A stretch of 48,680 nt of DNA from a virus. Made by a program: the position numbers and the translations under genes. Positions 1 to 48,680 of this stretch are shown piece by piece. Where the stretch lies: the IMG/VR virus record IMGVR_UViG_3300044612_003865, positions 1 through 48,680 of that record. One strand, written 5' to 3'. A model generated the notes under the pieces. The model ran no database searches, had not been told where the DNA came from, and saw only the letters and a list, made by a program, of their open reading frames with translations. How positions within the stretch are numbered: the stretch's first letter is position 1; the number at the start of each line of letters is the position of its first letter.

Positions 1-160
1 TCTGTTCTGTATGATGCTCTACTTCTTTCAGCTTAACCATGTAATATTCATTAGAATATGGATGCCAGCCGCTAACATTTGCATTTATGCAAGTATTGGC
101 AGAAGTGCTGCCACTCGGCTGCGGGTCATCATTAATTACTTTATCAAATTTTGGGAACAT
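1..160 (-). CDS. 5' part of a small unknown protein, second copy, cut by window edge
   Basis: This is the start of the same protein that is complete at 47801-48040. The first 53 codons are present and the frame runs off the left edge still open. One base differs between the copies (position 123), changing a Gln in the complete copy to Pro here. The function is unknown; the protein is polar, with an acidic-basic helical second half. The copy lies just downstream of the 80-aa gene on the minus strand. It may be a true second copy or the same locus seen again where a circular genome closes. Confidence 0.6.
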   Translation of the reverse strand, partial: MFPKFDKVINDDPQPSGSTSANTCINANVSGWHPYSNEYYMVKLKEVEHHTEQ

Positions 161-199
161 AAGATTATAAATTTAATACCTGCATAAATGCTTTTCCGT
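1..199. repeat. Left copy of 199-bp direct repeat
   Basis: Positions 1-199 match 47881-48079 with a single mismatch (123 versus 48003). The copies diverge right after the shared bases TGCTTTTCCGT. The repeat may extend further left, because it is cut by the window edge. It can be read as a circular-genome overlap with a variant tail, or as a true duplication. Confidence 0.9.
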
Positions 200-209
200 G
201 TGGGCATTA

Positions 210-452
210 TTAATCAGGATCATTCTTATCGTAAATAAGCATCATGTCCTTTTTTCGTACTTCGCCACGGTTGGCAAGCTTGGCGGCATCTATGGTAAGT
301 TTGGCGCTGTTAACTATTGGGGTGGCAAGCGCTGCCATAGCTTTACCCCTGGCTATTTCAATTTTAAGGGCTTCGCCTTCAATGCTTTCGTCGTTGAGCC
401 TTTCGATTTGGGCAAAGAGGTGGTCGCTGAGGTCACTAATTTTGTTTCGCAT
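210..452 (-). CDS. Small phage protein of unknown function
   Basis: An 80-aa protein, mostly alpha-helical by composition, with the N-terminus MRNKISDLSDHLFAQIERLN and an alanine-rich middle. It resembles small proteins often seen in the early regions of Bacteroidota phages and mobile elements, recalled from general familiarity rather than a search. Its start overlaps the 3' end of the HNH gene by 100 nt in another frame. No catalytic motif is visible. It belongs to the minus-strand early operon that begins at the Cro-like gene. Confidence 0.7.
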   Translation of the reverse strand: MRNKISDLSDHLFAQIERLNDESIEGEALKIEIARGKAMAALATPIVNSAKLTIDAAKLANRGEVRKKDMMLIYDKNDPD

Positions 453-1231
453 GAGTTGATTTGTTTTTTTAGTTTATTTAATGAATGAATTGCAGATCTT
501 ACTTCCGGAGGAAACCGGGCTATTGTATTCCGGCGCATGTTCTCAGCCCTGGTTATCAGCTCAAGGTTTGGCAGGTTGGTATTAAGGCTGTTACCATCCT
601 TAAACCAAATGCAGTGGCCGGGTGGAATAGGCCCCCTGTGGCGTTCCCATTTGTACCGGTGGTAGTGTACCCATTTGCCAACCGATACGCGGATATGCTT
701 GTATGGGTGCCCTTGGTTATCAAGTCTTATGGTAATAACACCATCTTTACTTTTGGTGTTGGGAGGTGTATGGCCTGGCTTAAACATGCTAGCCTTCAAC
801 CTATTGTAAAGTGCTGCCGGCATTGGCTTGCCCTTATTGGCCGGTACATTACCTGGCTTAATCTGGGTATCTTTTTTGCGCTGCTCAATAAGCGCAGGTG
901 GTATTACTAACCCAAGCTGGCGAAGCCTACTTTTAACGAAAGTTTGATTTCGTCCTATACTGGCGGCCAATCTTTTTATTGGTTGCTTCAGGTATTCCTT
1001 TTTTAGGTATGCATCAGTTTTAGCATCGCTGCTGGTTCGCCCGGATATGGCAGCACCTCGCCATTTTATTACTAAAGCCTTTGGTGGCTGCAAACCTTCG
1101 CACCTTATAAAGCGCTGCACTACGTGCTTGCTTACCCCAATTTTTGCCGCAATATTTACCCCCGACATTTTTAGCCGGTTGGCTCGAATAAATCGCTGGT
1201 TTGCTTTGGTTAAAATAGTTGGCATTAACAT
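353..1231 (-). CDS. HNH-type homing endonuclease-like protein with N-terminal HTH
   Basis: A 292-aa protein. Residues about 1-110 look like two helix-turn-helix-like segments (IAAKIGVSKHVVQRFIR; IKRLAASIGRNQTFVKSRLRQLG). Residues about 165-235 form an HNH_3-like module with WVHYHRYKWERH, then FKDGNSLNTNLPNLELITRAEN. The usual metal-site His of the HKDG motif is Phe here (WFKDGN), so catalysis is uncertain. The start overlaps the stop of the upstream gene (TAATG), suggesting coupled translation. A second ATG lies two codons in, at 1225. It may be a free-standing homing nuclease or an early regulatory protein; the tandem HTHs favour DNA binding. Confidence 0.8.
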   Translation of the reverse strand: MLMPTILTKANQRFIRANRLKMSGVNIAAKIGVSKHVVQRFIRCEGLQPPKALVIKWRGAAISGRTSSDAKTDAYLKKEYLKQPIKRLAASIGRNQTFVKSRLRQLGLVIPPALIEQRKKDTQIKPGNVPANKGKPMPAALYNRLKASMFKPGHTPPNTKSKDGVITIRLDNQGHPYKHIRVSVGKWVHYHRYKWERHRGPIPPGHCIWFKDGNSLNTNLPNLELITRAENMRRNTIARFPPEVRSAIHSLNKLKKQINSCETKLVTSATTSLPKSKGSTTKALKAKPLKLK

Positions 1232-1461
1232 TAGTTTACGGTAATCACTTTTGCATTCAGTTGGTCAATAAGGCAAACCTTATCGGCTGCATCGCTTGCG
1301 GCAGTAATGGCATACTCGGCCAAGGTGGTTGGGGCATTGCCATCCCATTTATCTGATACCTCTTGAAAGTGCATCATGTCGTCGCTTACGCTTTCGCGGA
1401 GGTGGGTAATGGCTTCTTTTACAAGCGCCCATTCCTGGTCATTTAGTGTTATTGTTTTCAT
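1231..1461 (-). CDS. Hypothetical protein
   Basis: A 76-aa acidic protein starting MKTITLNDQEWALVKEAITH. The ATG at 1461 is preferred over a longer TTG start at 1482, which would overlap the upstream gene more. No recognised domain; the composition suggests helices. Its stop overlaps the HNH start, so it is probably cotranslated with it. It sits in the early operon. Confidence 0.65.
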   Translation of the reverse strand: MKTITLNDQEWALVKEAITHLRESVSDDMMHFQEVSDKWDGNAPTTLAEYAITAASDAADKVCLIDQLNAKVITVN

Positions 1462-1654
1462 TTGGTAAGTATTTACGTTCAATTACTTCGGCCCTTATGG
1501 GTAATACACAGCCATAGCCGGGTGTCATTATTTTTACGCGGTAAAAGCGGTGGCCGTCTTCGGTGTACTGGCTGAGTATGCGGGTTACCTTGTCAATGGT
1601 TCTATCGCGCCCGGCGGGTACTTTTTCTATAAATGAGGTGCCAACGAGTGTCAT
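1439..1654 (-). CDS. Hypothetical protein
   Basis: A 71-aa beta-rich basic protein (YRVKIMTPGYGCVLPIRAEVI near the C-terminus). No known family was recognised. The ATG at 1654 lies one base after the stop of the upstream 148-aa gene, and its 3' end overlaps the next gene by 23 nt, as expected in a compact phage operon. Confidence 0.6.
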   Translation of the reverse strand: MTLVGTSFIEKVPAGRDRTIDKVTRILSQYTEDGHRFYRVKIMTPGYGCVLPIRAEVIERKYLPNENNNTK

Positions 1655-1655
1655 A

Positions 1656-2102
1656 TTACATGAGTATTTGGTTGCACTGAGCAGGTTTTAGTACATTCTT
1701 TTTGAGCAGATCAATTACCATGCGGGCAAGGGCATCGGGTGCGCGGCGGTCCTGGGCAATGTCAATATTATCGTACCAGCTATCGAGGCTTATTTTATAA
1801 TCCTGCATGCCATCTTTTACCATCATGTAGGGTGGCAGCAGTGCCTCCATATCGCTACCGGTAAAAGCGCCAAGTGTTTTGCGTATTTTATGACCGCAGG
1901 CTTCAAAAAAGCCCTCATCGGTTTCGCGATAAATGCCGGCATGGTCCCACTGGTAATTTCTTAAAAAGATTTGGTGGTCGCCAATAAGGTATTGGTATTG
2001 GCAAAGGGCGGCATCAATGCCGAGTATCAGCAGCTCCTCGCAAAGGAAGGGGGACACTGCGTGGCGAAGAGCTCGCTCTTCGATGGTAATCATGGGGGCC
2101 AT
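1656..2102 (-). CDS. Hypothetical protein
   Basis: A 148-aa protein with no recognised domain. It has an aromatic-rich middle (WDHAGIYRETDEGFFEACGHKIRK) and a helical C-terminus. An internal ATG at 2093 is an alternative start. It is followed after one base by the next gene. The upstream leader at 2103-2140 contains the TTCATCA-type repeat seen before several genes here. Confidence 0.65.
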   Translation of the reverse strand: MAPMITIEERALRHAVSPFLCEELLILGIDAALCQYQYLIGDHQIFLRNYQWDHAGIYRETDEGFFEACGHKIRKTLGAFTGSDMEALLPPYMMVKDGMQDYKISLDSWYDNIDIAQDRRAPDALARMVIDLLKKNVLKPAQCNQILM

Positions 2103-2103
2103 A

Positions 2104-2136
2104 AGAATGATGATTTATGAATGAGGAATGATGAAT
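2104..2136. repeat. TTCATCA-type intergenic repeat
   Basis: Degenerate tandem units (plus-strand ATGAATGATGA-like) lie directly upstream of the minus-strand gene starting at 2102. The same unit recurs before other genes, at about 12157, 20757, 36578, 39194, 45489 and 47195. Confidence 0.6.
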
Positions 2137-2152
2137 TAGCAATCGGGTGTAA

Positions 2153-2560
2153 TTACAGCTCCAGTGCAAGCTGGGCTTTTCGCTCATGGGGGCGGATGCC
2201 TTTTACTGCTTCGAAGCGCAGCTCCATCAGGGCTTTCAGGATGGCTACATCCATATGTAGCCAGTTCATGATCATGATGGCCATTGGGGTTTCGTCGGTA
2301 GCGCCGTACTTAATGTACATCTGCTTTTTCCACTGCACATTGCGCATGCCGGTAGCAAGCAGGGTCATGTTGCTGGTTACCTGGCTAAGCTTTAGGATGG
2401 TAAGTCCATCACATATAGCGGTACCAAGCGGGCTGTGGCTTACTGCCATTTCGTACTGCTCTCCTGGTTCGTACCAGGCTACCATTGGGGCGATGTACAT
2501 AAAGTGGCTGGCAAACAGGCCGCCGGTGTAGTCGGTAATGTCGATGGTGTTTTTTTTCAT
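2153..2560 (-). CDS. Hypothetical protein
   Basis: A 135-aa Met-rich protein starting MKKNTIDITDYTGGLFASHF. The middle is hydrophobic (MTLLATGMRN, MAIMIMNWLHMDVAILKALM) but without a clear membrane segment. Unknown family. It follows the tiny basic ORF at 2614-2733 in the early operon. Confidence 0.65.
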   Translation of the reverse strand: MKKNTIDITDYTGGLFASHFMYIAPMVAWYEPGEQYEMAVSHSPLGTAICDGLTILKLSQVTSNMTLLATGMRNVQWKKQMYIKYGATDETPMAIMIMNWLHMDVAILKALMELRFEAVKGIRPHERKAQLALEL

Positions 2561-2613
2561 AATGGCTGTATTTAAAAGATGACCAGGTGGTAGAAACCAC
2601 CCGGGTATGATTG

Positions 2614-2733
2614 TTACCCCTTGTGCAGGTGGATGATGTATTTGCGCTTAAAGTAGCGCCTGATCATCCGCCTGTAAAAGGCTTTGTCTGTTTTGTCTAT
2701 CGTTGTCTTTTTCATTTTGTCAACTGTTGACAT
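2614..2733 (-). CDS. Short basic peptide, possibly regulatory
   Basis: A 39-aa ORF with many Lys and Arg residues (FYRRMIRRYFKRKYIIHLHKG). The palindrome TGTCAACTGTTGACA overlaps its first codons, so if that is an operator the true start may be the second ATG at 2715. It lies between the Cro-like gene and the 135-aa gene, 18 nt after the former. A real small DNA- or RNA-binding peptide is plausible but unproven. Confidence 0.5.
   Translation of the reverse strand: MSTVDKMKKTTIDKTDKAFYRRMIRRYFKRKYIIHLHKG
2718..2732. promoter_or_regulatory. Operator-like palindrome TGTCAACTGTTGACA
   Basis: One of four sites with arms TTGTCAA / TTGACAA around a 3-nt centre (others at 5808, 16575 and 21428). 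Here the outer arm base is not conserved on one side. It lies at the head of the early operon, just downstream of the Cro-like gene. Confidence 0.55.
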
Positions 2734-2750
2734 CTTCGGTTAAAAAAAAG

Positions 2751-2981
2751 TTAAGCCACTGCTTTAATGGTAGCAATAAAGCGCTGATTGCGGAGGTGGG
2801 TACTACGCACTTTTTTTAGCGCATTCATTACGGCTTCGGTTTTTTGGGCATCGGTAACCCGGCCACGGATTACATTACTAACGTCATGTTTTGATACCTG
2901 TATCCCTTGCTGCGAAAGGATTTCAACTACCATTTTGCGGTAGCGGTGGGGGAGTGCTGATTTGTTAAAACTTGTCTTCAT
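2751..2981 (-). CDS. Cro-like phage regulator (putative)
   Basis: A 76-aa basic protein. Residues about 12-55 (YRKMVVEILSQQGIQVSKHD, then VSNVIRGR) look like a small helix-turn-helix with the pattern of phage Cro/CII-type or antirepressor DNA-binding proteins. It is transcribed away from the repressor gene across a 142-nt intergenic region holding tandem operator-like repeats. An AAAGAAGG sequence just before the ATG is one of the few good Shine-Dalgarno sites in the window. Its place and size fit the first early gene of the lytic programme. Confidence 0.65.
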   Translation of the reverse strand: MKTSFNKSALPHRYRKMVVEILSQQGIQVSKHDVSNVIRGRVTDAQKTEAVMNALKKVRSTHLRNQRFIATIKAVA

Positions 2982-3036
2982 GCCTTCTTTCAGTAGTTCT
3001 ACGCTATTAAATGATTATTATTTAGATTTACCTTTA

Positions 3037-3070
3037 GTACAACGTTTGTACAACGTTTGTACAACCTTTT
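3037..3070. promoter_or_regulatory. Tandem operator repeats in lysogeny switch
   Basis: The 11-mer GTACAACGTTT occurs twice in tandem, followed by a degenerate third copy (GTACAACCTTTT). It lies between the divergent Cro-like and repressor genes. On the minus strand TTGTAC could serve as a -35 for the Cro-like gene, so binding here would block early transcription. Confidence 0.65.
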
Positions 3071-3097
3071 GACAAAGCGAAGATAGGGGTTATTTTG
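3067..3097 (+). promoter_or_regulatory. Putative repressor promoter
   Basis: TTTG at 3068-3071 and TATTTTG at 3091-3097 resemble the Bacteroidota consensus TTTG ... TAnnTTTG, one base short in the -7 box. It reads toward the repressor ATG at 3124. Two TTGACAAAA half-sites (3100-3120) follow it and could be autoregulatory. Confidence 0.45.
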
Positions 3098-3123
3098 AAT
3101 TGACAAAATAATTGACAAAAAAA

Positions 3124-3657
3124 ATGAAAAATAATTTGCTTTTGGACAAATATGCCATCAATACCACACCTTTTGACCTGGCAGTGATGGAAACCGTGGA
3201 AACTATTGCGGCCACTAAAGCCATACATAAGAAGGTAATACTTGCCGACCTTGGTATTAACCACACCGCCTGGGCCAAAATGCTTAAGCACGAACGCAAC
3301 GTAAGTACCAAGCCCGACCGGCAGGCCGAAATTATATCTATATTAAAGGGCAAGTACGATGTGGATCCGAGTTATATCCGGCATTTTCCCAACCACCCGG
3401 CTATGTACCTTACCGCTATGGTAAAGGATGATGGTGGCGCTTTCTCGGTTAAAAAAGAAGGTAGCATTAAAAGCCTGCAAAAATCCCTGCGCGATTGCGA
3501 GAAGCTTATTAATAAGCTGATGGCGGAAAAAGACCTGCTTCTTCAGGAACTATCGCGACATAAGGAAACGATAGAAAACGACCGGTTACTGATATCGGCG
3601 CTAAAAAAAGCGGCCAAAAACCCGGCCAAAGGCACAGAAAATACAGATGGTGATTGA
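3124..3657 (+). CDS. CI-like repressor with coiled-coil C-terminus
   Basis: A 177-aa protein from the ATG at 3124; a TTG four codons upstream is possible. Residues about 30-85 contain an HTH-like region (KVILADLGINHTAWAKMLKH, then RQAEIISILKGKYDVDPSYI) resembling XRE-type repressors of Bacteroidota phages. Residues about 115-160 form a coiled coil (EKLINKLMAEKDLLLQELSR) suited to dimer formation. No LexA-like peptidase domain is seen, so induction would not be by self-cleavage. It is one of only two plus-strand protein genes and lies directly upstream of the integrase, which fits a lysogeny module. Confidence 0.75.
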   Translation: MKNNLLLDKYAINTTPFDLAVMETVETIAATKAIHKKVILADLGINHTAWAKMLKHERNVSTKPDRQAEIISILKGKYDVDPSYIRHFPNHPAMYLTAMVKDDGGAFSVKKEGSIKSLQKSLRDCEKLINKLMAEKDLLLQELSRHKETIENDRLLISALKKAAKNPAKGTENTDGD

Positions 3658-3698
3658 TTGATTATTAAAAGGTTATGGTATGTTAAAAAAGGAAACAT

Positions 3699-3722
3699 GG
3701 CTTCGAGTCCCGTCTTCCGCTC
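3699..3722 (+). other. attP: Candidate attP core, tRNA-Gly 3'-end-like
   Basis: The segment contains TTCGAGTCCCGTCTTCCGC, which has the T-loop and acceptor 3' half expected of a Bacteroidota tRNA-Gly (5' partner GCGGAAG). No matching 5' half of a tRNA is present. Such a fragment just upstream of an integrase is typical of a phage attachment core that restores a host tRNA on integration. Confidence 0.6.
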
Positions 3723-3838
3723 TCTCTCAACCCGCTTCCAGTAAGGATTACAAGGTAGTGGGGAAAGGTACCCGGCCGGTTACTCGGCCAGCAGTGTTAG
3801 CCCTTCGTGCAGAATTTTTTAACAATAAAAAATCTGCT

Positions 3839-4990
3839 ATGGACAAACTGTGGACTAAACCGACCATTTACAAGGACCCGAAAAACGTGGATTGGTACCT
3901 GTATTATTATTTCCGGCACCCACTTACCGGTAAGATGGAACGCTTTAAGGATCGGTTTGAAATGAACCGGTGGAAGGACCTGAAGGAACGGCAGGCCTAT
4001 GCCGGGGAGTGCGTTAAGTTTATGACCGAACAGCTGAAGGGCGGCTTTAACCCGTACAGCGCTATGAAGGCAAGCGAAATGCATGCCGGCGTGCTGGATC
4101 AGTTGCAGGTGATTGCCGGCCAACTTACTGAGGGGAAAAGCAAAAGCCTGAAGGAAAGTACTACCCGGAATTTGAACAGCTTTAGTGCCTGGGTAAAGCT
4201 GGAGGATTATGAGGGGGTGGGGCTGCACCTGTTTACGGTGGATACCTGCCGGGAGTACCAGAACTACCTGGTGCGCCGAAAGCTTGCCGGCAAAACTATT
4301 AATGGATTGATAAGCGCATGCGGGGTATGGTGGGATCATGCCATTAGCCAGGGCATTGCCGGGGATAACCCATGGCGGCAACTGAAATCGGTAAAGCGTA
4401 ACCAGGACAATTCGGATTTGTTTGCACCGATTACGCAGGCGGAGATTAAAACCATTTTTGCCCACCTGCGCAATACCGGACAGCAAAACTTTGTAAACTT
4501 TTTGTGCTTTATATATTATGCATTTGCCCGACCGGTGGAGATTGTACGGCTGCGTATTGGCGATATTGACCTTGACCGTAACCTGATTACCTTCCGTAAG
4601 GGCAATACCAAAAACGGGCAGGGGGCAAATGTGCAGATAGTGCCGCCATTTAAAAAGGTATTGCTTGCCATGAACCTACAGGATTATCCTGCGGACTTTT
4701 ATATTTTCAGCACGATTGATATGAAGCCGGGGCCGGTACCAAGGCCGGATAATATTACTACCAAAATGTGGGCTACCAGGGTAATACGTGCGCTGGGCAT
4801 TCAAAAGAATATGTATGCGCTTAAGCATACCGGCAATATTGATTACCTGATTAATAATAAGGGCAAGGTTGACCTTAAATGGCAACAAATGCAAAACCGC
4901 CATAGCAGTGCTGCTATGACGGAAAGGTACTGCCGTAGGCTTGGCGCTTACTTTGTGGATACGGATGCGCTGTGCTTTAATGAGATTTAA
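3839..4990 (+). CDS. int: Tyrosine recombinase (phage integrase)
   Basis: A 383-aa protein from the ATG at 3839. An in-frame extension to 3680 would run through the candidate attP core and is less likely. An Arm/SAM-like domain spans about residues 1-190. The catalytic domain shows Arg231 (FARPVEIVRL), a YALKHTG box at 326-332 where most family members have HxLRHT, His355 (NRHSSAAMTERY) and the nucleophile Tyr364. So the HxxR pair is Y and K here, a change I associate with a Bacteroidota phage integrase clade. It would join attP to the host tRNA gene. Its 3' end meets a convergent gene with a 14-nt overlap. Confidence 0.88.
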   Translation: MDKLWTKPTIYKDPKNVDWYLYYYFRHPLTGKMERFKDRFEMNRWKDLKERQAYAGECVKFMTEQLKGGFNPYSAMKASEMHAGVLDQLQVIAGQLTEGKSKSLKESTTRNLNSFSAWVKLEDYEGVGLHLFTVDTCREYQNYLVRRKLAGKTINGLISACGVWWDHAISQGIAGDNPWRQLKSVKRNQDNSDLFAPITQAEIKTIFAHLRNTGQQNFVNFLCFIYYAFARPVEIVRLRIGDIDLDRNLITFRKGNTKNGQGANVQIVPPFKKVLLAMNLQDYPADFYIFSTIDMKPGPVPRPDNITTKMWATRVIRALGIQKNMYALKHTGNIDYLINNKGKVDLKWQQMQNRHSSAAMTERYCRRLGAYFVDTDALCFNEI

Positions 4991-5261
4991 GCGCTGGGTG
5001 ATTACATACATTTAAGAACCGGGCAAGGTTTTTAAATGTTTGCTGTGCCCATTCCAGTTCCGGATCCCGATTGGCAAGCAGCATGATAAGCTGATCCTGC
5101 ATCGAGGTAATGTTAGCACGATCGGCGAGCAAGTAAAATGCGGCGGCAATTACTTTGGCTTGCTCATTGGTAAATGCGGGTGGGGTTTCTGATTCAAATT
5201 GCTCTGTAATCTCCATGAGTAGATTTGTGATCTCTTCTTTTTGGTGTGCGATTTGTTCCAT
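4977..5261 (-). CDS. Hypothetical protein convergent with integrase
   Basis: A 94-aa acidic helical protein starting MEQIAHQKEEITNLLMEITEQ. No known family. It is the last gene before the integrase on the minus strand and overlaps the integrase 3' end tail to tail. The terminator at 5423-5458 separates it from the tail operon, so it needs its own promoter, which would lie in 5262-5420. No clear promoter was identified there. Confidence 0.6.
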   Translation of the reverse strand: MEQIAHQKEEITNLLMEITEQFESETPPAFTNEQAKVIAAAFYLLADRANITSMQDQLIMLLANRDPELEWAQQTFKNLARFLNVCNHPALKSH

Positions 5262-5422
5262 TTTGTTTAAGATTTACTTGATTAAAAACGACATATTTAA
5301 GCACATATTTTGAGGGGACAAAGTCGGTAAAAATAAATTTCTAAGATGTTAAACTGCACAGGCCGGTTTATAGGCCATTTTTGGTTTGCTTAAGCTTATT
5401 GGGGAGGCAGCCACCCCAAAAC

Positions 5423-5458
5423 AAAAGCCCTTGCTGCAACTAAGCGGCAAGGGCTTTT
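5423..5458 (-). terminator. Intrinsic terminator, possibly bidirectional
   Basis: The stem AAAGCCCTTGC pairs with GCAAGGGCTTT around a 12-nt loop, with T-runs on both sides. It sits 22 nt after the stop of the last gene of the tape-measure operon. The rest of 5262-5479 is AT-rich apart from a small GC hairpin at 5401-5417. Confidence 0.75.
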
Positions 5459-5479
5459 ACCCAATCCCTTCTGTGGGGA

Positions 5480-5695
5480 TTATTCAGCTGGGTCTTCTAC
5501 CACTTCATCTTTACCGATAGCTTTCAGCTTATCGGCGGCTGCAGTAAGGCCGGCAAGTACTTCGGCTTCTTCTTCAGCGCTGAGGCCTCCGGTTTGGAGC
5601 TTAGCTACCAGCTCGTCAATCTTTACACCTACGCGAGTGGTTTCCTGATCAATGGATGCCAGGGTTTCCTGGAACAATTCTTTTGTCGTTGACAT
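5480..5695 (-). CDS. Small acidic coiled-coil protein after tape measure
   Basis: A 71-aa protein from the ATG at 5695 (MSTTKELFQETLASIDQETT), acidic at the C-terminus, predicted helical. The frame is open upstream to 5836 and would add a membrane-like segment (SFAVTAIAILFLVNIAFTLL), but the operator-like palindrome at 5808 lies inside that extension, so the short form is preferred. It could be a tail or lysis accessory; function unknown. It is the last gene before the terminator at 5423. Confidence 0.6.
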   Translation of the reverse strand: MSTTKELFQETLASIDQETTRVGVKIDELVAKLQTGGLSAEEEAEVLAGLTAAADKLKAIGKDEVVEDPAE

Positions 5696-5807
5696 GATCT
5701 GTGTTTTTGTGATGAAATTAAGTAATAGAGTAAACGCAATGTTTACCAGAAATAAAATTGCGATGGCGGTTACTGCGAAACTCATAGAAATACAAATATC
5801 TGTATAA

Positions 5808-5824
5808 TTGTCAACAGTTGACAA
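5808..5824. promoter_or_regulatory. Operator-like perfect palindrome TTGTCAACAGTTGACAA
   Basis: A 17-bp palindrome with arms TTGTCAA / TTGACAA, upstream of the 71-aa gene and downstream of the tape measure stop. On the minus strand TTTTG precedes a TATTTG by 23 nt, so it may overlap a promoter. It is the best-preserved of four such sites. Confidence 0.6.
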
Positions 5825-5865
5825 AATAATTGTCATTTTAATGAAAGCGTAATAATGCGCAGGTT

Positions 5866-8800
5866 TTAACTGATCATCCCGCTTTGGCGGATATTGTTGA
5901 TGGCATCGCCGGTTTCTTCGAACTCGCCGTAGATAACATTGGCGCGGATGGGCTGGTTCAGCCTATCGAGCAGGGCAAGCATTACGCGGGTCTGCATATC
6001 CATACTGCCACCACCGGCGCCGCTTACTGCAGCAGGGTCGCTGTTGCTTTGCGGACTAAAACCACCTTCGGCAAAATGGGTGCGTTGGGGTTGCTTATGA
6101 AAAGCCGGTACATTTAGTATTGCATGCCGGTTGGTGTACCACCTCGGTAATGGGCTGCTATCCTGCGCCCATCCCTTTTGTATAAGGGCATCCACAATAG
6201 CCCGGTTGCTGCGGTACACTTTGCGGCTAATGATTGGCTCACCACCTTCCATTTCGCCTACATGGCGCCCGGTGTTGTTATCAATAATAGCAAGGCCCCC
6301 CTGCTTATGGCTAGGGCCATTGGGTACAAAACCACCCTGTGCAAACTCCGGCGGGCGGCTGCTGCTTATTTTGGCAATGCTGCCGGCAGTTTGCAGGCCT
6401 AATAATGCTAGCAGGGGAATGTTGGCCGGAAAGCCAGGCTTAGCCCACAGCTTGATGGCACCGGCGGCAGCATTGATCAGTACTTCGGATATGCCTATTA
6501 TTTGGTTGCGCTTATGTTCCTTCCTGGCTATTTTGGCCTTTTCGCGCTGCATTTTTTCTTCCAGGTTCTGGCTGCGTATGTAGTAATCCTGCTCGCTGAT
6601 CAGCTTTTGCTTAAGCATGCTATCGAGCTGCTGCTGCTCCTTATTAAACCCGGCTTCAATTTTATTGAGCTTGGCCTGCTCAAAGCTGCCAATGATATCG
6701 GACACGGAGGAATAAACCTGTTTAACCTGGTCGAAATATTGGATGTACAGGTTTAATTGTTCTACAAGGTTTTGTTCCTGACGTTCTTTGTTTTTTTGTA
6801 GGAATTGTAATTCTACCAAATCAATACTCTCCCCCTTATCCACAGCGGCTTTTAATGCTTCCTGTTTTTCTAAGTCGAAGGCTTTTTGCTCTGCCTGCTG
6901 TTTTGCTAGTAACCGCTTTAAGGTGGCTTTAAATTCGTAATCGGATGTAGTATTTATTACATCAATCTGTGCCTGGGATATTTCGTCCTGAATTTGTTTT
7001 TTTACTTTTTTCTCAACCTCGCCAGCCCGTATAAGTTCCGCTTCTTTAGATTGTTTTTGGCTGTTTTTATCGGCATCAATCAGGCTTTTGTATTCCGATT
7101 CCTCAACAGCCCGGTTAAATTCATTGTTAAGCTGCCTAACATCTTCCAGCAAAGAACGCAATATGCGTTCGCGTAATTTGATATCGCTTCCGGCTTTGGT
7201 AAATAATTGCTCATACCTGCCGGCTATTTGTGCCAGCCGCTTTTCGTAAGGCGCAAGGGTGTTGAGGAAAAGCTCCTGTTCTATTTTTTGTAATTCTTTG
7301 GCAAGGTCCTCGAGTTCTTTTTTGCGCCGCTCGGCTTCTATTTGGGCTGCGCTTTTACCGGAGCGAACTTTGCCGGCAGCGGGATTGCTTTTTTTATCGC
7401 CAGAAGTAAGTGCCTTCCCGGTAGGAGTATCTACAAGGGTATCGGCAGGTAATATCAAATCCAGTTTTCTGGTTGCTGCTTTATCCACTGCACCTGGTAT
7501 CTCAGTAATTCTACCAAGTGCTTTGTTAATTTCTGTTACTGCTTTTGCCATATCGGCGGGTAAGTCTATGCCATATTTCTTTTGCAAAATCTCTGCATTT
7601 TCCACCAATTCAATTTGTACTTTTCTTTGGTTTTGGATGAGGTTTTTAGTAATCTGCTCTGAGTTTAAAGACCCGTTTTCAATTTCATTTTGAATTCTTG
7701 TTGTTTGCTGTGCCAGCCACTTAACAATGTATTCGTTTCGGTCGGTAAGGCTATCAATGGCATCAGCTTCCAGTTCGCGTAAAAATTCTTTATTTCTTGA
7801 TATGTAGCCAGTGAGCTTCTCTTTATTAATATCAAGCGCATTACCATATTCATCAAATGCGCTGGCAGCCTCTGGTACCAAGTTTGTTATGGAGTTAATT
7901 ATATCGCGCAGCTCTGCCTGTTCTGATGCGTTGAGGTCGGTACGTCCGGCAAGTTCGTCATAGCGGGGAATAAGTTTGTTTACCTGATCCTCAACTGCCT
8001 GAAATTGTTTGGTGGTTCGGTCAAATTCATTGTTGGCCTCGTCGCCGGCTTCGGTTACTTCATTTAGCCAACCAATAAAGCTGGAGGTAGCATCGCGCAA
8101 GGTGCTGCTGTTGAATGCCGCTGCAAACTTTTTGCCAAGCTTATCTACCTGTGCGCCAAGGGTTTCATTTTTGGTATTGAATTCGGCTAGTATAGAGCTA
8201 TTGCTTTTCAGGCTTTGGGTTGCGAGGTCAATTTTTTCGCGCACCAGCCCACCATTGGCGGCAAGCTTGCTGAGTAGTTCACTTACTCCTGCACCTTCGG
8301 TACCAAGGTCATCCAGCACTTTGGCAAAGGCTGTGTTGCTGCCTGCTGCAGTACTTGCGTTTTTGGCTACCAATAAAAGTGCATCGTTTATGTTGGTGTT
8401 TACGAGCTCCCCAAATTCGGTGGCGCTTACGCCGGCTACCTCGGCAAAGGTTTCGGTATCGCTTGCCATTTTTTGGAGGAGCTTAATATAGGCAGTGGAT
8501 CCACGCTCTGTATTAATACCAAGTTCCTGAAAGGCTGCTGCAGTACCCAATATTTCGCCACTGGTAACACCAAAGGTTTGGGCAACTCCGGCAATGCGGT
8601 TGGCAATATCGCTAACCACAGGGCCGGTGGCAAGGCCTTTGGCGCCAAGTTCGTTTATGGCGTTGGCTATCCTGGTTACATCGGTGCCAAAGTCTTCGGT
8701 TTTTATATCGCCCAGGTTGTTTCGAAGGATTTGGAGCACATTGCTGATCTCCTGTGCATTGCCGCCAAACTCATCGCCAAGTGCTACGTTGATCAGGTCC

Positions 8801-9480
8801 AGCGCTTTTACATTGGCAACGGTGGCTGCTTCGCCGGCTTGCCCGAGGGCTACGGCAATATCGCGCAGGGCGGTGGTGGCGGTACGGGTGTTTATTTTGC
8901 CAAGCTCGGTATTGAGTTTTTCTACTTCTGCTTTGCTGAGCCCGGTTACTTTTTGAATATTGGCAATTTCATCGCTTAGTTTGGCAGCACCTTTTATGGC
9001 GCCGGTAATAGCACCGGTTACGGTTTCGGTAATGGCGGTAATGGTATTGCCAACGGTAACGCCAAGTGCCACGGTTTTAATTTGGGAAAAAAGGCTATTG
9101 GTGGCCGCACGAAAGCCGGTAACCTTTGTTTTCATTTCATCAAACACCTGCCCTGCCTGCTTAAACCGGTCGAAGGTGGCAGCATAGCGCGGGTTATCGG
9201 TGCTCATGCGTTCAAGCTCTTTGCGCAGGTTGCTTACCGCGGCCTGTGCCTGCCGGAAGCTCGGGGCCATTTTGCCACTTACTACCTGGCTCAGCTCATC
9301 AATGCGGCCTTTGGTGGTGCCAAGCTTACCAATTTGCTCCGCCATATCGCGGCCAGCTTTGGTGCCTTTTTCAATTTCTTTCTCGAGTTTTTCGGCACTG
9401 GCGCGTAATTTTTTTAGGGCGGCGTCGGCTCCGCTTTCGTCAATTACTATCTGCAGGCGGCGTTGTACTACTTGTGGCAT
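5866..9480 (-). CDS. Tail tape measure protein
   Basis: A 1204-aa protein, the longest in the window. The N-terminal 130 residues are helical and charged. Residues about 150-430 match the TP901/PhageMin_Tail tape measure pattern (glycine/alanine-rich, LSDEIANIQKVTGLSKAEVE, GQAGEAATV, AGVSATEFGEL). Lys/Glu-rich coiled coil covers about 700-1000, followed by a hydrophobic stretch (IIGISEVLINAAAGAIKLWA, near 1015). It sets tail length and is threaded through the tube during infection. The hairpin repeat at 9498 sits just upstream of an A-rich leader and the ATG. Confidence 0.93.
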   Translation of the reverse strand: MPQVVQRRLQIVIDESGADAALKKLRASAEKLEKEIEKGTKAGRDMAEQIGKLGTTKGRIDELSQVVSGKMAPSFRQAQAAVSNLRKELERMSTDNPRYAATFDRFKQAGQVFDEMKTKVTGFRAATNSLFSQIKTVALGVTVGNTITAITETVTGAITGAIKGAAKLSDEIANIQKVTGLSKAEVEKLNTELGKINTRTATTALRDIAVALGQAGEAATVANVKALDLINVALGDEFGGNAQEISNVLQILRNNLGDIKTEDFGTDVTRIANAINELGAKGLATGPVVSDIANRIAGVAQTFGVTSGEILGTAAAFQELGINTERGSTAYIKLLQKMASDTETFAEVAGVSATEFGELVNTNINDALLLVAKNASTAAGSNTAFAKVLDDLGTEGAGVSELLSKLAANGGLVREKIDLATQSLKSNSSILAEFNTKNETLGAQVDKLGKKFAAAFNSSTLRDATSSFIGWLNEVTEAGDEANNEFDRTTKQFQAVEDQVNKLIPRYDELAGRTDLNASEQAELRDIINSITNLVPEAASAFDEYGNALDINKEKLTGYISRNKEFLRELEADAIDSLTDRNEYIVKWLAQQTTRIQNEIENGSLNSEQITKNLIQNQRKVQIELVENAEILQKKYGIDLPADMAKAVTEINKALGRITEIPGAVDKAATRKLDLILPADTLVDTPTGKALTSGDKKSNPAAGKVRSGKSAAQIEAERRKKELEDLAKELQKIEQELFLNTLAPYEKRLAQIAGRYEQLFTKAGSDIKLRERILRSLLEDVRQLNNEFNRAVEESEYKSLIDADKNSQKQSKEAELIRAGEVEKKVKKQIQDEISQAQIDVINTTSDYEFKATLKRLLAKQQAEQKAFDLEKQEALKAAVDKGESIDLVELQFLQKNKERQEQNLVEQLNLYIQYFDQVKQVYSSVSDIIGSFEQAKLNKIEAGFNKEQQQLDSMLKQKLISEQDYYIRSQNLEEKMQREKAKIARKEHKRNQIIGISEVLINAAAGAIKLWAKPGFPANIPLLALLGLQTAGSIAKISSSRPPEFAQGGFVPNGPSHKQGGLAIIDNNTGRHVGEMEGGEPIISRKVYRSNRAIVDALIQKGWAQDSSPLPRWYTNRHAILNVPAFHKQPQRTHFAEGGFSPQSNSDPAAVSGAGGGSMDMQTRVMLALLDRLNQPIRANVIYGEFEETGDAINNIRQSGMIS

Positions 9481-9497
9481 AAGTTATTTTTTTGAAA

Positions 9498-9517
9498 GGT
9501 TGGTGGGGACACCAACC
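9498..9517. repeat. GGTTGGTGGGGACACCAACC hairpin repeat, copy 1
   Basis: An 8-9 bp stem with a GGGA loop between the 157-aa gene and the tape measure. In the minus-strand transcript it precedes the A-rich ribosome-binding region. Confidence 0.9.
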
Positions 9518-9552
9518 ATTAATACATTGATTTATGATTGGCTGGCGCATGC

Positions 9553-10026
9553 CTATGCATTCCAATCGGTGGCATCGTACTCGTAACGTGTGGTGGTAAA
9601 GCGTAAGGAGATGCGCCATCCGTAGGCGTTTTCGTCTTCGAGGCCAAGCGGGTCCAATTGCACGTTGTCATCGAGGGCATTTATCAGCTCGCAGCTTATT
9701 CCATAATCGGCATCGTGTACCAGGCGGCTGATGATTTGCTCCGCTATTTGCAGGGTGCGCCGGCGGGCGGTGCGTATGTTGGTTTCCAGCGATCCGCTTA
9801 GTGGTACCTGCTGCCTTAGCTCCAGCACACTGTTCCACTGCTGCAGGCTTTCGGCCTGGGTGGCTGCAAAGAATTCGCTATGCACTACGTAAGTGCCGGC
9901 CATATTGCTCATGCGCTCGGGTGCCGGCAGATCGCTGCCAAAGCGTACCAGCTTTTTTTTGTTTGATGCCATCTCCACGTTTGCATCGAGGAGGGCTTCT
10001 AAATAATCTTCGTAAGCTTCTAACAT
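9553..10026 (-). CDS. Tail-module protein of unknown function
   Basis: A 157-aa acidic protein directly upstream of the tape measure gene. The C-terminal half (LSGSLETNIRTARRRTLQIA) and the final RISLRFTTTRYEYDATDWNA suggest an alpha/beta fold. The position between the tail proteins and the tape measure suggests a tail completion or chaperone role, but no motif proves it. It is flanked on both sides by GGTTGGTG hairpin repeats. Confidence 0.65.
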   Translation of the reverse strand: MLEAYEDYLEALLDANVEMASNKKKLVRFGSDLPAPERMSNMAGTYVVHSEFFAATQAESLQQWNSVLELRQQVPLSGSLETNIRTARRRTLQIAEQIISRLVHDADYGISCELINALDDNVQLDPLGLEDENAYGWRISLRFTTTRYEYDATDWNA

Positions 10027-10042
10027 AAATTATTTTTTTTAT

Positions 10043-10062
10043 GGTTGGTGGGGACACCAACC
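10043..10062. repeat. GGTTGGTGGGGACACCAACC hairpin repeat, copy 2
   Basis: Intergenic between the 293-aa and 157-aa genes, followed in the minus direction by an A/T-rich leader and the ATG at 10026. Confidence 0.9.
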
Positions 10063-10089
10063 ATTAGTGAGAATGATGATTAATCCAAG

Positions 10090-10971
10090 CTAGCCTTCGG
10101 CTGCGCTCAGGGCTGTGCCAGGATGAACGGATTCCACGCGTTCAGCCTGGCGTTCTGCTTCTATAATGCTTTCGTTTAGTTCCATTAGTATGGTGCTTAC
10201 ATAGGTATTTTCTACCTCGGTAAAGGTGCCAAAGTGGCCATCTTTAGCCACCTGCCGCATTACGCTCCACATGCCGTACACGCTTTCGTTGCCGCTATCG
10301 CCGCTATCGCTAAATACGCGGGGGTTTTGGTCTATCAACTGCTTGCGCATGCTGCCGTACATGATGGCTATGGCCACGCGCTTTGCTAGTGGCCACCCCT
10401 CTATGTGCTGCAGGTGCTGCGCGCATAGGTTGGGGTCGAATGCCTCGCGCCGGTCGGCAGGGGTGGGGGCGCTGCCTGCCGGGCGATACAGCACACTTAC
10501 CAGTTTATTTAGGTTAGCGGCATCCGCGTTTTGCTTCCATTGGCTAAAATAGCTTTCGGCATATACAAACTCGCCCATCCGCAGGTTATCGAGGTAATCG
10601 CTTGGGCCGTAGTACTTGCCAATGTTTGGCAACAGGTTTTTGGTGAGGTCGCATTCGGCAAAAAGAAAAGTGGTAAGTTCTTCGGCGGCTGTGGCAAGTC
10701 GCTCGGTACGGTCCATGGCCGGGCCAAAGCTTGATCCTATTTTTTTGGTGCGGATAAAGCGGATGGGGTTGTAGCGCCACCATCCTATTATATTGGCCAT
10801 TTTTAGCCATCCCCACCCGGTGAGGATTTTCAGCAGCTTAATGCGCTTTTGCTCGTTGGGGCCCGGCTGCAGCAATAAGGTATCTACCACCTGCACGTAT
10901 TGGCGGGCGGTTAGTTCATCCCAGGAAGATGGGAGGGAGGTGAAGGTGCCGGAAAGGAAGAGGTCGTTCAA
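10090..10971 (-). CDS. Tail-module protein of unknown function
   Basis: A 293-aa protein. The start is taken as a TTG at 10971 (NDLFLSGTFTSLPSSWDELT follows) preceded by an A-rich leader. Longer frames run back through two hairpin repeats and are artefacts. It contains WDELTARQYVQVVDTLLLQ, SDYLDNLRMGEFVYAE and AIAIMYGSMRKQLIDQNPRV. I recall similar proteins in Bacteroidota phages between tail tube and tape measure, where chaperones are encoded. No frameshift product was identified. Function inferred only from position. Confidence 0.65.
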   Translation of the reverse strand: MNDLFLSGTFTSLPSSWDELTARQYVQVVDTLLLQPGPNEQKRIKLLKILTGWGWLKMANIIGWWRYNPIRFIRTKKIGSSFGPAMDRTERLATAAEELTTFLFAECDLTKNLLPNIGKYYGPSDYLDNLRMGEFVYAESYFSQWKQNADAANLNKLVSVLYRPAGSAPTPADRREAFDPNLCAQHLQHIEGWPLAKRVAIAIMYGSMRKQLIDQNPRVFSDSGDSGNESVYGMWSVMRQVAKDGHFGTFTEVENTYVSTILMELNESIIEAERQAERVESVHPGTALSAAEG

Positions 10972-10990
10972 TTTATTTTCTTTTTTAAAT

Positions 10991-11010
10991 GGTTGGTGGG
11001 GACACCAACC
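10991..11010. repeat. GGTTGGTGGGGACACCAACC hairpin repeat, copy 3
   Basis: Lies 19 nt upstream of the TTG start of the 293-aa gene. A second copy (11106) lies in the same intergenic stretch. The DNA between them has short ATGTAGTG-type direct repeats. Confidence 0.9.
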
Positions 11011-11105
11011 AATAGTGGGAATATTGATGATTTGGCTGTTGGCGGTGTGCTTTTGATGTAGTGAAATGATGTAGTTGATGTAGTGTAATGATGTAGTGTT
11101 TATAT

Positions 11106-11125
11106 GGTTGGTGAGGACACCAACC
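11106..11125. repeat. GGTTGGTGAGGACACCAACC hairpin repeat, copy 4
   Basis: Ten nt after the stop of the 340-aa gene on the minus strand. The loop is GAGGA instead of GGGGA; the stem is intact. Confidence 0.9.
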
Positions 11126-11134
11126 ATTAAAAAA

Positions 11135-12157
11135 CTACATTCTGAATATTTTGCGGGTGCTGTTTCCGGTATCCGGTTTGTAGGCATCGGGGCCTTTGTA
11201 CAGGTCGCTTGTAAAGAAGGTGGGCCACAGCTCGGCGGTGGCAAGTGTTTGCAGGTACTTGATGGCGCGGCGCATGGCCTGTTCGCCATCGGCTTCGGCA
11301 CGCTTTTGCAAAAGGCCGGCTTGCTGGGCCGTTACGTTTACCTCGGCTGGTGTGCTTTGGGCGCCACCACCACCGGCAGCATTAATAATGGTAAAGCCAT
11401 CGGGGCTAATACGGTACGGCAGCTTTTGCACGGCCTTGCTGATGGTAAGGTTGGCGGCTGCATAGCGCAGGCTGGCAAGCAGCTTGATGCTATGCAGCGA
11501 GGGCTCGGCTTCGGCAAGCAGTTCGGTTAAAAAATCCTCTCCAATGGCCGGGGTAATGTATTGCTGCACCACTTCGGTAAGTAGTGGCTGCAGGTGAATG
11601 AATGTGCGGAAGGGCTGCCTTAGCTGAAAGAAGGTGGCAAACTGTGCGCCGTTGGTAAACAGTTGCGCGGCCCGGTTATCCTGGATATCCGTATTTATAT
11701 CGGTATAGTCCTCGGCATTTGCGTATAAGTACGCAAGCATTACCTCCAGGGTGTGGTAGGCACGCTCCTCGAGGAAGGCTTTCATTTCGTCGTACTGCCA
11801 GCGGTAAGCGGTGGGCATGCCCTCGCTTGTGGTTTGGCGGATGCCGCTGCTGGTAAGGCGGGTATGTATGGCCGGTAGATCGCTCAGGTAGGCAAATGCG
11901 GCAAGCGGCTTTTGCACCATGGGTAACAATGCTAGCAGGTGTTCATCCGGTACCGGGTTGGGTGGATCGTCTTCGCCGGGCGCGGGCAGGTTTAAAGTAT
12001 CAAGTGTTTCATCAAGCGCATCGTACAGCGCCTGCCCAATGGCCGGGATAATAAACTGCTGCTCGGCAGTGGCAATGTCGGGGAGTTGGCTGTCTTCGTC
12101 GAGCATGCTTACACGAAGTCCGGAATCGGATATTTGCTGGAAGGTTCTTATTAACAT
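11135..12157 (-). CDS. Virion structural protein, DUF6712-like (tentative)
   Basis: A 340-aa protein starting MLIRTFQQISDSGLRVSMLD. It has an acidic Pro-rich loop near residue 60 (APGEDDPPNPVPDEH) and a C-terminus with AEADGEQAMRRAIKYLQT and LWPTFFTSDLYKG. The length and composition match a Bacteroidota phage structural family I tentatively place as DUF6712. It opens a transcription unit after the terminator at 12313. Its leader contains a CCCCTCTCC hairpin repeat and a TTCATCA repeat. It could be a head-tail or tail-tube protein. Confidence 0.65.
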   Translation of the reverse strand: MLIRTFQQISDSGLRVSMLDEDSQLPDIATAEQQFIIPAIGQALYDALDETLDTLNLPAPGEDDPPNPVPDEHLLALLPMVQKPLAAFAYLSDLPAIHTRLTSSGIRQTTSEGMPTAYRWQYDEMKAFLEERAYHTLEVMLAYLYANAEDYTDINTDIQDNRAAQLFTNGAQFATFFQLRQPFRTFIHLQPLLTEVVQQYITPAIGEDFLTELLAEAEPSLHSIKLLASLRYAAANLTISKAVQKLPYRISPDGFTIINAAGGGGAQSTPAEVNVTAQQAGLLQKRAEADGEQAMRRAIKYLQTLATAELWPTFFTSDLYKGPDAYKPDTGNSTRKIFRM

Positions 12158-12187
12158 GATTTATGAATGATGAATGATGAATAATGA
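12157..12187. repeat. TTCATCA-type intergenic repeat
   Basis: Tandem ATGAATGATGA-like units immediately upstream of the minus-strand ATG at 12157. Confidence 0.6.
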
Positions 12188-12189
12188 TT

Positions 12190-12257
12190 GGGCCTCACCC
12201 CCGGCCCCTCTCCGGGGGAGAGGGGTGCCCAGGTGTAAGGGGTTAATTAATTTTTAG
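12190..12257. repeat. CCCCTCTCC hairpin repeat, copy 1
   Basis: A GC-rich hairpin (CCCCTCTCC ... GGAGAGGGG) embedded in a unit of about 65 bp that also has a GGGGTT-ATTAATTTTTA tail. The same unit occurs at 34743-34813. This hairpin type is widely dispersed in bacterial genomes. Confidence 0.75.
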
Positions 12258-12312
12258 AGGTATCTAAATGCAATGCAGGCAAGTTGGTGAAAGGTTGGGA
12301 GGTGCGAAAGGA

Positions 12313-12344
12313 CAAAAAAAAGGCCCCCCATCTGGGGAGCCTTT
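12313..12344 (-). terminator. Intrinsic terminator after tail tube gene
   Basis: On the minus strand an AAAGGC-CCCCA type stem with a 2-4 nt loop is followed by TTTTTTTT. It lies 25 nt downstream of the tail tube stop and splits the capsid-tail genes into two transcription units. Confidence 0.85.
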
Positions 12345-12369
12345 GGTGGGGATGCTCTTATGGTAACTA

Positions 12370-13194
12370 CTATGGAGTGGTTACGTTCAGGTAAATGTAA
12401 GCGCTGCTGTTGAACCCGGTGGCTGTAGCCTGTACCCTGATGAAATAGGCGGTACTGGTAGTAAGGCCGGTAATGGTAATATCGCTTGTGGCGCGGGTGG
12501 TGTTTACTACGCCGGTGGTAAAGAGCGAGTTGGTAGCAATGGTTACAATGTACCCTGTTGCGTCGTCCACATCGGCCCAGTTGAGCACAACACCGGTGGC
12601 GGTAAGTGCGCTGAGGCTGAGGGTACCAGGTGCATCCAGCGTAGGATCTTCGTTGGCCATTGTGATATCGCCTTCGTAAAAGAATTTGTCGCTGCTTTCT
12701 ACAGTGAACTCGTATTCTTTAAATCCACCGGCGCCTTTGCTGCCTGAGCGGAAAGAAAGGCCGCTGAGTACTGCAGGAGTACATGCGCTACCAAACTGTA
12801 CATAACGATCAACACCGCAAACCGGATCGTTGAAAATAAAGATACCATCTTCGTTGGCGGCATTTTCGAACCATTCGTTGATCTGAGCGCTGTCGCCCTT
12901 TATGATCACCTTCATTTTGTAGTTGATCACCTGCCCGCCTGCTTCGCCTGCAGCATCGGCGGTACCATCCAGGCTTTTTGCTTTTGCCTGTAGGCTCATA
13001 AACCCACCGTTGGTAGGAAATGTGTGGTTGGCGGTAATTGTTTTACTTGCTCCCGGCGTGGTAAATGGCGCGGTGGGTATTGCAATGGTTGTAAAATCGC
13101 TGGTGGGGCTCCAAAGCACAACATCGCTATGGCCCGGCTTTTTGTCTGCGGCGGCAATTACTGTGGAGGTAATGCTGCGATAATTTATAGACAT
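12370..13194 (-). CDS. Major tail tube protein with C-terminal FN3 domain
   Basis: A 274-aa protein from the ATG at 13194 (MSINYRSITSTVIAAADKKP). Upstream in-frame codons come from a hairpin repeat. Residues 1-185 fit a phage tail tube protein (YKMKVIIKGDSAQINEWFEN, GGFKEYEFTVESSDKFFYEG). Residues about 190-274 form a fibronectin type III domain (LSLSALTATGVVLNWADVDD, then ATGYIVTIAT). FN3 domains on tail tubes decorate the virion surface and may bind cell-surface glycans weakly. A strong terminator follows, which would allow high expression. Confidence 0.8.
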   Translation of the reverse strand: MSINYRSITSTVIAAADKKPGHSDVVLWSPTSDFTTIAIPTAPFTTPGASKTITANHTFPTNGGFMSLQAKAKSLDGTADAAGEAGGQVINYKMKVIIKGDSAQINEWFENAANEDGIFIFNDPVCGVDRYVQFGSACTPAVLSGLSFRSGSKGAGGFKEYEFTVESSDKFFYEGDITMANEDPTLDAPGTLSLSALTATGVVLNWADVDDATGYIVTIATNSLFTTGVVNTTRATSDITITGLTTSTAYFIRVQATATGFNSSAYIYLNVTTP

Positions 13195-13222
13195 GGTTTT
13201 TAAAAAGTTGTGTGGTTTGCAT

Positions 13223-13242
13223 GGTTGGTGGGGACACCAACC
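13223..13242. repeat. GGTTGGTGGGGACACCAACC hairpin repeat, copy 5
   Basis: Between the stop of the 130-aa gene (13259) and the start of the tail tube gene (13194). Confidence 0.9.
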
Positions 13243-13258
13243 ATTAAGCAACCCACGG

Positions 13259-13651
13259 TTAGCTGATTTTTTTAATTGAGGTGCTGTTGTTTGCCACCAG
13301 CCAGTTCAGAATAGTAGAATTACCCAGCGAAGCGTGCAACTGATCATCCACCAAAGCCTCGAGTGCGGTACGCTTGCCTACGCCTTTTACATACAAGTTG
13401 GCGGCTGCCATTTGGTATGTGCCACCATCTACCTCAAAGGTTTCGGTGGGTATGCCGGCGGCGGGTAGCTTGCCCGGATCGGGTGTGGTGTGTACAATGC
13501 TATCGTAAGCCTGCTTTAGCTGCTCGTGTTCGATGAGGAGCTTTTGGTAAGCGGCTTCGAGGTCGGCTTTATTGTGGTTGGTGGGGACACCAACCACTGT
13601 AGCGGCTTCGGCTTTCGGCTTTTTGCTGGTAGTCTTTTTTTCTGTTGACAT
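13259..13651 (-). CDS. Head-tail region protein carrying an in-frame hairpin repeat
   Basis: A 130-aa protein with a Lys/Thr-rich N-terminus (MSTEKKTTSKKPKAEAATVV), a helical stretch (EAAYQKLLIEHEQLKQAYDS) and a compact C-terminal domain (VDGGTYQMAAANLYVKGVGK). The codons for VVGVPTNHN come from a full GGTTGGTGGGGACACCAACC repeat, inserted in frame in the linker. No later ATG precedes the C-terminal domain. It sits between capsid and tail tube, so a head decoration or completion role is possible. Function unknown. Confidence 0.65.
   Translation of the reverse strand: MSTEKKTTSKKPKAEAATVVGVPTNHNKADLEAAYQKLLIEHEQLKQAYDSIVHTTPDPGKLPAAGIPTETFEVDGGTYQMAAANLYVKGVGKRTALEALVDDQLHASLGNSTILNWLVANNSTSIKKIS
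13576..13595. repeat. GGTTGGTGGGGACACCAACC hairpin repeat, copy 6, inside a CDS
   Basis: A perfect copy within the coding region of the 130-aa protein, read as Val-Gly-Val-Pro-Thr-Asn. It is the only copy of the family that is inside a gene. Confidence 0.9.
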
Positions 13652-13676
13652 GGTGCAGATTTATTAAACCTTTAGT

Positions 13677-13696
13677 GGTTGGTGAGGACACCAACC
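13677..13696. repeat. GGTTGGTGAGGACACCAACC hairpin repeat, copy 7
   Basis: Between the capsid stop (13711) and the start of the 130-aa gene (13651); same GAGGA loop variant as copy 4. Confidence 0.9.
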
Positions 13697-13710
13697 ACTA
13701 AAGGAAATGT

Positions 13711-14652
13711 TTATACCTGGTCGGTGGTGAACACGCTCTCCGGACGGAGGAAGTTGAGGGCGATGCTGTAATCGGTGTAGGCGTTTACAGCGCGCTTCAT
13801 ACCTTCTACCTTCATGGGGAGGTCGCCTTTTTTCAGCAGGCGCACCCTGTTTTGCGGCAAGGTTGCCCACAGCTTGGTGGCGGTGCCCATGCTTGGCAGG
13901 CCTACTACAGTACACTGAGGGAAATCGATCACACGGTCGAGGTCGGTTTCCAGCGCGTAGTTCGCGTTGTACTTGCTACGCTTGCCCTGGCGGTACTGCA
14001 GGTGCAGGTCTTCGTTCATGAAAATGTGGTCAATGCGACGGCGGTGCTCTTTTTCGATGCCGGCCACAAACTCTTCCACGTAGCTTACAAAATCTTCGGC
14101 ACCTGCAGGAACCGCGCCCATTGCGCTGATGTTGATGCGAGCTGCTTCGGTAGTAAACACTTCTTTGATACCATCCATAGCAGTGCTGATTGCACCGGCG
14201 GTACCAGGTGTGGGGGCTGCATGCACACCAAGGTAGGCTTCGTTCAGTTCGAAGTCTTCCATCATGCGGTTGCTTACCAGCTCCTCGAGCCAAAAGCGTA
14301 CAAAAGGCCACTCTTTGGGGTCCACTTGCTGACCTTCGAGGAAACCCAACCAGATATCGGCGATATCGTGCGGATTCTCTTCCACATCCACCTTCAGCTT
14401 AAACAGCGGAATGCTGTGCGGCTTAAATGTTGTGTTACCCAGTGGGGTAAATGCTTTTTGAAAGGGCTGCAGTACGCGGCTTACTTCGGCATCGGCCACA
14501 CGATAGAGATTGTCCATTGTGGGGCGTAATGCAAAATAACCGGCAGTGATGCTTGGGCGGTGCAGCTTTTGTGTAAGCCGGGCCATGTTTTGGCCTTCAT
14601 TAATGTAGTAGTTACCAAATTCGGATACTACATCGGTTACGGTGATTGCCAT
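13711..14652 (-). CDS. Major capsid protein (HK97-fold type)
   Basis: A 313-aa protein downstream of an S49 protease and a coiled-coil scaffold-like gene, the classical order for a capsid gene. It has the look of Bacteroidota phage major capsid proteins: an N-terminal arm (VSEFGNYYINEGQNMARLTQ), an E-loop-like region (PLGNTTFKPHSIPLFKLKVD), and a central domain with IDHIFMNEDLHLQYRQGKRS and VIDFPQCTVVGLPSMGTATK. The mature N-terminus after scaffold processing cannot be read from sequence. Hairpin repeats flank the gene on both sides. Confidence 0.82.
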   Translation of the reverse strand: MAITVTDVVSEFGNYYINEGQNMARLTQKLHRPSITAGYFALRPTMDNLYRVADAEVSRVLQPFQKAFTPLGNTTFKPHSIPLFKLKVDVEENPHDIADIWLGFLEGQQVDPKEWPFVRFWLEELVSNRMMEDFELNEAYLGVHAAPTPGTAGAISTAMDGIKEVFTTEAARINISAMGAVPAGAEDFVSYVEEFVAGIEKEHRRRIDHIFMNEDLHLQYRQGKRSKYNANYALETDLDRVIDFPQCTVVGLPSMGTATKLWATLPQNRVRLLKKGDLPMKVEGMKRAVNAYTDYSIALNFLRPESVFTTDQV

Positions 14653-14726
14653 TTTTTTGAAATTTTAGATGAGTAATGAAAGCTTTTCGGCTACCGGCCG
14701 GCGGTTTTTATTTTTTTGCTTTAAAA

Positions 14727-14744
14727 GTTGGTGGGGACACCAAC
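14727..14744. repeat. GTTGGTGGGGACACCAAC hairpin repeat, copy 8
   Basis: A slightly shortened copy between the scaffold-like gene stop (14761) and the capsid start (14652). Confidence 0.85.
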
Positions 14745-14760
14745 CTTTAAATGCGCTTTA

Positions 14761-15186
14761 TTAACATGGAACGCCGCGCTCGCGTGCATACCTAAGGCTT
14801 GGCAGTTCTTTGCTTTTGCCTGAAGGATCCGTTTCGCGGGAGGTTTCTTCCGGTGCGGGTGTTTGCTCGCTGAGGGTGGCTACCTGTGCCGTAAGGGTGG
14901 CAATGGTGGCTTGTGCCTCGGTGAGCTGTGTGGTGGTGGTGGCGTGGGCGGCTTGTGCCTGTTCCAGTTCCTGGGACAGTTGGGACAGTTGGGACTGTAC
15001 TGCTTCGAGTTGCTCCTGGGCTATGGTATGTAAAGCAGTTTGCGCTTGCGCCTCGTGCAGTGCTGCCTCTACATTATCCATTTGCTCGTGGGTAAGCATA
15101 AAGCCATCTGCTTCTACAGCAAGGCCGTTTACTACGGGAAAGATGGCTTCCGTTTTTGTAGCGGCTAAAATGTTTGCGTATTTCAT
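14761..15186 (-). CDS. Scaffold-like coiled-coil protein
   Basis: A 141-aa protein. Residues about 35-105 are a Gln/Ala-rich coiled coil (EQLEAVQSQLSQLSQELEQA). The N-terminus has an alpha/beta start (KYANILAATKTEAIFPVVNG). The tail is Pro/Glu-rich and ends basic. Placed between the protease and the capsid gene, it fits a scaffolding protein removed during maturation. The ATG overlaps the protease stop by 4 nt (ATGA). Confidence 0.7.
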   Translation of the reverse strand: MKYANILAATKTEAIFPVVNGLAVEADGFMLTHEQMDNVEAALHEAQAQTALHTIAQEQLEAVQSQLSQLSQELEQAQAAHATTTTQLTEAQATIATLTAQVATLSEQTPAPEETSRETDPSGKSKELPSLRYARERGVPC

Positions 15187-16058
15187 TTTCTTATCGTTTT
15201 TGCGAGTTGAAGGCTACGCTTTACAGCATAGCGGAAATTGGAAATTTTATCAATCAGGCCAAAGCGCAGCGCGTCCTGGGCATTGTACACATCGCCTTCG
15301 AGTACGTTTTCAAGCCGTGGCTTTAGTTTACCTGCCCGGTTGCTTTCTACATCGGCCAGAAAGGTTTCGTTAATGGCATCAAGCTCATTTTGCAGGCGCT
15401 CATCTTTACCGGAATAAACCTCATCCATGTAAGCGCCTTTGCGTTTGCTTTTGGTGGCATATACATGGCGAACAGTGTAACCTTTTTGCTCCATGGCTTT
15501 GCGATCATCCAGGATGGTAACCTTGGTGCCAATGCTGCCAATGAGTGCATTGTGGCCGGCGTTGGCATCATCGCTTATTACTTCGCGAAAGCTGCTGCCA
15601 ATCCAATATGCTGCGCTTGCCATCATGCCATTGCCAAAGGCTACAGTGGCTTTTGGGCTTCGGGCAATGGCGCGTGCAAGGTTGTGGGTACCATCTACCG
15701 TGCCGCCAGGGCTATCTATCCGGGCAATGATGCTGCTGATCTCCGGATCCATGGTAGCTGCTTCTACTACCTGTGCAAGGGTTTCCATGCCAGGGGCGCC
15801 GCAATAGTCGCTTTTCATAAGCGGCCCTTTTACTTCGAGTACAAGGACTTCGCCTTTGGGGTTACGGGTGGCGGTGCTGTCTACCCGGTAAGCGTATTTT
15901 TTTTCTTCACCCCATGAGTAAGCCTTATGCGCATTGGGATCAACCGGGAATGCCTGATTGTGAAAGAGCACTTTGTTTGCTACATCGGCCCAATACTGCG
16001 CCTGCGACTCTTCGATGAGCCACGGGCGATTGAGTATTTGGATGATGTTGAGAAACAT
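15183..16058 (-). CDS. S49 family prohead protease (SppA-like)
   Basis: A 291-aa protein from the ATG at 16058. A TTG at 16085 would add nine residues encoded by GTCCCA repeats and is less likely. It has the S49 pattern: ARIDSPGGTVDG (SPGG at 116-119, oxyanion region) and GNGMMASAAYWIGSS with the probable nucleophile Ser148. A KSKRKGAYMDEVYSGKDE stretch near 203-218 should supply the general-base Lys. Lambda gpC-like proteases of this type process scaffold and capsid before packaging. It is cotranslated with the scaffold-like gene. Confidence 0.88.
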   Translation of the reverse strand: MFLNIIQILNRPWLIEESQAQYWADVANKVLFHNQAFPVDPNAHKAYSWGEEKKYAYRVDSTATRNPKGEVLVLEVKGPLMKSDYCGAPGMETLAQVVEAATMDPEISSIIARIDSPGGTVDGTHNLARAIARSPKATVAFGNGMMASAAYWIGSSFREVISDDANAGHNALIGSIGTKVTILDDRKAMEQKGYTVRHVYATKSKRKGAYMDEVYSGKDERLQNELDAINETFLADVESNRAGKLKPRLENVLEGDVYNAQDALRFGLIDKISNFRYAVKRSLQLAKTIRK

Positions 16059-16125
16059 ATTGGGACTTTTGGGACTGTGGGACAATTGCCTGGTGTGGCG
16101 CCAAAGCCACGCACCACGGCGGACT

Positions 16126-16542
16126 TTAGCGGGACCTTCGAATTATAGTACCCCGGATGCCGGTAACCTTATTGGTGCCGCTGGATGCGTACATTATTCG
16201 GTACTGACTATAAGGCAGCAGGTATTGTGTGTTGAAGCTGGCAAAAACAAAATCGGTAGCGGCGAGGGTTACACTATCAATGTGCTTGTAATTGCTGTTA
16301 TTAATACTGGCCTGCAGGTACACTTTGCCGGCTACGGTACCGGAGCTTTTGGTGCCGGTTACGTGGAAGCCAATTGCATCGTTGGCAGTTGGGGTAATAT
16401 TAATATACAGGGTGTCGGCATTTACCAGGCTATCCTTGGCAGTGGTGGGGGTGCGTACTACGGAGAGCTGCGCTGTGGCAGGCTTGGGGGCAATGGCCAT
16501 AAGGCTGATTGCCATAATTAAGAAGGTGATAAGCTTTCGCAT
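16126..16542 (-). CDS. Secreted protein of unknown function
   Basis: A 138-aa protein with a clear Sec signal peptide (MRKLITFLIMAISLMAIAPK, then PATAQ with cleavage likely after ATA). The mature part is a beta-rich domain (YINITPTANDAIGFHVTGTK, GKVYLQASINNSNYKHID) resembling small beta-sandwich proteins that Bacteroidota phages encode near fibre genes. Export by the host suggests an envelope or lysis-stage function. The operator-like palindrome at 16575 lies 33 nt upstream of the ATG. Confidence 0.7.
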   Translation of the reverse strand: MRKLITFLIMAISLMAIAPKPATAQLSVVRTPTTAKDSLVNADTLYINITPTANDAIGFHVTGTKSSGTVAGKVYLQASINNSNYKHIDSVTLAATDFVFASFNTQYLLPYSQYRIMYASSGTNKVTGIRGTIIRRSR

Positions 16543-16574
16543 GGGAGATGTTTTTTTTTATTAGAATGTAAAGA

Positions 16575-16589
16575 TGTCAACAGTTGACA
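16575..16589. promoter_or_regulatory. Operator-like palindrome TGTCAACAGTTGACA
   Basis: Member of the TTGTCAA-N3-TTGACAA group, upstream of the secreted-protein gene (ATG at 16542). On the minus strand it is followed by AT-rich DNA that could hold a -7 box. Confidence 0.55.
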
Positions 16590-16623
16590 AAATGTGAGGG
16601 GACACGGACGCCGGGATTGGTAA

Positions 16624-16713
16624 TTAACCCACAAAAGCAATGATCATAACCAGCAAAAACCAGGTAATTATTACCAAGGCCACCAGCCGGATGATTACCT
16701 TATCCTTTTTCAT
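16624..16713 (-). CDS. 29-aa single-span membrane peptide
   Basis: The peptide begins MKKDKVIIRLVALVIITWFL and stays hydrophobic to the end, so it is a single membrane helix with a short basic N-terminus. Its ATG overlaps the stop of the upstream gene in an ATGA, which supports translation. It sits next to the holin-like gene and could be a holin partner or antiholin. Function not proven. Confidence 0.55.
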   Translation of the reverse strand: MKKDKVIIRLVALVIITWFLLVMIIAFVG

Positions 16714-17135
16714 TTTCCGAAAAGTGTTTTTAATTCTTTTTTAGTAAGGGTAAATTTTGCGCCGTTAATGTTAACCAGGCACCCACCGGCCTTGCTGTTG
16801 CTTGCCTCGAGGTGAAATACGGAAAGTTTGCAGGCAACTGTTTTTACGCTGTTGGCTGGCTGGCTAAGCATTGAATAGAGCAAATTGTAAAGCGAATCAA
16901 TTTCGGCCTTGGTTGCTGTAAAATTCACATAAAGATCAGCTACCCCATACGTCTTATACAATAAGGTGTAAACGCTTTTATCGGTTACCTTTTTAGTGAG
17001 GGCCACGCTTGCGCCGGTGTTGCCAATGTTTGCAACCTCGCCAATTTTAAAGGTGTGGCTGCTGTCGGTTATGTGGAATTGCCCAAAACTTGCCAGGCTA
17101 ATGGCAAGCATTAGGAAGAGGGTGGTGGTTTTCAT
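16710..17135 (-). CDS. Secreted protein of unknown function
   Basis: A 141-aa protein with an N-terminal signal peptide (MKTTTLFLMLAISLASFGQ). The mature part has SVYTLLYKTYGVADLYVNFT and two Cys (CKLSVF, GGCLVN) that could form a disulfide in the periplasm. The C-terminus is Lys-rich. No family recognised. It overlaps the holin-like gene stop and the following 29-aa peptide, so all three are probably coupled in the lysis region. Confidence 0.65.
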   Translation of the reverse strand: MKTTTLFLMLAISLASFGQFHITDSSHTFKIGEVANIGNTGASVALTKKVTDKSVYTLLYKTYGVADLYVNFTATKAEIDSLYNLLYSMLSQPANSVKTVACKLSVFHLEASNSKAGGCLVNINGAKFTLTKKELKTLFGK

Positions 17136-17329
17136 GGTTTAATGTCCCCTCCTGTTACGTTTGCATCCTGTGCTACAATCAAGCCAATACCGCCGACTAC
17201 GGCAATAACAGCCCCCATGATCAGCTCCTCGGTAAATACACCATCATGCACTGCAAGGCGTACAATAGCGCCTGCAATCATTATTATTCCGGCGCTGGTT
17301 GTTTTCCAGTCTTTTTTTAGCTTTTTCAT
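17132..17329 (-). CDS. Putative holin (two membrane segments)
   Basis: A 65-aa protein with a basic N-terminus (MKKLKKDWKTTS), a first hydrophobic helix (AGIIMIAGAIVRLAV), a short acidic turn (HDGVFTEEL) and a second helix (IMGAVIAVVGGIGLIVAQ). Size and topology match class II-like holins or phage holin-like membrane proteins. It lies in a cluster of membrane or secreted small proteins between fibre and protease genes. No adjacent endolysin was recognised. Confidence 0.6.
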   Translation of the reverse strand: MKKLKKDWKTTSAGIIMIAGAIVRLAVHDGVFTEELIMGAVIAVVGGIGLIVAQDANVTGGDIKP

Positions 17330-17340
17330 AGTATTTTGTT

Positions 17341-17523
17341 TTAAAACATTCTTACAATTACGTTTTTTTTGGCTGATTCGTGAACGGTAAAGTCGGCAAA
17401 TTTAATTTTTTCCTTATCCCACTTTTCGGGCTTTTCATACCATTTTACGAAGGCCAATGCCGCTGCGAAAGCCTCTGCGGTTCGCTCCCTGGGGATGCCA
17501 TAAAAATTGATGTTTCTGTTCAT
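17341..17523 (-). CDS. Hypothetical small protein
   Basis: A 60-aa protein (MNRNINFYGIPRERTAEAFA ...) with no signal peptide and no recognised motif. It lies between the holin-like gene and a membrane-anchored coiled-coil gene, each separated by about 11 nt, so it is likely part of the same transcript. Confidence 0.5.
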   Translation of the reverse strand: MNRNINFYGIPRERTAEAFAAALAFVKWYEKPEKWDKEKIKFADFTVHESAKKNVIVRMF

Positions 17524-17534
17524 AATGTTGATTT

Positions 17535-17903
17535 TTAAATTGAGGTATTACCTGCGTTTATCAGGCTATTTAATTTTTCTTTTAGTTCAGTATTTTCTTT
17601 TTTAAGCAGGTTGAATGATTTCTGCAAGGCATTATGTTCTCCCTGTAATTTTTCGTACTGATGGTTAAGCGTGTTGTACTTAACGCCTACATTTATATAT
17701 TCTTTTCGCAATTCTTTGAGCTCGTCGCGCAAGCCGTTACTCAGCTCGCGCCAAATGCGGGTGGCCTGCTCTACAGTATCAAGTTCGGTTTTTTCGGTTT
17801 CGGCAACCACTTTACCTATTTCGGCACGGTCTTTTTTCCGACTAAAATAGATGGTTACAAGTGCTGTAATTAAGCCAACCAAAGCCGCTGTAATTATTTC
17901 CAT
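17535..17903 (-). CDS. Membrane-anchored coiled-coil protein (spanin-like topology)
   Basis: A 122-aa protein with an N-terminal membrane helix (IITAALVGLITALVTIYFSR) followed by a long charged coiled coil to the C-terminus (ELKELRKEYINVGVKYNTLN, QYEKLQGEHNALQKSFNLLK). This is the topology of inner-membrane spanin subunits of the Rz type. It sits next to the holin-like gene. The outer-membrane partner is not clear; the lipoprotein at 21448 is distant. It could equally be a structural anchor. Confidence 0.55.
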   Translation of the reverse strand: MEIITAALVGLITALVTIYFSRKKDRAEIGKVVAETEKTELDTVEQATRIWRELSNGLRDELKELRKEYINVGVKYNTLNHQYEKLQGEHNALQKSFNLLKKENTELKEKLNSLINAGNTSI

Positions 17904-17914
17904 GCTATTTTTTG

Positions 17915-18322
17915 TTAAATAGGTAAATTTTGTAAGAAAGAAAGATTAGCATCAATATCCTGCTGCCCCATTATTTCAAAATTGGTGCGCCACTCGGTAA
18001 CTTTTTGGGCAAGCCAAATGAAATCTTCGTTCCCGGCCATTGCCCCTGCAGTAATTTGTTCGATCAGGCTTTTGTAAGCGCCATCGCTTGTCATTATGCT
18101 ATCGGCAAACCGGGCACTGTGGCCTTCGCGTAACCCACTCATGCGCGTGTACAGCTCGAACATTTTTTCCTTTTCAATTTCGATGGTGACCAATGCCGAT
18201 GGTGTGTACTCTTCAAGGCCATCTTTTAGCTGTTTCAATAGCACGAGATCGGTAAGGGAGTTGGCTTCGCGCAAGGGTGTCATGGCGAATGCGGCATCAC
18301 GGTGTTTGAGTGTTATTTTCAT
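17915..18322 (-). CDS. Hypothetical protein downstream of tail fibre
   Basis: A 135-aa soluble, mostly helical protein (MKITLKHRDAAFAMTPLREA ...). No catalytic motif recognised. It starts 2 nt after the fibre gene stop, so it may act with the fibre, for example as a fibre chaperone. That is a positional guess only. Confidence 0.55.
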   Translation of the reverse strand: MKITLKHRDAAFAMTPLREANSLTDLVLLKQLKDGLEEYTPSALVTIEIEKEKMFELYTRMSGLREGHSARFADSIMTSDGAYKSLIEQITAGAMAGNEDFIWLAQKVTEWRTNFEIMGQQDIDANLSFLQNLPI

Positions 18323-18323
18323 A

Positions 18324-19994
18324 TTAGTAATGATTTTTCCAGGTGGATGATGAATAGGTTTGACTTACGCCGGTGCTGCCATCTGTGGCGGTGCAATCGG
18401 TACAGAAGATGATTAAGCCGGCGGCTGGGGATGCGATTAAATTTCTTTGGACTGTGGTCATGCGGGGAGGGAGGAAGCCTTTTGTAGTGCTATTTATGTC
18501 AAGTATAGCAGATGCCACAGGGTCGGCTGCGCTGCCTGCGCTATTCATACTCATACTCAGACTTTTCATTCTGGCAAAACGTGCAGCAGCATCACTGCCG
18601 CCTGTGTGGAAGTCAATGGGGTTTGTACCGCCAGATGATGTAGTTGCATTGCTTTGAAACAGTAAACCTTGCCGACTTCCGAAGGCCACCTGATTTCTAA
18701 GATCTGCGGTTACATAATTAGAACCATAAATAGCATAGGTGCCGGCGGCAATGGAATAAGCCTGGTCGTTACCAAGGGTAATTGATGAAATACCTGTGTT
18801 GGTTGTAGCCTGCACAATCATTTGGCCAACGGTTGTTCCTTGTATATTTATTCCACTTGCATTTCCTGTTGTATTTACCCTGATGCCGTCAACCGCAGAA
18901 GGCGCGGTAACCGTTAATTGTGCAGCGGTTGTTGTAGTTGTATTCATCCCAAACCTTCCATCGTTTGTCATGTATAATCTATCAAGCCATGTTATTACTG
19001 AGTTTGCCGCAGCAGATGCTGCGCTACGTATAGAAAAAAGACCATCTCCAATATACAAATTGGTTGCTCTTGCTAAAATTTTTCGCTTCCATGCGCCATC
19101 GAAATAGGCGTTGCCATTGAGATATGTATAATCATTAGATAGTAATAAGGATGATTGTGGGGCTTCCAAAGCCATACCATTCGCACCTGTCCAATTCCAG
19201 GCAGAAGGAGTAACCCCATCAAAATATAGTGCCTTGCTTGTATTGTTCCAGGCGAACGAACTACTGCTGGTTAATGCACTTGCGCCGCTCCAATATGCTA
19301 CGCGAGGAGATGCGCCGCTACCCGTTGGGCTTGCCCCAATCTGCGCATAAGTATTAGCCGCCCTTTGCCTGCTTAACACAGAAGCGTTAGCCGTGTCACT
19401 ATTAAGCGTGTAAGCCCGCCCGCTGCTGTCAACCTTGATACCTAAGCCGCTAACAACGTATTCGGTTGAACTGCCACCGCCACCACCTATACTATCCCTT
19501 ACCGCCAATCTCGTGCCATCAAACAGGGTTAAAATTGCGCTATCTCTACCTGCATTTTTAGCAAAGGAAAATACCTCTTTTGCACGCAGCCCTGCTGTAT
19601 CGGAAATGTTTAGTTTTAGGTTTATACGGTTGGAAAGGCTTGTAGTGTCCGTTGAGCTACCGCTTACGGTGCCGCCAACGCTGCTCCATGCGGTGCCGTT
19701 CCATTTCCATAGCTTGTTTTCGGCAATCGTCCAGGCGAGGGCGCCCCGGCTGCTATCGCGGCGGGTGCCGTTGGTCCATAGCAGGGGGTAGGTGGGCAGG
19801 CTTGCACTATCGGCGGCTACTTTGGGTATCAGGTAATCGCGGCCACGGAGGCCCTGGTACACCCAACCGGGTTTGGTGTAGTTTTCGGGCCAGGTGATTT
19901 GGGCGAAAGCCCCCCCCGCCCCCCCGCATGGGGGGAGAACGTGCAAAAGAAGTATGAACGCTGCTGATATGGCTATTTGAGTGGTCTTTCTCAT
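18324..19994 (-). CDS. Tail fibre-like protein with signal-peptide-like N-terminus
   Basis: A 556-aa protein from the ATG at 19994. The N-terminus reads MRKTTQIAISAAFILLLHVL followed by a Pro/Gly segment coded by C8, C7 and G6 runs, then AFAQITW, which looks like a Sec signal. The middle is Ser/Thr/Asn-rich and beta-repetitive. The C-terminus carries ILDINSTTKGFLPPRMTTVQ and a final WKNHY, a module common at the ends of Bacteroidota fibre or adhesin-like proteins. It may bind host receptors. A signal peptide on a virion fibre is odd, so it could instead be a secreted adhesin-like factor. Confidence 0.65.
   Translation of the reverse strand: MRKTTQIAISAAFILLLHVLPPCGGAGGAFAQITWPENYTKPGWVYQGLRGRDYLIPKVAADSASLPTYPLLWTNGTRRDSSRGALAWTIAENKLWKWNGTAWSSVGGTVSGSSTDTTSLSNRINLKLNISDTAGLRAKEVFSFAKNAGRDSAILTLFDGTRLAVRDSIGGGGGSSTEYVVSGLGIKVDSSGRAYTLNSDTANASVLSRQRAANTYAQIGASPTGSGASPRVAYWSGASALTSSSSFAWNNTSKALYFDGVTPSAWNWTGANGMALEAPQSSLLLSNDYTYLNGNAYFDGAWKRKILARATNLYIGDGLFSIRSAASAAANSVITWLDRLYMTNDGRFGMNTTTTTAAQLTVTAPSAVDGIRVNTTGNASGINIQGTTVGQMIVQATTNTGISSITLGNDQAYSIAAGTYAIYGSNYVTADLRNQVAFGSRQGLLFQSNATTSSGGTNPIDFHTGGSDAAARFARMKSLSMSMNSAGSAADPVASAILDINSTTKGFLPPRMTTVQRNLIASPAAGLIIFCTDCTATDGSTGVSQTYSSSTWKNHY
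19910..19935. repeat. Homopolymer tracts in fibre 5' coding region
   Basis: C8, G, C7, GCAT and G6 follow one another in the signal-peptide region of the fibre gene and can fold into a CCCCCC-GCAT-GGGGGG hairpin. Slippage here would shift the reading frame. Confidence 0.8.
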
Positions 19995-20758
19995 CGGTAT
20001 AAAAAGGTGAATTGTTCGTTTTCCTGAATGGGGTAATCGGCTGGTACCACGGCGATGGCGTTGCCGGCATCCCACTGAATTTGGTTTTGGCCAACCGGGG
20101 CAGATGTTACCGGCTGCAGATCGCCATATACCGGCCGGCTTACAAATAATAAGGTACGGTTTACCAGGGCAGGTATGGAGATATCCGTATTATCGGGCTC
20201 AGCACCGGTGCCGTAGTAAAATTCTACCTGCAGGGTTTGATCGCCGGGGGTAACGGTTACGCTGTTATCCAAAGTGTAGCTGCCCTGGTACACCGGCATG
20301 CGGGTGGTGCCGGTAAATTGTATGGTGAGCTGGCTTTGTGTGGCCTGGCTGTTGTTGTAATCGAAGCTGATCAGCGCGCCGGCATCCGGGTGGCCAATTA
20401 CGTACACAATGTTTGTACCGGCCTCGGTGTACAGCATTACCCACCGGTGGCGGCTGTAATTGTAAAGCTGATGGTGCAGCAGGTTGCTGGTGCCTACTGT
20501 GTTGCCGGTAACGGAAACGGGGTAGGTGAGGCCTGCTGATGCACGGTTGGTGGCCTCGCGCAGGGTGCGCTTGCGGCTGGCAAGTATAAGGCGAAGCCAA
20601 TTTTTTCCCGCAATCAGGGTAATATTAGTATCAAGGTTGCCGGTAATTGGGTTGGGTGTGGGGAAAGTGGCAATCCACTCCACCGGTACGGCAGCAATTA
20701 GGCATGCGCTGCCGGGGCTTACAAGTCCGCGGGGAATGGATGTGAGGGAAAGCCACAT
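19991..20758 (-). CDS. Fibre-region structural protein
   Basis: A 255-aa protein from the ATG at 20758 (MWLSLTSIPRGLVSPGSACL); the longer frame reads through a TTCATCA repeat. It is beta-rich (YYGTGAEPDNTDISIPALVN, QNQIQWDAGNAIAVVPADYP), suited to a fibre adaptor or baseplate-proximal fibre. Its stop overlaps the fibre start (ATGA), so the two are made together. Family not recognised with confidence. Confidence 0.6.
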   Translation of the reverse strand: MWLSLTSIPRGLVSPGSACLIAAVPVEWIATFPTPNPITGNLDTNITLIAGKNWLRLILASRKRTLREATNRASAGLTYPVSVTGNTVGTSNLLHHQLYNYSRHRWVMLYTEAGTNIVYVIGHPDAGALISFDYNNSQATQSQLTIQFTGTTRMPVYQGSYTLDNSVTVTPGDQTLQVEFYYGTGAEPDNTDISIPALVNRTLLFVSRPVYGDLQPVTSAPVGQNQIQWDAGNAIAVVPADYPIQENEQFTFLYR

Positions 20759-20783
20759 AGAAATGATGAATGATGAATGATGA
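20757..20783. repeat. TTCATCA-type intergenic repeat
   Basis: Three ATGAATG-like units lie directly upstream of the ATG at 20758. Confidence 0.6.
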
Positions 20784-20837
20784 ATTACGAAGGTGGGGAA
20801 GGGTACCCGGAGGTGAAAGGACACGGTTAATATTGGT

Positions 20838-20857
20838 GGTTGGTGGGGACACCAACC
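20838..20857. repeat. GGTTGGTGGGGACACCAACC hairpin repeat, copy 9
   Basis: Eleven nt after the stop of the 174-aa gene and upstream of the fibre-region gene. Confidence 0.9.
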
Positions 20858-20867
20858 ACGAAAGACA

Positions 20868-21392
20868 TTATAGAATGTGGATGTAGTGGGCGGCCATGCT
20901 TATTTTGGTGGGGAACGATTGGCGGCCGGGGGCGGTGCGGGCGCGGTACTCCATTTTTTTAAGGCCGTCGAAGGTAATTTCCTCTTCGAGCTGAATGCTG
21001 TAGTAAGCGGCAAAGGCTTCAATAGCCTGGTCAATGCCACTGCGGCGGGCTTCCCAGTTTGCGGTTTTGGCTACAAATAGCTGGAGGCGCTCTTTAAAGT
21101 CTTCTTCCAAAAAGGCGTTGATCTGTATGATGTGATCGGTGGTAAGTGCGTAGCCAATTTGCGGCATTTGGCTGAGGGGTGCTTCGCAAAGAATGTGGCC
21201 GGTAAAGTACTTAAGGCGGAGGTTTTCTTTTACGGTGCTGTGCTTAATATCGAAGCCGGGTTTGTGTAAAAGGCCACGGATAAGTGCCGAAAGTGCGTTG
21301 GAGTTGTTGATGGCGACAGGAAGGCCATAGCGCCTTGCGGCAAACTTGGCTATGTAAGGCTTGGCAGGGATACGGATGGAGTAAGACTGCAT
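20868..21392 (-). CDS. Hypothetical protein
   Basis: A 174-aa protein starting MQSYSIRIPAKPYIAKFAAR. Pattern: a basic N-terminus with IPAKPYIAKF, a middle TTDHIIQINAFLEEDFKERL, and LKKMEYRARTAP near the end. I have seen similar proteins in Bacteroidota mobile elements; a DNA-binding role is possible but not shown. The operator-like palindrome at 21428 is directly upstream, so this gene probably heads a regulated unit. Confidence 0.6.
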   Translation of the reverse strand: MQSYSIRIPAKPYIAKFAARRYGLPVAINNSNALSALIRGLLHKPGFDIKHSTVKENLRLKYFTGHILCEAPLSQMPQIGYALTTDHIIQINAFLEEDFKERLQLFVAKTANWEARRSGIDQAIEAFAAYYSIQLEEEITFDGLKKMEYRARTAPGRQSFPTKISMAAHYIHIL

Positions 21393-21427
21393 TAATTGCC
21401 GATTGTGCGGCTAAGGTAAGGGGTATT

Positions 21428-21444
21428 TTGTCAATGGTTGACAA
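21428..21444. promoter_or_regulatory. Operator-like site TTGTCAATGGTTGACAA
   Basis: Same 7-bp arms as the sites at 5808, 2718 and 16575, with centre TGG. It lies 36 nt upstream of the 174-aa gene and 4 nt before the end of the lipoprotein gene. Confidence 0.55.
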
Positions 21445-21447
21445 AAA

Positions 21448-21708
21448 TTATGGGTTTATGAACTTTGGGTAGATGAAACCGGTGTCGGTACCGTGGATGG
21501 CTGGCCATTTATGGTTGTTTAAAGGGCCGGTAATAATAATGGTTGCATTGTCCGGAATTCTTTTCCAATCTTGCCCGGTGGAAAGGTTAACCAAAAAGGG
21601 CTTTTCACCATCTAAGGTAGGGTTAACCTGAATGGTTGCCGGGAATGGATTTGGCTTGCATTGGGTGAGAAGGAGGCAGAATAGGCCAATTACTATCACG
21701 ATTTTCAT
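21448..21708 (-). CDS. Phage-encoded lipoprotein
   Basis: An 86-aa protein with a lipoprotein signal: MKIVIVIGLFCLLLTQCKPN, lipobox LLTQC with Cys17 as the lipidated residue. The mature part is short and beta-like (PATIQVNPTLDGEKPFLVNL, TIIITGPLNNHKWPA). Small phage lipoproteins can block superinfection or act as outer-membrane spanins, and both remain possible. It lies between an HTH regulator and the 174-aa gene, outside the structural blocks. Confidence 0.65.
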   Translation of the reverse strand: MKIVIVIGLFCLLLTQCKPNPFPATIQVNPTLDGEKPFLVNLSTGQDWKRIPDNATIIITGPLNNHKWPAIHGTDTGFIYPKFINP

Positions 21709-21740
21709 TTGGGTGAATATTTTGGCTAAAGTAAGGTTTT

Positions 21741-22052
21741 TTAGTTTTCTGAAATATGCCCAGTTATACTTCCACCCGGGTTGCCTGGCTCCCAGTGCTT
21801 TTTCATTTCGGCAGAGTAGTCAGACTGCTTTTCGTATTCTTCGAGGAAAAAGAAGCATTTGAGGTGGTGGGTAATAATGAGGAATTGCTTCATGTTTGGC
21901 CAAAAGCGGGCAGCTTCCAGGTTGTTGATGGTATTAATGTGAAATCCGCACAGGTCGGCAAGGTCTTTTTGAGTGAGGTTGAGCTCTATACGGCGGTTTT
22001 TGAGGAAGGCGCAGATCATTGTGCGGGCTTCGGAGAGGACTTGGTCGTTCAT
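21741..22052 (-). CDS. XRE-family HTH regulator
   Basis: A 103-aa protein with a Cro/CI-type HTH at residues about 12-60 (FLKNRRIELNLTQKDLADLC, GFHINTINNLE). The C-terminal 40 residues are not a known sensing domain. It may control the adjacent lipoprotein gene or the cassette upstream; it is a second regulator apart from the switch at 2751-3657. It starts 30 nt after the hairpin that closes the ParB-like gene. Confidence 0.75.
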   Translation of the reverse strand: MNDQVLSEARTMICAFLKNRRIELNLTQKDLADLCGFHINTINNLEAARFWPNMKQFLIITHHLKCFFFLEEYEKQSDYSAEMKKHWEPGNPGGSITGHISEN

Positions 22053-22082
22053 ACTGGTTGTTTTTTATGAGTTAAAAATGCG

Positions 22083-22102
22083 GTCGAAGCTGATGCTTCG
22101 AC
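22083..22102 (-). terminator. Possible terminator after ParB-like gene
   Basis: GTCGAAGC and GCTTCGAC pair around a 4-nt loop 3 nt past the ParB-like stop. On the minus strand it is followed by CGCATTTTT, so the T-run is short and offset. Confidence 0.5.
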
Positions 22103-22105
22103 GGA

Positions 22106-22600
22106 CTAATAAATTTCGGTGAATTCCCTGTCTTTAAATAGTTCGGCAAGGCCGCTCAGTTGTTTCAGGCGAAGGAGTTCGTCGGCATCCATGCCGATGT
22201 GTTTCATTATCCAGGTGTCTGTTTGCCCGGCGGATTTCAGTTCGGCTACTATGTTAATCATCAGGTCAATGGAGTGCGATCCACGTGCGCGGTTGTGGCG
22301 GATGGTGCTTGCCATGCGGTTGCTGATGGGCTTATCAATTACTACCACGGGCAGCAGGCCTTTCTCGCGATCGTGGATCCGCTTACTGGTTTTCAGAATG
22401 GTGTAGCGATGAAAGCCATCTACAATTTCGTATTTGTCGGCCTCCGGCAGGTAGTAGCATACGGCGGGCATGGTGTAGCCATCTTCCCAAATGGAGAGTT
22501 CCAGCAGTTTCATTTCCGGAGGGGCCACAGCGTTTGGATTGTAGGCGTTGGCCTGTATTTTTTCAATTGGTACGGCTTGTACCTGGTAAACGGGGCTCAT
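22106..22600 (-). CDS. ParB N-terminal domain protein (IbrB-like)
   Basis: A 164-aa protein with a ParB/sulfiredoxin-type domain: IEKIQANAYNPNAV near the N-terminus, then YEIVDGFHRYTIL with the G-x-H-R box at 62-65. The C-terminus has ARGSHSIDLMINIV and a helical LRLKQLSGLAELFKDREF, as in ParB-like partners of PAPS-reductase proteins. ParB-fold domains bind or hydrolyse NTPs and some nick DNA. Its start overlaps the stop of the PAPS-reductase-like gene, matching the known ibrA-ibrB pairing. Confidence 0.82.
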   Translation of the reverse strand: MSPVYQVQAVPIEKIQANAYNPNAVAPPEMKLLELSIWEDGYTMPAVCYYLPEADKYEIVDGFHRYTILKTSKRIHDREKGLLPVVVIDKPISNRMASTIRHNRARGSHSIDLMINIVAELKSAGQTDTWIMKHIGMDADELLRLKQLSGLAELFKDREFTEIY

Positions 22601-23871
22601 AGTATGGATTTGTATTTTTCAATAATTGATTTTCGTTTTTCCATTTGTGATTTTGTAATGGAAAAGGAAAGGGTGCGGCAGGTGATATCGTTCTTAATGA
22701 TGGCCATGCACATGCGTCGCCAGGATAGCATGTCGGTTTTGGTATCGCCGGTAATGGTATCGGGGATGCCGGAAAAGCGAACTACGCGCTTATCGCCACT
22801 GCCACGGGTGCTGAATGATTCGGTTACCTGAGCAAATGGGTGTAGTTGAATCCCTTTTATCAGGTCTTCAGTTAGTGGACTGCCATGCTTACGCCAATAC
22901 TGAATGAATTTGATAAATTTTGAAGTGTATTGATGGCGGCTATCATCGGGCAGGGTAGCCAGCAGAAACTTGGTGTAGCTTTTCCATGTGTGGCCTGCGG
23001 GCAGCTGTACAGTCTGGTAACCGGTTGCCTTGGTGTTGCAGTAAATGTTGCCAAAGTTGGCACCGCTTACCCGGTCGAGAAGCTTGGCCCATGTTTCGGG
23101 TTCAATTACGCGGAAAAGGTTAAGCCCTGCCTTTTGTTCATCGCCAAATGGCTCGCATATACGCATTTTGTGCAGCGGAACGCCTGCGCGGTGCATCAGA
23201 TCATAAACCTTGTTATATGGCTTGCGAAATTTTCCGTTGTATGTCCAGATATCCTTTACATGCCAATCGTGGATGGGGTAAAAATTGTAGCAATTTGGGG
23301 CCATTTTCACCGAATAATTAAGGCCGTTGTACCGGGCAACATCTTGCCGGTTTATGGCTCGCCACCTGTTAAGGCTTTCATCCTGCCGAATGCCTACAAG
23401 GCAGGCGGTTTTTCCGAAGGATGATTGCCAGATGGCATAATCTTCAATAAACTTTTCGAAAGTATCGTCGGGGGTAAAAAATGGAAACGGGTGGTTTTGC
23501 TGCTGGATAATAAATGGATGTTTTGGCAGATCGCGCACCCATTTTTCGCGCTTGCTTTCTTCCCAAAATGTCCACCATGGTTCGTAGATGCTCACGCTGT
23601 TGGTGGTGCGCATGGGCAGGCATACCCAATGAGGGGTAATAATGTCGAGGTTTGGGAGGATCATTTCTTCAATAAAGAAGATGGTGTGCTGGTACATGGC
23701 TTCCATGTCAATATACAGGATGGTAATTTTCCTGTTGCGCTCGCGGGCAATATCAATGGCAATATTGGCCATTACGCCGGAATCTTTGCCGCCACTGAGG
23801 GAAACATATATGTTTTCGAAGTGGTCGAATATATAATGCATCCGCTCCACTGCTGCTTGGTGTACGTTCAT
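22597..23871 (-). CDS. PAPS reductase-like protein (IbrA/DUF3440 type)
   Basis: A 424-aa protein of the adenine-nucleotide alpha-hydrolase fold. The PP-loop motif SGGKDS is at residues 26-31 in NIYVSLSGGKDSGVMANIAI. Further on are LVGIRQDESLNRWRAI and YPIHDWHVKDIWTYNGKFRK, as in DUF3440 proteins. Such enzymes activate a substrate with ATP; family members act in sulfate reduction, DNA phosphorothioation (DndC) or unknown phage roles. It overlaps both neighbours by 4 nt, so helicase, PAPS-like and ParB-like proteins are probably made together. The actual substrate is unknown. Confidence 0.85.
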   Translation of the reverse strand: MNVHQAAVERMHYIFDHFENIYVSLSGGKDSGVMANIAIDIARERNRKITILYIDMEAMYQHTIFFIEEMILPNLDIITPHWVCLPMRTTNSVSIYEPWWTFWEESKREKWVRDLPKHPFIIQQQNHPFPFFTPDDTFEKFIEDYAIWQSSFGKTACLVGIRQDESLNRWRAINRQDVARYNGLNYSVKMAPNCYNFYPIHDWHVKDIWTYNGKFRKPYNKVYDLMHRAGVPLHKMRICEPFGDEQKAGLNLFRVIEPETWAKLLDRVSGANFGNIYCNTKATGYQTVQLPAGHTWKSYTKFLLATLPDDSRHQYTSKFIKFIQYWRKHGSPLTEDLIKGIQLHPFAQVTESFSTRGSGDKRVVRFSGIPDTITGDTKTDMLSWRRMCMAIIKNDITCRTLSFSITKSQMEKRKSIIEKYKSIL

Positions 23872-25088
23872 AGGTCCTGTTTTATTTGTTCCACTGTTTT
23901 CCCTTTCAGGTATTGCAGCATGCTTTGTTTGGTGTCGTTGTTTTTTCGGATCAGGTCTTCCAGCGGGCAGTTACCCTGCATTCGGTAAAAACGCAGGTCG
24001 TGCTGCTGTCCGGTGCGGCGTGTGCGGTGTTGGCTCTGGTCTATTTGCGCCCAATCCCATGTTTGGTCCCAATAAATGGTATTGTGGTAGGCCTGCAAGT
24101 TAAGGGAGTAGCTGTTGGCCTGTATGGAGAGTGTTTTCGCCTTTGGGAAAGCCTTTTTACAGGCTTCCTGACTGGCAATGTACTTGCAAAAAATGATTGT
24201 TTTTTCAGGATCAATGGATTTGAAAAGCTCTGTGGCCACGGTAAATTTATCGGGTGTGCAGGCGTACAGGTGCTGCATTTTTTGCGTAAGCTCCAGAAAG
24301 ATGTTGTTTTTCAGCCACATCATTTTTTCATTGTCCAGGTACTTTTCTTTGAGTCGCTTGTACTCGGCAAGGGTTTCCTCGTCAATATTGTAATCAAGCG
24401 TAAGGTGCTGTTCGCCTACATCAAGGTGAAGGTCTGCTTCGTACACATACGGGCTGATGATGCTGTACAGGTAATCAATGTTGTGGAATGCTGTGATGAA
24501 TTCGCGGGTGTGGCCCTTGTGGCGGTTGCCGAAGTACTTGGTGATTTTGGTGATTTCGCAAAACGTGTGCTTGTACTGGTTGGCATCCATGCGCAGGATT
24601 TTGGGCGAAAGAAATTCGAACTGCGCCCACAGATCGAGCAGGTTACGGCTGATGGGGGTACCATTTAAGATGAGCTTGTACTCGCATGCTTTGGAAAGCT
24701 CGATGATTCGTTTGGTGCGGATGGCGTCAAAGTTTTTGATTTTCAGGCTTTCATCCACCACAAGGAAGGTATTGGCTGTTTGCACCTGGCTGAGCAGGTG
24801 CAGGTAAGTGCGGTCGCTGCTGCTGAGGGTTTCAATGCCAACAAAATGTGTGGGAACGTGGCATCCGCCCCATTTGGCTACTTCGTCCTGTATGCCGGTG
24901 CCGGCTACGGGAGGGTTAACCGATTGGTAAGGGGCAAGCCACAGCACTTGTGCAATATCGGGCACACTGCGGATAAGTTCTACAGCGGGGCGGGTTTTGC
25001 CCACGCCCGGGCGCATAAACAGGGCACCTACTTTGAGGGCCTGCAGGCGGCTGATGGCTTCAGTTTGCGGAGCGAGTAAGGCTTGCAT
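23868..25088 (-). CDS. SNF2-like SF2 helicase/ATPase
   Basis: A 406-aa protein with superfamily 2 motifs: Walker A RPGVGKT at 26-32, motif II VDES at 111-114, motif III NGTP at 142-145, TIIFCKYIAS (motif IV) and SQHRTRRTGQ (motif VI) near 370-380. It is compact, lacking additional domains. SNF2-like proteins translocate on duplex DNA. It begins within the 3' end of the preceding gene (29-nt overlap) and overlaps the PAPS-reductase-like start by 4 nt. It probably supplies the DNA-remodelling step of this cassette. Confidence 0.85.
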   Translation of the reverse strand: MQALLAPQTEAISRLQALKVGALFMRPGVGKTRPAVELIRSVPDIAQVLWLAPYQSVNPPVAGTGIQDEVAKWGGCHVPTHFVGIETLSSSDRTYLHLLSQVQTANTFLVVDESLKIKNFDAIRTKRIIELSKACEYKLILNGTPISRNLLDLWAQFEFLSPKILRMDANQYKHTFCEITKITKYFGNRHKGHTREFITAFHNIDYLYSIISPYVYEADLHLDVGEQHLTLDYNIDEETLAEYKRLKEKYLDNEKMMWLKNNIFLELTQKMQHLYACTPDKFTVATELFKSIDPEKTIIFCKYIASQEACKKAFPKAKTLSIQANSYSLNLQAYHNTIYWDQTWDWAQIDQSQHRTRRTGQQHDLRFYRMQGNCPLEDLIRKNNDTKQSMLQYLKGKTVEQIKQDL

Positions 25089-25401
25089 CGGCTTGTGATT
25101 TAATTGGATCCATTTTTACAGGGATGTGTTTTTCTACAACGGTATGGCAAACCGGTTCTACCCGGCCGGTAGCAGGATTGTACCACCCTTCCTTTTTATC
25201 GGAATACTGCAGGCTTTTTTGCTCGAGTATCCAGGAGGCTATCCACCAAGCTTCGCTTTTGCTTACTTCGTAGTCGGGTGCCATTACCTGGCTTTTCGGC
25301 AAGATGGCTTCTGAGCCATCGAAGCCTTTGGCAAGGTATGCTTTGGGAGAGATACTCCGCAGGCTGGCGAGCCTGACGGAGTAGCAATGTGTTTTTTTCA
25401 T
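25060..25401 (-). CDS. Hypothetical protein of helicase cassette
   Basis: A 113-aa protein (MKKTHCYSVRLASLRSISPK ...) with an aromatic segment SKSEAWWIASWILEQKSLQY and a C-terminal GWYNPATGRVEPVCHTVVEK. Unknown family. It overlaps the preceding gene by 4 nt and the helicase start by 29 nt, so it is an integral member of the cassette and may be a helicase cofactor. Confidence 0.65.
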   Translation of the reverse strand: MKKTHCYSVRLASLRSISPKAYLAKGFDGSEAILPKSQVMAPDYEVSKSEAWWIASWILEQKSLQYSDKKEGWYNPATGRVEPVCHTVVEKHIPVKMDPIKSQADASLTRSAN

Positions 25402-25814
25402 GCGGTGGTGATTGTTTCTTCTTCAATTAAGATGAAGTAAACCTCACGATCAGCATCGCTGCAGGTAAAGGTTGGCTCAGGAAAGTAGCGGTAACCAATA
25501 TGGCAGCGGATGTAATTGTTTGTGCCATCTTCGGCAAGCAGGTTAAGCGTGTTTTTTGCTTCCTCAATGCGGTCTTCGCTCATGTAAGAAGCCCAGTAAA
25601 GCTGCTGGTTCCCTTGGGGAAAGTTGGCGGGATCAATGTTTTTAGCGGCCAAATCCCATTCGCTGATGATTTCACCTACTACAAATTCGGTAACAACGGC
25701 AGTATTTGCCCTGTAAACGGGGTGGGTAGTTGCAATTTTTTTGCCTTTTAAGGTTTTGGCAATTTCAAGTGTAAGTACTTGGTTGGATTCGAAAACTTGT
25801 TTTGTGGTAATCAT
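25398..25814 (-). CDS. Hypothetical protein, first gene of helicase cassette
   Basis: A 138-aa protein with a beta-rich start (KGKKIATTHPVYRANTAVVT) and acidic C-terminal half ending VYFILIEEETITTA. Unknown function. It is the promoter-proximal gene of a five-gene overlapping unit. It has a leader with a consensus Bacteroidota promoter (25859-25890) and a palindromic operator-like site. Confidence 0.65.
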   Translation of the reverse strand: MITTKQVFESNQVLTLEIAKTLKGKKIATTHPVYRANTAVVTEFVVGEIISEWDLAAKNIDPANFPQGNQQLYWASYMSEDRIEEAKNTLNLLAEDGTNNYIRCHIGYRYFPEPTFTCSDADREVYFILIEEETITTA

Positions 25815-25858
25815 ATCTCTTAGCGGTTTTTATTGAGTTGCCCCCTCATTTGTGAATA

Positions 25859-25890
25859 CAAAAATAATCTTTCTTTTTGATATACACAAA
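25859..25890 (-). promoter_or_regulatory. Bacteroidota-type promoter of helicase cassette
   Basis: On the minus strand TTTG (25887-25890) and TATTTTTG (25859-25866) are separated by 20 nt, an exact match to the TTTG / TAnnTTTG consensus. It reads into the gene starting at 25814. This is the clearest promoter in the window. Confidence 0.75.
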
Positions 25891-25900
25891 CTTTTGTGTA
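25883..25900. promoter_or_regulatory. Operator-like palindrome TACACAAACTTTTGTGTA
   Basis: An 18-bp perfect palindrome (8-bp arms, CT centre) covering the -33 box of the cassette promoter. A repressor bound here would silence the cassette; the regulator is not identified. Confidence 0.6.
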
Positions 25901-25930
25901 TTTATTTTTTAAAATATTTTTTAAGGGCAA

Positions 25931-25963
25931 TAAAAAAGCCGATGCACTGCATCGGCTAAATAA
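25931..25963 (-). terminator. Intrinsic terminator upstream of helicase cassette
   Basis: The stem AGCCGATGC / GCATCGGCT has a 3-nt loop and a minus-strand TTTTTTATT tail. It lies 18 nt after the 56-aa gene stop and insulates the cassette from upstream transcription. Confidence 0.85.
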
Positions 25964-25974
25964 AAAAAGTGCCC

Positions 25975-26145
25975 TTAAAAAAGCACTGTGAAATTAGTTG
26001 TATCAAGGTAGCCGGTGTATTGCTGCTCGTGATCGTTGATGTTCCAAAAGTAGAATTTCCCATCGGGTCGGATGGAGTAAACTTCATATACATTTTTATC
26101 TCCTGGAAACTGAATGAGGCTGGTTACTGAAATTGAAGTTGTCAT
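25975..26145 (-). CDS. 56-aa hypothetical protein
   Basis: A short ORF (MTTSISVTSLIQFPGDKNVY ...) ending NFTVLF, with an aromatic middle (GKFYFWNINDHEQQYTGYLD). It has an A/T-rich leader and a strong terminator directly downstream, which supports a real monocistronic gene. Unknown family. It lies beside the 5' end of the plus-strand RNA. Confidence 0.6.
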   Translation of the reverse strand: MTTSISVTSLIQFPGDKNVYEVYSIRPDGKFYFWNINDHEQQYTGYLDTTNFTVLF

Positions 26146-26189
26146 GGCTGATAATTTTTTTTATTTATGATATGCAAAAAACAAGGATG

Positions 26190-26751
26190 AGGTTAGGGCA
26201 AAATGCCCCAAAAGGAAACTGGAATACCGGAACCCGCACGTGCGGGAGAGGATATGCCGGGAAAACTTTTGGGCTTGACCAACCGAAATACTTTTGCAAT
26301 TCAGAAAAGAAAAAATAGCCATGCCAACTTATGTAAATAGCCTGGTTGGAGGAGATACCAATATGATCAGTTTACCATGCGGCCCGATGGCTTTGGTCTG
26401 AACATCAACCAACGACAGGCCCGGCCAACCTCTTATTATAGTTACTTATGATTTCAGTTTTGGAAATTGCCACTGATACCGCAGAGCCAACCAGGGTAAG
26501 TGCAGGGTTCTACCCAGGCGCAGGCACGAGCACGGGTAGCTCCCTGCGCGCCCGCCAGTTGGCACAAGGTTTGAGTGGCCACCGGCCGATAGGCACATTA
26601 AAACATGCCGTGCTGCCAACCGGGCATCGAATAACCCACCAAATTAGCAGGCTACAACTGTGGTTATTGGTTGCACGGTTTGGCAGCACACCGCTACCCC
26701 TTCGGGGATGGCAGCGATAGCTGGGATCCATCCCCGAAGGGAAAATTTTTT
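26190..26751 (+). ncRNA. Large structured non-coding RNA candidate
   Basis: A stretch of about 560 nt on the strand opposite almost all genes, without a convincing ORF, that ends in a strong plus-strand terminator. Seen pairings: CCCGC / GCGGG at 26233-26246; a two-part helix 26502-26515 with 26534-26547 (GCAGGG then CTACCC, symmetric tt/ct internal loop); 10-bp helix GTGCTGCCAA (26610-26619) with TTGGCAGCAC (26680-26689); inside it AATAACC (26630) with GGTTATT (26662). The 5' end is not defined, and no plus promoter consensus was found. Size and phage context recall GOLLD or ROOL RNAs, but membership is not shown. Confidence 0.6.
26698..26751 (+). terminator. Strong plus-strand terminator of the structured RNA
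   Basis: CCCTTCGGGGATGG (26698-26711) and CCATCCCCGAAGGG (26728-26741) form a perfect 14-bp outer stem. CAGC-GATA-GCTG stacks inside. AAAATTTTTT follows. The T-run is on the plus side, which fixes the direction. Confidence 0.8.
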
Positions 26752-26782
26752 AAATAACGAAATCTTTCGTAGATTAAAGGGT

Positions 26783-26810
26783 AAAAAAGCCCCACCAGTT
26801 GGCGGGGCTT
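26783..26810 (-). terminator. Intrinsic terminator after DUF932 unit
   Basis: On the minus strand AAGCCCC-GCC pairs with GGT-GGGGCTT (one mismatch), then TTTTTT. It lies 6 nt after the 38-aa gene stop. Confidence 0.85.
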
Positions 26811-26815
26811 GGTTG

Positions 26816-26932
26816 CTAAACTTTTAGCTTTTCAATTACTGCGGCGGCTCCTTTGCGATATACACAAACGCAAATCAGCGTTTTATCCTGCATAACGGCA
26901 AAATAGCGGCCATACTTTTCAATGTAGTACAT
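26816..26932 (-). CDS. 38-aa peptide downstream of DUF932
   Basis: A short ORF (MYYIEKYGRYFAVMQDKTLI ...) ending VIEKLKV, compactly placed 4 nt after the DUF932 stop and just before a terminator. It resembles small single-domain proteins found with DUF932 genes on Bacteroidota mobile elements. No function known. Confidence 0.55.
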   Translation of the reverse strand: MYYIEKYGRYFAVMQDKTLICVCVYRKGAAAVIEKLKV

Positions 26933-26936
26933 GGCT

Positions 26937-27974
26937 TTAGCTTAAGTATTCGGTAAAGTTTTGGCAGAGGTCGAAGGCTCGGCGGCTGCGCTCGCTTGCG
27001 GTACCATCCAAAAGGCTGCCCATTTTAGCGTCTGCGCTTTTCCAGTCTTTTACGTTTTGGTAATATCCGGTTATGGCGTTGTATGCCCCAAACAGGGTGC
27101 CGCGGGTGCTGTTCATTTGCTGCGTTTCTGCGGTTTGCGCATATTCGTACACGTCCTCAATGATGTTTTCATACTGCTTGGAAAATTCAACGTTCGTGCG
27201 CTTGTCACGTACTGCCTGAAAAATTACATCGCTGGGCGCCATGGCTAAAGAAATCAGGCGCTTGGTTTCGGCGTCTGTAATATAGCTTTTTGCCATCCCT
27301 TGAAAAATGGGTTCCAGTTGGGCGGCAAGTTGGTAACTGATACCCATCACCCGGTGAGCTTGTGCAAGTTGCTGCGGTGCGCTCGCTGTGTGGCGGATGG
27401 TTACCATGTTTGAGCAATCACGAAGGGCGGCGGTTAGTGTATTGTTGCACACTATGCGAACGGGTGTAAATGCTGCCTGAATGCTGCCGCTGCCGTCGTG
27501 GGTGGTGGTTAAAAAAATGTACTGTTCTATCAGGTCGGATTTATCCACCTTTATGTACCCGGGCAATTTGGCGGTTATAAAAATGCGCTCACCGTTACCC
27601 AGTGCGCCGGCGGTCTCGTACATTATACCCTCATCGCCTCCCACTATCGCATCAAAAAAACAAAAGGCGGTGCGGTTTTGCACGACTTCGTAACGGCTGC
27701 CCACTATCCCGAGTACCTGCTCCGTATCTGTGCGAACGGTGGCAAAGTGGGTTTTTATTTCCGTGTCGGGCTGTGCTTCCGTTTTGCCGTTTTCAAATGT
27801 AGGGGTAAAAATTGGGCGGCGGGCTACCTCCCAGTTAAGCTGGGCGGCTTCTATCGCTTCCGCACTTGTGGGGTATTGGTCAACTATTTGCCCGAGTCCG
27901 TGCCAGGCTTTTTCTTTTACGCTAAAAAATGAGGCTTTGCCTGTCATTTGGTTGATGTTCAAATTATGTGCCAT
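26937..27974 (-). CDS. DUF932 family phage/plasmid protein
   Basis: A 345-aa protein with the DUF932 pattern: N-terminal MTGKASFFSVKEKAWHGLGQ, then FATVRTDTEQVLGIVGSRYE, FITAKLPGYIKV and FTPVRIVCNNTLTAAL, which are typical of this phage/plasmid-related family. The family is common in mobile elements; its biochemical role is unclear. It is flanked by terminators at 26783 and 27994, so it and the 38-aa peptide are a separate unit. Confidence 0.85.
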   Translation of the reverse strand: MAHNLNINQMTGKASFFSVKEKAWHGLGQIVDQYPTSAEAIEAAQLNWEVARRPIFTPTFENGKTEAQPDTEIKTHFATVRTDTEQVLGIVGSRYEVVQNRTAFCFFDAIVGGDEGIMYETAGALGNGERIFITAKLPGYIKVDKSDLIEQYIFLTTTHDGSGSIQAAFTPVRIVCNNTLTAALRDCSNMVTIRHTASAPQQLAQAHRVMGISYQLAAQLEPIFQGMAKSYITDAETKRLISLAMAPSDVIFQAVRDKRTNVEFSKQYENIIEDVYEYAQTAETQQMNSTRGTLFGAYNAITGYYQNVKDWKSADAKMGSLLDGTASERSRRAFDLCQNFTEYLS

Positions 27975-27993
27975 CTTGAAAAAATTGATTAGG

Positions 27994-28025
27994 TAAAAAA
28001 ATCAGGTGCGCAAAGCTGCGCACCT
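27994..28025 (-). terminator. Intrinsic terminator before DUF932 gene
   Basis: AGGTGCGC and GCGCACCT pair around a 6-nt loop, followed on the minus strand by GATTTTTTT. It lies 10 nt after the stop of the 138-aa gene. Confidence 0.8.
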
Positions 28026-28035
28026 GGTGAGGGGG

Positions 28036-28452
28036 TTAAAAAATAATTAGGCTTTCAATGTCCGCCAGTTTGGCTTTTAGCATTTTCACACCTTCGGCCA
28101 CCATTGCGGAAATTGCAATGGGGTTGTGTGTGCTGGTGCTTCCTCCGTTTGCGCTGCGAAAAATTACCTGCTGCCCTCCGTTGGGGGACTGCTCAAATTT
28201 TTGCAGGTTGTCGAGTGCCTCCGTTACTTCATCACGCTGGGCAATTAGCACGTTAAGCCGGTCTAACTTTTCAATCCTTTCTGAAATGGGCGGCAAGGTG
28301 GGCGGCTCCACTTTGTTTGCGTCCGGGTCGGTAAATGGGGCGGGGGTTTTTACTGCCGGCATCACTTCCGGATTTTTGGCGGTAACGGGTAAACCTGTTA
28401 CCTTTTCTTGGTTGGCGGTTTTCGCCTGAGTTGCTTCTAAAACTTTGTTCAT
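28036..28452 (-). CDS. Mobile-element-type hypothetical protein
   Basis: A 138-aa protein from the ATG at 28452. Its N-terminal half is Pro-rich and disordered. The C-terminal half has ISERIEKLDRLNVLIAQRDE and GGQQVIFRSANGGSTSTHNP. I recall this C-terminal pattern from Bacteroidota plasmids and conjugative elements. Function unknown. It has its own terminator and lies next to a roughly 450-bp non-coding stretch, suggesting an acquired segment. Confidence 0.65.
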   Translation of the reverse strand: MNKVLEATQAKTANQEKVTGLPVTAKNPEVMPAVKTPAPFTDPDANKVEPPTLPPISERIEKLDRLNVLIAQRDEVTEALDNLQKFEQSPNGGQQVIFRSANGGSTSTHNPIAISAMVAEGVKMLKAKLADIESLIIF

Positions 28453-28906
28453 AATACATCGCTCCTTTTGGCAGGGCTGCGGCCCCCTGTTTTTGATTAA
28501 ATAATACTCTAAGTTAATGAATTTCAGGCATTTATGCAAGCTTTTTCTTTTGTTTTTTTAGATATTTTTACCCGTAAAAAGCCCGATTAGCCACGGTTCC
28601 AGCGATTTTTTGAAAAAAAATTGCTGGGGTGGCGGTTCGGTGCCGAGCGTTCGCCTGTCGGGCTGCTGTCCGCAGGGGAGGGTTTTGCCGATATATGACG
28701 CGCCACGGTGCGCTATACAATACGCGCCACGGTGCGCCATAGCGCTCCGCGCCCCTTACGAGGTAATGGTGCCCCCTTACGGGCACCCTTACCGCAAAAC
28801 CCACCCCTACACTGCGTTAGGGATTGCAGTGGAAAGCCCACAGCCACCATCCTGTAAGGTGGTGGCGAGGACTTGGAACGTAAAGCCCGACCCAACGGGT
28901 AACGCC
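28453..28906. other. Non-coding, repeat-rich region downstream of terminase
   Basis: No convincing gene. It contains a direct repeat of GCGCCACGGTGCGC spaced by about 10 nt (near 28699-28740), a GGTGCCC / GGGCACC hairpin near 28770, and a CCACC / GGTGG hairpin near 28853. GC content is higher than in neighbouring intergenic DNA. It may be structured RNA, a packaging site or a remnant of a mobile element. Confidence 0.45.
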
Positions 28907-30511
28907 CTACCTTAAAGGTATTCCGGATGTGAAGCTTTTGAAGTTGATGAGTTTCATTTCCTGTACTGCCCATATGATCTGATCTACCACGTCACTGAAG
29001 TGTGTGGTTTCGCTCTGGTCAATGTTAGGATACTTGCCAGCGTTCTCATACTCTTTGTCTTTATGGGTCTTACCACCTGTCATCTTAGTGGATGCGCCTT
29101 GCATACTGATCTTGGTTTTGATGATCTTATCAGCATTGAACTGTACTGGCATAGCCTTATCGCCTATGAGTGCATCGTTGATGTGGTTGTACTTATCGAA
29201 GTGATCAGGTGTATCGCCCATGTAGTTCTCGGTAACGTTCCACTTGTTAGCCTTTAGTGTATTGATAACGATCTTGTACAATGGCTCTGCACCAGGGCGC
29301 TTACCAATAGCAGTCTGGTCGAAGATGTAATGCACGCGCTTATTGTGTATGTGCTGATAGTACGCACAGAAAAGGTTCACTGCCTCTACTATACCATGCG
29401 GGTAAAGGGTATAGAATTCGTTGATGAAATTAAGCTGCTGTCTGTTGTTGATCCTATTGCTTACCTGGCATACGCATAATGGGGCTACACTGTGCTGGTA
29501 GTCCATAGCAATTACCAATGGGAATTCAGGATCAAGGTCTGCATTGTTGTAAAGCGGTTGATAAAAACAGGCATCTGAAAGGCCATGATAAAAGCCGTGC
29601 TGGCTTTGCTCGGGGTCTTTATTGAGGATGGCCACATTGAACACATACTTCTTCATCCTATTTTTTTTATCCGCTAACCACTCAATGCCCAAGTTTTCAA
29701 TGTTATCGAGGGCGCTGGCTTCGCTTACATGCACAAGCCCCTTACGCAATTGGTTTGCCCGGTGATGCAGGGCTGTTATTCTTTTGGTGATTAAGTTGCG
29801 CTGAAAACTGTTGGCATCATCAAGCACGCTGTTCAACTCGATCAGCTTCTTTTCGATGGTGAAAATGGTGGCTACCTTTTTGCTGTCCATTTTCTTACGC
29901 ATATCCAATATCCATTTCACCTGTAGGAAATCGCCCATTTTATCGGTGCAATATATTTTGGCAAGGTATTGGGGCAGGTGGCCCCACAGATTGGCAAAAC
30001 CGCGAAAAGTAGGGTACACTTCATCTTCAAGCTGCTGGGGATCCTGGTACTTTACTTCATCGAAAATACCGGATTGGAAATCAAATGCATTGGAAGCGCC
30101 TTTTTCATGGAGCCCTACTTCCTGGAAAGTGGTGCCATTCTTCCAGGCGATTGTTTTATCGTATTTTTTAATGGGGTAAAGGCATTTGTCGAATTCTTCG
30201 GGAGGTTTGCGTCCTACTACATAGTCAACATCCTGGGTGTAGCCAAGCTCAGTAAGGCCAAGTAAAATTTTTGGAAGGATGTTGGTTTCAATATGCACAA
30301 AGGTTTTGCCGAAAATGCCGCCAAGGTGGCCGGGCATGGCATCCATTACCTCCACCATAAAGGGCGCAATGCCACCAACGGTTTTACCGGTACCACGGCC
30401 CCAAAGCAGCCATCGGCTGTTAGCCCTTACCAGGTTAACCTCGGCTTGTGGTTGGTTAAGCTCCAACTGGACCGTGCGCTCAGGCTTCGGTGAATTCAAT
30501 GTAATCTCCAT
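28907..30511 (-). CDS. terL: Terminase large subunit
   Basis: A 534-aa packaging motor and nuclease. ATPase: Walker A GRGTGKT at 38-44 and Walker B with catalytic acid GIFDEV (Asp151-Glu152). RNase-H-like nuclease: Asp337 (VIAMDYQHS), Asp398 (HYIFDQTAIG) and Asp507/Asp510 (HFSDVVDQI). Length is normal for the family. It overlaps the preceding gene by 32 nt. It cuts concatemers and drives DNA into the prohead through the portal encoded at 37383. It is separated from the portal by distal-tail genes, which is unusual. Confidence 0.93.
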   Translation of the reverse strand: MEITLNSPKPERTVQLELNQPQAEVNLVRANSRWLLWGRGTGKTVGGIAPFMVEVMDAMPGHLGGIFGKTFVHIETNILPKILLGLTELGYTQDVDYVVGRKPPEEFDKCLYPIKKYDKTIAWKNGTTFQEVGLHEKGASNAFDFQSGIFDEVKYQDPQQLEDEVYPTFRGFANLWGHLPQYLAKIYCTDKMGDFLQVKWILDMRKKMDSKKVATIFTIEKKLIELNSVLDDANSFQRNLITKRITALHHRANQLRKGLVHVSEASALDNIENLGIEWLADKKNRMKKYVFNVAILNKDPEQSQHGFYHGLSDACFYQPLYNNADLDPEFPLVIAMDYQHSVAPLCVCQVSNRINNRQQLNFINEFYTLYPHGIVEAVNLFCAYYQHIHNKRVHYIFDQTAIGKRPGAEPLYKIVINTLKANKWNVTENYMGDTPDHFDKYNHINDALIGDKAMPVQFNADKIIKTKISMQGASTKMTGGKTHKDKEYENAGKYPNIDQSETTHFSDVVDQIIWAVQEMKLINFKSFTSGIPLR

Positions 30512-31040
30512 GTTGCACGGTTTTTTTCAATAATTCATCAACCTCGAGCAAAAGCTCATCAATATCCTTGCGCTTTTCATCGAAGCCTTTAATAACAAAA
30601 ATGATTTTGGCAGGTGCATGTTTATTGAGCTCGTTATCGGTGGGCAGGCTGTTGAGGGCATACGTGTAGTTATCATTTAGCTTGGGTAATAAGTCAAGCC
30701 GTTTGGCAGTTTCGGCAAGCTTAATGTGCCTGGCAACATCTTCGAGGTGCTGCGCCATCAGGTAGTTTTTACTGATTCGCCGGGTTTGGCCAAAAATGCT
30801 GTGCGCTTCGGTAATATCTACTTCGGCACGCCAACGGCTGATGCCAAAGCGGGTACGCAGTGCTGTAATGATTTCATCGCGGCCAAACTTGCGGCTGCGG
30901 ATCTTTTCATCGGTAAACTGCAGCCTTTGCAGCAATTGCTCCTGCTCGCTGTTGAGGGCAATATCCTGGTGATGGATATAGCGCTGCACTGCCTCGAGGC
31001 TGGTGAGCTTATTGGGGCCTTTGTGTTTTTCTAGCTTCAT
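30480..31040 (-). CDS. Terminase-associated DNA-binding-like protein
   Basis: A 186-aa charged helical protein starting MKLEKHKGPNKLTSLEAVQR. It contains RDEIITALRTRFGISRWRAE, which looks like an HTH, and a C-terminal acidic coiled coil (KDIDELLLEVDELLKKTVQH). It lies directly upstream of terL and may be the true small terminase or an accessory to the 99-aa protein next to it. Overlap of 4 nt with that gene. Confidence 0.65.
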   Translation of the reverse strand: MKLEKHKGPNKLTSLEAVQRYIHHQDIALNSEQEQLLQRLQFTDEKIRSRKFGRDEIITALRTRFGISRWRAEVDITEAHSIFGQTRRISKNYLMAQHLEDVARHIKLAETAKRLDLLPKLNDNYTYALNSLPTDNELNKHAPAKIIFVIKGFDEKRKDIDELLLEVDELLKKTVQHGDYIEFTEA

Positions 31041-31336
31041 AATAGTCCGCTGTAGTCTATTTTCATGTTATCCAATAGTTTTACGGCAAGGGTTTGGGCT
31101 GGGCTGCTGCCGTTTTTGGCATCCTTAAAAATGCGTTCCCTAAGTTCAAGCTGGCGGGTAAGCATGCCTTTCCGGATACGCTTTTGTACCGGGTGGCCTT
31201 CCTCACGCGTGGCAAGGGAAAAAGCAGCCTGTTCTATTTCCAGCACATCGGCCATTTCCTCAAAGGAAAAGGCGGCACCGGCCATCCGCTCAATGCTGAT
31301 CAGCATCTCTTCGGTCCATTGCAAGGTTGATCCATC
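31037..31336 (-). CDS. Small terminase subunit candidate
   Basis: A 99-aa protein from the ATG at 31336 (MDGSTLQWTEEMLISIERMA); upstream in-frame codons overlap the PLD-like gene further. It has an HTH-like SFEEMADVLEIEQAAFSLAT and RKGMLTRQLELRERIFKDAK, with the C-terminal PAQTLAVKLLDNMKI pattern common in phage small terminases. It would recognise the packaging site. The order small subunit then large subunit fits. Confidence 0.65.
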   Translation of the reverse strand, partial: DGSTLQWTEEMLISIERMAGAAFSFEEMADVLEIEQAAFSLATREEGHPVQKRIRKGMLTRQLELRERIFKDAKNGSSPAQTLAVKLLDNMKIDYSGLL

Positions 31337-31868
31337 CATAGTAAAAGTTATATACGTCTTCGCTGCAGGTAATGATGCCTGCTTCGTAACGTTTGTTTGA
31401 GGTGTAATTGGCACTGCCTACTACGGTAATGCATTTGTTTTCGGCACTGCGCAGCATGGTTATTTTGGCGTGGGTATCGCACAGCACGCAGCGATCAGCA
31501 CAGTTTTGAATGAGGGTTAATGCACTTGCTGCCCTTACATCTACCCGGCTATCAATAATGCATTCCAGTTTGGTGATTACACCGGTGTGTTTGAGGTCGG
31601 CAATAACACGGGCGGGCTTTTCGCTGAATGCATAGCTGCTGAGGGTAACCTCACAGCGGCCAAACTTTTGCAGCAGCCCAACCAGCATATCAATCATGCT
31701 CCAGGCGCCATCGGTCATCCAAAAGAAAGCCTGATCATCGGCGCCAATTTTATCGAGCACACCCTTAAGTGCCGGGCCAATGGTGAAGCTTTGCCCGCCT
31801 TGCAGCTTTGCCTGATGCTCCTTGGTGCTGTCCTGATCAGTTTGTGGGGTGGCGAAAATGTCAAGCAT
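31290..31868 (-). CDS. Phospholipase D-like (HKD) domain protein
   Basis: A 192-aa protein with a single PLD-type motif near the C-terminus: HAKITMLRSAENKCITVVGS followed by ANYTSNKRYE, i.e. H-x-K then G-S-x-N. One HKD motif per chain implies a dimer, as in Nuc-type nucleases. Upstream are two Cys (CADRCVLCDTH). Its place in the terminase module suggests a nuclease or DNA-end role during packaging. A pseudo-enzyme cannot be excluded. Confidence 0.75.
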   Translation of the reverse strand: MLDIFATPQTDQDSTKEHQAKLQGGQSFTIGPALKGVLDKIGADDQAFFWMTDGAWSMIDMLVGLLQKFGRCEVTLSSYAFSEKPARVIADLKHTGVITKLECIIDSRVDVRAASALTLIQNCADRCVLCDTHAKITMLRSAENKCITVVGSANYTSNKRYEAGIITCSEDVYNFYYGWINLAMDRRDADQH

Positions 31869-32505
31869 TGGTGTAATGGTTTAGTTCTTCTGTAAATCGC
31901 TTAAGCCGATCGGCGGCGGCTGTGTCTTCCGGTTTGGTGAGCAGGTTCTGTTTTTCGCGGCGGATGTAACGCTGCAGGGCAGTAATTCGCTTTGCCATGG
32001 CCAATGGTTCTGTTACCAGTTCAATCTCCTGGCTTTCGGGCAAGCTTCCGTGCTTTTTGTAGTAATCCCGGCGCTCGTACACTGTATCGAGTTCATCATC
32101 TTTTTTAAGCAAGGAAAAAGCGGTAAGACTGCGCTGCTCATCGTTTGGCAATAATGTAAGCTGGCTATGCAGGTCGGCAATTTCTTTAAGTAACCGGCTT
32201 GCCTGCAGCCAAAGGGTGTATTCTGTTTCATCGGTGCAGGCTTCTTTGGGCCAACGCTTAAAAAAGCTGGCCGTGGTTTGCTCCTGCACCTGCAGTACCT
32301 CAGCTGCCTGTACCTCCTGAACCTTTTCTTCCGGCAGATCGAGTTTGCTAAGTTCAGCAATCAGCTTTTGCCTTTTAAACGGCGTTTCTCCCTCGCTGCT
32401 CAGCATCTTCTTTACCAGGTCATTACGGCCGTAACGCACATACAGCGATACCCCTAATCGGTAGGGCATACCTGCTGCTTTCCATTGCGTTATTTCCTGT
32501 TTCAT
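31861..32505 (-). CDS. Hypothetical helical protein of terminase module
   Basis: A 214-aa protein from the ATG at 32505 (MKQEITQWKAAGMPYRLGVS). Gln/Glu-rich linker (EEKVQEVQAAEVLQVQEQTT) and long helices (LAMAKRITALQRYIRREKQN). No recognised family. I believe similar proteins accompany PLD-like and terminase genes in Bacteroidota phages. The 3' end overlaps the PLD-like start by 8 nt. Confidence 0.65.
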   Translation of the reverse strand: MKQEITQWKAAGMPYRLGVSLYVRYGRNDLVKKMLSSEGETPFKRQKLIAELSKLDLPEEKVQEVQAAEVLQVQEQTTASFFKRWPKEACTDETEYTLWLQASRLLKEIADLHSQLTLLPNDEQRSLTAFSLLKKDDELDTVYERRDYYKKHGSLPESQEIELVTEPLAMAKRITALQRYIRREKQNLLTKPEDTAAADRLKRFTEELNHYTNA

Positions 32506-32548
32506 ACCAGCAAGGTGGCACACTGTCCGGACAGCCGAAAGGACAGAG

Positions 32549-32812
32549 CTACAGGCGCTTAAGCATCCACTCTAGTTCCATGGCGGTGCTGGCTTTAAGT
32601 TTGTAGGCTCTCTGCTTCATGCTGTCATTAATCTGCTGCAGTGTAAATTCAATGCCACTATGGGCAAGCAGGTTAATCTGCAATTCAGGAGAGGTAAGCT
32701 CCCGATCGCTTTCGCCGGCATTTTCGGCAGGGCAGAACCCTTCCAGTAATACATTGAGTAGTTCATTGAGTTGCTCCTTTTCGGTAGCAACTTCATTTTG
32801 CGGGCTGTTCAT
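32549..32812 (-). CDS. Hypothetical protein
   Basis: An 87-aa acidic helical protein (MNSPQNEVATEKEQLNELLN ...). No recognised motif. Its ATG overlaps the stop of the 43-aa ORF upstream (ATGA), supporting both. It lies between the distal-tail and terminase genes. Confidence 0.6.
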   Translation of the reverse strand: MNSPQNEVATEKEQLNELLNVLLEGFCPAENAGESDRELTSPELQINLLAHSGIEFTLQQINDSMKQRAYKLKASTAMELEWMLKRL

Positions 32813-32940
32813 GGCTGCAAAAAATAATATGCCGGGGGCTGAACAGCCCGCCGCATAAAGCGATTGGTGTGGTCCTTGCGGATACCACTTCCCCCGGCAA
32901 TGATGTAATAGAGCGGACTGTTCGCTGCAATATTAATCAT
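32809..32940 (-). CDS. 43-aa hypothetical peptide
   Basis: A short ORF (MINIAANSPLYYIIAGGSGI, then RKDHTNRFMRRA). It overlaps the stop of the 604-aa gene by 8 nt and ends in an ATGA overlap with the next gene, which is strong positional support. The tail is basic, then hydrophobic. Its GCCGGGGG / CCCCCGGC segments could pair as a hairpin. Confidence 0.6.
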   Translation of the reverse strand: MINIAANSPLYYIIAGGSGIRKDHTNRFMRRAVQPPAYYFLQP

Positions 32941-34747
32941 TTCCCCTTATCCAGCGCACGGCTTCAATATCTATTTCGTCGCGGTAAGGCAGGGTATCCG
33001 TAATCTTCTTAATGAAAAAGCTGGTATTTTCAATCAGGATCTCATCGCCCCATTTCAGTTTGAGGTAATCAACGAGGTTAAGGTTGAGCTTTGTTTTCAG
33101 GGTATCGTTTTCCGCCAATATTTTCAGCCATTCTTTCCACCACACATCGTACATGCCATAAGTGCTTAGTTTGTAGGCCATGCTCCAGGTACCTTCAATC
33201 TCCGGTTCCTCCTCTGTGCTGCCCACCACCCAAATGTTGTTGGTATTGCTGGCATAAGGCGCCAACAGGCTGCCGCTGTTATTAAGCGGGTAGTTTTTTC
33301 CCTGGTAAAAGGCAATGTGCAGGCCAAAGTGGGCAATGGTAGGCTTTCCTACCCAGTTACCCTCAATTTCGCAAATGGGATGTACGTAATCGTATGCAGT
33401 GCCCAAAACAGATGAAGGTGTATTCCGGGTGCTGAGGGGGGCCATATTGCTTTCAATAAAATTGGTGGCGTTGGCCGGTTCATAAGGTCCGGTGGCATCG
33501 CCCAGCCTTATGGGCGTGTAAGATCCGCCAATTTTTTCTTTTGCCCAATAGCCGGCATCATTTATGGTTCTGAATGCTTCGCCGCTTAATACCGGGGCGG
33601 GCAATGGCAGCCATGCCTGTTCGCGGCCATCTATATAATTTATATTGCTGAGGTCGGCTACTCCTCCGGCCATGCCATCGGTGTTCCAACTGCGGCGAAG
33701 GCCATAAATCTTGCGATTCTTTTCTGTATCGGCCGGGGCGGTTTGTACTGTCGGGCTTACGTAGGCCGTCATATCCTTTAAGCGATTGGCAGCGGTAGGC
33801 TGGCCAAGGGTAATGATGTTGCAGGTACGGCTGTTGTCATCAATTTCGAGCCCGAGGGGCAAAAATTTGACGAGCTCTACCAAAAACTCACCAATACCCA
33901 CATTTTGCGGTACATGGTCGTTAAGCTTATAGGTGATGCTGCTGTATGGTGCCGGTATGTAGTAAAGAACGTCGGATGAGTAGTACTGATCGAGCTCGCA
34001 CCAATTAACTCCCCTAAAGCTGGCAAGGCATATTTTTTTAAACATTTCATCGTTGAAAATGTCGCCGGTAACGCGATAGCCATTTTCTTCGAACACTGCC
34101 CTGAGCAAATAACTGAGGTAAATGTGCGGGCAAATGCTTGTGGCGTTGCCACCTCGGGCAAGCTGTATGCTGCCGCTTATTTGGTGCAAAGTATTGGGGC
34201 CGTTGCTTGATCCGCCATAGCTAACATCGCGGATGGGGAAAAATACACAATCGCCATCATCGCAATCGGCATAGCTCCATGTTTGGTGGCAATGGCGCCA
34301 AAATCCGGTGCCGGTGGTAAAATTGTAACCATCCCATGTATAGGTGCGTGCACCGCCAAGGGTAAGGTCCTTTAAATATTTGCCCTCTATTAGCTTGAAA
34401 AATGCGGAGGCATTGCACAACAGGTTTGCTTCCTGCCGGCCAACGTTTGTGCCGTTGAGGTTGAAATCGGTGGTGCGTAGGATGAGCTTACCGTTGGTGA
34501 TCTGGTTTATTTCATCGTAAAGGGTATGGTCGAACTCCTTTTGGCGCACACTTGGCAGTACATCGGTATAGCCAAGCAGTCGCATATTGCGATCGGTAAG
34601 GGGCAGGCCAAAAGGGTAGCTTACCTCTGCCGGTATGGCATCGCTGCCATTTTTGGTTGAAAGAAAAAACGGGCTATTGCGCTCCCGCTGTATGCGGGTA
34701 TTGGGTGCAATGTCCAGGTATTCGTCGGATATTTTTATGTTGATCAT
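32933..34747 (-). CDS. Distal tail/baseplate-like structural protein
   Basis: A 604-aa protein starting MINIKISDEYLDIAPNTRIQ. Features: an N-terminal region with SYPFGLPLTDRNMRLLGYTD, a central Trp/Gly-rich region (GGARTYTWDGYNFTTGTGFW), and a C-terminus with LNLVDYLKLKWGDEILIENT. This matches large structural proteins I associate with the distal tail of Bacteroidota siphoviruses. It follows the 585-aa protein, with which it probably forms the tail tip. Its leader carries the second CCCCTCTCC repeat. Confidence 0.65.
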   Translation of the reverse strand: MINIKISDEYLDIAPNTRIQRERNSPFFLSTKNGSDAIPAEVSYPFGLPLTDRNMRLLGYTDVLPSVRQKEFDHTLYDEINQITNGKLILRTTDFNLNGTNVGRQEANLLCNASAFFKLIEGKYLKDLTLGGARTYTWDGYNFTTGTGFWRHCHQTWSYADCDDGDCVFFPIRDVSYGGSSNGPNTLHQISGSIQLARGGNATSICPHIYLSYLLRAVFEENGYRVTGDIFNDEMFKKICLASFRGVNWCELDQYYSSDVLYYIPAPYSSITYKLNDHVPQNVGIGEFLVELVKFLPLGLEIDDNSRTCNIITLGQPTAANRLKDMTAYVSPTVQTAPADTEKNRKIYGLRRSWNTDGMAGGVADLSNINYIDGREQAWLPLPAPVLSGEAFRTINDAGYWAKEKIGGSYTPIRLGDATGPYEPANATNFIESNMAPLSTRNTPSSVLGTAYDYVHPICEIEGNWVGKPTIAHFGLHIAFYQGKNYPLNNSGSLLAPYASNTNNIWVVGSTEEEPEIEGTWSMAYKLSTYGMYDVWWKEWLKILAENDTLKTKLNLNLVDYLKLKWGDEILIENTSFFIKKITDTLPYRDEIDIEAVRWIRGND

Positions 34748-34813
34748 AAGGCCTCACCCCCTTCCCCTCTCCGGGGGGAGAGGGGTGCCCCTGGGGTAGG
34801 GGTTTATTAATTT
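34743..34813. repeat. CCCCTCTCC hairpin repeat, copy 2
   Basis: Same unit as at 12190-12257, including the GGGGTTTATTAATTTTTA end. It lies between the two large tail genes and precedes the ATG at 34747. Confidence 0.75.
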
Positions 34814-34819
34814 TTAACA

Positions 34820-36577
34820 CTAACAAACAAGCCCGGTTTGTTTAATCATTCTGTTGACGCTTACATGGTATATGTAGCCAGTGTCAAGTTTTACAAAGGC
34901 AAGCGCGCCGCTAGCAGGTTCATCAAGGTCGATATTATCCCACAGGAAGCTGCCACTGGTAAGAATGCTATCTGCGCTGTAAACCAGTTCAGGCGTGCCA
35001 CCACAAATAGATTCCTGGCTATTGGAGAAGGTTACATAGTGCGGGTAATGGCCTGGCGTGTTTTCATCGTCGTCGCCGGCCTCGTTGGTGGTTACCAGGC
35101 TGTAAACACAGGTGCGGGTTTCGCCGGTATCTGTATTACGCATGATAAGGTGTACCCTGTAATCTGTATCCGGATCCAAATCTTCAAACAAATTGGTAAT
35201 GGGCGCAGAATAGGGGATGGCTTTAATTACCCTTTCCAGCTCAGCATCGGCATCATCCAACAGAATAATATCGTACTGCTGCACCGGTGCCGGGGCGTGG
35301 GTAAAGGTTACCTGTATGGTGGTATCGGTAATTCCGTAGGTAATGATGGGGCACTGGGTGGTAAACGCAAAGCCCAGGGCTTCGCCAATGTCGGTGCTCT
35401 CAGGTGTAAACTGCGTATTGCTGAATGCATAAGACCATTCAATGGGCACTTCCTTTACCTGCGCGCTTACGGGACCAAAGTCGGCAGATTTATCCAGCAC
35501 GTTTACCGGCCACCAACGATTATTTTTTCGGGTAAAAATATCGGTGCTCAGGAAAAGCTCACGCCTAAGATCGTGCAGGTTCCAGCCATGCACTACGCCT
35601 ATATTGGCGCGGTAGCTTGTTTGTTCGGCTACCCGGTTCATGCGGCTCATGGCCGGAACGGTGGTGCCATTGTAGCTGCTTCGGTTGGTGGTAATATCTA
35701 CCAGGTCATACTCGCGGTTGATGGTAAGGCTATGATCGCCGGTAAGGGCAATGCTCTCAAAGCCGCCAAGGCTGTTAAAATAGCTGAGGTGAAAGGTTTC
35801 ATATTGCCCATCGTACTTCATTATAAAGGTGACCTCTTCGCTTAGTTCAGTTGTATCATCCATTACCTGTACTGTGTATTTCCACACCTTTTTAGCCGGA
35901 TCGAGGGCGGCCATGGCGCAGTTGGCATAGCCGCAGGGTATGTGGTACACATGGTTTTCGGTAGCGCCACCGGGTAGGGGGATGGTGATGGTATCGGTAG
36001 TGGCATCGGTAAAGGTTACGGTGATCAGCAGTTCGGCATCGGGAGCATCGGCCGCAAGGTGCAGGTAGCTAATGTAATCGTTTACCCAGGGTAATTGCTC
36101 GCGGGTGGCAGGCAGCCAGGTTAAAAACTTATTGGTGGTGTAGCGGTTATCGAACCAAACATTGTTTTGGTAGCGCTCGTGGGCAAGGCCACCCTTTACA
36201 ATAAGCACAGCATCGGTAACGGTTGGCGTGCCACCCTCAGCATTGGTATCGGCATCGTACTCGGTAAAGGTTACCCGCAAATTGCCGGTATGGGTAGTGG
36301 CATCTTTACCCACCATGCTTACCGGGCTTGGTGTGGCAAACTCCAGCAGCCGGTGTGCAATGCGGCTTAGGTCAATTTCCACAATGCCAATGCTATCCGG
36401 GCTTAGCGGGTAGCGGATTACCTCTGCCCAGGTAGCGCTGCCCATTGGCTGAAACTCTACCAGGGCCTCAATGTATAAACCAACAGTGGTTACATCAATA
36501 TCCGTACCCACCTTGTAGCGGATGGGGTTACGGGTAAAATTTTGGGAGGAAGGAATGTTATAGAGAACTAAGCCCAT
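34820..36577 (-). CDS. Distal tail structural protein with FN3-like region
   Basis: A 585-aa beta-rich protein starting MGLVLYNIPSSQNFTRNPIR. Residues about 400-490 look like a fibronectin III-type repeat (CPIITYGITDTTIQVTFTHA, SAPITNLFEDLDPDTDYRVH). The remaining regions contain Thr-rich strands. Likely a tail-tip or distal tail protein that contacts the cell surface. It stands upstream of the 604-aa protein and downstream of the adaptor genes. Confidence 0.65.
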   Translation of the reverse strand: MGLVLYNIPSSQNFTRNPIRYKVGTDIDVTTVGLYIEALVEFQPMGSATWAEVIRYPLSPDSIGIVEIDLSRIAHRLLEFATPSPVSMVGKDATTHTGNLRVTFTEYDADTNAEGGTPTVTDAVLIVKGGLAHERYQNNVWFDNRYTTNKFLTWLPATREQLPWVNDYISYLHLAADAPDAELLITVTFTDATTDTITIPLPGGATENHVYHIPCGYANCAMAALDPAKKVWKYTVQVMDDTTELSEEVTFIMKYDGQYETFHLSYFNSLGGFESIALTGDHSLTINREYDLVDITTNRSSYNGTTVPAMSRMNRVAEQTSYRANIGVVHGWNLHDLRRELFLSTDIFTRKNNRWWPVNVLDKSADFGPVSAQVKEVPIEWSYAFSNTQFTPESTDIGEALGFAFTTQCPIITYGITDTTIQVTFTHAPAPVQQYDIILLDDADAELERVIKAIPYSAPITNLFEDLDPDTDYRVHLIMRNTDTGETRTCVYSLVTTNEAGDDDENTPGHYPHYVTFSNSQESICGGTPELVYSADSILTSGSFLWDNIDLDEPASGALAFVKLDTGYIYHVSVNRMIKQTGLVC

Positions 36578-36690
36578 GAGGAATTATGAATTATGAATGA
36601 TGAATGATGATTTATGATTGGCCTCCGTGTTCCGGTTCGTGGGGGCACGAAGAATTATGAATTATGAATGATGAATGATGAATGATGATT
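36578..36690. repeat. Double TTCATCA-type repeat region with hairpin variant
   Basis: Two blocks of ATGAATTATGAATGATGAATG-like units (36580-36620 and 36652-36690) flank a GGTTCGTGGGGGCACGAA hairpin at 36634-36651. No gene in this stretch of about 120 bp. Confidence 0.7.
36636..36651. repeat. TTCGTGGGGGCACGAA hairpin, variant of the GGTTGGTG family
   Basis: TTCGTG pairs with CACGAA around GGGG. Relative to TTGGTG / CACCAA the change G to C on one arm is matched by C to G on the other. Confidence 0.6.
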
Positions 36691-36700
36691 GGGCGTTTCG

Positions 36701-37081
36701 TTATTTTATAAAAAGATTGTTTACGATGGCGGCTCCAAGCTCTTCGGCCACTATATCGCCCAGCTCATCAATGCGGCGATCAATTACCGGGTTGTACCAC
36801 TGCTTTGCCTTGCGGCTTGTTTGGCCTGCCTTTTCAATAGGCGTGCCACGGCCAACACCCTTGTGTACATACACCATGTGGCGGGGTATATTGTACCCCA
36901 CCCGGTTAATAAGGCCACCACTTTTACGGGTGCTTTGCTTTACGCTTTGTTTTGCCGGCTTTGGGCTCGGGCTGTTGGGCCGGTGCTGAATGTTCAACTG
37001 CCCCATTTCCTGTATCAGCTCCTGCTTTACTTTGCTCGCCCAATTGGTTATCCGTTTGTTCGCCTGATCGTAGGTTGACAT
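36701..37081 (-). CDS. Tail completion-like protein (HK97 gp10 position)
   Basis: A 126-aa basic protein with an N-terminal helix (YDQANKRITNWASKVKQELI), a Pro/Ser/Lys-rich linker and a C-terminal GDIVAEELGAAIVNNLFIK. Size, charge and place after the portal and adaptor genes resemble minor tail or head-tail completion proteins. Its first 53 codons overlap the preceding gene in another frame. Function is inferred from position. Confidence 0.6.
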   Translation of the reverse strand: MSTYDQANKRITNWASKVKQELIQEMGQLNIQHRPNSPSPKPAKQSVKQSTRKSGGLINRVGYNIPRHMVYVHKGVGRGTPIEKAGQTSRKAKQWYNPVIDRRIDELGDIVAEELGAAIVNNLFIK

Positions 37082-37259
37082 CGTTTACTGTTTTTCTTTT
37101 AAAAAGATTGGTACCGTTTTGCAGCATGAATTCCGCTACGCGGGGCGTAATGCGGCTTAGCTTGCTGCGCCAATTAAGGCGAACAATTACTACATCGCAA
37201 TCGCCCTGTCCGGGGCGGAGCTGGTATTGCTCATTCATTGAGGGATTTAAAAATAGCAT
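36924..37259 (-). CDS. Hypothetical protein overlapping tail completion-like gene
   Basis: A 111-aa protein from the ATG at 37259 (MLFLNPSMNEQYQLRPGQGD); the longer frame includes a hairpin repeat. The first 60 residues look ordered (VVIVRLNWRSKLSRITPRVA), while the last 50 are polar, disordered and basic. Those last codons overlap the next gene by 158 nt, so either overprinting occurs or one of the two termini is mis-set. Possibly a head-tail adaptor. Confidence 0.55.
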   Translation of the reverse strand: MLFLNPSMNEQYQLRPGQGDCDVVIVRLNWRSKLSRITPRVAEFMLQNGTNLFKRKTVNDVNLRSGEQTDNQLGEQSKAGADTGNGAVEHSAPAQQPEPKAGKTKRKAKHP

Positions 37260-37283
37260 GGTGTTGTTTTTTAGGGTGTAAAT

Positions 37284-37303
37284 GGTTGGTGGGCACACCA
37301 ACC
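37284..37303. repeat. GGTTGGTGGGCACACCAACC hairpin repeat, copy 10
   Basis: Loop variant (GGGC) between the portal stop (37383) and the adaptor gene (ATG 37259). Confidence 0.9.
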
Positions 37304-37382
37304 ATTAGCACCTAATTTAAAATTGAGAAAACGGTTATGCTAAACCGCTCGCTGTACATTACAAAATATCGCCAGTGCATGA

Positions 37383-38777
37383 TCATGATACAATGCTTTC
37401 GGTGCTTTTGCCTTTATCCAAAGTGGTAAGTATCATACCCGGGAAACGCCAAACCAAATTCGGGATCCGGTCTTTCCAGCCATTTATGTGGGCAACGAGG
37501 TTTAGCTTTTTACTGATGCACTGCCGCTCAAACTCCTGTATCATAATCTGTACCATGGTGGCCTCCCTTATATCGCTACCGCTGCCGGCGCCACCGCCGT
37601 ACCCTTTACCAAAGCTGCCGGCGCCCATCAGCGCGGGGTTCATCATGAGGGCAAACAGGATTTCGATATTGGCCGCTGCACTATCCGGAAGCAGTTCGCC
37701 CTGCTTGGTGGTGTCTTCAATAGGCTCAATATCAATCATGCTGTACCGGGTTTGCGTTACCGGATCAAGCTTGCCATCTACAAAAATGCTTTTATAGGCA
37801 TTTTCGGCGCCGGCCAAAAAGTTGTCTATTTCATCGTACACCTCTTTGCGGGCTGCCTCCTGCTCATCGGCGGCCATGGTGCTCCAATCGGGAATATGGG
37901 TATCCCAGTACTCCTGGTAAATAACCACCTTATACTTTAGCCGGATGTTGTTTTCGAACATGGCGGCTTTCATAAGTGGTACTCCCTTTGCAATTTCTAC
38001 CCACTTGCGGGCGGCATACCAAAGCGGATCACTATAATAGTGTTTGTTCCAATCGGGCAGGCGGCACACCATGGCGTATTCCTTTTTTGCCCGCTTTTCC
38101 GGCGCCATTTCCTTTAGCTTGCTAATGGCATTTTGGGGATTTAAAAAGGGTCGGGTAAGCACATCGCCACCGGCCAATGCACGCCAGTTACGGCCTTCGC
38201 TCCACCGGGCGCTCAGGTGTACATTTTCTATGTAGCCCTTATCGTTCTTTGGCTCGTAGCGCATTTCGGTAACATCGTGCCGCCAAAGCATGCCTATTTT
38301 GGTGCCGGCATTGTTAAACTTTATGCGGGCAAGGTCCTGCCCAATACCGCACAGGTCCATAAACCATGAGTAGGTATTGCTGGCAACATCGTTATCCTCC
38401 ATCCATTCGGCTATTTCAGCATCATCAACCGGCTCCAGGGTTTCTTTTGCGTTGGCATCGGTACTGATCAGCCTCATAGGCATAATGCCACGGCCAATAC
38501 CGAGGCGAATTTTGGCATGAAGGCCTCCGGAAAGTACGCCACAGGCTTTTACATCGTCCAGCAGGCGAACCGGCTGCAGGTTATCATCGCCCCAGGGTAC
38601 GTACTTCACATTTTTATCGCCCGTGCCGCCCACTACATCGGTTGCCAGGCTAAGTAATTCGCTTGGCCTGGTTTCGGTTGGCTGTGCGGTATCCTGGATG
38701 GCGGATACATCGTAGCGGTCTTTTTCAAAGAAAACCGCGCCGGATCGCTCGCCTACATGTATTAAACGATTTCTCAT
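37383..38777 (-). CDS. Portal protein
   Basis: A 464-aa protein typical of Bacteroidota phage portals: KYVPWGDDNLQPVRLLDDVK near residue 60, SGGLHAKIRLGIGRGI, and a conserved C-terminal half with AANIEILFALMMNPALMGAG followed by a Gly-rich loop (FGKGYGGGAGSGSDIREA). It forms the dodecameric ring at one capsid vertex, the docking site for terminase and tail. It starts with a 4-nt overlap on the 110-aa gene upstream. The C-terminus is short for a portal but complete. Confidence 0.82.
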   Translation of the reverse strand: MRNRLIHVGERSGAVFFEKDRYDVSAIQDTAQPTETRPSELLSLATDVVGGTGDKNVKYVPWGDDNLQPVRLLDDVKACGVLSGGLHAKIRLGIGRGIMPMRLISTDANAKETLEPVDDAEIAEWMEDNDVASNTYSWFMDLCGIGQDLARIKFNNAGTKIGMLWRHDVTEMRYEPKNDKGYIENVHLSARWSEGRNWRALAGGDVLTRPFLNPQNAISKLKEMAPEKRAKKEYAMVCRLPDWNKHYYSDPLWYAARKWVEIAKGVPLMKAAMFENNIRLKYKVVIYQEYWDTHIPDWSTMAADEQEAARKEVYDEIDNFLAGAENAYKSIFVDGKLDPVTQTRYSMIDIEPIEDTTKQGELLPDSAAANIEILFALMMNPALMGAGSFGKGYGGGAGSGSDIREATMVQIMIQEFERQCISKKLNLVAHINGWKDRIPNLVWRFPGMILTTLDKGKSTESIVS

Positions 38778-39106
38778 AGTATTACCCTTTTACCGTTGTA
38801 CTCGGTGATCAGTTTTATGTGAAGCTTTTTTATCTCCTGGCTTTTTGGCACGTAAATGTTCCGGGTTTTGTGGGCGTGGTGATCGGCCCAGCGGGTATCG
38901 CTGCCCAGGGTGGTTACGCTTATGCCATTGCGGCGCAGGATGTTGGCCGGCATGGCGCTTAGCTTGCAAATATTGGCTTGTGTAATGTGCTTAAGCTTGC
39001 CGCCGGTGCCGCGTTTGCGATCGGCGGTAACGTAGGTAATGGCAAAAGGAGCGCCACTTTGCATGTGCTCCAATACTTCGCTAAGCGTAATAATGCCGGT
39101 TGCCAT
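38774..39106 (-). CDS. Hypothetical protein upstream of portal
   Basis: A 110-aa basic protein (MATGIITLSEVLEHMQSGAP ...) with DRKRGTGGKLKHITQA and IYVPKSQEIKKLHIKLITEY. No known family. The 4-nt overlap with the portal suggests coexpression. Before it lie a hairpin repeat and a TTCATCA-like stretch. Confidence 0.6.
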   Translation of the reverse strand: MATGIITLSEVLEHMQSGAPFAITYVTADRKRGTGGKLKHITQANICKLSAMPANILRRNGISVTTLGSDTRWADHHAHKTRNIYVPKSQEIKKLHIKLITEYNGKRVIL

Positions 39107-39159
39107 GGGGGCAAGTTGGCGAAAGGTAGGGGATGGTGAAAGGACAGGGGTTTAAGTTT

Positions 39160-39179
39160 GGTTGGTGGGGACACCAACC
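39160..39179. repeat. GGTTGGTGGGGACACCAACC hairpin repeat, copy 11
   Basis: Between the 111-aa gene (stop 39240) and the 110-aa gene (start 39106). It is the copy nearest the early region; none is found in 39180-48680. Confidence 0.9.
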
Positions 39180-39193
39180 ACGAATAGGGGAGG

Positions 39194-39229
39194 ATTTATG
39201 AATTAGGAATGATGAATTAGGAATGAATA
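39194..39229. repeat. TTCATCA-type intergenic repeat
   Basis: ATGAATTAGGAATGATGAAT-like units just downstream of the 111-aa gene on the minus strand. Confidence 0.55.
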
Positions 39230-39239
39230 CAAAAGGCAG

Positions 39240-39575
39240 TTACCGGGCCCTGGGCTTTTTGGGGATGGCGTGCCATTTATCCAGCAGGTAATCCATGCCG
39301 AGGGTAAGGGCCTCCTTGTTTTTTGGGTGCAGGGCAAAGCGGGCAAAGCTCAGCATATCTGGTTTGGTGTACTGCTGCTGATCGCGGGAGAGGATGCCGG
39401 CAAGCTGGAGCCAGTGCAGTTTGGTTTCCAGCTTAAGGCGCTGCCGCTTTTTAAGCACATAGCGGTAGGTGGCTGCCTGCTGCGCCCCCATACCGGCCTG
39501 CCGCTGAAGGGCATGGCCGGTGGGGGAAAGCTCGAGCAGCTTATCGAAGGCATCATGTATTTGCTTGGGGCTCAT
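39240..39575 (-). CDS. Hypothetical basic helical protein
   Basis: A 111-aa protein with many Lys, Arg and Gln (KKRQRLKLETKLHWLQLAGI). It lies at the boundary between early and late genes and could be a late regulator or packaging factor. No HTH pattern is clear enough to call. It begins 60 nt past the remnant-like ORF upstream. Confidence 0.55.
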   Translation of the reverse strand: MSPKQIHDAFDKLLELSPTGHALQRQAGMGAQQAATYRYVLKKRQRLKLETKLHWLQLAGILSRDQQQYTKPDMLSFARFALHPKNKEALTLGMDYLLDKWHAIPKKPRAR

Positions 39576-39634
39576 ATGGCGTGTTTTACTTGAAAAAATT
39601 GGCGGTGGTATATCGCTCGGCTCAAGGAGTAGTC

Positions 39635-39772
39635 CTACTTGCAGGGGTTTTCCATTTCCCGCATCTTACCCTGATTCTCGGCCCTGTTCACCCACCGTAT
39701 AAGGCACTCCCGGAGTGGACAGTAGGTTATGCCTTATCGTATTTTTGGGTGCTTTGCCGCCAATCTTTTATA
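39635..39772 (-). pseudogene. Possible frameshifted small Cys-containing protein
   Basis: One minus-strand frame reads ITYCPLRECLIRWVNRAENQ, then GKMREMENPCK and a stop at 39635, but has no ATG. A second frame just upstream reads KDWRQSTQKYDKA. A single-base change near 39730 would join them. The Cys pattern suggests a small zinc-binding protein. It may be a broken gene, a sequencing error, or a gene with an unusual start. The rest of 39576-39774 shows nothing else. Confidence 0.3.
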
Positions 39773-39774
39773 AA

Positions 39775-40023
39775 TCATGGTTCAAAAATAACTTTTGTAA
39801 AGGATTTTCCCTCATGCTTCAGGTAACTTTTTAGCCACCTGATGGCTGCCTTTGGCTCTTTTACGTTACCTATTACATCGCTTGCTATGGTAACGGTGTA
39901 CACATCGCCGGGGTAGCGCTTTACTTCGTAATAAACAGCCCGCACTGTATCTAATACATACCCTACATGCGCTGCCGGGCGGTGCAGGTTCAGTGGGTTT
40001 TTGGCGAAAAGGAAACGGTCCAT
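39775..40023 (-). CDS. Hypothetical protein
   Basis: An 82-aa basic protein (MDRFLFAKNPLNLHRPAAHV ...) with VYTVTIASDVIGNVKEPKAA and IRWLKSYLKHEGKSFTKVIF. The fold looks alpha/beta; no family recognised. It stands alone with about 150 bp of AT-rich DNA upstream (40024-40171), in which no other gene was seen. Confidence 0.6.
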   Translation of the reverse strand: MDRFLFAKNPLNLHRPAAHVGYVLDTVRAVYYEVKRYPGDVYTVTIASDVIGNVKEPKAAIRWLKSYLKHEGKSFTKVIFEP

Positions 40024-40171
40024 GTGGTTGATTGAATTTAAAGTTGTTCAAAAATATTGCCATTTTATTTTATTGCCTTTTTTAATTGGTTGCAGCCCAG
40101 CCCAAACCCTTGTTTGTCAATTACTTGGATCATGTAAGTGTGTATATTGACGCGTTGGCAGAAATACCTAA

Positions 40172-40624
40172 TCAGTACTTCTTGCCGTGATACTTTTGCC
40201 TTAAAAGATTGTATTCCATTTTTTGACGGATATGAAACTCCAAATCAATTCCTTTAAAGGCTGCCAAATCCATTGCCCTAATCATTATATCAGCAAGTTC
40301 ATCTTCAAAAGTATTTTTTACATCCTTTTCAAATGCTGATTTAAAAGACGTTTCACTATCTTTCCATGTGTAACCTTCTGCCTCCATTTCTTGTATGAAA
40401 TGTTTATCAGCATAATTATCTTTTCGGTCTGCCTCTAATGCTTCCGAAACTTCGCTATGAATTAAACATAGCATTTCGCCAATATTTTTAGGCTTTTCAT
40501 AAAATCCCTTTTCGACATTTCGCTCGAAAATTACACAAGCAAGGTCGTTTAAACCCGCCGGTACTTCTGCCAACATGGTATTACTTCTACCCGTGCTGTC
40601 GTGCTTTTCTGTACTGTTGTGCAT
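40172..40624 (-). CDS. MazG-like NTP pyrophosphohydrolase
   Basis: A 150-aa all-alpha NTP-PPase-like protein. Metal-binding signatures: HSEVSEALEADR (E-x-x-E) and EDELADIMIRAMDLAA (E-x-x-D) spaced by about 50 residues, as in MazG/dUTPase-type pyrophosphatases. Such phage enzymes hydrolyse dNTPs or alarmone-like nucleotides to favour phage replication. A second start at codon 17 is possible. The gene is less GC-rich than its neighbours, which may indicate separate acquisition. Confidence 0.82.
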   Translation of the reverse strand: MHNSTEKHDSTGRSNTMLAEVPAGLNDLACVIFERNVEKGFYEKPKNIGEMLCLIHSEVSEALEADRKDNYADKHFIQEMEAEGYTWKDSETSFKSAFEKDVKNTFEDELADIMIRAMDLAAFKGIDLEFHIRQKMEYNLLRQKYHGKKY

Positions 40625-40715
40625 TTTGTAAAATTTAGTTTTTTATTAAATACTGTTGTGCTGCCAAATCACAGGCAAAAGCAATGCCCACTCGTTGAAC
40701 TGCGGAAATTTGTAG

Positions 40716-40952
40716 TTATGGGCAAGGCTGAAAATCCGATTCATTAGGATAACCAAGTTTTCCATCCGACCACCTAACATAATAAGCATTGTAAGCACTT
40801 GCACCAGTTCCAAACCTATGACCAAATCTTTCAATGGTTCCAAGAGCACCATCCGAGTTTCTGCGGACAGGAAGCCCAGCAGCTAACACATTATTTGCGT
40901 CAGGCTGGGTTTGCGTCTCCGTTGGAAAATTTATGGTTAATTGAAGCTTCAT
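40716..40952 (-). CDS. Hypothetical protein
   Basis: A 78-aa protein (MKLQLTINFPTETQTQPDAN ...) with a beta-barrel-like middle: GLPVRRNSDGALGTIERFGH, YYVRWSDGKLGYPNESDF. The pattern resembles small KOW- or SH3-like domains, but this is a guess. It lies upstream of the MazG-like gene. Confidence 0.6.
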   Translation of the reverse strand: MKLQLTINFPTETQTQPDANNVLAAGLPVRRNSDGALGTIERFGHRFGTGASAYNAYYVRWSDGKLGYPNESDFQPCP

Positions 40953-41007
40953 CTTTCTAATTGTGTTTTGTGGTTAAAGTCCAGCCCGAACGCAAATAAT
41001 CGTTCCG

Positions 41008-41205
41008 TTACACCGTCTGATCAGTAATTTTCCGCATAATGTTCTCCAGGCAGTACACCTTATCCTGAAGCTCATCTTTTCGCACAAGGTCGCGGTTTAC
41101 TTTACTGTGCTTTTGTTTGGTGGCAGAAAGTGCCTTTTCGAGGGCTTCCTGTACTTCGTCCCACTGTGGGCGGGTGAGCCATACGTCTTTTATTGGATTT
41201 ATCAT
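41008..41205 (-). CDS. Hypothetical small protein
   Basis: A 65-aa helical, Lys-rich protein from the ATG at 41205 (MINPIKDVWLTRPQWDEVQE). The longer frame overlaps the HNH gene and is unlikely. It starts 21 nt after the HNH stop. No motif recognised; early region. Confidence 0.55.
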   Translation of the reverse strand: MINPIKDVWLTRPQWDEVQEALEKALSATKQKHSKVNRDLVRKDELQDKVYCLENIMRKITDQTV

Positions 41206-41225
41206 TTGGTAAAATTGATTGGTGA

Positions 41226-41600
41226 TTAAAAAAGTTTTCCGTTTAAATACTTTGTTTTTCTTCCATACTTCCGGCTCCATTGGTGCTGCCTGGCATCGTG
41301 TAGCAGGTGGCATCGGTTGCACAGGGCCTTTAGGTTGGAAAAATTGTTATTTGCTTTGTCATGATCCAGGTGAGCAACGGTTAAAGTAACCCGGCTTACT
41401 TTATGTTCCTCCCTTATACATTCTTCAGCCATCATGCCTATTGGCAATAATTCCCAAATTGCTTTATCCCTGTGGGGCCGGTATATAAGCGCGCTATTGG
41501 GTACCCGGCATATTTCGCAGCAGTTACCTGCTCTGCGGTAGCGGATCAGGCGGCTGATCAGGCTCCACTTGGGGTGATATTCGGCGTAGTTTATTGGCAT
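41226..41600 (-). CDS. HNH endonuclease
   Basis: A 124-aa protein from the ATG at 41600 (MPINYAEYHPKWSLISRLIR). It has a zinc-binding CCEIC and CNRCH pair, and the HNH core TVAHLDHDKANNNFSNLKAL followed by CNRCHLLHD. His and Asn of the core are present, so activity is plausible. In phages such nucleases can help packaging, degrade host DNA or act as homing enzymes. It starts within the last codons of the Cys-rich gene upstream. Confidence 0.85.
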   Translation of the reverse strand: MPINYAEYHPKWSLISRLIRYRRAGNCCEICRVPNSALIYRPHRDKAIWELLPIGMMAEECIREEHKVSRVTLTVAHLDHDKANNNFSNLKALCNRCHLLHDARQHQWSRKYGRKTKYLNGKLF

Positions 41601-41845
41601 AGTAAAGGAAGAGTTAACTGTTTTCTTTGCTGGTATTTGCTCCAATATTTATGGATCAGTTGGCATCTAATGCATTGGGAATCTTTATTATCATTGCTAC
41701 CCCCACAACATTTACCCATGCTATTGCTGTTTTTTAATTCGTCTTTCTTTGGAGGATATTCATCGAATACCCTGAAGGCATAGCATTGAGCGCATTCATC
41801 AAAAAAGCTTACGGAAGTATCTGTATGGCAGCTAATGCAGGTCAT
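41591..41845 (-). CDS. Cys-rich zinc-binding-like protein
   Basis: An 84-aa protein with CISCHTDTS, DECAQCYAF, KCCGGS and CIRCQL, that is, four Cys pairs that could hold two zinc ions. It overlaps the HNH gene start by 10 nt. It may be a zinc-ribbon DNA- or RNA-binding factor; function unknown. Confidence 0.65.
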   Translation of the reverse strand: MTCISCHTDTSVSFFDECAQCYAFRVFDEYPPKKDELKNSNSMGKCCGGSNDNKDSQCIRCQLIHKYWSKYQQRKQLTLPLLCQ

Positions 41846-41862
41846 ATTATTAATTTAAAGGA

Positions 41863-42096
41863 TTACCATTCCGTTACCCCACAATCGGGGCAGTAAGCCA
41901 TGCCGCCGGCATCTTGCAGCCTTAGGTGTAGGCAAGCAGCAGAAACCTTTCCCTCCAAAATTTTTATGGGCGGGATGGTGATGGGGTCGTAATAACCCTG
42001 GCATTGATTACAGATAACTGGCAGATCGGCCTGTTCGCGGCTTTCTTTTTGTTTCCATCCGCAAAATGGACAGGTTAAAATTGTGGTAGTGGCCAT
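41863..42096 (-). CDS. Zinc-ribbon protein
   Basis: A 77-aa protein with CPFCGWKQK, CNQCQGYYD and CPDCGVTEW, a pattern of paired CxxC knuckles. Likely a small nucleic-acid-binding or protein-binding zinc ribbon. It follows the DnaA-like gene in the replication region. Confidence 0.65.
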   Translation of the reverse strand: MATTTILTCPFCGWKQKESREQADLPVICNQCQGYYDPITIPPIKILEGKVSAACLHLRLQDAGGMAYCPDCGVTEW

Positions 42097-42122
42097 GGTA
42101 CTTAACTTATAGGTTAATTTTT

Positions 42123-42548
42123 TTAGTTTACAGATACTTCGCGAAGCATCCGCGGCGCTATGGCGGTAAGGGCATCTATGGCCAAAGCATCTCCAGCATC
42201 GAGAAAGTTTTGAAAATTTTTGGCATTGTGCAGGATGCTGCTGTGGTCCATATTGAGGTACTTGGCTACATCGGTGCTATAAAAGCCATATTTTTCGTAG
42301 GCGAGAAAGCAAAACAATTGCCTCGCCACTACAACAGGCCCCTTTCTGCCCGGCTTTATTACCAGCGCCGGATCTATTTTTTGAATTTTACACACATGGC
42401 TAAACAAGTTATCAAGCTTTTGCTTCACATTATTTTTCCGGCCAAGCTTGTAGCGCATGTATTTTTTAATGCCAGGTATTGCCTCATCGGGCACATTGGT
42501 AAAGCGGAGGGTTTGCCTTTTTTCGTTGGTAATTTCGATGTCAATCAT
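42123..42548 (-). CDS. DnaA C-terminal-like DNA-binding protein
   Basis: A 141-aa protein. Residues about 75-130 resemble DnaA domain IV: ARQLFCFLAYEKYGFYSTDV then AKYLNMDHSSILHNAKNF, parallel to the host R-x-A...GRDHTTVLHA helix-turn-helix. It lacks the DnaA ATPase domain. The N-terminal half has basic stretches (MRYKLGRKNNVKQKLDNLFS). Its gene lies right beside a nine-copy TTGTAACAA array and downstream of the primase-helicase, so origin recognition or host DnaA interference are both plausible. Confidence 0.72.
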   Translation of the reverse strand: MIDIEITNEKRQTLRFTNVPDEAIPGIKKYMRYKLGRKNNVKQKLDNLFSHVCKIQKIDPALVIKPGRKGPVVVARQLFCFLAYEKYGFYSTDVAKYLNMDHSSILHNAKNFQNFLDAGDALAIDALTAIAPRMLREVSVN

Positions 42549-42604
42549 GTTTTTTACTGTTTTTTGTGGTGATCAATTAAGAAATACTGGAGAACTGAGC
42601 GACT

Positions 42605-42995
42605 CAAATACTTGTTACAAATCGCCCTTTTTAAATTGTAAATAGTTGAATATCAATGTTTTAGGCTGTATTCGACCCCTGATTTTGTTACAATTTGTTA
42701 CACTTTTTTTTGTAACAAACTGTATTTTTTTGTAACAAATTCTAATAAAAAAAGAGTTTGTTACAACGCTGTAATACAGTGCAGTAGCGGCTTTCAGCCG
42801 TTTTTTGTGTGCACTGTATTTTTTGTAACAAGGAAATCTGAAAATTTTTTGCATGTGCGACCTTTTAATTTTTACCCTTTTTAGCCCTTTTGGCAGCAGC
42901 AGCGCCGTAAATTTCTTCTGCTACTACCCCCACTATTACCGCTGTTTTTGCGGAAGTGGTTGAAAATCAACGTTGTAACAAATTTGTAACAAGGT
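42605..42995. other. TTGTAACAA iteron-like array, putative replication origin
   Basis: Nine copies of TTGTTACA(A) or its complement TTGTAACAA at 42612, 42685, 42695, 42710, 42730, 42758, 42823, 42973 and 42984. They lie in AT-rich DNA between the primase-helicase and DnaA-like genes. A CGGC-TTTCA-GCCG hairpin with a plus-side T6 run sits at about 42788-42806. No convincing protein gene fills 42549-43004. Confidence 0.65.
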
Positions 42996-43004
42996 TTTTA
43001 CACC

Positions 43005-45494
43005 CTAAAAAAGCTCTGCCGGCTTAAACCCGGTGTCAAAATCGCCTCCGGTGGTCATTTCCTTATTATACTCCTGCTCCGGGGTGTAGCGGATCCGTGC
43101 TTCATCCTCCGGAGTAACAAAATCCTGCCGGCGAAAAACGAACGGGCGGCCATTGTCCTTTACCTCCACGTGTATGGTTTCCTCCGCCTGGGTTTTGCTG
43201 TCGAACTTCTTATCCCAGCGGGGGTAAGTGTGGCGGATCTGCTTATACTGCTTTTGTATTTGTGTGGCAAGCTCTTCGGGGCGCGCATTAGGTCCTGCTG
43301 CTTCTACCGCTGAACTATAGTGTCGGTATGTTTTTCCATTGTAATCAAATTCGTGGTACATATCCACCTTTAGCCGGTCGCGCAGTACCTGATCGAGGTA
43401 GTAGCTTTCAAACTTGTTGTTGAGCACATTGCGGTGGATGGCGTTTTTGGTCATCATTATCTGGTCGCAGGCAAAGTCGAGGAAAGCATCGCGCATGTAA
43501 TCCCGTAACTGCTTTTCGATTGCTGGCTGGCTGTGGGCGATTACTTTCTTTAGTGCATCGGTTTTTAGCAGCTCCGGATCAAACCACATCCTGGTTACCC
43601 GGTCGGTTACCATTTTGCGCCGGTTGAGGAACGATAGCAGCATGGGCACTTCCTCACGCATCTGCATTTCGAGGTCGGGATTCTTTTTGGTAATGCGCGG
43701 CACCTTTATTACCCAGAAGCGCAGGTCCTCGTCGCTGGCATATATAAAGTTGTCCTCGTTGTTGGTAAGGAACATGAACTTGCCAAAGAAATCAATCTCT
43801 ACCTGATCCTTACCCTTGGCGTTCACCATTATTTTATCGGCGGTACTAAGCGCCTTTATTTTTTCTACTACTACAGCTTTATCTATCCGGCTCTCTTCGC
43901 ATATTACGAGCAGCTTGCTGCTCCAGCTGCTGTTGAAATCGTTTGCCAGGTCGGCATTGCCAACGATGGCGCAGTTGGCGGTAAAAATGTACTTAAGCAA
44001 TTTAGCCAGGGTACTTTTACCGGTTTCGTTTTCGCGGCTTACGAGGCAAAGGATAGGGAGAATGTGTGTGGGATTGGTGTAAAGTAGCTGCAGGTAATCG
44101 AGCCCAAGCTCGAGGTGGGGTATATCCTTGCTTTCGCCGGTGCGAGGGTCTTTGTAGTGTACGCTTCCGCTGCCGAAAATGTGTAGCAAAAACTGCATAA
44201 TCAGCGGGCAGTCATCCTGTGTGCATGGTTCCGGATCGGGATCATGATCGAAAGGGGCGTACAAATTGAAGCAGTTATGTATTACCTGCTGAAAATTGCT
44301 ATGGTCCGGCACGTTGCAAAAGGCCTTGTACTTTGGCGTGTGCTTAATAAAGCCCTTGCCATGATCATCTACAATGGTACCCTTTTGCCGGCCATGAAAC
44401 ATGCGCTGCAGGTTATTGTTTTTATCGGGTACCTGCACAAACTCGTAGTACTGATCGCCTACCCGGAAATAACTCTTTGCCTCGGTAGGTACCTGCAGCT
44501 TACAGGTGCCGCTTTCGGCATCGTACTTAAACCTGTTGCCGTTCCACACAAATTCAATGTTGGCAATATCGGGCCTAAACTCGCTGTGAAAGGCAAAGAA
44601 CTCGTTTACATCCTTTAGCCTGAAATGGCGGAGAACCTTCTGCTCCTGCCCGGTGTGGCTTACCGGGAATTTTACAAACCATGTACCGGGCTTGCTTACG
44701 CTCAGCAGGTCGTCGGCAATTTCATCTACCTTATCGGGCTTGGCCACCAGCAGATCATCCAAACCTTTGGGCCCCATGGTAAAGCCGGTGCCGGTTTTTT
44801 CGCCCATGCCCAGGCTATCTACATGCATAAACCACAAGTCCACATTTGCATCGGCGAGTACATTGCGGAACGTAACCACGCTGCCAAAAAAGTTGTGTGG
44901 GCGGCGGTACAGATCTACACCATCCTCCAGCTCCTTGGTGGTAATATTAAGGGCATCGCCATCGGTAAGCCATATTACCCGCTGCACCTTGCACACGCTG
45001 ATCAGGCTGAGTACGTCCGGATGTAGCGCGCCCGTTTCCTTATCCTTTATATGGGTAATGCTGGTAAGCCCTACGCAGGGTATGCCGTGCATGCTTGCCT
45101 TAAATGCTTTAAAGTAGCCCTCGGTAAGTACCAGGGTAGGTACGCTTTCCTTTTTTTCGTAAGCACTTACCAGCAATGGCGGAAAGAAAGGGTGGGTGCC
45201 CTGCCCCTTGGGTAGCCTGTACTTTTGCTCGCTGCCGTTTTTGTTTACAATGGGCTCCTTCAGCCTGGTAATGCAATACTCGTTGCGCTTCCACCGGCTA
45301 CCTTCTTTGGCATAGTTAATCAGGTGCCTGTCAATACTATAAACCAGTATATCAATGCCCTGCTCTACATCGCGAAAGATGGGGAAATCCTTCAGGTAAT
45401 TTTCGCCTAGTTTACTATCGAACTGCCAAAGCTGAATGGAGTTTAGCTCTTCGGTTACGCCTATTAAATTCATCCGGTTATCGAAGTATGACAT
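43005..45494 (-). CDS. Primase-helicase (TOPRIM-like and SF3 domains)
   Basis: An 829-aa replication protein. The N-terminal TOPRIM-like region shows Glu125 (LVLTEGYFKA) and Asp178/Asp180 (WLTDGDALN), as in DUF3854 primases. The C-terminal SF3/D5-type ATPase has Walker A ENETGKST (488-495) and Walker B LLVICEE (Glu533-534), followed by a TNNEDNF sensor-like motif. It would prime and unwind phage DNA from the neighbouring array, relying on host polymerase since none is encoded. Its start follows a TTCATCA-type leader. Confidence 0.88.
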   Translation of the reverse strand: MSYFDNRMNLIGVTEELNSIQLWQFDSKLGENYLKDFPIFRDVEQGIDILVYSIDRHLINYAKEGSRWKRNEYCITRLKEPIVNKNGSEQKYRLPKGQGTHPFFPPLLVSAYEKKESVPTLVLTEGYFKAFKASMHGIPCVGLTSITHIKDKETGALHPDVLSLISVCKVQRVIWLTDGDALNITTKELEDGVDLYRRPHNFFGSVVTFRNVLADANVDLWFMHVDSLGMGEKTGTGFTMGPKGLDDLLVAKPDKVDEIADDLLSVSKPGTWFVKFPVSHTGQEQKVLRHFRLKDVNEFFAFHSEFRPDIANIEFVWNGNRFKYDAESGTCKLQVPTEAKSYFRVGDQYYEFVQVPDKNNNLQRMFHGRQKGTIVDDHGKGFIKHTPKYKAFCNVPDHSNFQQVIHNCFNLYAPFDHDPDPEPCTQDDCPLIMQFLLHIFGSGSVHYKDPRTGESKDIPHLELGLDYLQLLYTNPTHILPILCLVSRENETGKSTLAKLLKYIFTANCAIVGNADLANDFNSSWSSKLLVICEESRIDKAVVVEKIKALSTADKIMVNAKGKDQVEIDFFGKFMFLTNNEDNFIYASDEDLRFWVIKVPRITKKNPDLEMQMREEVPMLLSFLNRRKMVTDRVTRMWFDPELLKTDALKKVIAHSQPAIEKQLRDYMRDAFLDFACDQIMMTKNAIHRNVLNNKFESYYLDQVLRDRLKVDMYHEFDYNGKTYRHYSSAVEAAGPNARPEELATQIQKQYKQIRHTYPRWDKKFDSKTQAEETIHVEVKDNGRPFVFRRQDFVTPEDEARIRYTPEQEYNKEMTTGGDFDTGFKPAELF

Positions 45495-45526
45495 TTCCCT
45501 ATTTATGATTTATGAATGATGATTGA
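45489..45526. repeat. TTCATCA-type intergenic repeat
   Basis: ATTTATGATTTATGAATGATG-like units directly upstream of the primase-helicase ATG. Confidence 0.55.
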
Positions 45527-45546
45527 TGATTGGGGGGTGTGGGGGT

Positions 45547-45897
45547 TTAGGCATCCTTAAAAATGCCACTGTTCCTGACTACTCGCTCCATTTCTTTTAA
45601 TAGTGCAAGTGCTTCATCGCGCTGGGCTTGTGTTTTGCGGTAATCGCTTACCAGCTTGCCAATATCAGCCTGCTGCCTTGGCAGCACCAGCGGAAGGTCT
45701 TCGGTAGGTATGCCGGCGCAGGCATTTACACAGGCTACTATGCGGGCGGCATTGGCTTCGGTATTGGCATGGTTGTACATAACGCCTTCTATTGTGCCTA
45801 TATATCGGCGGCCGGGCCCCCACAGATGTATTTCTTTTTGGTTGATGGTAACATCTTCGGTGGCCCATGGCTCGGGGGTGTGCTTTGGTGTATTCAT
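45547..45897 (-). CDS. Common phage early protein of unknown function
   Basis: A 116-aa protein starting MNTPKHTPEPWATEDVTINQ, with ANTEANAARIVACVNACAGI. The TPEPW ... ANAxRIVACVNAC pattern is widespread in phages of many hosts, but no function is established. The C-terminus is a helical QRDEALALLKEMERVV. It lies between the ASCH-like and primase genes. Confidence 0.75.
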   Translation of the reverse strand: MNTPKHTPEPWATEDVTINQKEIHLWGPGRRYIGTIEGVMYNHANTEANAARIVACVNACAGIPTEDLPLVLPRQQADIGKLVSDYRKTQAQRDEALALLKEMERVVRNSGIFKDA

Positions 45898-45911
45898 AAG
45901 AAATGGATTGA

Positions 45912-46688
45912 TTAAATGTTAGTTGGTTTTTCGATGGTTTCATACTCAATTCTCCATACCCAGGGGTTGGGCACCACAGTGAGCGGCTTGCCTCGCCATT
46001 CGGTCAGGCCTTCGTAAGGTTTCAGGCTGGCAACATTGCCCCACGGGTAAACTATGTAGCCGGTGGTGATCAGTTTGCCGTTTTGCTTTATCTGTATGGG
46101 CTTTGGCTTGCCGTTGATCAGTTGCCAAAGGCTGCGGTAGCTGTCAATGGGATTGCTGCAGTACAATGGTGGATCGCTTTCCTCGCCCTGGTCAAGGCTG
46201 TACAGCTTGTAGCGGGTTGGCTTGCTTTTCAGTCGGTCTTCGGTGTAGCTTTCAATGCCCTCGTTTATGCAATCCTCGTCGCTTATAACCATTATGCGCT
46301 CGGCGCGGATAGAGGTAATGCGGTGAAAGTATCGGGCGGCAGCTGTGGGCATGTGGATGGCGGGTTTCCACCCAAAGAAATGATCAGTTGATGGGTAATC
46401 TGATTTGTAATCAAACTGCCCATCTTGTTCATTTTTCGCCCATGTTTCGCGGGTAAAAAGGACATCGCCGGGATAGCCGTATGGGCATTTGATGACAGGC
46501 ATTAATCCTCCTTTGGGTTGTCCTAAAGGAACTCCATTTTTATAGGCACCATTTACAGGCACCAACCACTCAAAGTGAGGGTCATCAATAAAGCCACTTG
46601 GTTGGGGATTTATTACCCGCCTTGTTTGGTTTTTTCGCCCGGCGGCGTTGGCCTGTACCATTTCGGTTTTATATAATATTCCTTTCAT
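45912..46688 (-). CDS. ASCH/PUA-like phage protein
   Basis: A 258-aa protein from the ATG at 46688 (MKGILYKTEMVQANAAGRKN). The start (TEMVQANAAGRKNQTRRVI) and centre (WKPAIHMPTAAARYFHRITS then IRAERIMVISDEDCINEGI) match phage ASCH-domain proteins, which adopt a PUA-like RNA-binding fold. They may act in RNA metabolism. The function in this phage is unknown. Confidence 0.72.
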   Translation of the reverse strand: MKGILYKTEMVQANAAGRKNQTRRVINPQPSGFIDDPHFEWLVPVNGAYKNGVPLGQPKGGLMPVIKCPYGYPGDVLFTRETWAKNEQDGQFDYKSDYPSTDHFFGWKPAIHMPTAAARYFHRITSIRAERIMVISDEDCINEGIESYTEDRLKSKPTRYKLYSLDQGEESDPPLYCSNPIDSYRSLWQLINGKPKPIQIKQNGKLITTGYIVYPWGNVASLKPYEGLTEWRGKPLTVVPNPWVWRIEYETIEKPTNI

Positions 46689-46716
46689 TTCGGTTTTTTT
46701 TTGGCACGATATAAAT

Positions 46717-46769
46717 CGGCACGGGATAAATCCCATGCCTGGTTAATCGGTCGTCGCTACGCGACTGGT
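46717..46769. repeat. 53-bp direct repeat, copy 1
   Basis: CGGCACGGGATAAATCCCAT ... GTCGCTACGCGACTGGT, with two small hairpins (GGGATaaATCCC and GTCGC-TAC-GCGAC). Identical to 46943-46995. On the minus strand it codes the last residues (TSRVATTD) and stop of the 61-aa gene. Confidence 0.9.
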
Positions 46770-46928
46770 TATTGGATTTACGTGTTTCTTTTTTGCCCAC
46801 CGCTCTTCGCTTTGCTTTACATACATTTCGAAGGTTGGGCACGGTCTTCTGTCGCAATCCTCGTATCGTTTACCGCAGGTGCAAACTGATGCAAACAGGT
46901 TTGTTTGCTTGGGGGTATTTGCTTTCAT
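46743..46928 (-). CDS. Small Cys-containing protein with repeat-derived tail
   Basis: A 61-aa protein (MKANTPKQTNLFASVCTCGK ...) with CTCGKRYEDCDRRPC, a likely zinc-binding knuckle. Its last eight residues TSRVATTD and stop come from the 53-bp repeat. The neighbouring 74-aa gene ends with the same eight residues from the second repeat copy. The repeat therefore probably replaced the original 3' end. Confidence 0.6.
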   Translation of the reverse strand: MKANTPKQTNLFASVCTCGKRYEDCDRRPCPTFEMYVKQSEERWAKKKHVNPITSRVATTD

Positions 46929-46942
46929 GTCTTCTTTTTTTA

Positions 46943-46995
46943 CGGCACGGGATAAATCCCATGCCTGGTTAATCGGTCGTCGCTACGCGACTGGT
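46943..46995. repeat. 53-bp direct repeat, copy 2
   Basis: Identical to 46717-46769. On the minus strand it supplies the TSRVATTD tail and stop of the 74-aa gene and lies between it and the 61-aa gene. Confidence 0.9.
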
Positions 46996-47193
46996 ACTGG
47001 AAGAAATGTGGTCTTTAATTTGATTCTCCACATTGGTGGGTAGTTTCTCCAGGCTGCGCATAATGGTGGTGCCAAACCTTTCTACCTCGCACAGCACATG
47101 GCCTTTGTAGTTTTTTATGGTCCTGATTTTGTACCATATGCCATCTTCTTTAAATGGGATAGGCTCGGGTAACTCGATTTTTGTCCAGCTCAT
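46969..47193 (-). CDS. Hypothetical protein with repeat-derived tail
   Basis: A 74-aa protein starting MSWTKIELPEPIPFKEDGIW, with a beta-rich KGHVLCEVERFGTTIMRSLE. The function is unknown. The last residues TSRVATTD are encoded by the 53-bp repeat. The upstream leader carries a TTCATCA-type repeat. Confidence 0.6.
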   Translation of the reverse strand: MSWTKIELPEPIPFKEDGIWYKIRTIKNYKGHVLCEVERFGTTIMRSLEKLPTNVENQIKDHISSSTSRVATTD

Positions 47194-47194
47194 T

Positions 47195-47227
47195 TTAATG
47201 ATGATTTATGAATGATGAATGATGATT
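47195..47227. repeat. TTCATCA-type intergenic repeat
   Basis: ATGATTTATGAATGATGAATG-like units directly before the ATG at 47193. Confidence 0.55.
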
Positions 47228-47239
47228 GGGGGGCGAAAG

Positions 47240-47548
47240 CTATACAGCCCTAAGTTCAATTGTAGCAATAGCCATTAACTCTTCAAGCCTTTTTCTTTTT
47301 TCTTCAATATGCTTTTCAATTATTTTAACGCTTAACTCAATATTTACATCAAATAATCTATGGCTATTACTACCACTTGGAATGCCTAACTGCAAGCCAA
47401 CTCTTTCACCAAAGGCGTTATGTAACGATGGTGTATTTTTTTCTTTGTCATCTGACAAAATTTTTGCCATGTCAGAAATTAATTTTTCTGAATTTTCTAT
47501 TTCATTGTGGCAGCTCCAAATTTTTACTGCTGTTTCTTTTGTAATCAT
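47240..47548 (-). CDS. Hypothetical helical protein
   Basis: A 102-aa charged helical protein (MITKETAVKIWSCHNEIENS ...) with a C-terminal coiled coil (KIIEKHIEEKRKRLEELMAI). No known family. It is more AT-rich than the neighbouring genes and lies between the repeat-tailed genes and the 250-bp AT-rich spacer 47549-47800, in which no gene was seen. Confidence 0.65.
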   Translation of the reverse strand: MITKETAVKIWSCHNEIENSEKLISDMAKILSDDKEKNTPSLHNAFGERVGLQLGIPSGSNSHRLFDVNIELSVKIIEKHIEEKRKRLEELMAIATIELRAV

Positions 47549-47675
47549 TTTATTTTGATTTTAGTGTTTAAAAAGTCCTGTAGGTTTACACAACTACAAG
47601 TATTGATTATCAATGCGTTTCTATGTTTTTATAAAAAGTAGTGTACAGTTACATTACTTTTCGACAGCCATCGCC

Positions 47676-48075
47676 CAACAAAAGCATTTATGCAATTACG
47701 GGCGGACGTAAGTAATTAAGCTTAGAATATCTATCGGCTTCACCTATACATTCGGCTGACACCTATAAAATCCCGTACTGCATAATATGCCTTACGGGGG
47801 TTAGCGGCAAGCATTTAGATTCCGTTTTGCTTGGTTTAAGTGATATGTAAAAGCCTTTTGATTATCAAAGCACAGTTTCATCTGTTCTGTATGATGCTCT
47901 ACTTCTTTCAGCTTAACCATGTAATATTCATTAGAATATGGATGCCAGCCGCTAACATTTGCATTTATGCAAGTATTGGCAGAAGTGCTGCCACTCGGCT
48001 GCTGGTCATCATTAATTACTTTATCAAATTTTGGGAACATAAGATTATAAATTTAATACCTGCATAAATGCTTTT
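47676..48075. repeat. 15-bp inverted repeats flanking the 79-aa gene
   Basis: AAAAGCATTTATGCA (47676-47690) and TGCATAAATGCTTTT (48061-48075) are exact reverse complements around the 79-aa gene. The second is inside the 199-bp direct repeat and so also occurs at 181-195. Confidence 0.7.
47801..48040 (-). CDS. Small unknown protein, complete copy
   Basis: A 79-aa polar protein (MFPKFDKVINDDQQPSGSTS ...) with a helical C-terminal half (MVKLKEVEHHTEQMKLCFDN) and a basic end. No family recognised. The first 53 codons are repeated at 1-160. It may join directly to the 80-aa gene at 210-452 if the genome is circular. It is flanked by 15-bp inverted repeats. Confidence 0.65.
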   Translation of the reverse strand: MFPKFDKVINDDQQPSGSTSANTCINANVSGWHPYSNEYYMVKLKEVEHHTEQMKLCFDNQKAFTYHLNQAKRNLNACR

Positions 48076-48079
48076 CCGT
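47881..48079. repeat. Right copy of 199-bp direct repeat
   Basis: Matches 1-199 with one mismatch. It covers the first part of the 79-aa gene and its 39-nt leader. Sequence after it (48080-48680) differs from sequence after the left copy. Confidence 0.9.
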
Positions 48080-48086
48080 TATACGC

Positions 48087-48191
48087 CTAACGCTTAATCT
48101 TACTTATTATTGCGCAGCCGCCACGAAAAATTAAACAAAAAAAGAAGGGGAAGGAGTAGCAAAATACCAATTCTATCAAAATCTTCCACAT
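48087..48191 (-). CDS. 34-aa hydrophobic peptide
   Basis: A short ORF (MWKILIELVFCYSFPFFFCL, then IFRGGCAIISKIKR) that looks like a single membrane helix with a basic C-terminus. It starts 2 nt after the 52-aa ORF. Real translation is uncertain, since only the spacing supports it. Confidence 0.4.
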   Translation of the reverse strand: MWKILIELVFCYSFPFFFCLIFRGGCAIISKIKR

Positions 48192-48193
48192 GA

Positions 48194-48352
48194 TTAATTT
48201 CTTTTTAGGTTATCAATTTCGCGTCCGATATGCCGCGCCCAATCGTTGAAATCAGGCTGCTTTTCTGGCTTTTCTCCTATTTTTATTGTAATAGGCGGCA
48301 ACGGTTCGCCCTTTATCTTGCCCCATAGGATGCGCTGAATGAGTTGTATCAT
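48194..48352 (-). CDS. 52-aa hypothetical protein
   Basis: A short ORF (MIQLIQRILWGKIKGEPLPP ...) ending HIGREIDNLKRN. It has a hydrophobic N-terminus and a Lys/Glu-rich middle. It begins 2 nt after the stop of the 93-aa gene, as expected in a compact operon. No family recognised. Confidence 0.55.
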   Translation of the reverse strand: MIQLIQRILWGKIKGEPLPPITIKIGEKPEKQPDFNDWARHIGREIDNLKRN

Positions 48353-48354
48353 AA

Positions 48355-48636
48355 TTAAATTACTCTAAATGGTTTGTTTTTAGAATTTGATTCATCAGCC
48401 AAATACACGCAAGGTTCAGTAGCTTCAATTCCATCCATTTTGTTGCCCCAAGCCCCTTTCGAGTAGTAGTTGGCGATTTCTGAAACACTAACGAGGTTCG
48501 GCATATCTTCTCCATAGCAAGCCTTACTAACCAATTCAGCCGCTTGTTTCATTGAGTAGGCCGCTACATATACATGATGCCGTTTGTACTTGTGTCCGTG
48601 AGAACGTCCGTTCCATATTTTAAGTTGCTTTGCCAT
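48355..48636 (-). CDS. Hypothetical phage early protein
   Basis: A 93-aa protein starting MAKQLKIWNGRSHGHKYKRH, with VYVAAYSMKQAAELVSKACY and VSVSEIANYYSKGAWGNKMD. I recall this pattern (KxWNGR ... HxYVAAYS ... AWGNxM) from small proteins of Bacteroidota phages and prophages. Function unknown. It heads the variant segment after the 199-bp repeat. Confidence 0.65.
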   Translation of the reverse strand: MAKQLKIWNGRSHGHKYKRHHVYVAAYSMKQAAELVSKACYGEDMPNLVSVSEIANYYSKGAWGNKMDGIEATEPCVYLADESNSKNKPFRVI

Positions 48637-48680
48637 TTTATAGTAGTGTTACTTTAGTGATATACTTTGCAGTTGGCGTA

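What the first reader, a model, noticed from the sequence alone, without database searches (positions are those of the whole stretch)
26190..26751. Large structured non-coding RNA candidate on the opposite strand
About 560 nt without a credible gene ends in a very strong plus-strand terminator, although nearly all genes here read minus. Visible long-range pairings include GTGCTGCCAA (26610) with TTGGCAGCAC (26680), AATAACC (26630) with GGTTATT (26662), and a two-part helix 26502-26515 with 26534-26547 whose internal loop is symmetric. Large ornate RNAs of unknown function (GOLLD, ROOL) are known from phages, mostly in other phyla. A Bacteroidota example would be a new class or a notable extension.
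Basis: partly seen in the sequence, partly recalled or inferred. Interest (0 to 1): 0.82.

Follow-up and report, generated by a model that had tools for sequence, protein, structure and literature searches.

The report
Single-stranded-DNA hairpin promoter in phage
The start of this "non-coding RNA" is a DNA hairpin that also occurs in conjugative plasmids and in viruses with single-stranded DNA genomes, where it probably lets RNA polymerase start on single-stranded DNA; finding it in a tailed, double-stranded-DNA phage is unexpected.

Summary
In detail: 26146-26780 holds no credible gene, the named pairings exist, and it folds far better than shuffles. The "large ncRNA" reading fails for the first third. 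26136-26330 (+) is one 195-nt DNA hairpin. Its core (26204-26278) belongs to a broad, apparently un-named family, consensus CnTGGAATACCGgA-[stem-loop]-GAGGATATGCCGnGAAA. A covariance model trained without the window hits it at 73 bits (E 3e-17). Relatives occur in conjugative plasmids (F, ColIb-P9, thousands more), Actinomycetota and Bacteroidota elements, inoviruses, a microvirus and at least four other terminase-bearing contigs. Arms covary strongly. The CTGG/CCGGG variant is Bacteroidota-only (20/20 loci). In leading regions the hairpin lies 60-120 nt from a gene start, on the template strand (window: ATG at 26145, 75 nt); in inoviruses it mostly lies on the virion strand. That is the logic of Frpo/ssi single-stranded-DNA promoters, although the F Frpo sequences lack the core. 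Best explanation: a Frpo-like ssDNA hairpin promoter/primer site driving the minus-strand 56-aa gene. Module 2 (26331-26756) is strongly structured and ends in a plus-strand terminator, but no homologue was found, so it may or may not be an ncRNA. No expression data were available.

The parts
26136..26330 (+). Whole 195-nt hairpin formed by the + strand (the template strand of gene 25975-26145)
   Evidence: ssDNA fold -39.1 kcal/mol, z -6.16, 0/200 shuffles; arms pair with each other, -27.9 against a mean of -9.8 with other members' arms, rank 1/43
26204..26278 (+). Core hairpin of the family
   Evidence: covariance model R1, built without the window: 73.4 bits, E 3.2e-17, full length
26221..26264 (+). 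Most conserved stretch GGAATACCGGA-[stem-loop]-GAGGATATGCCGGGAAA; with the preceding CT it is the Bacteroidota variant
   Evidence: alignments A2 and A3; 20/20 genome hits of this variant are Bacteroidota
26136..26179 (+). Left arm: complement of the gene's leader and start codon
   Evidence: inverted repeats I3 and I4; fold
26292..26330 (+). Right arm: near copy of the gene's coding strand (TTTTGCAATTCAGAAAAGAAAAAATAGCCATGCCAACTT), able to serve as a non-template strand
   Evidence: inverted repeats I3 and I4; fold
26167..26176 (-). Gene-sense TGCATATCAT, at the place of the conserved TGCATATAAT (-10-like) of the Bacteroidota relatives
   Evidence: leader comparison
25975..26145 (-). 56-aa ORF, probable target gene; ATG 75 nt from GGAATACC, as in relatives
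   Evidence: spacing 66-75 nt in most Bacteroidota relatives; no protein homologue found
25937..25957 (-). Terminator of the 56-aa gene (single-gene unit)
26331..26756 (+). Module 2: strongly structured orphan stretch
   Evidence: RNA fold z -7.6 (+), -5.3 (-); no relatives
26698..26751 (+). Terminator-like hairpin and T-run on the + strand
   Evidence: inverted repeat I9; sequence
26268..26296 (+). Bacteroidota-type promoter match TTTG-N17-TACTTTTG that could start a plus-strand RNA covering module 2
   Evidence: one of 3 matches in the window, 2.6 expected by chance: weak

Best explanation
26136-26330 is a Frpo/ssi-like single-stranded-DNA promoter (and possibly primer start). When the + strand is single-stranded it folds into a 195-nt hairpin. 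The left arm is the template and the right arm supplies the non-template strand, so the leader region, with its -10-like TGCATATCAT, becomes double-stranded. The conserved core caps it and marks it for the polymerase. RNA polymerase starts there and runs leftwards through the 56-aa gene 26145-25975 to the terminator at 25957-25937; the RNA could also prime complementary-strand synthesis. In the phage this would act when the + strand is exposed during replication or entry. SHOWN by computation: membership of the hairpin family, the fold, covariation, gene spacing and orientation. INFERRED: that RNA polymerase is the recognising enzyme, that transcription starts there, and when the phage DNA is single-stranded. 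Module 2 is not explained by this.
For: Model without the window hits it at 73.4 bits. Covariation in 21 Bacteroidota sequences: score 0.282 against 0.096 in shuffles and at most 0.100 when slid. Outer arms pair 6.83/8 against 5.41 +/- 0.15 with shuffled partners. Arms beyond the core: -27.4 own against -13.0 +/- 0.8 permuted, 43 members. G-T outnumber A-C appositions 40:16 on the motif strand, so that strand folds; + folds better than -. Gene start 60-120 nt away and on the opposite strand in plasmids, Actinomycetota and Bacteroidota. Downstream genes: leading-region methylase in F, ColIb-P9 and Klebsiella, SSB-like DDLPF proteins, RadC. Inoviruses mostly carry it on the coding, hence virion, strand. 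Frpo precedents: PMC9849209, PMC11541004, PMC7736820.
Against: No transcription data. The F Frpo1/Frpo2 and ColIb-P9 Frpo-like sites do not match the model, so this is not proven to be the same machine. The host of the tailed phage window is unknown, and no ssDNA phase is known for it. The microvirus copy lies on the non-virion strand. Several members (e.g. L045, L052, L061, L081) show no extended-arm pairing. The 56-aa product has no relatives.
Confidence: 0.72

Rival explanations
1. Same hairpin, but used on double-stranded phage DNA: negative supercoiling extrudes the template-strand hairpin and an RNA polymerase recognises it, as at phage N4 early promoters.
For: N4 is a tailed dsDNA phage with template-strand hairpin promoters needing gyrase and SSB (PMC4496689). 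The window is a tailed phage. The folded strand here is the template strand.
Against: Extruding a 195-nt imperfect cruciform is costly. The relatives are in elements with real ssDNA phases. No N4-type virion RNA polymerase was found among the proteins scanned.
Confidence: 0.15
2. A single-strand initiation, nicking or protein-binding site (primase, Rep, relaxase or a phage protein) with no promoter role.
For: Present in inoviruses mostly on the virion strand and in a 2.5-kb MobV plasmid, where a second-strand start is needed.
Against: Tight spacing to gene starts and a conserved TGCATATAAT leader in Bacteroidota; five copies in one plasmid, most just upstream of a gene.
Confidence: 0.08
3. An RNA element in the 5' leader of the minus-strand mRNA (riboswitch-like).
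For: Lies 60-120 nt upstream of start codons.
Against: Wobbles and purine-rich loops fit the opposite strand. In inoviruses it is mostly on the strand where it would not be a leader. No Rfam match.
Confidence: 0.04
4. One large plus-strand ncRNA of about 560 nt, 26190-26751.
For: Strong fold, plus-strand terminator hairpin.
Against: The first unit begins at 26136 and is a DNA element of the opposite gene. Relatives mostly have no such long gap. No relatives of the rest. A shorter RNA of module 2 alone (~26303-26751) is not excluded (I give that about 0.35).
Confidence: 0.05

Closest known systems
Frpo1/Frpo2 of plasmid F and ssi sites of ColIb-P9 (ssDNA promoters of leading regions)
   Same: Long imperfect hairpin on the template strand just upstream of leading-region genes; SSB-type genes downstream; placed on the strand that enters as ssDNA
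   Different: No match of Frpo1/2 to the core model; different sequence family; F and ColIb-P9 carry one copy of this core elsewhere, upstream of the DNA methylase; here in a tailed phage
Complementary-strand origin of filamentous phage M13 (RNA polymerase starts on a hairpin)
   Same: Works on the virion strand; inovirus members of the present family sit mostly on that strand
   Different: M13 intergenic region does not match the model
Early promoters of phage N4
   Same: Template-strand DNA hairpin as promoter in a tailed dsDNA phage (PMC4496689)
   Different: N4 hairpins are small and read by a virion RNA polymerase; no sequence relation tested
GOLLD / ROOL large RNAs
   Same: Large structured stretch in a phage
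   Different: No Rfam match at gathering score; the first module is a DNA hairpin element

Membership tests
GGAATACC/GGATATGCC core-hairpin family (defined here, model R1) | Covariance-model match with sequence and fold | tested here: met
   73.4 bits, E 3.2e-17, window not in training
GGAATACC/GGATATGCC core-hairpin family (defined here, model R1) | Gene start 60-120 nt from core, opposite strand (leading-region members) | tested here: met
   75 nt, ATG 26145
GGAATACC/GGATATGCC core-hairpin family (defined here, model R1) | Arms beyond the core pair with each other | tested here: met
   rank 1/43; fold
Frpo/ssi ssDNA promoters | Sequence similarity to F Frpo1/2 | tested here: not met
   model does not hit Frpo1/2 or the two Frpo-like ColIb-P9 sites
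Frpo/ssi ssDNA promoters | ssDNA hairpin that makes promoter boxes double-stranded | tested here: inconclusive
   hairpin met; -10-like box seen, no canonical -35
Frpo/ssi ssDNA promoters | Transcription from ssDNA by host RNA polymerase | not testable with these tools
   needs run-off assay
Frpo/ssi ssDNA promoters | Located in a leading region of a conjugative element | tested here: not met
   window is a tailed phage; plasmid relatives are in leading regions
GOLLD / ROOL RNA | Rfam covariance-model match | tested here: not met
   no match at gathering; only a 10.8-bit GOLLD chance match outside the region on the other strand
N4-type hairpin promoter | Virion RNA polymerase gene | tested here: inconclusive
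   none among proteins scanned, but several long proteins have no family

The most novel reading that the evidence does not exclude
One structural class of single-strand DNA promoter/primer, defined by the GGAATACC/GGATATGCC core, is shared by conjugative plasmids, inoviruses, a microvirus and tailed phages across Pseudomonadota, Actinomycetota and Bacteroidota, with a phylum-specific base-pair switch in Bacteroidota; tailed dsDNA phages use it to express a gene from single-stranded genome stretches.
Probability: 0.5. Interest if true: 0.85.

Novelty: new variant of a known kind. Interest (0 to 1): 0.68.

Why it matters
Single-strand promoters are known mainly from a few enterobacterial plasmids. 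A covarying core found across phyla and mobile-element types gives a searchable signature, a covariance model, and a test of how RNA polymerase reads ssDNA. It also raises a direct question: why would a tailed dsDNA phage need a promoter made for single-stranded DNA? The copies in F and ColIb-P9 upstream of the leading-region methylase can be tested at once in E. coli.

Tried and rejected
Rfam at gathering and permissive cut-offs: nothing. BLASTN in phages: nothing. Exact pieces of module 2 or the right arm in IMG/VR: 0 hits, or 3 chance hits. Close relatives through DUF932 gave one contig ending before the element. Relatives through the PAPS-reductase gene lack the element; the L010 gap is an HTH gene. 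Module 2 in 395 Bacteroidota genomes: two short chance-like hits. Model R1 in 296 Bacteroidota genomes: only the genome already known, so it is a mobile-element feature. Coding reading of 26448-26720 (+) or 26510-26731 (-): no family. The idea that the core is Frpo itself was rejected on sequence. M13 origin: no match. The 138-aa and 56-aa proteins: no viral relatives. Paper search for the motif letters gave nothing relevant; supplementary tables of PMC11541004 (Frpo' candidates) could not be read, so prior description there is not excluded.

Full report
WHAT IS THERE. The window is a 48,680-base IMG/VR virus record of a temperate tailed phage: integrase, tape measure, head maturation protease, major tail protein, a weak portal match and a P4-type primase. 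Nearly all genes read minus. Between the 56-aa gene (25975-26145, minus) and the unit ending in DUF932 (26937-27974, minus) there is no credible gene. The stated helices and the plus-strand terminator hairpin exist. The whole folds far better than shuffles, better on plus than minus.

FIRST HOMOLOGY. The region has no Rfam match and no BLASTN match among phages. A weak plasmid match (E 0.05) at 26212-26264 fell at the same place of ~700-nt gaps in Burkholderia and Mycetohabitans plasmids. Using the Burkholderia gap as a bait gave at least 5000 plasmid records: F-like Enterobacteriaceae plasmids, Klebsiella, Alphaproteobacteria, and a Glutamicibacter (Actinomycetota) plasmid with five copies, plus a microvirus. 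A gapped pattern found 30 stretches in IMG/VR. The F plasmid has one copy upstream of the leading-region DNA methylase; ColIb-P9 has the equivalent copy.

THE FAMILY. Consensus: outer arm - CGTGG or CTGG - AATACCGnA - variable stem-loop - GAGGATATGCCGnGAAA - outer arm. Note that the patterns forced part of the core to be identical, so conservation there is partly by selection; the covariation below is mostly outside the forced letters. In 21 Bacteroidota-type sequences, 13 of 22 pairs have changes on both sides; the covariation score is 0.282 against 0.096 +/- 0.013 in shuffles and at most 0.100 when slid. One pair in the core takes all four Watson-Crick forms across the family: G-C in Pseudomonadota and Actinomycetota, C-G in Bacteroidota, T-A in L061/L063/L064, A-T in L050. 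Outer arms fit their own partner (6.83/8 pairs against 5.41 +/- 0.15). So do the long arms outside the core: mean -27.4 kcal/mol own against -13.0 +/- 0.8 permuted, 43 members, window rank 1. Shuffling ignores relatedness, but the effect is about 18 sd and spans three phyla. G-T outnumber A-C appositions 40:16 on the motif strand, so that is the strand that folds.

THE WINDOW AS MEMBER. A covariance model built without the window hits 26204-26278 at 73.4 bits, E 3e-17. The CTGG...CCGGGAAA variant used as a pattern in ~85,000 species gave 20 loci, all Bacteroidota, mostly just upstream of a gene whose ATG lies 66-75 nt from GGAATACC; in the window it is 75 nt. The Bacteroidota leaders share TGCATATAAT; the window has TGCATATCAT. 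The + strand of 26130-26336 folds into one 195-nt hairpin (z -6.2). Its right arm is a near copy of the gene's coding strand, ATG included. In evenly drawn Bacteroidota genomes the element is rare (1 of 296, the known one), as expected for mobile elements.

FUNCTION. In leading regions the motif sits on the template strand of establishment-type genes: methylases, antirestriction-region genes, SSB-like proteins ending DDLPF, RadC. For F this is the strand that enters the recipient (from oriT position and gene direction, established knowledge). In inoviruses (Zot-positive) it mostly lies on the coding, hence packaged, strand (judged by neighbouring ORFs and by Zot strand; L074 not informative). 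Four other contigs with a terminase-like match carry it. Both settings put the motif on the strand that arrives single-stranded. That is the logic of Frpo/ssi promoters, which fold on the entering strand so that host RNA polymerase can start (PMC9849209, PMC11541004, PMC7736820). The F Frpo1/2 sequences do not match the model, so I claim "works like", not "is", Frpo. The exceptions are the microvirus copy, on the non-virion strand, and a few members (e.g. L052, L061) without extended-arm pairing.

IN A TAILED PHAGE. How the + strand becomes available is unknown: replication intermediates, or supercoil-driven extrusion as in phage N4 (PMC4496689). The target gene seems to be a single-gene unit with its own terminator at 25957-25937; the next gene has its own promoter-like site at 25859-25890.

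MODULE 2. 26331-26756 is a separate, strongly structured stretch (z -7.6 plus, -5.3 minus) ending in the plus-strand terminator-like hairpin. A TTTG-N17-TACTTTTG match at 26268-26296 could start a ~450-nt plus-strand RNA, but such matches are no commoner than chance. No homologue was found, so neither RNA nor DNA function can be tested.

NOVELTY. Hairpin ssDNA promoters are known; this core family, its Bacteroidota variant and its presence in a tailed phage were not found in the papers I could search. The Frpo' candidates of PMC11541004 could include it; those supplementary sequences could not be read.

Noticed in passing
window 42600-42990: Repeated TTTGTTACAA / TTTGTAACAAA units and a strong hairpin just upstream of the P4-type primase gene 43005-45494: looks like an iteron replication origin.
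   Followed up: partly
L077:10010-10071 (F plasmid ~54009) and L107:23708-23785 (ColIb-P9): An additional hairpin of this family upstream of the leading-region DNA methylase in both model plasmids, separate from the Frpo-like sites.
   Followed up: yes
L043 (Glutamicibacter plasmid NZ_CP059854.1): Five copies of the core, most just upstream of leading-type genes (ArdC-like, DprA-like and others).
   Followed up: partly
L082, L084, L088, L089, L093, L090, L070, L053: A family of ~90-110 aa SSB-like proteins, most ending DDLPF, without a Pfam match, directly downstream of the hairpin in Bacteroidota elements.
   Followed up: partly
L061, L097: RadC-like JAB proteins directly downstream of the hairpin in Bacteroidota.
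   Followed up: no
window 25859-25890: Bacteroidota-type promoter match TTTG-N20-TATTTTTG (minus) 45 nt upstream of the 138-aa gene.
   Followed up: no
window 26937-27974: DUF932 gene beside the element; plasmid F also has a DUF932 gene in its leading region near oriT.
   Followed up: no
L045 (bajarodmic virus 506): The microvirus copy lies on the non-virion strand, against the rule seen in inoviruses.
   Followed up: no
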